Origin: a virus
Virus record (IMG/VR): IMGVR_UViG_3300010396_001261
Coordinates: 1-25,544 of that record
Length of the DNA stretch: 25,544 nt
Direction: 5' to 3' (one strand)
Under the pieces are notes generated by a model. The model had not been told where the DNA came from. It did no database searches and saw nothing but the letters and a program-made list of their open reading frames with translations. The translations under genes and the position numbers were made by a program. Shown piece by piece: positions 1 through 25,544 of this stretch (positions within the stretch are counted from its first letter, which is position 1; the number at the start of each line of letters is the position of its first letter).

Positions 1-363
1 CTAATTTGTTACAGCAGATTTATCTAATGCAATTCGGGACGCGGCCTTGTAAAGAGCAATCTTAATTAATGCATCCCCCTTTTTATTAATCACATACCTT
101 ACCTGTTGGAGTGTTAATTTTCGACCCAAATAAGGTCCAATTAACTTGTTGTACTCATTTACGACGGTAATATTCTTAATTAATCCCTGATCTGCAAGAT
201 TACAGTCTGTCCTAACTTGGTGGACGTCTGCATACATTTTTCTATACTCATACGACCGCTTTGCTTCATTTAAATCTTTTAACTTCGCTTCCGGGTAGTC
301 AGCCTGTTGTGCATGTGACGATCCGCAAATGGAAACAAACACGATTAAAAGTAATATTTTCAT
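1..363 (-). CDS. small exported protein downstream of the repressor
   Basis: A 120-residue protein with a clear signal peptide: a short basic start, a hydrophobic stretch (about residues 3-13) and a likely cleavage after SSHAQ near residue 19. The mature part of about 100 residues is charged and rich in lysine and tyrosine, with two cysteines in total, one in the signal region (C13) and one near residue 54. I do not recognise the family. It lies 15 bases downstream of the repressor on the same strand, so it is probably co-transcribed with the repressor and expressed in the lysogen. That position fits a lysogenic-conversion or superinfection-exclusion gene, but this is inferred from context only. 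The stop codon is at the first bases of the window, so the gene is complete. Confidence 0.75.
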   Translation of the reverse strand: MKILLLIVFVSICGSSHAQQADYPEAKLKDLNEAKRSYEYRKMYADVHQVRTDCNLADQGLIKNITVVNEYNKLIGPYLGRKLTLQQVRYVINKKGDALIKIALYKAASRIALDKSAVTN

Positions 364-378
364 ATTTCATAAATTAAG

Positions 379-1296
379 TTACAAACCTGCCGCATTGAGC
401 CTGCGCAGTATTTCTGTCATGTCAGCCTCCAAGTTATTCTGCCTTTTCCACATATCACCAGGAGCTTTAAAATTAAAACCGCCATGCCATACTCCGTACC
501 ACACCTCTAAGATATCTTCGGGGAAAACCTCAATATTCGGATATAGATTGCGATCGTTAACGGCGTCTGATTTTGCTACAATATAGCCGTACTTATCAAC
601 CCTGTTTAAAAGACGCTTAACAATAACGCCATCGGTTTTGGTAACAAGGATATGAACGCGGTCCTCACGAATATAATCAAGCTTTTCGACCCACTGGCCA
701 ATAACCATCTCCTTGTCGTGCAATGTCGGGTACATGCTATCTCCGCCAACTTCAAAAGCCCTGAATGTGCCGTCACGCAAACCAGGAAGATTAAATGACG
801 GGAGCCTTTCTAAAAATACCGGATCAGCGTATCCATTAAGGTAACCAGCCGCAGCCTTAACCGGTACATAAAGTATATTTTCATCGCCGCCGTGATCTAC
901 AGTTATAATTTGCGGTATCAATTGGGTTTTATCTCCGCGACCCGGTGAGTATTTAATTTCGGGTTCGTTTAACACAAAGTCTTCGTTTCCTGGCTCGACT
1001 ACATTAACCGCGTTGTTTTTTCTGACAAACAATCTGTCTCTGTCGGTAATGTTCCCTTCAATAAATGTCGTGATGAGCTCTTTGTTAGGGTATACAGATA
1101 GATCAGTTTTGACTAAATCATTGAAGGGAATGTGAAAATAATTCACAAGATTAAAAATAAAATCCAGCTTGGGTTCGCTTCCGCGCTCGTACGATGCAAT
1201 ATTGTCCCTGGAGCAATTTAACAATGCGCCCATTTCGGCTTGATTTAAGCCGTTTATTATGCGTAAGTGCTTGATATTCGAACTCGTATAACTCAT
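379..1296 (-). CDS. phage repressor, HTH plus S24/LexA-like peptidase domain
   Basis: A 305-residue CI/LexA-type repressor. Residues 5-60 form an HTH_3 (Cro/CI) domain, with the recognition region around LNQAEMGALLNCSRDNIASYERG. The C-terminal S24 domain shows an Ala-Gly self-cleavage site (A150-G151 in VKAAAGYL), the serine of GDSMYPTL (S187) and the general-base lysine in GVIVKRL (K227). All three are in the family order, so RecA-stimulated self-cleavage and SOS induction are expected. The last 25 residues look like a short helix or coiled coil beyond the S24 domain. I chose the ATG at 1296. An in-frame GTG at 1311 would add five residues, but it is formed by operator bases. Mu itself uses a different repressor type, so this is a lambdoid-style switch on a transposable phage. 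Confidence 0.93.
   Translation of the reverse strand: MSYTSSNIKHLRIINGLNQAEMGALLNCSRDNIASYERGSEPKLDFIFNLVNYFHIPFNDLVKTDLSVYPNKELITTFIEGNITDRDRLFVRKNNAVNVVEPGNEDFVLNEPEIKYSPGRGDKTQLIPQIITVDHGGDENILYVPVKAAAGYLNGYADPVFLERLPSFNLPGLRDGTFRAFEVGGDSMYPTLHDKEMVIGQWVEKLDYIREDRVHILVTKTDGVIVKRLLNRVDKYGYIVAKSDAVNDRNLYPNIEVFPEDILEVWYGVWHGGFNFKAPGDMWKRQNNLEADMTEILRRLNAAGL
1131..1147. promoter_or_regulatory. operator O1 inside the repressor gene
   Basis: A 17-bp dyad TGTGAA-N5-TTCACA. It is identical, in reverse orientation, to the 17-mer at 1296-1312. It lies within the repressor coding sequence, 165 bp (centre to centre) from O2, which would allow looping or transcriptional roadblock autoregulation. Binding by the repressor is inferred from the repetition of the motif at the switch. 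Confidence 0.7.
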
Positions 1297-1312
1297 GTGA
1301 ATTATTTTCACA
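1296..1312. promoter_or_regulatory. operator O2 at the repressor start
   Basis: A dyad TGTGAA-N5-TTCACA whose first base is the A of the repressor ATG, read on the minus strand. A bound protein would cover the repressor's translation initiation region in DNA. Its centre is 31 bp from O3, about three helical turns, so two dimers would sit on the same face. Confidence 0.75.
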
Positions 1313-1318
1313 ATTATT

Positions 1319-1351
1319 TTTGGATATGTGAATATAATTCACATATATTTG
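1319..1351 (+). promoter_or_regulatory. rightward early promoter (Bacteroidota consensus)
   Basis: A TTTG at 1319-1322 is followed after 21 bp by TATATTTG at 1344-1351. This matches the Bacteroidota -33 TTTG / -7 TAnnTTTG promoter type with normal spacing. Transcription would start near 1357, just ahead of the Cro-like gene at 1380, and drive the early operon. The spacer holds operator O3. Confidence 0.72.
1327..1343. promoter_or_regulatory. operator O3 within the early promoter
   Basis: A third TGTGAA-N5-TTCACA dyad, extended to perfect 8-bp arms (ATGTGAAT-N3-ATTCACAT, 1326-1344). It fills the spacer between the -33 and -7 elements of the rightward promoter, so occupancy should exclude RNA polymerase. 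Confidence 0.78.
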
Positions 1352-1364
1352 TTGCAAGTATTTA

Positions 1365-1393
1365 CAAAAATATAAATATATGCGAATGGCAAA
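1365..1393 (-). promoter_or_regulatory. possible repressor promoter
   Basis: On the minus strand, TATTTTTG (1372-1365) fits the TAnnTTTG -7 element, with a TTTG at 1393-1390 as a possible -33. The 17-bp spacing is shorter than usual. It would overlap the start of the Cro-like gene, and its transcript would cross O3 and O2 before the repressor ATG. Confidence 0.4.
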
Positions 1394-1574
1394 GAAAAAA
1401 GTAAAATTTCCCGAGAACCTGCACCTTAAAAAACAGATAGAAGAGTCCGGACGCTCGATCACCTATTACGCCGGAAAATTGAAACTCAGCCGCCTGGTTG
1501 TAAGCAACACGGTTAACGGGCATTATAAAGGGACCAATATCGTCCCGCGCCTAAAAGAACTTTTAAACCAATAA
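1380..1574 (+). CDS. small HTH protein, Cro/Ner-like
   Basis: A 64-residue basic protein, the first gene of the rightward early operon, divergent from the repressor. Residues 14-50 read as a compact helix-turn-helix with lambda-repressor-like spacing (a helix at LKKQIEESG, then ITYYAGKLKLSRLVVSNTVNG, the last part being the recognition helix). Position and size match Cro of lambdoid phages and Ner of Mu, which turn down the early and repressor promoters. An alternative start is the ATG at 1386, since the first residues are M-R-M. The DNA-binding role is a confident guess from the fold pattern; which operator it prefers cannot be told. Confidence 0.75.
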   Translation: MRMAKKKVKFPENLHLKKQIEESGRSITYYAGKLKLSRLVVSNTVNGHYKGTNIVPRLKELLNQ

Positions 1575-1576
1575 TC

Positions 1577-1705
1577 ATGATAGTAACCTTTTTCGAAAAC
1601 CTGAACAACATGACGCTTAGCAAAGCGCTCATTGCCACCGCGATCATCATGGCGATCATCTTCGGCGGACTCTACCTTATCAACCCATCGATCATTAACC
1701 AGTAA
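1577..1705 (+). CDS. 42-residue single-pass membrane protein
   Basis: A short reading frame starting 3 bases after the Cro-like stop codon. It encodes 42 residues with one strongly hydrophobic stretch (about residues 17-35, ALIATAIIMAIIFGGLYLI), flanked by a short polar N-terminus and a short C-terminal tail. Tight spacing to both neighbours (10 bases to the next ATG) supports translation as part of the operon. No family is recognised. Early phage-encoded mini membrane proteins often modify host membrane functions or exclude other phages, but nothing here shows which. Confidence 0.55.
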   Translation: MIVTFFENLNNMTLSKALIATAIIMAIIFGGLYLINPSIINQ

Positions 1706-1715
1706 AATTTTAAGC

Positions 1716-2096
1716 ATGAAAAAACGACCCGCTTCATTTGAACACGCCTGCGAGATGCGCGGGTATGATCCCGCAACCATTTTGCCCGATGTATCAAAAA
1801 TGCCTGAAGCGCTTGCCAAATACACCACGGCGGCTGTTAAGCGCCTGGTGATCGTGGAAGCCATTAACGACGGCAAGGTGCCGCAGCCAGGACAGACATG
1901 GCGCTATTTCCCGATATTCAAAAAGACAGGCTCGGGCTTCGGGTTCCTGTACTCGGACACGGACTACGGTAGCACGGGCACGGACGTCGGCGCCCGCCTC
2001 GAATTTTTCACGCAAGCCGACAGCGACTATTTCGGAAACAACTTTAGGGGCCTGCACTACGACGTGATGGTAGTAGAGCAGCCAGCAGAACAATAA
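1716..2096 (+). CDS. DGR target protein 1 (distal)
   Basis: A 126-residue soluble protein without signal peptide. Residues 73-95 are encoded by variable repeat VR1. The framework shared with the two targets at 9089 and 9555 is an N-terminal helical part, then an alanine-rich helix ending IxxAxNxGKxP, then W-x-YF, then SGFGF-x-YS, the variable tract, VGARL, and a closing helix (GNNFRGLHYD). In DGR target proteins the variable tract normally sits on a C-type-lectin-like fold and forms a binding surface. That fold is expected here but not provable by eye. It is the third early gene, between the Cro-like and transposase genes and about 8 kb from its template. I chose the ATG at 1716 because an upstream in-frame start would run through the small membrane gene. 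Confidence 0.85.
   Translation: MKKRPASFEHACEMRGYDPATILPDVSKMPEALAKYTTAAVKRLVIVEAINDGKVPQPGQTWRYFPIFKKTGSGFGFLYSDTDYGSTGTDVGARLEFFTQADSDYFGNNFRGLHYDVMVVEQPAEQ
1932..1999 (+). repeat. DGR variable repeat VR1
   Basis: A 68-nt match to the template repeat at 9995-10062, in the same codon register. Every difference lies at a template adenine: 8 of 17 adenines in the core are changed, plus the four edge adenines shared by all variable repeats. It ends with the GC-rich 14-mer GTCGGCGCCCGCCT; the next base (C instead of T) is the first non-adenine mismatch and sets the 3' boundary. Confidence 0.93.
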
Positions 2097-2103
2097 AACC
2101 ATA

Positions 2104-2143
2104 TTCCCGAAAGCGTAACCGCGCCATCGCCGCGCGGCGGGAA
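2104..2143. other. nested stem-loop between DGR target 1 and the transposase gene
   Basis: TTCCCG (2104-2109) pairs with CGGGAA (2138-2143), and inside it CCGCGC (2119-2124) pairs with GCGCGG (2132-2137). It starts 7 bases after the target stop codon and ends 21 bases before the transposase ATG. There is no T-run, so it is more likely an attenuator or processing signal than a strong terminator. Confidence 0.5.
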
Positions 2144-2164
2144 CCCCTAAAATAATTAAACACT

Positions 2165-4186
2165 ATGCCGCATTTGTGGAATAACCAATTAGTAGTAACC
2201 AAAGACGAGCTTGTGCCAGCCTGGTATAAAACCGTTAATGCGCTCTGCGTTACGGTCCAGCGGTTCAAGGACCGGGAATGGGGTATCAAACGGGCATCGA
2301 CCGGGCATAACGGCTCGCAGATGCTGATCCTATTCGATAGTCTCGCCCCGCAGATACAGCAGGCCCTCGGCGATCCGCGCAAATGCACCCACATCCTGGA
2401 GCGGTTTTTTAAGATAGACGGCGACGCCGTTTCCTTTTACGCTTCCTTCCGCTTTGAGGACGGCACCTACCTGGCTACCGAATACCAGGAACGCTACATT
2501 GCCAACGCAAGTATGATCAAAGCGGTCATAGCCCTTCGGCAGGACCGCGAAACCATGCGCCGCAACCTCGGCGGCAAGCTCAAGAACGTACCGGCAACAC
2601 TATGCGCGGATGCCCACAGCTTCCAACCCACGTTGCTCTCAAAACACAAACTGCAACATACCCTACCCGAGAACGAGCGCTGCTTTATGGACGCGATCAG
2701 GGCGTTTGAGCGCGACGGCTACCCCTCGCTGATCAGCAAAAAACACAAAAACCAAAATACCCGCAAAGTTACCGATGAGACGCTCGACTTATTGAACAGC
2801 CTGTTTGCCGGTGACCGCGCCAAGCCGACAGCTACCGAAGTTTACCGCCGCTATGATGCCTTTATCAACGGCTACATGGAGGTGATCAATAACAATACGG
2901 GCGAGCTTTACGAGCCGGCTGAATTCAAAAAGCTCAGCGACGCCACCGTTAAAAACTACATGGCGCAGTGGGTAAATAAAATAGGCACTTACTCGCTGCG
3001 CAGCGGCGACAGGCAGAAACTGATGCAACAGTTTAAACCACACCATACGCTTTTAAAGCCCAAACACGCGGGCAGTATTATATCTATCGACGACAGGCAG
3101 CCACCTTTCAAAACCCCCAACGGTAACCGCGTTTGGTTCTATAACGGTATCGACCTGGGCAGCGAGGCATTCACCTGCTGGGTTTACGGCGATACCAAAG
3201 ACGGTATCATCACCGAGTTTTACCGCCAGCTGGTACGCAATTATGCGCAATGGGGTTTAAGTCTGCCCTATGAGCTCGAGGCCGAAATGAGCTTGAACAG
3301 TTCCTTTACCGGGACCTTTCTTCGCGAGGGCGCCATGTTCTCCAAAGTGCGCATCGAAGCCAACAACGCCAGGGGAAAGCGGATAGAGCGATATTTCAGG
3401 AGCCTTCGGTATGGTTTGGAAAAGGACCGCGAGGGGTGGCTGGCCCGTCCGTTCGCGTTAAGCGAAAGCAACCAGGCCGGCCCACGCGACGTGCCGGCTC
3501 TTCCTGAGCGCACTATCATCGAAAACGCCCTGCGCGACATCGAGACATGGAACAATCAGCCGCACTCGGTACACACACACATGAGCAGGTGGCAGGTGTT
3601 CTGCGAAATGCAGCACCCCGACCTGAAGCCGATCAATTACCCAGCTATACTGCCACATATTGGCCGTAAAACACCAACAAGTTGCAATGTCGGCATCGTT
3701 CATCTTCAAAGGAAAGAATTTTTATTAGCCAATGACGGCAAGATAGCACTCGGTGATAAGCTGATCCAGCTGATGAAGCAAGTGGAAGGCAAAGACGTGG
3801 ACGTTTGGTGGCTCGACGACGATCAGGGCGTCGTGTTAAAAGCACTGGTATTTATCGGCACGCAGCTGATCTGCGAGGCTATGGCCAAACCTACCTATAA
3901 CCGCGCCACGCTGGAACAAACCGATGTTGATCGCGGAAGCCGTCAGATCATGAGCGCTTATGTGAAAACGATCGAGTCGTTCGCCAAGCGGCAAAAGAAA
4001 AGCATCGATAAGGTTACCCTTGTCGATAATCGCCCTGCACTCAAAAAAGACTTCGTTATGCCCGGACTACGCCAGGACAGGCTGCAAGATATGCCAACCG
4101 GCGGCTTGCTGCCCGAGCCGGAAGAGGACGAACTGGTACACGTTCCGCAGGAAAGCTTTGTGCGGACGCTTAAAGACAGATTTTAA
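2165..4186 (+). CDS. Mu-type DDE transposase (subunit A)
   Basis: A 673-residue protein in the position and of the size of MuA (663 aa). The N-terminal part is a DNA-binding module. The central part is an RNase-H-like catalytic core starting at GSIISIDDRQPPF (D309 or D310) and closing with ANNARGKRIERYF, whose E408 fits the catalytic glutamate. The C-terminus resembles the Mu transposase beta-barrel and tail. The usual D-N-G of the second carboxylate is not seen; the equivalent stretch reads LPYELEAEMSLNSSF, so E370, E372 or E374 may take its place. The enzyme nicks the phage ends and transfers them to target DNA, for integration and replicative transposition. It is followed 11 bases later by the MuB-like ATPase gene. 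Confidence 0.93.
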   Translation: MPHLWNNQLVVTKDELVPAWYKTVNALCVTVQRFKDREWGIKRASTGHNGSQMLILFDSLAPQIQQALGDPRKCTHILERFFKIDGDAVSFYASFRFEDGTYLATEYQERYIANASMIKAVIALRQDRETMRRNLGGKLKNVPATLCADAHSFQPTLLSKHKLQHTLPENERCFMDAIRAFERDGYPSLISKKHKNQNTRKVTDETLDLLNSLFAGDRAKPTATEVYRRYDAFINGYMEVINNNTGELYEPAEFKKLSDATVKNYMAQWVNKIGTYSLRSGDRQKLMQQFKPHHTLLKPKHAGSIISIDDRQPPFKTPNGNRVWFYNGIDLGSEAFTCWVYGDTKDGIITEFYRQLVRNYAQWGLSLPYELEAEMSLNSSFTGTFLREGAMFSKVRIEANNARGKRIERYFRSLRYGLEKDREGWLARPFALSESNQAGPRDVPALPERTIIENALRDIETWNNQPHSVHTHMSRWQVFCEMQHPDLKPINYPAILPHIGRKTPTSCNVGIVHLQRKEFLLANDGKIALGDKLIQLMKQVEGKDVDVWWLDDDQGVVLKALVFIGTQLICEAMAKPTYNRATLEQTDVDRGSRQIMSAYVKTIESFAKRQKKSIDKVTLVDNRPALKKDFVMPGLRQDRLQDMPTGGLLPEPEEDELVHVPQESFVRTLKDRF

Positions 4187-4197
4187 TTTTTAATGAT

Positions 4198-5097
4198 ATG
4201 ATCAATATCTCAGGAGAACTAAAAGAACAGGCACGGCTCGCCCTGCTTACACAGCGCGAGAACTTCGACGGCAGCGACGCCGCCTTTGCCAAACAATGGG
4301 GAATAAACCAGGGCGTATACAGCCGCCTTAAAAAAGGGCAGATCGACGGCGTGCTCGCCGATCCGCACTGGCTGAACATCTGCCGCGAGCTGAACGTGGG
4401 CGCGACCGTACGCAAATGGGAAATAGCCCGCACCGACGTGTTTAACCAAATTGAGGAGGATGTGCTGTTTTGCAAGGAGCATGCCAAGGCGATGATCTTC
4501 GTTGACGACTGCGAGATAGGCAAAACCGTCGCCGCCAAATACCTTTCACGGAACCTAAAGAACTGCTTTTACATCGACGCGAGCCAATGCAAAACTAAAC
4601 AGCAGTTTGTGCGCAAGCTGGCAAAAACCATCGGCGTTGATCAAAACGGCAAATATGCCGAAGTAAAGGCCACGATAAAATACTACCTCAAGATATTGCC
4701 TAAGCCGATCGTGATCGTTGACGAGGCCGGCGACCTCGAATATAACGCCCTGATGGAACTTAAGGAGTTTTGGAATGCGACCGAGGGCGCATGCGCCTGG
4801 TACATGATCGGCGCCGACGGGCTGCGGGCCGCGATAGACCGGGGCATCAGCAACAAGAAGGTTGGTTACCGCGAATTGTTTAGCCGGTACAGCAACAAAT
4901 ACAGCAGCGTAGTGCCGCAGGGTAACCAGGCCAAGTTGATGTTCTATAAAAAGCTGATCGGCGACGTACTGCGCGTGAATATGAAGGACACTACGGACAT
5001 CGATAAGATAATTAACAAGTGTATAACCCGCAAGGATAACGATGTGAACATCGGCGGCCTGCGCCGCGCCGAAAGCATCCTGCTGCTCAATCAATAA
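4198..5097 (+). CDS. MuB-like AAA+ ATPase, transposition subunit B
   Basis: A 299-residue AAA ATPase directly after the transposase. Residues 1-80 form an HTH-like N-terminal domain (AAFAKQWGINQGVYSRLKKG), as in MuB. The P-loop is FVDDCEIGKT, with aspartate where the first glycycle-position small residue of the Walker A motif is normally found, and Walker B is PIVIVDEAGDL. An arginine-rich C-terminal helical region follows. MuB binds target DNA as filaments, activates MuA and gives target immunity. The family assignment is strong because of gene order, size and the HTH-AAA layout. Confidence 0.9.
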   Translation: MINISGELKEQARLALLTQRENFDGSDAAFAKQWGINQGVYSRLKKGQIDGVLADPHWLNICRELNVGATVRKWEIARTDVFNQIEEDVLFCKEHAKAMIFVDDCEIGKTVAAKYLSRNLKNCFYIDASQCKTKQQFVRKLAKTIGVDQNGKYAEVKATIKYYLKILPKPIVIVDEAGDLEYNALMELKEFWNATEGACAWYMIGADGLRAAIDRGISNKKVGYRELFSRYSNKYSSVVPQGNQAKLMFYKKLIGDVLRVNMKDTTDIDKIINKCITRKDNDVNIGGLRRAESILLLNQ

Positions 5098-5102
5098 GAT
5101 CA

Positions 5103-5747
5103 ATGCGCAAACGGTCACTCAGCATGAAGGCACTCTACAACATGAAATACGATCTTTTCCCTTTTGACGGCATTTGGCTCGACGTATTCGGCACACCCGA
5201 AAAGGACGGCGCCTGGATGATATGGGGAAGCGAAAAGAACGGCAAAACGTGGATGGCCCTTTTGCTCAGCAACTACTTCAGCACGTTCGCGAAGCTGCTT
5301 TTCGTGTCGGGCGAGGAAGGGCTTGGCAGCAACTTCCAGGCGAGCTGCAAACGGGCCAATATAAGCCCGCAGAACGCGCGGTTTGTGCCAAGCGGGTATT
5401 TAACCATCGACGAGCTGTATGCGCTGCTGAAGCGCCGCAATGCGCCAAAGGTGGTTGTGCTGGATAACATCACCATCTACAATGACGAGCTAAAGAACGG
5501 TGCGCTCAGGAAGCTGATCATAGACTTTCCGTCCGTGCTCTTCATCTTCCTGGCACACGAGGACCGCGGCGAGCCATACACAGCGACCGCTAAACTGTGC
5601 AAGCGGCTGGCGAAAGTGATCATTTACGTGGAAGGGCTGGCGTGCTCGGTAAGCGGCCGCTGCCCTGGCGGCAGGATCAGCATCGACGAGGAGCGGTCGG
5701 CATTATACCATGGCGAAAACGGATTTAAAAAGATAGGCGCTATATGA
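5103..5747 (+). CDS. P-loop NTPase, RecA-like
   Basis: A 214-residue ATPase. Walker A is WGSEKNGKTWMALLL and a Walker B-like stretch is PKVVVLDNITIY. Between them is FVSGEEGLGSNFQASCKR, which resembles the segment after Walker A in RecA/DnaB-type cores, where a glutamate activates water. The compact single-domain size recalls phage single-strand-annealing ATPases of the Sak4 type or AAA_25 proteins. It starts 5 bases after the MuB-like stop and overlaps the next gene by 4 bases, so it belongs to the replication/transposition block. A second start at 5127 is possible. The exact role in recombination or remodelling is inferred. Confidence 0.75.
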   Translation: MRKRSLSMKALYNMKYDLFPFDGIWLDVFGTPEKDGAWMIWGSEKNGKTWMALLLSNYFSTFAKLLFVSGEEGLGSNFQASCKRANISPQNARFVPSGYLTIDELYALLKRRNAPKVVVLDNITIYNDELKNGALRKLIIDFPSVLFIFLAHEDRGEPYTATAKLCKRLAKVIIYVEGLACSVSGRCPGGRISIDEERSALYHGENGFKKIGAI

Positions 5748-6130
5748 ACTTTTTTAAGGTAAAAACCACACACATAGCCGAAGTGCGCGAGCAGCAGGCA
5801 AACCAAATGGACGAGGTATGCGCCCTGCTCGAATGGTCGCGCGATAAATACTGCCGTCACCAGTTCAGCGAATACGAAAAGTTTTGCCAGTTGCTGGCCG
5901 GGTTCGACCCGGAGCTAAAAAGGCGGTTGAGGTACTCGCCGGTGTTCCGTGGTTTTTGGAACAACGAGTGGGCCAGCCGGAACGCTACCGACTTTTTGCC
6001 GTTTGCGACAGAATGCGAAAACGGTCCCGCATGGATACTGGAAGAATATTTATTTATCAATTCGGCCGCGCGCCTGATCATGTGCAACGCTTTTGCAAGG
6101 CGGTTTGAAAAGATTTTAAAGAGCATTTAA
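5744..6130 (+). CDS. hypothetical early protein
   Basis: A 128-residue protein translated from an ATGA overlap with the preceding NTPase gene. It is rich in aromatic and charged residues (DFLPFATECENGPAWILEEYLFINSAARLIM in its second half) and looks mainly helical. There is no signal peptide or membrane segment. I do not recognise a family. The next gene begins at the base after its stop codon, so translation is coupled through this whole block. Confidence 0.7.
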   Translation: MNFFKVKTTHIAEVREQQANQMDEVCALLEWSRDKYCRHQFSEYEKFCQLLAGFDPELKRRLRYSPVFRGFWNNEWASRNATDFLPFATECENGPAWILEEYLFINSAARLIMCNAFARRFEKILKSI

Positions 6131-6478
6131 ATGGGATTGGAAGACATCATATTCATTGTTGAGTTGGAGACTGGTTACACCCTAACTCAGATGATCGAGA
6201 ACAGCGGTAATGCCTACTATGCCAAATGTATCCTGGCGCTGATGGCACACGAGGAGGGGATAAAGGATAAAACGGAGCTTGCGGGCCTGCTGAAGGTCGA
6301 GCGCAACACGATATACACTTATATCAACCGCGCCAACCTGCTCTTATCCACCTGGCCGGGCATGCCGGGCTATAACAAGGTTTTTAAAATGCTTTACCTC
6401 GAGTGCAACCGCCGCAGGGTGTACCTCGAGGAAAGGCCGGAACTCACATTAACATACAAACAGGAATGGTGCGCATAG
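6131..6478 (+). CDS. small HTH-containing early protein
   Basis: A 115-residue protein. Residues about 40-75 (EEGIKDKTELAGLLKVERNTIYTYINRANLLL) read as a helix-turn-helix: a first helix, the turn at LLKVER, and a recognition helix NTIYTYINR. This suggests DNA binding, either as a regulator or as a replication accessory. It begins immediately after the upstream stop codon and its end overlaps the DnaA-like gene. Family not recognised. Confidence 0.7.
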   Translation: MGLEDIIFIVELETGYTLTQMIENSGNAYYAKCILALMAHEEGIKDKTELAGLLKVERNTIYTYINRANLLLSTWPGMPGYNKVFKMLYLECNRRRVYLEERPELTLTYKQEWCA

Positions 6479-6939
6479 ATAACATGATTGAGGCATGTGC
6501 CGTGATCAACAAGGCATCAAGTGAGCTAACCCGGCTGTTTGGCTGCACGGTAGAACTAAAGCTTGTACAGCCGTTTATTTCCGGCCTGGGCTACGAGGTG
6601 CCAAAGCCGGGCCAGCTTTACGAGGATATCCTGGTCAACAACACAGTGAGGCTTGTATGCGACGAATTTGGCATAACCTATACTGAGCTGCGGTTAAGGC
6701 GGCAAACGCGTGAGCGTGTAGATGCCCGGAAAATGATCGCGTACCTACTGAACAAATATGCCCCCAAAATGACCGATAAAACGATAGCCAATGTGATATG
6801 TCGCGACCGGACCACAGTTTACTACAGCATCGACCGGGCTGCGGACCTGATCGAAACCCATAAGGGCTTTAAGCTGGCTTATGATAAGATTAACGCGAAG
6901 CTGGAAGCAATAATTGAAGGCGATAAAATTGAGATATAA
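6466..6939 (+). CDS. DnaA domain IV-like DNA-binding protein
   Basis: A 157-residue protein from the ATG at 6466, which has a purine-rich stretch just upstream; 6484 is an alternative. Its C-terminal half (ARKMIAYLLNKYAPKMTDKTIANVICRDRTTVYYSIDRAADLI) matches the pattern of DnaA domain IV, where the signature GRDHTTVxHA contacts the DnaA box. Here it reads CRDRTTVYYS, so the contact residues R-D and T-T-V are kept. No AAA+ domain is present. This points to a stand-alone DnaA-box reader that could bind host or phage origin-like sites. Gene order places it in the replication block. Confidence 0.8.
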   Translation: MVRIDNMIEACAVINKASSELTRLFGCTVELKLVQPFISGLGYEVPKPGQLYEDILVNNTVRLVCDEFGITYTELRLRRQTRERVDARKMIAYLLNKYAPKMTDKTIANVICRDRTTVYYSIDRAADLIETHKGFKLAYDKINAKLEAIIEGDKIEI

Positions 6940-6942
6940 AAA

Positions 6943-7251
6943 ATGAGAATAATCCTTACACAAAAACAACTGACCGCGCTGCATGAATACTTTGCCGAGC
7001 ACGTGGTGAACGACCGGCCCGAGAACATAGCCGAGGCGCTGGTAAAGAGCCTGGTGATGCGCGTTTTTCAGAAAATGAACAAAAAAGTATACGCCAGGCT
7101 GCAAGGTATGGGATACAGCCTGCACCTGACCGACGAGGAGGCGATGGCCTATTACGTGTACTTCCAAAACCGATTTATCGGCGAGGGATACCAATACCAG
7201 CAGCTGCTTATCCAAACACATATTAACCAAATAGACCAGGCTTATGCATGA
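6943..7251 (+). CDS. hypothetical early protein
   Basis: A 102-residue protein starting 3 bases after the DnaA-like stop. It is mostly helical by eye, with an LTQKQLTALHEYF start and a tyrosine/glutamine-rich end (EGYQYQQLLIQTHINQI). No membrane segment or known motif is visible. It overlaps the next gene by 8 bases. Function unknown. Confidence 0.65.
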   Translation: MRIILTQKQLTALHEYFAEHVVNDRPENIAEALVKSLVMRVFQKMNKKVYARLQGMGYSLHLTDEEAMAYYVYFQNRFIGEGYQYQQLLIQTHINQIDQAYA

Positions 7252-7450
7252 CGACAGAATAAAAGCGATCAATCTTCATTTGGAGATCGTCGACCTTGAA
7301 ATATGGCTGCTGCAAAACCCCGGCGCTATGGACGACGACATTATCCATGTGAACATGCAGATCATCCGCAAGCGATTAGAATTAGGAATTTTAAAATCAA
7401 ACATACGTAAAAATGAACTTAACAGTAAAACAGCAGAAACCAGCCGATAA
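7244..7450 (+). CDS. small hypothetical early protein
   Basis: A 68-residue helical, charged protein. It overlaps the preceding gene by 8 bases and the DUF3164 gene by 38 bases, all in different frames. The two long amphipathic stretches (INLHLEIVDLEIWLL and VNMQIIRKRLELGILKSNIRK) suggest a small coiled-coil or helical hairpin. Family not recognised. Confidence 0.5.
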   Translation: MHDDRIKAINLHLEIVDLEIWLLQNPGAMDDDIIHVNMQIIRKRLELGILKSNIRKNELNSKTAETSR

Positions 7451-8048
7451 GAATTGGCTCGACGAACAGGGGATGACCATACCCTATGCCCGCACAACCG
7501 GGTACGAAAGGATGGCCGAAGGGAATATCGGCAAAATGGCCAAACAGGCGCTTGACCTGAGCAATAAGCTCACCGACTTTAAAAACACTTTAAGAATAGT
7601 GGTAATGGGCTTGCATAAGGAATTTATCAAAAGCAACAACGGCCGCGCTGTCGGTAAGGGGAAAGGCAATATTACACTGTACAACTTCGACCGATCGGTT
7701 AAGGTCGAGGTAAATGTTAACGAGCCGATCCACTTTGACGAGGAGTATATCAAGCTTGCCAAGGCCGAGCTGGACGCCCTGCTTGCCGACGAGCTGTCGG
7801 GCGCATCGAGCTGGATAAAAGGCGTTATAGCCGACGCGTTCGAAAAGAGCCGTGGCGAGCTGGACACAGACAAGGTGCTGAGCCTTAAAAAGCATGCATC
7901 GCGCACAACCGATGCCAGGTACCACAAAGCCATGGAGTTTATCGATAAGGCCATCAACCGCCCCACCAGCAAAGAATATTACCGGGTGTGGGTGCGCGAC
8001 GAGGCCGGCCAGTATCAAAACGTACAGCTTAATTTTTCGGCGATATGA
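7413..8048 (+). CDS. DUF3164 family protein
   Basis: A 211-residue protein typical of the DUF3164 family, widespread in the early region of Mu-like phages. The central MAEGNIGKMAKQALDLSNKLTDFK helix, the GKGKGNITLYNFDRSVKVEV strand pair and the long acidic/lysine-rich helical segment after it are the visible family features. Molecular function is not established. The 3' end has a 4-base overlap (ATGA) with a tiny membrane-protein gene. It is one of the markers identifying the element as Mu-like. Confidence 0.85.
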   Translation: MNLTVKQQKPADKNWLDEQGMTIPYARTTGYERMAEGNIGKMAKQALDLSNKLTDFKNTLRIVVMGLHKEFIKSNNGRAVGKGKGNITLYNFDRSVKVEVNVNEPIHFDEEYIKLAKAELDALLADELSGASSWIKGVIADAFEKSRGELDTDKVLSLKKHASRTTDARYHKAMEFIDKAINRPTSKEYYRVWVRDEAGQYQNVQLNFSAI

Positions 8049-8134
8049 TACGGGCGCTGGTGCTGCTGGTTTTCCTTTTCCTTTTATACCTGGCGTTTTA
8101 CGACGGCGGCCAAAACAACAATTATCAGGCATGA
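8045..8134 (+). CDS. 29-residue hydrophobic peptide
   Basis: A very short reading frame that starts in an ATGA overlap with the DUF3164 stop codon and ends overlapping the ATG of the next gene. It encodes one hydrophobic helix (LVLLVFLFLLYLAF) and a polar tail (YDGGQNNNYQA). The overlaps on both sides argue for real translation. It could be a membrane peptide involved in early takeover or leader-type coupling; no homologue is recognised. Confidence 0.45.
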   Translation: MIRALVLLVFLFLLYLAFYDGGQNNNYQA

Positions 8135-8343
8135 GCAATATCCAAATTGAAGTTGACGGGGTTGTGACCAACCTCCGAAACAAAACCGACCTGCTGAAGG
8201 TGATCGGCGATATGAACAAGGCGTGCGCCTCGAAAGTGAAGAGCGGCGCGGTAAAAACGAACGCTAAAAAGCAGGCCGAGCTGGCTACGCTGTCGTTTTT
8301 CGGCAGCATCGCTCATTACCTGCAAGGAGGTATGGAGCCATGA
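8131..8343 (+). CDS. small hypothetical early protein
   Basis: A 70-residue protein (start MSNIQIEVDGVVTNL) with a beta-rich N-terminus and a lysine-rich helix. It overlaps the hydrophobic peptide gene and the next gene by 4 bases each, so it belongs to the coupled early string. In-frame codons upstream of 8131 lie within DUF3164, and I do not use them. Function unknown. Confidence 0.6.
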   Translation: MSNIQIEVDGVVTNLRNKTDLLKVIGDMNKACASKVKSGAVKTNAKKQAELATLSFFGSIAHYLQGGMEP

Positions 8344-8567
8344 AAGAAAACAAGTATAAGGTGCGCCAGGCTGTTTATTGCTTCCTCGATGGCGAGGTGG
8401 TGATGGCTTTCGTCTCGGCCATCCAGGAGGAGTCGGCAGATATAAACAGTCCGCTGCAATACAGGCTGCGCGGCTGGGATAAGTGGATTCCCGAGAACAA
8501 GATTTTCGATAACAAGTTCGCGCTGATCAACAGTGTCGATATACGCGATCTGACAGTAAATAATTAA
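8340..8567 (+). CDS. small hypothetical early protein
   Basis: A 75-residue protein starting at an ATGA overlap. The composition suggests a small beta-barrel (VRQAVYCFLDGEVVMAFVSAIQ, then YRLRGWDKWIPENKIF), like KOW/SH3-type folds, but this is only a pattern impression. It is followed by 16 non-coding bases before the next small gene. Confidence 0.6.
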   Translation: MKENKYKVRQAVYCFLDGEVVMAFVSAIQEESADINSPLQYRLRGWDKWIPENKIFDNKFALINSVDIRDLTVNN

Positions 8568-8583
8568 CCTAATTAATAAGACG

Positions 8584-8733
8584 ATGAAACTATTCAAATT
8601 TTGGGTATGCATGATATTCCTGGCACTCCTGCTATGCTTCATAAGCACCTGTATTAAGCGCCAGGAGGTCATGGACGAGCAGGACCGTATCGACAATCAT
8701 TCAGAGATAACACCACAAACGCTGAACGAATAG
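8584..8733 (+). CDS. 49-residue small membrane protein
   Basis: The start FKFWVCMIFLALLLCFISTC is a hydrophobic stretch of about 18 residues that could be a membrane anchor, or a signal with a poor lipobox ending in C23. It is followed by a charged C-terminus of about 25 residues. The gene has its own A-rich leader (aattaataagacg) and ends 2 bases before DUF4406. No family recognised. Confidence 0.5.
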   Translation: MKLFKFWVCMIFLALLLCFISTCIKRQEVMDEQDRIDNHSEITPQTLNE

Positions 8734-8735
8734 CT

Positions 8736-9074
8736 ATGAACCTGCCGATAAACAAAGACAAAATACCTGTCAATTTTCAGAACCTGCCAGCTGTGTACAT
8801 CGCCGGTAAGGTAACGGGCCTCCCATACGATGAGGTGCTGTTAAAATTCAAGAAAAAGCAACGCGAGCTGGAGGGGCTTGGCTTCTTTGTGCTGAACCCG
8901 ACCGAGATAATGGGCGACGCCGATTGCGACTGGAAAATAGCCATGCGGGTATCAGTGATCCTGCTGGCCAATGCGGATCACATCTGCCTGCTGCCCGACT
9001 GGCACCTTAGCCCCGGCGCTACGCTGGAGCGTGAGCTTGCGCTAAAGCTGGGCATATCAACGATTGACGACTAA
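8736..9074 (+). CDS. DUF4406, nucleoside 2-deoxyribosyltransferase-like
   Basis: A 112-residue protein with the DUF4406 pattern: VYIAGKVTGLPYDE at the N-terminus (a Rossmann-like first strand and phosphate loop), a helix of lysines and glutamates, GFFVLNPTEI, then ADHICLLPDWHLSPGATLERELALKLGI, whose W-x-x-S-x-GA-x-x-E-x-x-LA part is the signature of the fold. The fold is related to nucleoside 2-deoxyribosyltransferases. Activity on nucleotides is plausible but unproven in this subfamily. It is often seen in phages. It lies just before the DGR targets and 2.4 kb before the DndC-like gene. Confidence 0.85.
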   Translation: MNLPINKDKIPVNFQNLPAVYIAGKVTGLPYDEVLLKFKKKQRELEGLGFFVLNPTEIMGDADCDWKIAMRVSVILLANADHICLLPDWHLSPGATLERELALKLGISTIDD

Positions 9075-9088
9075 GCAAACAAATAACA

Positions 9089-9553
9089 ATGAAAATAAAA
9101 CTTAACCTCAACGGCGGGGAGATCGAGGTCGACCTTACCCCCGAACAAATTAACAAGATCAAAGCGATGCCGGGGAGCATCGAGGATCGCATCGACGGCT
9201 GGGAAAGCGTGGCCGCGATCATGGGCTTTCACCCGGTGGATGACCTTCCTTATCCTAATCCTAAAACGGAGCGCCAGGAGGCCGTGAATGCCTTCTTTGT
9301 GATGGACGTGGCCGCCGACGCCTATAACGAGGGTAAGATACCCGACTTCCAGGATGCCAAACAGGAGAAGTGGTTCGATTATTTTAAGCGCAACCCATCG
9401 GGCTTCGGGTTCCTGTACTCGCTCACGTTCTACGCTCACACGCACTCGTACGTCGGCGCCCGCCTTTCTTTATTGAAACGGGAACACGTCGCCGATCGGG
9501 CAAAGAAGTTCGATACCTGGATACAAAAATTATTAACTAAAACAAAGCAATAA
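9089..9553 (+). CDS. DGR target protein 2
   Basis: A 154-residue soluble protein without signal peptide. Residues 104-126 are encoded by variable repeat VR2, and the current variable residues include Y, L, F, A, H, H, S and Y. The N-terminus has a short beta motif (MKIKLNLNGGEIEVDLTPEQINKI) lacking in the other two targets, so the shared core is joined to different N-terminal parts. The shared core is AAxxAYNEGKIPD, W-x-DYF, SGFGFLYS, VGARL and a closing helix ending DTWIQK. It is 2 bases from target 3 and probably co-translated. No tail-fibre or virion feature is visible. Confidence 0.88.
   Translation: MKIKLNLNGGEIEVDLTPEQINKIKAMPGSIEDRIDGWESVAAIMGFHPVDDLPYPNPKTERQEAVNAFFVMDVAADAYNEGKIPDFQDAKQEKWFDYFKRNPSGFGFLYSLTFYAHTHSYVGARLSLLKREHVADRAKKFDTWIQKLLTKTKQ
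9398..9465 (+). repeat. DGR variable repeat VR2
   Basis: A 68-nt copy of the template repeat in the same codon register. 10 of 17 core adenines are substituted, the four shared edge adenines are replaced, and no non-adenine position differs. It ends with GTCGGCGCCCGCCT. It lies 597 nt upstream of the template. Confidence 0.95.
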
Positions 9554-9554
9554 C

Positions 9555-9947
9555 ATGAAAACACCCCAACAAATCAAAACCTGGGAAGACGTTTGCGAAG
9601 GACTGCAAATTGACCCCGTAAAATCGCTGGAGTTCCTTCAGTACATGGATGCGGACGACCGCGAGCATCACGAATTTGACTTTAAGCTCAAAAAGCTGGC
9701 AAAGCTGGCCTGGGGCAACGTCGAGGCAGACTTCCGTAAGGGCCGCCAGGAGAAATGGTTCCCTTTATTTAACGGCAACCTTAGTGATAAACCCTCGGGC
9801 TTCGGGTTCCTGCGCTCGCACTCGTACTACGGTCACACGTGCACGGTCGTCGGCGCCCGCCTTTCCTATCCCTCGGAAGCATGGGCTGATTGCGCGGGCC
9901 GCGAATTTGAGGATTGGTACCGCAAAGCTTACGTGGTGGTAAAATAA
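9555..9947 (+). CDS. DGR target protein 3
   Basis: A 130-residue soluble protein. Residues 81-103 are encoded by variable repeat VR3, the most changed of the three. The framework W-F at RQEKWFPLF, then SGFGFLRS, VGARLSYP and the closing helix AGREFEDWYRKAYVVV, matches the other targets. The EFEDWYRK end is close to the end of target 1 and target 2. A free cysteine appears in the variable tract (codon TGC from AAC). It ends 47 bases before the template repeat, giving the classic target-template-reverse transcriptase order. Confidence 0.88.
   Translation: MKTPQQIKTWEDVCEGLQIDPVKSLEFLQYMDADDREHHEFDFKLKKLAKLAWGNVEADFRKGRQEKWFPLFNGNLSDKPSGFGFLRSHSYYGHTCTVVGARLSYPSEAWADCAGREFEDWYRKAYVVVK
9795..9862 (+). 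repeat. DGR variable repeat VR3
   Basis: A 68-nt copy of the template, offset by exactly 200 bases from it. 11 of 17 core adenines are changed (for example AAC to CGC, TGC and GTC, with both adenines altered). No non-adenine differences occur. It ends with GTCGGCGCCCGCCT. Confidence 0.95.
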
Positions 9948-10174
9948 TTAAGAACTAAGGGTTGTATGCTGTATGCTGGCTGTGGCTGGGTTACTCAGGC
10001 TTCAGGTTCCTGAACTCGAACACGAACTACGATAACACGAACACGAACGTCAGCGCCCGACTTACTTGAACTTACACGGCATAGACCTTGCCAGCATGGC
10101 AAAAAATAACGAACAAAAACCGGGCGTTGGTACCCCGCTCAACCGGGAGAACACGACCGCTAAAAGAAAAGGCA
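9948..10174 (+). ncRNA. probable DGR RNA carrying the template
   Basis: A 227-base stretch without a conserved gene, between target 3 and the reverse transcriptase. It holds the template repeat and, after it, a perfect 6-bp hairpin (TTGCCA-GCA-TGGCAA, 10088-10102). In studied DGRs the template lies in a structured RNA that the reverse transcriptase primes on, with essential sequence downstream of the template. The ends of this RNA cannot be seen. A 31-codon frame starting at the ATG at 10096 and ending at 10191 also lies here. Confidence 0.6.
9995..10062 (+). repeat. DGR template repeat (TR)
   Basis: A 68-nt non-coding repeat whose core (10013-10048) is built from AAC and ACG codons with TAC and GAT, 17 adenines in 36 bases. 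It is the unmutated master of the three variable repeats: 41 of 63 adenine comparisons differ and 0 of 141 others. AAC and ACG codons can vary widely at A without ever giving a stop codon. Its last 14 bases differ from the variable repeats at two adenines (GTCAGCGCCCGACT against GTCGGCGCCCGCCT), as expected for an IMH*/IMH pair that sets the direction of transfer. Confidence 0.95.
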
Positions 10175-11152
10175 TTGAAACGGATCGGTAATTTATACAA
10201 TAGCGTTTGCAGCATCGAAAACCTTATGCTTGCCGATACAAAGGCCAGCAAGCGAAAATCGCAGCAGCATGGCGTGCGTGTGCATAGAAAACGTCGCGGC
10301 TGCAATATCCTGTCGCTGCACAATTCGCTGATGGATAATGCCTTTGTCACATCGCCGTATCACACCTTTATCCTGTACGACCCAAAAGAACGCGAAATAA
10401 AGGCGTTACCGTACTTCCCCGACCGCATTGTCCACCACGCGATAATGAACGCCCTGGAGCCCGTATTTACCGGCTGCTTTACCGCAGATACCTACAGTTG
10501 CATTAAAGGCAAAGGCATACACGGCTTAAAGCGCGGCATCGAGCGCGCGCTGAGGAATGCGCCCGCAACGAAATACTGCTTTAAGCTGGACGTAACCAAG
10601 TTTTACCCGTCTATTGGTCACGCAATACTGAAACAGCAGCTCCGTCGCAAGATAAAGGATAAGGACCTGCTGGCGCTGCTCGACGAGATCATCGACAGCT
10701 CGCCCGGCGTACCGATCGGGAATTACCTGAGCCAGTATTTCGCCAACTTCTATCTTACGGGGTTCGACCATTGGTTAAAGGAAACGATGCGCGTAAAGCA
10801 TTATTTCCGGTATGCCGACGATATGGCCATCCTGGCGCCGACCAAAGAGGAGCTTCACAAACTGCGCGTTGCCATAACCCAATACCTGGCAGATAACCTG
10901 AAGCTAACGGTAAAGGGTAACTACCAGGTATTCGAGGTAGACGAACGCGGGCTTGACATGGGCGGCTATCGCTTTTACAGCACGCATACACTACTGCGCA
11001 AGTCGATCAAGAAAAGCCTGTGCCGCGTTATCGCCCGGCGCAGAAAGCGCAATGCAACTGTAAATCGTTCGTCCGTTTCCGCTTATTACGGCTGGGCAAA
11101 GCATTGCGACAGCAGGCACCTGCTCAGGAAACTAAACCTTAACCTATCATGA
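10175..11152 (+). CDS. DGR reverse transcriptase
   Basis: A 325-residue RT from the TTG at 10175, giving MKRIGNLYNSVCSIENL, the usual start of DGR reverse transcriptases. An upstream in-frame TTG at 10088 would add 29 atypical residues. Motifs in order: LPYFPDRIVHHAIMNAL (78-94), SCIKGKGIHGLKR (108-120), FKLDVTKFYPSI (136-147, first catalytic aspartate D139), GVPIGNYLSQYFANFYL (178-194, the GNxxSQ form typical of DGR enzymes), YADD (213-216) and LDMGGYRF (260-267). No maturase, endonuclease or integrase domain is present, which separates it from group II intron RTs. It copies the template RNA into cDNA with errors at adenines for transfer into the three targets. Its stop overlaps the next ATG. 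Confidence 0.95.
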   Translation: MKRIGNLYNSVCSIENLMLADTKASKRKSQQHGVRVHRKRRGCNILSLHNSLMDNAFVTSPYHTFILYDPKEREIKALPYFPDRIVHHAIMNALEPVFTGCFTADTYSCIKGKGIHGLKRGIERALRNAPATKYCFKLDVTKFYPSIGHAILKQQLRRKIKDKDLLALLDEIIDSSPGVPIGNYLSQYFANFYLTGFDHWLKETMRVKHYFRYADDMAILAPTKEELHKLRVAITQYLADNLKLTVKGNYQVFEVDERGLDMGGYRFYSTHTLLRKSIKKSLCRVIARRRKRNATVNRSSVSAYYGWAKHCDSRHLLRKLNLNLS

Positions 11153-11445
11153 ACACATTTGCACAATTTGGAATAGAGAAAATTACACAACGTGCCCAAT
11201 TTACGGGGCCTAAAATAACGGTTGGCAAGGTGCTTAACCGCGAGATCATAGTTAATGCCTATCGCATCGTCGACAGCAAGTTTGAAGGCAAGCGCCTGGA
11301 TATTGACATTTTGTTAAACGACGAGTTGCGCCTGTTGTGGACCGGCCGTAAATCGCTGATGGAAGCGATACAGCTCGTCCCGAAAGACGGCTTCCCATTT
11401 AAGGCGACGATCATATTCGAAAATGAGATTTATCAATTTAGTTAA
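11149..11445 (+). CDS. small protein coupled to the DGR reverse transcriptase
   Basis: A 98-residue protein starting in an ATGA overlap with the RT stop and ending in a TAATG overlap with the DndC-like gene. It is mixed alpha/beta with beta-rich middle (KITVGKVLNREIIVNAYRIVDS) and end (FKATIIFENEIYQF), and reads like a small OB- or ssDNA-binding-like fold. No cysteine or signal peptide. It is not an evident Avd protein, which is a helical-bundle of about 125 residues, but it is the only gene translationally coupled to the RT. Its part in the DGR is unknown. Confidence 0.7.
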   Translation: MNTFAQFGIEKITQRAQFTGPKITVGKVLNREIIVNAYRIVDSKFEGKRLDIDILLNDELRLLWTGRKSLMEAIQLVPKDGFPFKATIIFENEIYQFS

Positions 11446-12653
11446 TGAGAAATATCCAAACAAACCTATTCACAGGCATCAGCAAGCGGCTGCAAATGAA
11501 TGACAGCATAGAACTTACCATTCAATCGCTAAACGCATACGGGCCAAAGTACAACCATTGGGCGCTGGCCTGGTCGGGCGGCAAGGATAGTACCGCAACG
11601 CTGACGCTGGTTGTGTGGCTCATTCAATCCGGTAAGATAAAAGCCCCGAAAACATTAACGGTCCTTTTTGCCGACACACGCCTCGAGCTTACGCCGCTCA
11701 TGGCATCCGCTTACGAGATCATGGACGACCTGAAAGAATTAGGCATAGAGGTTCGCGTGGTCATGGCCGAAATGGATAAGCGTTTCTTTGTGCTCATGTT
11801 CGGCCGGGGCATTCCGCCGCCGGGCGCCGGGTTCCGCTGGTGTACCGGCAATATTAAAATTTCACCTATGGAGAACGAGCTGGCGCGGCTTCATGCTGAA
11901 AAGGGCGAAAAGATATTAATGATCACCGGCGTAAGGCAGGGCGAGTCCGCCGTGCGCGATAACCGGATCATCATCAGTTGCAGCAAGAATGGGACCGAAT
12001 GCGGCCAGGGTTATTACCAGGAAACGCTGCCCGCATCCCTGTGCGATACGCTGGCCCCGATCGTACACTGGCGCGTTTGCCATGTATGGGAATGGCTTCG
12101 CACCTGGGCGCCGTTAGAGGAGTATGGTAACTGGAGTACAAAAATGCTTGCCGAAGCATACGGCGGCGACGAGGCCGAGGAGATCAATGCCCGCACGGGC
12201 TGCATGGGCTGCCCGGTAGCGAGCCAGGATAAAGCATTGGAAACCGTCGTGCTGCGACCTGACTGGCGTTACTTATCGCCACTCCTTCGCTTAAGAAACG
12301 TATTTGAAGAGCTACGCTTAAATAAGTCATTCAGGAAACGGCATCCGGGCGGTGAAACTAAAAAGGATGGCACCCTCGTCAAAAATCAGCAGCGCCTGGG
12401 GCCGCTTACTATGGAAGCCCGGCGCTGGGGCATGTCGCAAATATTAGCGATCCAGTCGGAAGTTAACGAGAACGCCTCAAAGCTCGGTCGGCCGACGATC
12501 GACATCCTAAACCAATCGGAAGTTAATAGGATCAACGAGCTGATCGAATTAAATACTTGGCCTGACAAATGGACCGGCGAGGAGCCGACAGCCGATACGG
12601 TGATGGATGTGTTTTACAAAGACGGAAGTGTTCAACCATTATTAAAATTTTAA
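11445..12653 (+). CDS. DndC-like PP-loop ATPase (PAPS reductase family)
   Basis: A 402-residue member of the PAPS reductase / DndC group of PP-loop ATPases. The AMP-forming loop SGGKDST lies at residues 44-50, RWCTGNIK at 131-138 (C133), and ARTGCMGCPVASQ at 249-261 (C253, C256). These cysteines resemble the iron-sulphur-binding cysteines of DndC. DndC activates sulphur for DNA phosphorothioation; phage relatives act on unknown substrates. The neighbouring ASCH and DUF4406 genes make a nucleic-acid or nucleotide modification role plausible. No dndB, D or E gene is present, so complete phosphorothioation by this locus is unlikely. Confidence 0.85.
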   Translation: MRNIQTNLFTGISKRLQMNDSIELTIQSLNAYGPKYNHWALAWSGGKDSTATLTLVVWLIQSGKIKAPKTLTVLFADTRLELTPLMASAYEIMDDLKELGIEVRVVMAEMDKRFFVLMFGRGIPPPGAGFRWCTGNIKISPMENELARLHAEKGEKILMITGVRQGESAVRDNRIIISCSKNGTECGQGYYQETLPASLCDTLAPIVHWRVCHVWEWLRTWAPLEEYGNWSTKMLAEAYGGDEAEEINARTGCMGCPVASQDKALETVVLRPDWRYLSPLLRLRNVFEELRLNKSFRKRHPGGETKKDGTLVKNQQRLGPLTMEARRWGMSQILAIQSEVNENASKLGRPTIDILNQSEVNRINELIELNTWPDKWTGEEPTADTVMDVFYKDGSVQPLLKF

Positions 12654-12656
12654 CCA

Positions 12657-13046
12657 ATGATCATAGGATTTAAAAAACAATTTGTTGAGCCCATACTGCA
12701 AGGCACGAAGGTTCACACTATCCGCGAGGATAAGGCAAACCGTTGGAAGGCCGGGATGGTCATGCACATGTATACAGGGGGGCGATTTTCAAAGGAATAC
12801 CGGCAGTTTGCTGAAAAGCAATGCATATCCGTGCAGGATATATTTATGACCTATTACAATGCTAAGATTGAAGTAACTATCGATGAGTCGTATTTGTTTG
12901 GCTACAGTGAGCGCTTAAACTTCGCGATACGGGACGGGTTTAAAGATTGGGACGATTTTGAAAATTACTGGATACCGGTAATCACTGCCGATACAAATCG
13001 GACCTTTAGAGGCATTGTTATTCATTGGACTGACTTAAAATACTAA
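12657..13046 (+). CDS. ASCH domain protein
   Basis: A 129-residue protein with an ASCH/PUA-like start: GFKKQFVEPILQGTKVHTIRED, in which the K-x(8)-G-x-K-x-x-T-I-R pattern is the family hallmark. The rest shows WKAGMVMHMYTGGRF and ends with a strand (FRGIVIHWTDLKY). ASCH domains bind RNA or modified nucleotides; some remove N4-acetylcytidine. It follows the DndC-like gene after 3 bases. The region is richer in A and T than its neighbours, hinting at separate acquisition. Confidence 0.8.
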   Translation: MIIGFKKQFVEPILQGTKVHTIREDKANRWKAGMVMHMYTGGRFSKEYRQFAEKQCISVQDIFMTYYNAKIEVTIDESYLFGYSERLNFAIRDGFKDWDDFENYWIPVITADTNRTFRGIVIHWTDLKY

Positions 13047-13048
13047 CC

Positions 13049-13429
13049 ATGAGCAAATACGCACAATTCTTCGCAATCATCAATAAGCACGGCCTCGACT
13101 ATAAGGAGGTTGTTTTGTGGTTTAGCGACGGGCGCACAAGCAGCTTAAGCTCGCTGCCGCTTAGGGAATACAACGAGCTGCTGCGCATCATGCAGCAGCA
13201 TAACGGCATCCCGCCGGGCGATGGCCAGCGCAAGAAGCTGATCGCTATTGCCCGGTCGATGCAATGGGGAACCAACTCGCGGCAGATCGTGCTGGCGCTC
13301 GACAACTGGCTGCTTAAGCAGAAGTACCGCAAAAAGCTGATGCAGCACACCGAGGCTGAACTGAATGTAATGGTTACTATATTTGAAAACAAAGTTTACG
13401 CCGGTTACCTGGCTGCATTGAACCCATGA
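13049..13429 (+). CDS. early phage protein, possibly GemA-like
   Basis: A 126-residue protein two bases after the ASCH gene. The second half (GQRKKLIAIARSMQWG, then KKLMQHTEAELNVMVTIFENKV) recalls the layout of Mu GemA/gp16 (DUF1018): a helix with K-x-L-x-x-IA followed by a TxxEL segment. The similarity is weak and judged by eye. Mu GemA affects host gene expression and DNA supercoiling. It overlaps the next gene by 4 bases. Confidence 0.6.
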   Translation: MSKYAQFFAIINKHGLDYKEVVLWFSDGRTSSLSSLPLREYNELLRIMQQHNGIPPGDGQRKKLIAIARSMQWGTNSRQIVLALDNWLLKQKYRKKLMQHTEAELNVMVTIFENKVYAGYLAALNP

Positions 13430-14025
13430 TCACAACCTATATCCTGACCGGTAAGCGCCTCAACGGGCAGATCGAGGTGCAATACCTCGACGGCATTTTA
13501 AACGCCGTTAAAAGCGCGCTTAACGAGCCTTTAAATGAAAAACAATTCCGCGCATTTGCCGATGCCGTGCCGATGCGCGAGAGGGGCCTTGGCGAGCTGA
13601 AGCTTATCGGCCTGCATGCGCAGCGGGAAAGCGCCCCGAACGAAAAGCTGGCGCTGTTTTGCCGTCTGTATGAGCGACACAAGAAAATTAAGTATAGCGT
13701 GAGCCCGGCCGATGCCGGTAAGATTAAGCTGGTACGGTTTGACGAGCCGATGCTCGAGGCGTATTTCACCTCGCAAAATTTCCTGTTCAGGGACAAGCAA
13801 ACCGTGAGCAACCTGGTGCGCTACTACAACGAGCTGCGGGCCGAGCTGGCCGCCGGGCCAAAATCAAAATACCCCGATCACTTCAGCAAGGAGTACCAGG
13901 ATAAGCTGCCGGACACTGAGCTTAAGTTTTATTGGGCGCACCTGCGTAACCTCGGCCTTACGCCAAAGAAGGACCGAACCGGCAATGTCATCGATTGGGT
14001 TAAGAAGGAACTGTTACAGCCTTAA
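13426..14025 (+). CDS. conserved-looking early/middle phage protein
   Basis: A 199-residue protein in an ATGA overlap with the previous gene. It has no signal peptide or membrane segment. The C-terminal part (TDTELKFYWAHLRNLGLTPKKDRTGNVIDWVKKELL in outline) looks like a small helical DNA-binding or protein-binding domain. I do not recognise the family. It is the last large gene of the early operon. Confidence 0.65.
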   Translation: MITTYILTGKRLNGQIEVQYLDGILNAVKSALNEPLNEKQFRAFADAVPMRERGLGELKLIGLHAQRESAPNEKLALFCRLYERHKKIKYSVSPADAGKIKLVRFDEPMLEAYFTSQNFLFRDKQTVSNLVRYYNELRAELAAGPKSKYPDHFSKEYQDKLPDTELKFYWAHLRNLGLTPKKDRTGNVIDWVKKELLQP

Positions 14026-14038
14026 TTCTTGTCGGTGG

Positions 14039-14065
14039 AAGATAAAACGCCCTGTTTTATCTTTG
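14039..14065 (+). promoter_or_regulatory. hairpin and TAnnTTTG-like element before the last early gene
   Basis: AAGATAAAAC (14039-14048) pairs perfectly with GTTTTATCTT (14054-14063) around a 5-base loop. The second arm merges with TATCTTTG (14058-14065), a match to the Bacteroidota -7 element. No TTTG lies at the normal -33 distance. It could be an activated middle promoter, an operator or an RNA hairpin. It starts 14 bases after the upstream stop codon. Confidence 0.45.
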
Positions 14066-14070
14066 TGTCA

Positions 14071-14283
14071 ATGGCCTACAACAATCGCAATTATATCAAA
14101 CGTGCGGAAAAGATACGCGCAGTTTACCACTCGGTAAAGGAGCGCGATAAACCCGACAGCTACATTGTGCGAAACATTTTCCCGAAGCATAACATCAATA
14201 TCTCCTACAGCGGCTGGATGTTCATTAAGCATTACGGTAAAGCGCCGGCACAGCCATCTAATCAGCCGAGTCTGTTTGATTAG
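14071..14283 (+). CDS. small basic protein, candidate late regulator
   Basis: A 70-residue basic protein at the end of the early operon. Residues 10-52 (KIRAVYHSVKERDK, then YIVRNIFPKHNINISYSGWMFIKHYGK) can be read as a helix, a turn and a second helix as in small HTH proteins. Its place just before the late genes matches Mor/C in Mu, which activate the late promoters, so a regulatory role is a reasonable guess. I chose the ATG at 14071; an in-frame TTG at 14029 would translate through the hairpin. The end overlaps the oppositely oriented late operon by 26 bases. Confidence 0.6.
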   Translation: MAYNNRNYIKRAEKIRAVYHSVKERDKPDSYIVRNIFPKHNINISYSGWMFIKHYGKAPAQPSNQPSLFD

Positions 14284-14716
14284 AAGTTTCCTCCTCGAAT
14301 ATTACCTCGAACACCGTGCGCACTACTGTCAGGTCGTCCTTCCGGTCCTCCTCGATGCTGCTTACGCGGTCGATCGATTCGATGTAGCCATCCGTATAAC
14401 CCTGCAAGGCGTTGAATATGCTATCAGCATTGTAAAAGTACATAAGGCTGCGCTCCACGGCTTCGAACGGCGCGTTGGTTGACGTTTCACTTTTCACCAG
14501 GTTATCGGCCAGCCGCGTGGTGAGCCGGGCGACGCAGCGCTGGCGAAAGCGTGTTACCGTCTCGGTCGAGACGATCTCCAGCTTGATCAGGATGCACGGG
14601 AACGGGCCGGCCGGCATGGTTTGATAGTTGTCGATCTGCTTTTTGTCCTTATCGATCAGCTTTATTCCGTTGATCGACTTCAGCAGCGTCGATACAATTA
14701 AAAATATCTCTCTCAT
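14258..14716 (-). CDS. putative neck/tail completion protein
   Basis: A 152-residue protein, the last gene of the leftward head operon. The layout of a first helix (MREIFLIVSTLLKSI), a strand-rich middle (PFPCILIKLEIVS, then RQRCVARLTTRLAD) and an acidic C-terminus resembles small tail-terminator or head-completion proteins. It follows the gpG-like gene with a 4-base overlap, which fits that role. No confident family. Its stop codon lies inside the end of the convergent early gene. Confidence 0.65.
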   Translation of the reverse strand: MREIFLIVSTLLKSINGIKLIDKDKKQIDNYQTMPAGPFPCILIKLEIVSTETVTRFRQRCVARLTTRLADNLVKSETSTNAPFEAVERSLMYFYNADSIFNALQGYTDGYIESIDRVSSIEEDRKDDLTVVRTVFEVIFEEETSNQTDSAD

Positions 14717-15255
14717 AATGGTTGTGTTGATGTGCCTTTTAGTTCGCTGATCACCCGCTCCCTGATGCGTTGCTTCAGCTCGTCGTTAATGCCCAGGTAC
14801 CGGCGCTGCGGCATCCTGATGGTATAGCTTTTGTTAACCGTGATCCCGCGCAGGTGCGGCGCGTCGGTCGACCGCGAAACGATGCCTTTCCTGAATGCCC
14901 CCTTCTTTGGGCCACGCTTAAACCGGTTGCGGGTAAACAGCTCTGAATGTGGCACGCGCGTTATCTCGCCGCCGTTGTTGTGGATGGCCGCATAAGGTAC
15001 GTCGCTGCCCACAATAACCGAATTGGGCGAGCTGCTGATGATGCGGATACTGCGTTTTAACCGCGTCGACTTTACCAGGATGGCCCGGCCGCTGTCTTTT
15101 TTACTTTCGCGTTCTTTCCACGGCATACCATCCCAGCTCTGCCGGTCGAACGACTCGAGACTGTAGTTAACCACCTCGTTGCCCACGATCAAAGGCAGGT
15201 TGTTGAGCGCCAGCTCCAGCTTGCTAAAAAAAAGCGATATTTTTTCGTTTGGCAT
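14713..15255 (-). CDS. Mu gpG-like virion morphogenesis protein
   Basis: A 180-residue protein with the phage virion morphogenesis / tail completion (gpS/gpG) pattern. It has an N-terminal helix, LESFDRQSWDGMPWKERESKKDSGRAILVKSTRLKRSI, then VGSDVPYAAIHNNGGEITR, the YAAIHNxGG motif being typical. The C-terminus has PQRRYLGINDELKQRIRE, which matches the family's PxRxFLG motif. Its likely job is head-tail joining. I chose the ATG at 15255; a GTG at 15297 would add 14 residues. It is 3' of the MuF gene, as gpG follows gpF in Mu. Confidence 0.85.
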   Translation of the reverse strand: MPNEKISLFFSKLELALNNLPLIVGNEVVNYSLESFDRQSWDGMPWKERESKKDSGRAILVKSTRLKRSIRIISSSPNSVIVGSDVPYAAIHNNGGEITRVPHSELFTRNRFKRGPKKGAFRKGIVSRSTDAPHLRGITVNKSYTIRMPQRRYLGINDELKQRIRERVISELKGTSTQPL

Positions 15256-15301
15256 TAATTTGTATATTTGTATCGATGGGGACGCGTACCTCGTCACCCA
15301 G

Positions 15302-15329
15302 GAGCGGTCCCGATTTATCAGGATCGCTC
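15302..15329 (-). terminator. stem-loop after the MuF-nuclease gene
   Basis: GAGCGGTCC (15302-15310) pairs with GGATCGCTC (15321-15329), 9 pairs including one G-T, with a 10-base loop. It starts 7 bases downstream of the MuF stop codon on the minus strand. There is no T-run, so it is probably an mRNA end-protection or attenuation element rather than a full terminator. Confidence 0.45.
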
Positions 15330-15336
15330 TTGTCGT

Positions 15337-16578
15337 TTAATCCCGGTTATATTCTGTATACTCCCCGTCATTCGTCACAAAAATTATCGAGGTGATATTC
15401 GGTATGCGTTTAAACCGCTCTTTCGCTATCGCGGCCAGGTCGATGTGTCCGTAGTCGCCGGTAAGCAGTATCACTACCTTATCGGCCTGTTTGGCTGCGT
15501 CCGCTATTCTTTTCTGAATAGCTGCCGACGTTATCGGCTCGGCCGGTGTCTTCATTTCGGCATATTCACCGCCGATGGTCAGGTCCGGGTTTTTATCCCC
15601 TTTTACACCGGGCAAAAGCTCGTTTCGAAGCTCGGTTTCATTTGCGTGGATCTCGGGCAAAATGTCAACGATAATCCCCGCGTCGGCCAGCACTTTGCCC
15701 ACGGTAAGCAGGTTGTCGTAATCGGGACCTTTTTCGATATCCGTTTTCCTGTTCACCTGTAACTGCGTGCCGTCTTCCGCTTCGTACTTCACAATGTACT
15801 GCTCGTCTTCGGGCATATACAGCGTTGCGTTGTTTAACAGGTGCGGGGGCATGTCCTTGTAATAATCCGCATCGTCCGGGAATGCGCGTCCCTTTTTACC
15901 AACGTTGAATTTAAAGTTATCCGGTATTTGTTCCGGGTAGGCGATATCATCTTTCGGCGTGGCTTTTCCCGACCGCAGCTGGCGCACAGTACTGCGGCAG
16001 TTAAAATGGTTCGGCGGGTAATACTTGTCCCAAAACGGATCGTCAACCGGCAGCGTTACTTTATCGAGCGGTCGGCAGATCGTTGATGTGCGGTCGTCTA
16101 TCACGGCGTCAAACTCCAGCAGCGGGAACGTGTCTTTCGTCTCCTGGATCGTTTGCCACTTTGCCGCCATCTGCGCACCGGCTATGGCGCTGTCGTACTC
16201 GGTGCGCAGCCAGTTCAATTGCTGCCCGGCTATATTTTGCGCCTCGATCTTAAAATCGTTAAAGCTCCTGATCTTCCCGTCGGGACCGATCAGCGCGTTA
16301 TTCATATCGCGCAACTGGCGGGATGTCTTGGCAGCCGAGAACTGCCATGCGTTATTTTGCAGCGCAACCAGTGTTTTGTAATCCGGGCTGTCCCAGGCCA
16401 GGTCGGCCAGCTTGCTGCCGTAGCCCTCAATGATCGCGTCGCCCAGCTGCTTGCCATAGGCGCGTATCAGGTTAGGGTCGGTTTCGGGCGCTTCGCCCGC
16501 ATCCCACAGCTTTTTGATCAGCGCATCAATGTACTTCTTGTACTCGGGCGGCTCGTCGCCTGCCGAAAGGTTTAGCAC
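15337..16578 (-). CDS. MuF-like head protein fused to a CdiA-CT-like PD-ExK nuclease
   Basis: A 413-residue two-part protein. Residues 1 to about 205 form the SPP1 gp7/MuF head morphogenesis domain, with DAVIDDRTSTICRPLDKV (158-174) and PPNHFNCRSTVRQL (188-201). After a linker, residues about 255-413 look like the CdiA C-terminal tRNA-nuclease type: VGKVLADAGIIVDILPE, then PD at 331-332 and ExK at 341-343 (AEMKT), then AAIQKRIADAAKQADKVVILLTGD. MuF proteins with toxin C-termini are known polymorphic toxins of temperate phages. Only a few copies enter each head and they may be ejected with DNA. The GTG at 16578 is the only common start codon; the frame stays open upstream to 16686. No immunity gene is evident next door. 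Confidence 0.85.
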   Translation of the reverse strand: MLNLSAGDEPPEYKKYIDALIKKLWDAGEAPETDPNLIRAYGKQLGDAIIEGYGSKLADLAWDSPDYKTLVALQNNAWQFSAAKTSRQLRDMNNALIGPDGKIRSFNDFKIEAQNIAGQQLNWLRTEYDSAIAGAQMAAKWQTIQETKDTFPLLEFDAVIDDRTSTICRPLDKVTLPVDDPFWDKYYPPNHFNCRSTVRQLRSGKATPKDDIAYPEQIPDNFKFNVGKKGRAFPDDADYYKDMPPHLLNNATLYMPEDEQYIVKYEAEDGTQLQVNRKTDIEKGPDYDNLLTVGKVLADAGIIVDILPEIHANETELRNELLPGVKGDKNPDLTIGGEYAEMKTPAEPITSAAIQKRIADAAKQADKVVILLTGDYGHIDLAAIAKERFKRIPNITSIIFVTNDGEYTEYNRD

Positions 16579-16658
16579 ATGGTCGTTACAGCAGATGTTA
16601 TACTGCCGGTTAACGCTTGCCGCAAGATCAGTAAAGGTTGGCAGGCCCGCCGGTCGTA

Positions 16659-18002
16659 TTATCGACGGGCCTTGCGAAAAAAACCGTCACCGTCGAGCAG
16701 CTGAGCAGCCAGGTTGTTGGTATTGCCGCCTGTCGATTCGTTCTTCACCGGCTGCGGCCGTTCTTTCAGTATCTCTACCCCGAACGTGGCCTTCAGCCAT
16801 TCTATATCGATCTCGTAATATTGCAGCAGCCCCAGCACAATACCCCACAACACCTTAATGTCCTGCGTCGGGATAAAGTCGAACGTAACATTCTCGCCCT
16901 TTAAAACGCCGTGCTGTATCAGCGCCGGGATGCTTACGTTGTTCCACAGGTCCTCCAGCATGGCCATGTCGCTTTTGACCAGCAGCCACAGCATTTCCAT
17001 TGCCGACTCATCCTTTGAACGTGCGCCGTTCTTGGTGTCCTGCCCGATGATGGCGCCGGCTATCAGCAGGCAAAGCTCATCGCGGCAAAGGTCGATCAGG
17101 TTCTTGTACACGTCGCCGTTGGTGGATACGCCCTGCGCCCATTCAAACTCCTCGGTATTGTCGATAATGAAGTATGCGGCCGATCCAAGGTCCTTCATCA
17201 TCTGCGACGCGCGGTTTAGCTGCGTTTTGTCTTGCGTGTTAGTTTTCATCACGCGAGGCGGTATGCCGTATATCTCGCACAGCTCGCTCCAGCAGCTCTG
17301 CGCAAAGCGCTTGAACAGTACATGCGGCACGGCCTTGTTAAACAGGCCCAGCGGCTCTCCCTTGTAGTACTCCAGTATCCACTTGCCAAACTCGGGCAAT
17401 TCGCGATATTTGATCACATTTATATCGTCGTAATAGTCGTGGTAAAACAAGCCGGTTTGCGGCACTACGTTGGTGCGCGGTATGCTTTCGCCGGTAAGCA
17501 CCAGGTTGCCGTTAATGTCTTTATTCATGCTTAGCTCCACCAGGCTGTAACCGCGCTTTTTCATGCCCATCTTCTCGAGCGACAGGAAGCGATAAAGCGG
17601 GTGGTTTTTAAGCATCAGTGTTTGCTCTTTATCTATCTCGCCGTTAACCCGGATATTAAAGTCGAGCGACAGGATGCGATTATCCCTGTTCTCTGTCTGC
17701 GAGGTAAGCAGCGCATCGATCATGATATCGTCGTACAGGTTTTGCAGCATCCAGTTTTTTGGCTGGATATACCGTGCCAGGTCGAGCGCAAAGTTCCAGT
17801 CCGCTATATCGCGCCGCACGCGGTAAACGGCCTTGCTGTCGAATGGCAGGAAGCGTTTTTTGGTATCGTCGGTCACGATGCCCAGGTCCTGGTTATTGGC
17901 CGCCAGCGTCTCTATACTGTATGGCTCGGCAAACTGGCGGCTGCCGGTTGTTTCCTTTAGGTTCTGCTGCGCAGGTTTTTTAAAAAAATCTCTTATCCCC
18001 AT
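16659..18002 (-). CDS. portal protein, DUF935 (Mu gp29-like)
   Basis: A 447-residue DUF935 portal, of the expected family size. The features seen are RDIADWNFALDLARYIQPKNW near the start, the SLLDFNIRV-like stretch, a central FAQSCWSELCEIYGIPPRVMK, and GQDTKNGARSKDESAMEMLW in the C-terminal half. These are typical of Mu-like portals, which form the dodecameric DNA gate of the head. It overlaps the gp36-like gene by 10 bases. The last residues (FFRKARR) precede the MuF region. Confidence 0.93.
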   Translation of the reverse strand: MGIRDFFKKPAQQNLKETTGSRQFAEPYSIETLAANNQDLGIVTDDTKKRFLPFDSKAVYRVRRDIADWNFALDLARYIQPKNWMLQNLYDDIMIDALLTSQTENRDNRILSLDFNIRVNGEIDKEQTLMLKNHPLYRFLSLEKMGMKKRGYSLVELSMNKDINGNLVLTGESIPRTNVVPQTGLFYHDYYDDINVIKYRELPEFGKWILEYYKGEPLGLFNKAVPHVLFKRFAQSCWSELCEIYGIPPRVMKTNTQDKTQLNRASQMMKDLGSAAYFIIDNTEEFEWAQGVSTNGDVYKNLIDLCRDELCLLIAGAIIGQDTKNGARSKDESAMEMLWLLVKSDMAMLEDLWNNVSIPALIQHGVLKGENVTFDFIPTQDIKVLWGIVLGLLQYYEIDIEWLKATFGVEILKERPQPVKNESTGGNTNNLAAQLLDGDGFFRKARR

Positions 18003-18466
18003 GGCGTTATGTTGTTACCGTGATTAAACTTTTTGTTGCTGCCGCTTTGCCAGGGCAGCTCGTCGTCAGGCTCGGGCGGTGCCACCCGTGGCAGCGTCAG
18101 GCTGTTGGTTGTTCCGGCGGCAAGGTCCTTTAATGCCTGCACGCTTCTGTCATACCGTCCTTCAGCTTCGGCATAGGTGAGGCCCGTGTTGCACAGGTAC
18201 ACGAGGTGCCACATCGTAATGGCTTTGGTATGCGCCAGGATCAGCTGACTGCGGTCGGCATCTTCGGCGGTGAAAATGGCGTTCACGTCATACACCGGGC
18301 GCCCGTCCTTCCACTTGTTCATATCGTTGGGCGTGAGCAGGCTCGCGGCCTCCTCTATGCCTGCGGCTATCGCGTCCTCAACAATGGTGTCGTCACTGTC
18401 GGTGATGGCATCCAGCTGGTACTCGCGGATAACTGTCTTCAGGTCGTCTTTTACTAAAAATGGCAT
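17993..18466 (-). CDS. DUF1320 / Mu gp36-like head protein
   Basis: A 157-residue protein with the DUF1320 layout: FLVKDDLKTVIREYQLDAITDSDDTIVEDAIAAGIEEAASLL at the N-terminus, then a helix ending MWHLVYLCNTGL, and a proline-rich tail. Mu gp36 lies in the head-neck gene block and probably acts as a connector adaptor. The stop overlaps the portal start. Confidence 0.88.
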   Translation of the reverse strand: MPFLVKDDLKTVIREYQLDAITDSDDTIVEDAIAAGIEEAASLLTPNDMNKWKDGRPVYDVNAIFTAEDADRSQLILAHTKAITMWHLVYLCNTGLTYAEAEGRYDRSVQALKDLAAGTTNSLTLPRVAPPEPDDELPWQSGSNKKFNHGNNITPWG

Positions 18467-18476
18467 AGTTTAAAAA

Positions 18477-18668
18477 TTAGTTAAGCAGCATTTCAGGGGT
18501 GGCGTAATAGTATCGTATCTCTCCGGCCTGCCGGGCTATGGTCAGCACGATGTCTTTCACCGATGTGTCGGCAAGCGCGTTAAAGGCTTCTGTATTGGTA
18601 ACCTCGCGCACGGCAAGGGCCACGGTGTCGGCCAGTTCCTTCTGCTGCTGTTCGTTTAATGCTTTCAT
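18477..18668 (-). CDS. 63-residue hypothetical head-operon protein
   Basis: A small acidic, mainly helical protein (MKALNEQQQKELADTVAL start), placed between the large terminase and gp36-like genes. I chose the ATG at 18668, since longer forms would run into the terminase coding region. The end (RYYYATPEMLLN) is aromatic-rich. No family recognised. Conserved spacing (10 bases to gp36, 11 after terminase) supports a real gene. Confidence 0.6.
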   Translation of the reverse strand: MKALNEQQQKELADTVALAVREVTNTEAFNALADTSVKDIVLTIARQAGEIRYYYATPEMLLN

Positions 18669-18679
18669 ATTCGTTCGGG

Positions 18680-20263
18680 TTAAAACCTTCTGCTTGGCCG
18701 CGCCTGGTATACATAAGTGTTTTTGGATTGATGCGATCGGTTGTTGAGCCATGCTATTGCGCCATGTGTTGCATCGGGACCGTCATCGTTTGCATTGCTC
18801 CCTTTTTCAAATGCCAGGAACTGATCGATTAGGGTTTGCTGGTCCGTCGAGTTTGTTAAATTGAAAAACACATTTCGACGCTCGAAATGCCCTGACAGGC
18901 TTTCTATCCTGTCGAACTTGTCCGCTTTTGATCGTTTATCAGCAACTACCGGGATATAGTAACCGCGCTTCTCGCCTTCATTGTCAAAGTCGCTAACAAA
19001 CTCATCCATGGCGAAGAGGCCTTCGATGTAATAGCGAATGTTGAGTCCTGAAAGGTGATACTTCTCGTATTGGTCATACAGCCATCGCGCGGCGTCTGCG
19101 CGGCTTTTTCGTCTTAGGTACGACAGTATTATATGAAACTCTTTACCCTTTCTGCCGACAAGTATCAGGGCCTTGTAATCCCCCTTATCCTTGTAGCTTA
19201 AATCTCCATAAAGGCAAAGGGCGTCGTATTCCTTAAGTTTTAATGGCTCGCAGTATTGGATGTCTTCATATTTAAATATTGCCCCGTCTTGTATATGCAC
19301 ATTCATGTATTCTCTCATGAATGATCGATAGGGCATGCTTTCAAACTTTTCCCGCCAGTAGTCCGCCGAAGCTTTTTCGGGCCATTGCGGCTCAAATGTT
19401 TCGAGGCTTTTAACCGCAGCCAGTGACGATATAACATACTTGATCGAATTGGCTGATTTCTTTTGACCCGCCTTTTGATCTTCCTTCTGCTTTTCGATTA
19501 CCGATGTGAAATAGTCTTTAAGCCGGTTGGTTATGCTGTTTTTATGAAAATTGTTATTCGCAAAAACAAATCTTTCTGTTGCGTTCTCGTCGGTGTCAAA
19601 GCAACCCCAAATATCTTCGGTTATAAAATCGACAGCCTCGCGCATCAACAGATCGTTATTCACGTGTTTTTTGCTATCGACGTCATCAACTACTATGTAA
19701 TCCGGCCGTTCCGCCCCTTCTTTTGCGCCGCGAGGGTTTTGGTTAAAGCCGATGGCCATGTAGCGCACATTGTCTGATGTTAGAAAGTTCCCATCCGACC
19801 AGTCGCCATGATTGAATAGCTTGCCATAGTCGTTAATAAGTCGTTTGTTGTATTCGAACTGTGCCTGTATAGCCGAAAGCAACGCGTTGGCTTTAGGGAC
19901 TGTCTCACCGATCAATAGCATAAAATTCAGATCGTGTTTAACGAGGTGCAGATAAAGGGGAATGCCTAAATCAATATGAACCGATTTTGCAGCTGACCGG
20001 AACCATGCGGCGAGTGCGCGTATGCGCTTATGTCTTATGATCAGGTTGGCAAGCCAAATCTGAAACCAGCTGCATTTGCATTTGGCATACATATTCAGAA
20101 AAAATTCAAACCACCGTCCGTAATCATCTTCCAGGTGTTTAAGGCGCTTAAGCTTCTCGTCAGGGCGTTCAAAAATATCATACTCGCTTGCCTGGGCTAT
20201 CATAGCCACGTGCTTGTCGTAATCCGATATCAGTTTTAAGAATTTGGGATTATCTAAGCTCAT
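18680..20263 (-). CDS. terminase large subunit (Mu gp28-like)
   Basis: A 527-residue packaging motor. The ATPase part shows a Walker A-like RSAAKSVH (89-96), with the usual GKT replaced by AKS as in many large terminases. It also shows FMLLIGETVPKANALLSAI, and Walker B YIVVDDVD (189-196). The nuclease part shows LCLYGDLSYKDKGDYKALILVG, YYIEGLFAMDE and the last acidic residue in GPDATHGAIAWL near the end, the RNase H-like order. It packages phage DNA headfuls through the portal. The start overlaps the end of the small subunit by 4 bases. This gene is richer in A and T than its neighbours. Confidence 0.92.
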   Translation of the reverse strand: MSLDNPKFLKLISDYDKHVAMIAQASEYDIFERPDEKLKRLKHLEDDYGRWFEFFLNMYAKCKCSWFQIWLANLIIRHKRIRALAAWFRSAAKSVHIDLGIPLYLHLVKHDLNFMLLIGETVPKANALLSAIQAQFEYNKRLINDYGKLFNHGDWSDGNFLTSDNVRYMAIGFNQNPRGAKEGAERPDYIVVDDVDSKKHVNNDLLMREAVDFITEDIWGCFDTDENATERFVFANNNFHKNSITNRLKDYFTSVIEKQKEDQKAGQKKSANSIKYVISSLAAVKSLETFEPQWPEKASADYWREKFESMPYRSFMREYMNVHIQDGAIFKYEDIQYCEPLKLKEYDALCLYGDLSYKDKGDYKALILVGRKGKEFHIILSYLRRKSRADAARWLYDQYEKYHLSGLNIRYYIEGLFAMDEFVSDFDNEGEKRGYYIPVVADKRSKADKFDRIESLSGHFERRNVFFNLTNSTDQQTLIDQFLAFEKGSNANDDGPDATHGAIAWLNNRSHQSKNTYVYQARPSRRF

Positions 20264-20688
20264 GCAGTTTCAAGGTTAATGCGATGTTGTAAATACTGCT
20301 TATGGTAGGTTGTGCAGGTGGCTGCGAACTTCGGGTCACTTTGGCTGATAAAATTGTCCAGCTCTACCAATACCCGCTTAACTACGAACGCATCGAGCTT
20401 CTTATCCAGGCGGTCGAGCGCTGCGTTGAGCTTGGATATCGCGTCGGCATTGAGCTTTGCTGCGTTTCCCATAGCAACGCTCAGGAGTTCTTGCTGTAAA
20501 AGCTGCTTTATCCTGACCGGTGAAGAGTGATAGTCGCGTCGCCGGTCCTCCCATGCATATTTCTTATACCAGTCGCCAACCGTTTTGGCAGTTACATGGA
20601 ATTTCTCGGCTATCTCGGCCTGCGTACAATCAATGTTTTCAATAAACCAGTCTTCTGCTTTGAGCCTGACCGAGTCTTTTTTACCCAT
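20260..20688 (-). CDS. terminase small subunit, HTH type
   Basis: A 142-residue protein, the first gene of the leftward late operon. Residues 8-55 are a helix-turn-helix with a typical terminase-small pattern: KAEDWFIENIDCTQAEIAEKFHVTAKTVGDWYKKYAWEDRR. This is followed by a long helical segment (LNAALDRLDKKLDAFVVKRVLVELDNFI), as needed for ring-shaped oligomers. It recognises the phage DNA to start packaging. Assignment rests on HTH pattern plus position before the large subunit. Confidence 0.88.
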   Translation of the reverse strand: MGKKDSVRLKAEDWFIENIDCTQAEIAEKFHVTAKTVGDWYKKYAWEDRRRDYHSSPVRIKQLLQQELLSVAMGNAAKLNADAISKLNAALDRLDKKLDAFVVKRVLVELDNFISQSDPKFAATCTTYHKQYLQHRINLETA

Positions 20689-20721
20689 AAAACTTGTTTT
20701 ATGGTAGCAAAAATGACCCGA

Positions 20722-20738
20722 TTTAAAAGGCTTTTAAA
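20722..20738. promoter_or_regulatory. dyad A between the divergent late operons
   Basis: TTTAAAAGGCTTTTAAA is a perfect dyad (8-bp arms, one central base). Its centre at 20730 is 22 bp from that of dyad B. Both dyads share AAGGCTT at the centre. A likely site for a late activator or repressor. Confidence 0.6.
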
Positions 20739-20740
20739 AT

Positions 20741-20763
20741 AACTGTTCAAGGCTTGTACAGTT
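20741..20763. promoter_or_regulatory. dyad B between the divergent late operons
   Basis: A 23-bp near-perfect dyad: outer arms AACTGT / ACAGTT, inner arms CAAG / CTTG, centre G. 20 of 23 positions are symmetric. It is in the middle of the spacer between the terminase and protease genes. No good TTTG / TAnnTTTG pair is present in either direction, which fits activator-dependent late promoters. Confidence 0.65.
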
Positions 20764-20818
20764 AATTGGCGAAGTATAAAAATGAGGTGATTTTTGAAGA
20801 AATAACAGAGAAAACCCG

Positions 20819-21790
20819 ATGCCGGTATTTGAATGGAACGACGAAACAAAGGTTAATAGCTATGGCTTCCGCGTGATAAACGCCGGCGGCGATTTCGCCC
20901 GGTTCGATGATAATTCGGTGATGCTTAACAGCCACGTTAACACAACCGAGATGACGCTCGGTACGTGGGAAGGCAGGACGGTAGAAGGCCCAAAATTGAA
21001 GGGCGAAACGGTATTTGACAACGTGCGCGACAGCGTAAAGGAAGTGGAGGGGCAGGTTGACCGAAAGGTTATAAAAGGCTGCTCCATGGGATTGGCGCTA
21101 AGTTTCGACGAAGGGTCGTGGCGCAAGGGTGAAGACGGGGTAATGGAGCTGATAAAATGGGAGCTGATGGAAGTTTCGATCTGCGCGGTTCCAAGCTTAT
21201 CGAGCGCCCTTTGCCTGTACAACAAAGACACCGGCAAGCTGATCCCCGAAAACGAGTTCAAGCTGTCTCTGCAAAATTTAACCGCAAACGATCTTAAAAA
21301 CGAAAACAACTCCAATATGGAAAAAATCATTTTGACACCCCAGGCCGTGGCCGTCCTGGTAGGAATGGGTGTAACCGGCGGCGACAATGTTGCCGAGATC
21401 AGCAACGCTATAGTGTCGCTGCAATCAAAAGTAACCACGGCTGAGGCTGCCGCCCTTGCCGATAAGAACAAAGTAACCGAATTGCAGGCGAAGCTGGATA
21501 GCCAGGTGAAGTTGCAGGCCAAGGCGCTGCTGGATGGCGCGGTAATAGAAGGTAAGCTCACGGCCAAGGAGGCTGAAGACTATATGCCGGACGCCATTGC
21601 CAATTATGAGCTTACCTCGAAGCTGATCGGCCGCTTGCCGGGGAAAACACCCCTGTCGGTAAACAACAGTCAGAGCGCCCCCGGCGAGGTTAAGAGTATG
21701 GACGATTTTGAAAAGCTGCCTGTTGAAAAACAGCTGTCGTTCAAAAACGACCACCCGGAGGAGTACAAAAAGCTGTTTGCCAAGGCGTAG
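20819..21790 (+). CDS. prohead protease fused to scaffold
   Basis: A 323-residue HK97/U35-type prohead serine protease with C-terminal scaffold. The protease part (about residues 1-150) shows MLNSHV with catalytic H39 and VIKGCSMGLALS with catalytic S89, in the expected order and spacing. It continues with ELMEVSICAVPSLSSALCL, the family's third landmark. The rest has a coiled-coil stretch (LQSKVTTAEAAALADKNKVTELQAKLDSQVK in outline) and a hydrophilic end, as in scaffolds. Mu encodes the same pair as gpI and gpZ. It is the first gene of the rightward late operon, before the capsid gene. Confidence 0.88.
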   Translation: MPVFEWNDETKVNSYGFRVINAGGDFARFDDNSVMLNSHVNTTEMTLGTWEGRTVEGPKLKGETVFDNVRDSVKEVEGQVDRKVIKGCSMGLALSFDEGSWRKGEDGVMELIKWELMEVSICAVPSLSSALCLYNKDTGKLIPENEFKLSLQNLTANDLKNENNSNMEKIILTPQAVAVLVGMGVTGGDNVAEISNAIVSLQSKVTTAEAAALADKNKVTELQAKLDSQVKLQAKALLDGAVIEGKLTAKEAEDYMPDAIANYELTSKLIGRLPGKTPLSVNNSQSAPGEVKSMDDFEKLPVEKQLSFKNDHPEEYKKLFAKA

Positions 21791-21863
21791 CAGCGAAACC
21801 GGCAACGGGACTGAGATACGGATTTAACGATTTAATACCCCTAATTAATTTAAACTAAAAAAC

Positions 21864-22814
21864 ATGCCACAGAATTTCCCCGAAATGTGGGTGAACCGGG
21901 TTGAGCTCAACCTGACAACCGCAACAGAAGCGCCCTGGCTCGCAGGGATACAGGAACTTGACACCGCCATTTTAGAAGTGGGCTCGGGTTCTGCCAGCGA
22001 GCAAAACATCATCCATATCCCGAATACGGATTTCGAGGTTGATGTATTGATCAACAATGAGGCTTACCCGATCGCCTTGCAGGCTTATACCGACGCAGAT
22101 GTAACCATCCAGCTCGATAAGTATCAGACAAAGGTTGTGACGCTGAGTGACGACCAGGTGACCGGCGCATCATACCGCCGGATCGATGCAGCTACCGCAT
22201 TAATGACCAGGTCGATCCTGATCAAGAAATATGGCAAAGCAATTTGGGCGCTGGCGCCTGCTGCAAACGGTGCTTTTACGCCTGTTGTTCAAACTTCAGG
22301 CAAGCGCAGCGAACAGGAAAACCCGATCGTTGAAAATGGCCGCACCATATTGGTGTACGCCGACATCGTTGCGATGAAAGACAAGTTCGATAAGATGGAA
22401 GTTCCGATGGCTGGCCGCCGCCTGGTGCTGTGCTCTGATCACTGGAACGACCTGCTGCTTGACCGCAAGCGCTTCGGCGACATGCTGGTTAACTATAAGA
22501 CAGGCGATCCTGCGCCGGTTATCGCAGGGTTCGAGATATACCAGTATATCAACAACCCGCTGTTTGACGGAACGAACAAACTTGCCTATGGCGCCGTTGC
22601 CGCTGACGGCCAGTTCCAGGGCTCAGTTGCGTTCTACGTTAGTCAGATCGCGATCAAGACAGGCTTCACCAAGCAATATTTCGCACCATCGAACCTTGAC
22701 CCCGAGAACCAAACCAACAGGCTTGCTTACCGCCATTATTTCATTTGCGTTCCTAAACGCGTGAAGTATATCGGCGCTATCGCATCGACCTATTCACCAG
22801 GAAACCCGGCATAA
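21864..22814 (+). CDS. major capsid protein (HK97-fold)
   Basis: A 316-residue protein directly downstream of the protease-scaffold, the place of the major head subunit. Features include a regular alpha/beta pattern, IPNTDFEVDVLINNEAYPI, the QLDKYQTKVVTLSDDQVTGASYRRIDAATALMTRSI stretch, and a C-terminal QNRLAYRHYFICVPKR strand region, consistent with Bacteroidota HK97-type capsids. It forms the icosahedral shell after cleavage by the protease. A 73-bp A-rich leader precedes it, and a stem-loop follows. Confidence 0.85.
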   Translation: MPQNFPEMWVNRVELNLTTATEAPWLAGIQELDTAILEVGSGSASEQNIIHIPNTDFEVDVLINNEAYPIALQAYTDADVTIQLDKYQTKVVTLSDDQVTGASYRRIDAATALMTRSILIKKYGKAIWALAPAANGAFTPVVQTSGKRSEQENPIVENGRTILVYADIVAMKDKFDKMEVPMAGRRLVLCSDHWNDLLLDRKRFGDMLVNYKTGDPAPVIAGFEIYQYINNPLFDGTNKLAYGAVAADGQFQGSVAFYVSQIAIKTGFTKQYFAPSNLDPENQTNRLAYRHYFICVPKRVKYIGAIASTYSPGNPA

Positions 22815-22829
22815 AAAACCACCAACCTC

Positions 22830-22878
22830 AATAGCTGCACCCTGCCGTCCCGGGTTTGCCATTCCCGGGGCGGCTATT
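22830..22878 (+). terminator. strong stem-loop after the capsid gene
   Basis: CCGTCCCGGG (22845-22854) pairs with CCCGGGGCGG (22864-22873), 10 pairs with one G-T and a 9-base loop. An outer AATAG (22830-22834) pairs with CTATT (22874-22878). A short T-run (TATTTTG) follows. It may partly terminate transcription after the abundant capsid message or protect its 3' end. It contains GCACCCTGCC, shared with the structure at 25020-25116. Confidence 0.6.
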
Positions 22879-22889
22879 TTGAAAAGTAA

Positions 22890-23396
22890 ATGAACCACCT
22901 GATCCGCGTTTTAAAAACCTTCGATTACCACGACGTGACCGCATTCGGCAAAAGCCTGATGCCGAGCTGCCGGTATGACGGCGGCGCGGTATTAATGATT
23001 ATAAGCGCCATGTATGTGAGTATCGATAAGTTTTTCGGGCTTGACGGGGCCGCGTTCGTGGCGCTGGGCTTTGTGTTTTTGGTTGAGCTGATCAGCGGCA
23101 TCGTTGCCGCGCACGTCAGGAAAGAAACCATCAGCAGCGCGAAGCTTTCACGGTTCACGCTCAAGGTGGCCTGTTACCTGGTGCTGATCTCGGTAACGTA
23201 TCTGATGGCTATCAGCTTTGCCAATCATAAAAAGGATGTAGCTGCATGGGTGTTCGACTGGCTGCATGTGTTCCTGGTAGCGCAGATCGTGCTGGAAAAC
23301 ATTGTAAGCATACTGGAGAACCTCGCCGTAATGAGCGGCAAGGATAAAGCCGCTTGGATAAATAAGATACAGGAAAAATTTAACGGCATCCTATGA
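22890..23396 (+). CDS. phage holin family protein
   Basis: A 168-residue membrane protein with about three hydrophobic stretches (roughly residues 33-51, 52-71 and 93-110) and a possible fourth region near 125-145. The sequence ELISGIVAAHVRKETISSAKLSRFTLKVACYLV follows the pattern of the holin_4 (TcdE/Cph1-like) family, and ENIVSILENLAV near the end also fits. It makes membrane lesions at a set time for the endolysin, whose gene follows with a 4-base ATGA overlap. Confidence 0.85.
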   Translation: MNHLIRVLKTFDYHDVTAFGKSLMPSCRYDGGAVLMIISAMYVSIDKFFGLDGAAFVALGFVFLVELISGIVAAHVRKETISSAKLSRFTLKVACYLVLISVTYLMAISFANHKKDVAAWVFDWLHVFLVAQIVLENIVSILENLAVMSGKDKAAWINKIQEKFNGIL

Positions 23397-23863
23397 AGAT
23401 GACCATCGATACCGCAGGCAAAAACATCATCAAAAACTTTGAGGGCCTGCGCCTGCACAGTTACCGGGACGAGGCCGGCGTTTGGACCATCGGTTATGGC
23501 AGCACCTATTACGTAGGCGGCCGCCATGTAGGCCCGAACGAAACTCTGCAAAACGAAGCGATGGCCGACGTACTGCTGAGCAATACGCTGGTGGTGTACG
23601 ACGCGGCGGTGAATAGCCTGGTGAAGGTACCGCTGACACAAAACCAGCATAACGCCTTAACCAGCTTTACCTACAACGAGGGTATAGGCGCATTGGCAGA
23701 GAGCACGCTGCTGCGGAAGCTTAACGCCGGTGATTACCAGGGCGCAGCCGAGCACTTTGCCGACTGGAACAAAATCACCGACCCGAAAACGGGCAAAAAA
23801 GTGGTAAGCGATACATTGGTGCATCGCCGGGCCGAAGAAAAAGCATTGTTTTTAACCCACTAA
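23393..23863 (+). CDS. endolysin, T4-type lysozyme (GH24)
   Basis: A 156-residue lysozyme. The triad is clear: E17 in FEGLRLHSYRD, D26 and T32 in VWTIGYG, with the same spacing as in T4 lysozyme (E-x8-D-x5-T). The later part has QNQHNALTSFTYNEGIGALAESTLLRKLNAGDY and the typical VHRRAEEKALF end. No signal peptide is present, so release depends on the holin. It hydrolyses the muramic acid-glucosamine bond of peptidoglycan. Confidence 0.93.
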   Translation: MKMTIDTAGKNIIKNFEGLRLHSYRDEAGVWTIGYGSTYYVGGRHVGPNETLQNEAMADVLLSNTLVVYDAAVNSLVKVPLTQNQHNALTSFTYNEGIGALAESTLLRKLNAGDYQGAAEHFADWNKITDPKTGKKVVSDTLVHRRAEEKALFLTH

Positions 23864-23875
23864 ATAACTATTGAG

Positions 23876-24535
23876 ATGAATTTTTTTAAGAAAGTATTAG
23901 CATTTATCGCGGGGGTTTTCTCCGCAAAAGCTACCGTTGCCACCGTTGTGAACCAGGTTGCGCCAAACACTACCGCCGCCGTTACCACTACATCAACCGC
24001 TCCGGCCGACGTGGCCATTGAGGATGTGCAGAAAGCGATCGATATCGTCAACGGCGTAAAGAAAGCGCTGGCATCGCCTGTAGCTGCCCTGATCACTGAC
24101 TTAATCCCGACCACGATCGACGATAACATCCGGCAAACGCTGGTCAATGATCTGCCTGTTGTTGCCGCCGGGCTCGCCTTTGTGAAGGATGTATTAAGCA
24201 TGGACCGCTCGACAGCTTTGTCGCAGGTACTCGCCGCGATCAGGTTCTCGGACAAGCCTAACCTGGATGCATTTTACCATACGCTTGCTGCAAAGGTATT
24301 GCAGATCATCAGCGGCGGCAAAGTGAGCTGGAGCCAGGCAGTAATGGCGGTGGAATATGTACTGAAGGAAGCTGTATTAACCGGAATTGACACGAGCGCA
24401 GGCGCGGCGGTTATGCAGAATTTGAACGCACCCGCAGCATCAGCCGCTCCGGCAGTGGCCGTTGCGGCACCGGCTCCGCCAGCTCAACAGCAGGCCGCCG
24501 AATCTGAAGCCGTTAACTACCCTATTGTATCATAA
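23876..24535 (+). CDS. late-operon protein, function unknown
   Basis: A 219-residue protein with a hydrophobic start (FFKKVLAFIAGVFSAK) that could be a membrane anchor or signal. It continues with a Thr/Ala-rich stretch (about 30-50), a helical core with DLIPTTIDDNIRQTLVNDLPVVAAGLAFVKDVL, and an Ala/Pro-rich tail (APAVAVAAPAPPAQQQAAE). It lies 12 bases after the lysozyme gene, so it may be a lysis accessory such as a spanin-like or periplasmic protein, or a structural protein. No family recognised. Confidence 0.65.
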   Translation: MNFFKKVLAFIAGVFSAKATVATVVNQVAPNTTAAVTTTSTAPADVAIEDVQKAIDIVNGVKKALASPVAALITDLIPTTIDDNIRQTLVNDLPVVAAGLAFVKDVLSMDRSTALSQVLAAIRFSDKPNLDAFYHTLAAKVLQIISGGKVSWSQAVMAVEYVLKEAVLTGIDTSAGAAVMQNLNAPAASAAPAVAVAAPAPPAQQQAAESEAVNYPIVS

Positions 24536-24566
24536 TTAAAAACTCAACAACCATAAAAAAAACATC

Positions 24567-25007
24567 ATGAAAAAATTGGTTTTATTTCTTTCGATAATCA
24601 GCCTTTCGGCCATGACCGTGCAGGCACAGCGTTATACCAAGCCGCTGCAATCGGATAACACGGTTCACGCCCTCGGCCTTGACACCGCCAGCAACGCCGT
24701 ATCGGTTAGCCAGGTACTGCAAATTACCGGCTGGCAGGACATGGTTACCATCCAGTCGGGTGTAACCAAGCTGACAGGCACCATAGGCGCGACCGCATCC
24801 GTAAAGCTATACGGCTCGGTTGACGGGGTCAAATACGACTATGCCACTACCGCAAGCGACACACTTGCCGTCGGGGACGTATCGGGTGTACAGGTCAAAA
24901 CGTGGTATATAGCGCCGTCAAAGTTCCAGTACTATAAAGCGATCTATAAACCGGCGGGGACACAAACGTCAACCATAACGTCGACGGCGCTCGTCGGCAA
25001 AAACTAA
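24567..25007 (+). CDS. exported protein in the late operon
   Basis: A 146-residue protein with a strong signal peptide (MKKLVLFLSIISLSAMTVQAQ, likely cut after AQA near residue 20). The mature part of about 125 residues is rich in threonine, serine and short beta strands (TSGATASVKLYGSVDGVKYDYATT-like), which suggests a beta-sandwich. Bacteroidota phages sometimes carry such exported beta proteins in structural operons; the role is not known. A signal peptide on a virion protein would be odd, so a surface or periplasmic function at late times is more likely. Confidence 0.7.
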   Translation: MKKLVLFLSIISLSAMTVQAQRYTKPLQSDNTVHALGLDTASNAVSVSQVLQITGWQDMVTIQSGVTKLTGTIGATASVKLYGSVDGVKYDYATTASDTLAVGDVSGVQVKTWYIAPSKFQYYKAIYKPAGTQTSTITSTALVGKN

Positions 25008-25019
25008 GAAACCAGGGCA

Positions 25020-25116
25020 AAGGACAGGCAGGTCAAAAACCATATCCGCACCCTGCCTTCACGAGGTGAAGGTCTGACAGGGGTGAATCACATAGAAAGG
25101 GCTGTCGCCTGTCCTT
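25020..25116 (+). other. long structured intergenic RNA element
   Basis: Three nested stems: AAGGACAGGC (25020-25029) with GCCTGTCCTT (25107-25116), 10 perfect pairs; CACCCTG (25049-25055) with CAGGGGTG (25078-25085), 7 pairs and one bulge; and CCTTCAC-GAG-GTGAAGG (25056-25072), a 7-bp hairpin. This fills most of the 132-bp gap before the next gene. No T-run follows, so it is more like a structured leader or processing element than a terminator. Confidence 0.6.
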
Positions 25117-25139
25117 ACCTAAAAACTTAAACTGATCAA

Positions 25140-25544
25140 ATGGAAAAGTTTATCAAACAAGCAAAAGACATTTTCGGCCGCTACTCGCAAAAGGACACGG
25201 TCTATTTCACCGGCGACGGACAGCCGTTTTTTGATGAGAATGCCGCCGCGAACCATAGCCAGTCGCTGGCTGATAAAACAGTAACCGCGATAAGCCGTAA
25301 GAATATTGTCGCCACGGCTGACGAAGCTGACGCACAAGCTGAGGCCGATGCCAAAACAGCAGAAGAGCAGGCCGCAGCAGACGCTAAGGCAAAAGCCGAC
25401 GCCGATGCTAAAGCAGCAGAAGAGCAGGCCGCAGCAGAAGCCCAGGCAAAAGCCGACGCCGATGCTAAAGCAGCAGAAGAGCAGGCCGCAGCAGAAGCCC
25501 AGGCAAAAGCCGACGCCGATGCTAAAGCAGCAGAAGAGCAGGCC
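25140..25544 (+). CDS. repeat-rich protein, cut by the window end
   Basis: At least 135 codons from the ATG at 25140, with no stop before the window ends. The first 60 residues are unique (MEKFIKQAKDIFGRYSQKDT start, no signal peptide). From about residue 62 it becomes an Ala/Glu/Gln/Lys/Asp-rich helix repeating every 19 residues (ADAKAAEEQAAAEAQAKAD). TolA-like and other long single-helix or coiled-coil proteins have this composition. It follows the structured leader at 25020-25116. Its late-operon place suggests a virion or tail-associated protein, but function is unknown. Confidence 0.75.
   Translation, partial: MEKFIKQAKDIFGRYSQKDTVYFTGDGQPFFDENAAANHSQSLADKTVTAISRKNIVATADEADAQAEADAKTAEEQAAADAKAKADADAKAAEEQAAAEAQAKADADAKAAEEQAAAEAQAKADADAKAAEEQA
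25344..25544 (+). repeat. 57-bp tandem repeats
   Basis: Units at 25344-25400, 25401-25457, 25458-25514 and a partial at 25515-25544. Units 2 and 3 are identical and the partial unit matches them exactly; unit 1 differs at a few positions. Each unit is 19 codons, so gain or loss keeps the frame. Confidence 0.92.

Follow-up and report, generated by a model that had tools for sequence, protein, structure and literature searches.

The DNA analyzed in this study is a 25,544-base IMG/VR record, a fragment of a viral genome, which as a whole is called the window in the following. A CI/LexA-type repressor gene on the minus strand (379–1311; HTH_3, phrog_4) faces an early operon on the plus strand with genes for a Mu-like transposase A (2165–4186; phrog_310, 4e-41) and a MuB-like ATPase (4198–5097; phrog_296, 7e-30; AAA_22, 2e-10). 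The Mu-like label given in a preliminary description of this DNA, which was made from the sequence without database searches, agrees with these two matches and with the early operon opposite the repressor and appears sound at the sequence level. The virus is a phage of Bacteroidota bacteria. In the early region, between the repressor and the transposase genes, a small gene coding for 126 aa is located on the plus strand (target 1, 1716–2096). Two further small genes, target 2 (9089–9553, 154 aa) and target 3 (9555–9947, 130 aa), a template repeat (TR, 9995–10062) and a reverse transcriptase (RT) gene follow the early operon in the same direction, and portal, terminase, and head genes are found further downstream. 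Also, a PAPS-reductase/DndC-like protein is encoded just downstream of this cassette (11445–12653; phrog_12882, 1e-173), the product of 6403–6939 contains the C-terminal helix-turn-helix domain of DnaA (PF08299, 3e-11), and a 57-nt tandem repeat in 3.7 copies (25332–25544) runs off the contig end.

The plus-strand TR matches three variable repeats (VRs) on the same strand, one in each target gene: VR1 (1932–1999), which is located 8 kb upstream of the TR, VR2 (9398–9465), and VR3 (9795–9862). In the alignment of the TR with the three VRs, mismatches were found in 41 of 63 comparisons at template adenines and in 0 of 141 comparisons at other bases; 13 of the adenine mismatches belong to VR1, and none of the VRs differs from the TR at a non-adenine position. 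The hypergeometric probability that all 41 mismatches fall on adenines is 2.7e-27. The same four copies were grouped by an independent repeat finder, and a scan with the template adenines as wildcards recovered exactly three VRs and no fourth one within the window; additional VRs may be present beyond the ends of this fragment. The randomised core of the TR (10013–10047) contains 17 adenines, which allow 1.7e10 variants at the nucleotide and 1.2e10 at the protein level, none of them with a stop codon. The VRs lie inside open coding frames. The coordinates of the repeats, both mismatch counts, the core adenines with the resulting number of nucleotide variants and stop-free codons, and the single template serving three genes had all been reported in the preliminary description; the coordinates and counts were reproduced exactly upon realignment, and the other values agreed when recomputed. 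Gene duplication followed by strong selection, without any reverse transcription, would explain why the three targets are paralogs, but not why their differences track template adenines, silent sites included, without a single change at another base, nor why an RT and a structured template RNA adjoin; we consider this explanation to have a negligible probability.

In total, the TR has 21 adenines. At four of them (9997, 10004, 10052, and 10060), one replacement base is common to all three VRs, and two of these replacements are silent; these adenines look like fixed differences between TR and VRs. A profile of 81 TR-VR pairs, numbered from a GTC triplet, revealed randomised adenines between positions −36 and −2, while at +3 the template adenine is replaced by G in 99% of the pairs and at +10 by G in 63 of 63. 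At silent position +14, A is replaced by T (46/46), and at silent position +11 by C (6/6). Since selection on the protein cannot account for the silent sites, these positions are regarded as fixed differences of the IMH/IMH* type. The IMH*-like 3′ end of the TR carrying them is located at 10049–10065 on the plus strand. A stem-loop after the VRs was not found: the longest stems in the window have 3–4 bp, and after the 143 VRs of all loci there was hardly any excess (mean stem 4.24 vs. 3.96 in shuffled sequences).

The RT gene is located on the plus strand at 10175–11152, which corresponds to 325 aa from the likely TTG start codon at 10175. The preliminary description had noticed an RT with the DGR-type (diversity-generating retroelement) motifs GNYLSQ and YADD following the TR; both motifs are present, and the profile matches (RVT_1, 6e-14; phrog_1423, 1.4e-112) support the assignment. 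The open reading frame extends upstream to 10088. However, the gap between TR and RT in relatives keeps sequence motifs, yet it contains stop codons in the RT frame. Therefore, TTG 10175 is probably the start codon, and a start at 10088, inside the RNA described below, is unlikely. In a phylogenetic tree of 35 rows, the window RT grouped with RTs of other phages diversifying small targets (88/84). RTs of phages with tail targets and of crAss-like phages were placed near the window RT and the Hankyphage RT was distant, while some long branches, including that of BPP-1, were placed with little certainty. A grouping with group II introns, which the preliminary description had named as evidence against its reading, was contradicted, as four group II intron RTs were separated from the DGR RT clade at 100/100; the NCBIfam group II model gave a score of 87.6 against a cut-off of 300. 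An RT of a defence system (DRT/retron) was considered as well, and here only generic RT matches below the cut-off were obtained. Many DGRs, though not all, have Avd or another accessory protein. An Avd gene was not recognised among the scanned open reading frames of the window, and a comparison of 54 loci revealed no conserved third gene beside the cassette. The named genomes with relatives of the RT belong, with few exceptions, to Bacteroidota.

Between TR and RT, the plus-strand template transcript is predicted to contain a structured spacer RNA (10063–10174). An alignment of 45 spacers yielded three helices with compensatory changes in 12 of 12 pairs and a covariation of 0.659 compared with 0.234 after shuffling, a value reached by 0 of 500 shuffles. 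From viral contigs, a covariance model (R1) was derived; it matched the window spacer with 94 bits, placed the RNA immediately upstream of the RT gene in 29 of the 30 independent loci L086–L115, and also matched the crAss-like phages cr52_1 and cr55_1; in the 684 kb searched, no match was found away from sites upstream of an RT. The window spacer also matched the Rfam family RT-17 (RF03020; 10084–10179) over the full length of the model with 31 bits and an E-value of 3.7e-4, which is under the gathering cut-off of 40.4, so that it is called only RT-17-like here. The spacers of L026, L054, L035, and L076 scored above this cut-off; that of L026 (4614–4695) is a conserved, covarying RNA resembling RT-17. 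A search of 395 Bacteroidia genomes with the Rfam model resulted in four matches below the cut-off, two of which immediately precede the gene of a homologous RT; judged from these sequences, the Rfam model is narrow. In BPP-1, cDNA synthesis is primed by the folded spacer, which also recruits the RT complex (PMC12875486). By its position, the RT-17-like RNA can be identified as the spacer of the DGR template RNA in these phages, and by analogy with BPP-1 it may fulfil a comparable role in the DGR. RT-17 was named merely for the adjoining RTs, and a function as DGR template-RNA spacer is suggested for it.

The cassette very probably is a genuine DGR acting on three small genes of the phrog_11581 family. 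The RT would copy one RNA containing the TR and the structured 3′ spacer into cDNA, thereby incorporating random bases opposite template adenines, and this presumed cDNA would replace the matching stretch in any of the three paralogous genes, including the one 8 kb away. The fixed differences at the 3′ end (IMH vs. IMH*) probably make the transfer one-way and keep the template intact, as can be expected by analogy. The Bordetella BPP-1 DGR shares the order TR, spacer, and RT, the adenine-specific mutagenesis, and the 3′ differences of the IMH/IMH* type. It differs by its single tail-fibre target with a C-terminal VR (Mtd, a C-type lectin), its Avd gene, and the stem-loop that follows its VR; no counterpart of these was seen in the window.

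For strain comparison, relatives with RTs sharing 57–61% identity with that of the window phage were used instead of the window phage, for which no near-identical relative was found. The loci L019 and L020 are 99.75% identical; they differ at 20 of 72 VR positions with a template adenine, at 0 of 147 other VR positions, at 0 of 73 TR positions, and at 1 of 9429 other sites. Here, VRa and the distant VRc, located 6.4 kb from the TR, had changed. One VR also contains a 3-nt gap between the two loci (near L019:9302), according to which the VR length can be altered by homing or recombination. L052 and L053 differ at 13 of 57 VR adenine positions, at 0 of 177 other VR positions, at 0 of 78 TR positions, and at 0 of 5683 other sites. 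Within the set around L052, only VRa had changed compared with L053, only VRc compared with L056, and VRa and VRb compared with L051. These VR changes of both sets show in nature that a single template serves three genes, including a distant one, independently of each other. The concentration of changes at template adenines, for which the preliminary description had proposed to look in related phages, is thus found in relatives, and a cassette of this kind is active there; the window copy itself is presumably active, too, judged from its intact parts. If it were an inactive remnant instead, the TR/VR pattern would be a record of past activity, for which the Avd gene not recognised among the scanned open reading frames and the near-identical relative not found could be put forward. 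But RT, TR, spacer, and all three target frames are intact, decay would have blurred the 0 of 141 non-adenine differences, and the VR changes in relatives are fresh, so that a remnant is very improbable.

The phrog_11581 profile matched the three target proteins of the window with E-values of 1.5e-8, 0.002, and 1e-8 and all 83 of 83 aligned targets. In profile searches, no Pfam family fits the three targets, and there was no match to a tail family. With target 3 as query, nothing was found in IMG/VR or phage records, as this protein is divergent; a consensus-like relative did find relatives. The VR lies internally in the targets and is followed by about 28–33 residues; the VRs of DGRs are usually C-terminal (PMC8144416). 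The variable stretch is preceded by an alpha-helical N-terminal part and followed by helices at the C-terminus, and AlphaFold2 models have helices around a VR loop or short hairpin, with low pLDDT values of about 50–60 in the VR. A strongly hydrophobic N-terminal stretch was present in none of the aligned targets. With Foldseek, neither of the target models had a PDB match below E 3, the best Z-score in VIA-align was 2.6, and a sequence search of solved structures yielded no match of note. The best matches in BFVD (E 0.01–0.2) were uncharacterised phage proteins. Given the predicted helices with a VR loop or short hairpin and the missing relative in the PDB, a lectin fold of the targets is not supported, though it may still apply. 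In a profile comparison, the VR segment of the small proteins resembled the lectin-type end of tail targets (95%), which is expected since one template feeds both.

Most relatives of the cassette have two such small genes, about 550–650 and 175–200 nt upstream of the TR, and three VRs were present in 13 loci, some of them distant. In a scan of 21 related phages of the small-target type, in which some records were covered in part (e.g. 25 of 33 kb of G001), VRs occurred only in small open reading frames. A tail-fibre VR outside the cassette was looked for and found in none of these 21 phages, although G009 among them carries genes for a tape measure protein, a tail-fibre-like protein, a portal, and a terminase. 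The family of the Mu-like transposase was found in 5 of 34 records of relatives. As the Mu-like phages are thus a minority, the cassette is not tied to them. In L046 (3749–4215), two VRs lie in one open frame of 285 aa, possibly a fused double target, and in L108 no VR adjoins TR and RT, both target VRs being located about 8 kb upstream.

Small proteins of this type are also found in phages whose DGRs diversify a tail protein. In 12 of 12 tail-type phages having a distant phrog_11581-type gene (G030, G031, G039, G040, G041, G042, Versailles, BT-TP2, BI-TP1, cr52_1, cr56_1, and cr60_1), this gene carries a VR of the tail template, the match in G042 being short (40 nt). Three of the 12 phages are crAss-like. 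In named gut phages, the respective locus pairs with the second target are L120/L083 in Versailles, L121/L122 in cr52_1, L214/L215 in cr60_1, L216/L217 in cr56_1, and L082/L085 in BT-TP2. Such a second target was not found in G032, G033, G034, and G044, three of which are short records.

DGRs with several targets and a single template are common: among 948 non-redundant DGRs, 28.6% have several VRs, and 79.9% of these use one template (PMC6642488). Therefore, the three-target system is ordinary in this respect; the single-template cassette with three targets of the preliminary description was borne out, while the surprise it attached to this arrangement was overstated. Two-target DGRs of phages have been described as well (PMC10743442; PMC8143477). 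These multi-target DGRs (PMC6642488), such as those of tentaclins (PMC10743442) and Bacuni phages (PMC8143477), resemble the window by using a single template for several genes, distant ones included, but the targets in the latter two phage examples are C-type-lectin adhesins or tail proteins. DGRs have also been described before in Mu-like phages of Bacteroides, namely in the Hankyphage (PMC6199706). The temperate Hankyphage p00 likewise belongs to the Mu-like phages of Bacteroidota and possesses TR, VR, and RT; its VR is located at the C-terminus of one large target (>2,200 aa), and its RT is only 33% identical to the window RT and belongs to a separate branch. Closer to the window are the crAss-like DGRs of Buchavirus (cr52_1, cr56_1, and cr60_1) with about 50% RT identity and a small phrog_11581-type second target; a related spacer RNA is present in cr52_1 and cr55_1. 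The Buchavirus DGRs, however, primarily diversify a tail protein encoded next to the RT, and the small gene is tens of kb away.

For Quimbyvirus, Benler et al. (2021) proposed a non-structural, conflict-related second target (PMC8008677). The Quimbyvirus/LoVEphage DGR (PMC8008677) resembles the window in that its one TR also serves a second, non-structural target located far away. In the LoVEphage-like BI-TP1, this target is a phrog_11581-type protein, which suggests by analogy that the second target of Quimbyvirus may belong to this family, too. Quimbyvirus differs by also diversifying a protein of the tail module and by an RT split over frames, whereas in the window only phrog_11581 genes are targeted, three in number, two of which adjoin the RT. 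In BI-TP1 (L126; PQ571265, 4737–6644), the RT is also split over several frames, and the TR/VR pairs are still adenine-specific. As far as the consulted literature shows, three points are new, with earlier notice elsewhere being possible: a branch dedicated to small targets, the general occurrence of the second target, and the link to RT-17.

Regarding the function, the targets appear to be non-structural, judged from the gene position, the missing signal, and the lack of VRs in tail genes. We tentatively favour, with a chance placed just below even, that the early, apparently non-structural targets form a small repertoire of phage-made binders inside the infected cell or lysogen, directed against host defences or rival phages and not serving adsorption. 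The early position, the lack of an export signal and of a tail VR, and the random binding surface argue for this role in intracellular conflict. Its main rival is that the same DGR diversifies virion-attached or exported small proteins with a receptor-binding or surface role, as in BPP-1. In relatives, tail proteins are diversified from the template of the small proteins as well, so that the variable stretch would suit a surface binder; moreover, the VR segment is linked to the lectin-type end of the tail targets by the 95% likeness given above, and a relative in Versailles is annotated as a tail protein (HHpred against PHROGs). Nevertheless, the target genes are located in the early region and not in a tail module, the proteins have neither a signal peptide-like N-terminus nor a tail family match, and G009 has its tail genes free of VRs, which makes such a role unlikely. 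That the targets tune intracellular regulation, i.e. lysogeny or transposition, would fit the position of target 1 (1716–2096) beside the repressor and before the transposase, and a small family member also follows an HTH gene in BT-TP2. We regard this as improbable, since no DNA-binding domain was found in the targets, random surfaces fit fixed regulatory partners poorly, and most target pairs lie away from a repressor.

Combining these aspects, we put forward a broader proposal, to which we give somewhat less than an even chance: a lineage of DGRs in Bacteroidota phages may be wholly devoted to two or three small non-structural proteins with a non-lectin, mainly helical scaffold, while tail-type DGRs of the same phylum, including crAss-like ones, may add such a protein as a distant second target, in both cases providing an intracellular repertoire of random binders for conflicts between phage and host or between phages. 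The window DGR is ordinary as a three-target system and worth experiments as a member of the small-target branch. Relatives are present in the cultured strains Yeosuana marina JLT21, Dyadobacter sp. LHD-138, and Dysgonomonas macrotermitis DSM 27370, and the question of a function other than adsorption is therefore testable. Phage DGRs are mostly understood as systems changing tail fibres; if the proposal is true, the branch with small early proteins together with the second targets of tail-type DGRs would mean that targeted hypermutation in phages serves more than adsorption.

Follow-up and report, generated by a model that had tools for sequence, protein, structure and literature searches.

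The analysed stretch of DNA, referred to as the window in the following, comprises 25,544 nucleotides. This 25.5-kb virus record represents a Mu-like phage of the Bacteroidota type which carries a diversity-generating retroelement (DGR) and encodes, in addition to the genes listed below, a portal protein, a large terminase and a MuF-like gene. The DGR consists of a template repeat (TR), three variable repeats (VRs), a spacer and a reverse transcriptase (RT). Column numbers refer to the alignment of the family.

379-1311, minus strand: repressor gene
1931-1999, plus strand: VR1, a remote target in ORF 1716-2096, between the repressor and transposase genes
1996-2006, plus strand: IMH segment of VR1, GCCTCGAATTT, with weak spacer pairing (dG -6.4; TR -5.3)
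2165-4186: transposase gene
4198-5097: transposition protein gene
9398-9465, plus strand: VR2 in ORF 9089-9553
9462-9472, plus strand: IMH segment of VR2, GCCTTTCTTTA (family columns 76-86), pairing with the spacer tail (dG -11.0)
9794-9862, plus strand: VR3 in ORF 9555-9947
9859-9869, plus strand: IMH segment of VR3, GCCTTTCCTAT (dG -9.4 with the spacer tail)
9994-10065, plus strand: TR, with A-specific and no non-A mismatches against the three VRs
9997 and 10004, plus strand: 5' edge marks, A in the TR versus G in each of the three VRs (columns 14 and 21 of the family, with G in 95-97% of VRs)
about 10013-10049, plus strand: exchanged core of the TR
10049-10062, plus strand: IMH*-like 3' edge of the TR, GTCAGCGCCCGACT, with the marks A10052 and A10060 (family columns 69 and 77)
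10089-10101, plus strand: spacer RNA hairpin 1 (UGCC/GGCA; RNAalifold, compensatory changes in 37 loci)
10121-10159, plus strand: spacer RNA hairpin 2 (CGG.CGU / ACG.CCG, conserved UGGUA internal loop; RNAalifold)
10162-10173, plus strand: spacer tail or "anti-IMH", AAAAGAAAAGGC, which the consensus fold leaves unpaired and which is complementary to the VR IMH
10175-11152, plus strand: DGR RT (motifs VPIGNYLSQ and FRYADD/YADD; Pfam RVT_1; phrog_1423, E 1e-112), probably starting with the TTG at 10175

The assignment as a DGR is based on 12, 15 and 16 mismatches between the TR and the individual VRs, all of them at template adenines and 0 at any other base, as well as on an RT which adjoins the TR and contains the (I/V/L)GxxxSQ and YxDD motifs typical of DGRs. 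The scanned neighbouring ORFs gave no Pfam match to Avd, a scan which a diverged Avd could escape. VR1 is located about 8 kb from the template, and remote targets are also present in relatives (L022, L104, L126, L091 and L059). The target proteins (ORFs 9089-9553, 9555-9947 and 1716-2096) are small, about 125-155 amino acids, and harbour their VR in mid-protein rather than at the C-terminus. An AlphaFold model of a target protein is mostly helical with a mean pLDDT of 83, which is low in the VR; since a fold search with this model yielded no PDB match, no C-type-lectin fold is recognised in the predicted structure. Directly downstream of the DGR a protein of the PAPS-reductase family (Pfam PF01507) is encoded at 11445-12653. 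The MuF-like head protein (15337-16578, minus strand) ends in a C-terminal CdiA_C domain (Pfam) of the contact-inhibition-toxin type, and the end of the window (25323-25544) is made up of 108-nt tandem direct repeats with 57-nt spacing which perhaps belong to a repetitive structural gene.

A preceding sequence-only reading of the window had claimed that the three VRs end in an identical 14-mer at two positions of which the template has adenines (10052 and 10060), and that the 5' template adenines 9997 and 10004 are likewise replaced identically in all targets. Both statements prove correct. The 14-mer GTCGGCGCCCGCCT is present exactly three times in the window (1986-1999, 9452-9465 and 9849-9862), while its template version at 10049-10062 deviates by two mismatches; if two mismatches are allowed, 4 matches are found compared to 0.24 expected, and four were reached in 0/100 shuffles. 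The TR adenines 9997, 10004, 10052 and 10060 correspond to G, G, G and C in all three VRs. In contrast, at the 17 core adenines (10013-10047) the three VRs never agree on a non-A base (0/17), and the differences among the VRs are confined to the core. The chance that exactly these four of the 21 adenines are the shared ones amounts to 1/5985 (exact P = 1.7e-4), and four such shared sites would be expected with P of about 1.8e-6 under the core substitution frequencies of the family. As had been stated, two of the four marks are silent third codon positions (9997, TCA/TCG; 10060, CGA/CGC). The other two, 10004 (Arg to Gly) and 10052 (Ser to Gly), are first codon positions.

We fetched 80 viral and 80 bacterial-genome loci with related RTs and identified their TR/VR pairs by an A-tolerant scan; the edge-column statistics refer to the 61 distinct templates of the first, viral locus set, aligned on their own sequence. 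The conservation of the marks in related elements, which the sequence-only reading had named as a check, is observed, as the positions do not vary freely. At column 69, 55/61 templates carry A and 113/115 target cells are G; at column 76 the figures are 52/61 for template A and 103/105 for target G. A template A at column 77, as at 10060, is accompanied by a target C in 15/15 cases, a template A at column 80 by a target T in 90%, and at the 5' columns 14, 15, 20, 21 and 22 the target base is G in 85-100%. Along the 3' edge a template A differs from the target in 366/372 cells, compared to 48/1480 cells for C, G and T; the held-out loci described below agree with this (284/289 and 35/1286 cells). 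At least one fixed 3' A mark is found in 61/61 templates, a 5' mark in 49/61, which is hence optional. The core columns 28-66 are variable and retain A in 38% of cells. The constancy of the edge columns next to this variable core indicates that the target edges are not rewritten and that the 3' exchange border is situated between columns 66 and 69; it is sharp and not more than about 3 nt away from the first 3' mark. Leaks are rare: A is kept at column 69 but not at column 76 in two targets (L021, L049), and T occurs at column 14 in L067. At four-fold silent edge sites only 4/168 VR cells contain A (71 G at columns 14 and 20, 15/15 C at column 77, 72 T at column 80). Since these silent sites are fixed too, protein selection alone fails to account for the marks, as the sequence-only reading had argued. 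As to individual templates, L136 contains a second TR-like copy 5' of the usual template, about 720-800 nt upstream of the RT, and the template core of L031 is unusually A-poor and GC-rich (GGCGCGGCTGGCTGGGGCGCG), possibly that of a degenerating template.

The spacer between TR and RT (10063-10174 in the window) forms a conserved structured RNA with two hairpins, of whose pairs 11/12 are supported by compensatory changes (37 loci) and whose loops, UGGUA-type and GAA, are invariant. Rfam gave no match in the window, this spacer RNA being absent from Rfam. An MFE fold of the window which pairs CAGCGCCCG with CGGGCGTTG was rejected, as family covariation places that strand in hairpin 2. The last bases 5' of the RT start read AAAGCAAAGGC in most loci and are single-stranded in the consensus fold. 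A 31-codon ORF without family match (10096-10191) shares sequence with both the spacer and the region where the RT starts.

The spacer tail is complementary to the target edge GCCTTTGCTTT (IMH, VR columns 76-86) but not to the template edge ACCTATGC, where the A marks (columns 76-81; 10060 in the window) break the pairing. With the spacer, the VR forms 7 or more contiguous Watson-Crick pairs in 111/133 loci, the TR in 12/133. Among 80 non-redundant loci the VR exceeds the TR in 74 and falls short of it in 3, the mean helix length being 8.6 bp for the VR versus 4.6 bp for the TR (Wilcoxon 5e-14); the mean duplex dG is -12.8 versus -6.2. Control matches to the opposite strand (5/80), another part of the spacer (7/80), the RT start region (5/80) and the VR core (2/80) remain far below the real pairing (61/80). 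All template-A differences located inside helices disrupt pairing (302/302). Furthermore, both partners covary: VR TTTGC goes with GCAAA in the spacer (Fisher 5e-8). As the MAFFT alignment of the spacer tails is too gappy for fixed column pairs, longest-helix statistics with swapped spacers were used, and in 20,000 trials of spacer swaps among 25 noncanonical loci the real mean was never reached (P = 5e-5). Covarying VR/spacer pairs are GCCTTGTGTTT/AAACACAAGGC (L003), GCCTTGTTT/AAACAAGGC (L020), CTCTGTTTT/AAAACAGAG (L057), GCCTTGTTTTT/AAAAACAAGGC (L122) and GCCTCTG/CAGAGGC (L130). A held-out set of 68 new non-redundant loci, fetched afterwards and run with identical settings, contains helices of at least 7 bp in 56 VRs versus 6 TRs (swap P = 0.004) and adds new covarying cases such as CTCTGCTTCAT/ATGAAGCAGAG. 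For the 5' edge, complementarity to the spacer or the upstream region is not above that of shuffled sequences. The literature searched, outside of which the main structural and survey papers fall, contained no mention of VR-spacer complementarity.

The window's own repeats pair modestly with the spacer. Six pairs plus a bulge or mismatch are seen for VR2 and VR3, and VR1 is barely above the TR, as reflected in the energies (-11.0, -9.4 and -6.4 for VR2, VR3 and VR1; -5.3 for the TR). A spacer-complementary IMH is evident at the family level, and in the window by the energies of VR2 and VR3 only. Since VR1 hardly pairs with the spacer it may be a weaker target.

Comparison with BPP-1 reveals a corresponding arrangement. 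According to the BPP-1 record, the IMH differences concern the TR bases C120, T124, A126, C127 and C128; positions 1 to 22 show no difference between TR and VR. The VR segment TGACCACCT (VR 118-126) is perfectly complementary to Sp 48-56, AGGTGGTCA, over 9 bp; the TR retains 5 bp, the differences at 120, 124 and 126 breaking the pairing. For BPP-1 alone a 9-bp match has a chance near 1.6%. In its clade, TGACCA is found opposite spacer TGGTCA in the VR of 46/54 relatives and in the TR of 0/54, both partners being nearly invariant so that there is little covariation. In BPP-1 and its clade the complementary spacer element precedes the RT start by about 90 nt. Spacer base 56 (A56) is, as we assume, the published cDNA priming adenine, and the first cDNA base presumably lies opposite TR 117 (G117). 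Spacer and cDNA would then constitute one continuous complement of the target.

The sequence-only reading had likened the window's repeat ends to the GC-rich IMH/IMH* pair which sets the direction of transfer in BPP-1. This likeness stands in part. Both systems have fixed TR/VR differences at the 3' end, just past the exchanged tract, and a VR IMH complementary to the spacer, unlike the TR; conserved but differing 3' ends of target and template, as well as silent marks beyond the reach of protein selection, support the comparison. The GC-rich 14-mer, in contrast, is not the counterpart of the (GC)14 element, which is the same in TR and VR of BPP-1 (PMC3240598), since the GC-rich stretch of the window itself carries differences. 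Moreover, the BPP-1 marks are mostly non-A and confined to the 3' end, whereas the window's family has A-coded marks at both ends, the 5' ones thus being without counterpart. BPP-1 has Avd, none of which is seen in the window, and a GC-rich hairpin downstream which the window's family lacks; in this family the spacer element adjoins the RT start. No hairpin or cruciform follows the window's three VRs, and none that is GC-rich with 7 bp was found 3' of 153 family VRs, for which reason a downstream cruciform of the BPP-1 type was rejected. Hence, the 3' marks constitute an IMH/IMH* pair, and the likeness to BPP-1 as a whole is supported in part, with a direction-setting role suggested by sequence comparison.

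Further DGRs share individual traits with the window's family. The archaeal DUSEL4 elements, with IMH TGGGGT versus IMH* TGGAAT (PMC4372165), likewise carry G in the target and A in the template at the marks; they differ by their archaeal origin and a trinucleotide-loop hairpin within the target gene, and spacer pairing is not reported for them (PMC4372165). The hankyphage (Bacteroides phage p00) is also a Mu-like transposable Bacteroidota phage with a DGR, and hankyphage elements exhibit the VR-spacer pairing GGCCTTC/GAAGGCC plus covarying versions of it. The repeats of p00 are long, with 117 bp, its single target is placed terminally in a large tail protein, an Avd-like gene is present and the RT is only distantly related. 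The RTs of crAss-like phage DGRs are the nearest named relatives (46-52%) and the VR ends are of the VGSRLC type; in a paper on crAss-like DGRs with an 'SRLC/A' IMH, the IMH and IMH* of LMMB are reported to be identical (PMC7290462), and in the crAss-like cr55_1 spacer pairing was not detected. The same applies to ANMV-1, Treponema and a few other DGRs examined. VR-spacer pairing is, in turn, also present in long-repeat gut Bacteroidota DGRs and in one Chlorobi element.

On these grounds we consider it rather probable that the marks represent differences between the TR and VR edges of a functional DGR, outside the exchanged segment, and that the 3' marks within the helix act through the spacer pairing they break. 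The complementarity could be real and yet serve another role, namely control of RT translation, with target mRNA base-paired to the ribosome-binding region of the RT; or the marks could serve only to prevent the TR and its spacer from folding together. In the window's family the paired spacer tail precedes the RT start by about 8-16 nt, at the ribosome-binding region, and this overlap makes translation control a live rival; TR and spacer are, besides, on one RNA, so that an unmarked TR would be expected to make an internal helix. We nevertheless regard this alternative as unlikely, because in BPP-1 and its clade, where the element lies far upstream of the RT start around what we take to be the priming site, TR and VR still differ there.

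Selection at the protein level, according to which mutated copies are purged owing to a structural role of the VR-terminal Gly and Arg, could draw on the VGARL/VGSRL motif, whose Gly and Arg are the only invariant columns among 35 aligned targets. Being at odds with the equally fixed four-fold silent positions, and leaving both the retention of A in the template and the spacer covariation unexplained, it is very improbable as the explanation and is largely refuted by the silent positions; as a contributing factor at 10004 and 10052 it remains. The adenines might also act as wildcards of a filter in which the edges are copied, template A is randomised and only cDNAs with the target base anneal and integrate. 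Such a filter would agree with the near-restriction of edge mismatches to template A and with the leakage in rare VRs described above. It is, however, unnecessary, as broken spacer pairing explains the 3' marks both in the window's family and in BPP-1, whose mostly non-A marks it would moreover not predict, and we give it still less credence. Least probable of all appears a functionless drift of edges that are merely outside the copied region. The exchanged tract does end short of the marks, but drift should affect all bases and positions, while the same columns contain A in the vast majority of templates (55/61 and 52/61), no template lacks a 3' A mark and the spacer changes in step with the VR edge.

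The preferred reading, broken spacer pairing, suggests how target and template might be told apart. As published, cDNA synthesis is primed within IMH* by an internal adenine of the spacer, which leaves RNA and cDNA joined; the latter anneals to the coding-strand template, best if this is the lagging one (PMC12875486). Within the TR-spacer RNA it would be the spacer portion, linked to the cDNA, that pairs with the IMH and so anchors to the coding strand of the VR; the anchor site would adjoin the cDNA annealing site on the same strand, the spacer tail holding the cDNA in place. The TR, unable to pair with the spacer, would not be anchored and would be spared, so that information would flow only from TR to VR. 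This role is assigned to the mark 10060 and, in relatives, to columns 76-81. Spacer pairing may accordingly be the source of directionality in the window's family, and complementarity to the spacer RNA is the best discriminator between target and template. What this adds to the sequence-only reading is that the 3' edge of the target matches the spacer RNA tail base for base, which could let the copying machinery tell the target from its master. In its general form we advance the idea tentatively, at somewhat less than an even chance: DGR retrohoming would be RNA-guided, with a spacer anti-IMH joined to the cDNA pairing with the target IMH and an IMH* that is non-matching by design. As a rule in Bacteroidota DGRs, the BPP-1 clade and hankyphages this would set the direction and let one template address several distant genes. 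How a DGR finds its target without overwriting its template has been a question since the IMH was defined in BPP-1, and the integration step is still called incompletely understood in a 2026 paper (PMC12875486). An IMH-spacer complementarity which is broken in the template and covaries over about 150 elements opens this question to direct mutational test and offers a simple design rule for retargeting DGR systems in laboratory strains.

The marks 9997, 10004 and 10052 are conserved yet lie outside the helix, and pairing does not explain these three. With respect to column 69, a candidate TR:spacer priming duplex, UGUCAG:YUGGUA, is noted, which is invariant and has mismatches at other positions, while column 69 itself is Watson-Crick paired in 90 cases, G-U paired in 33 and mismatched in 0.
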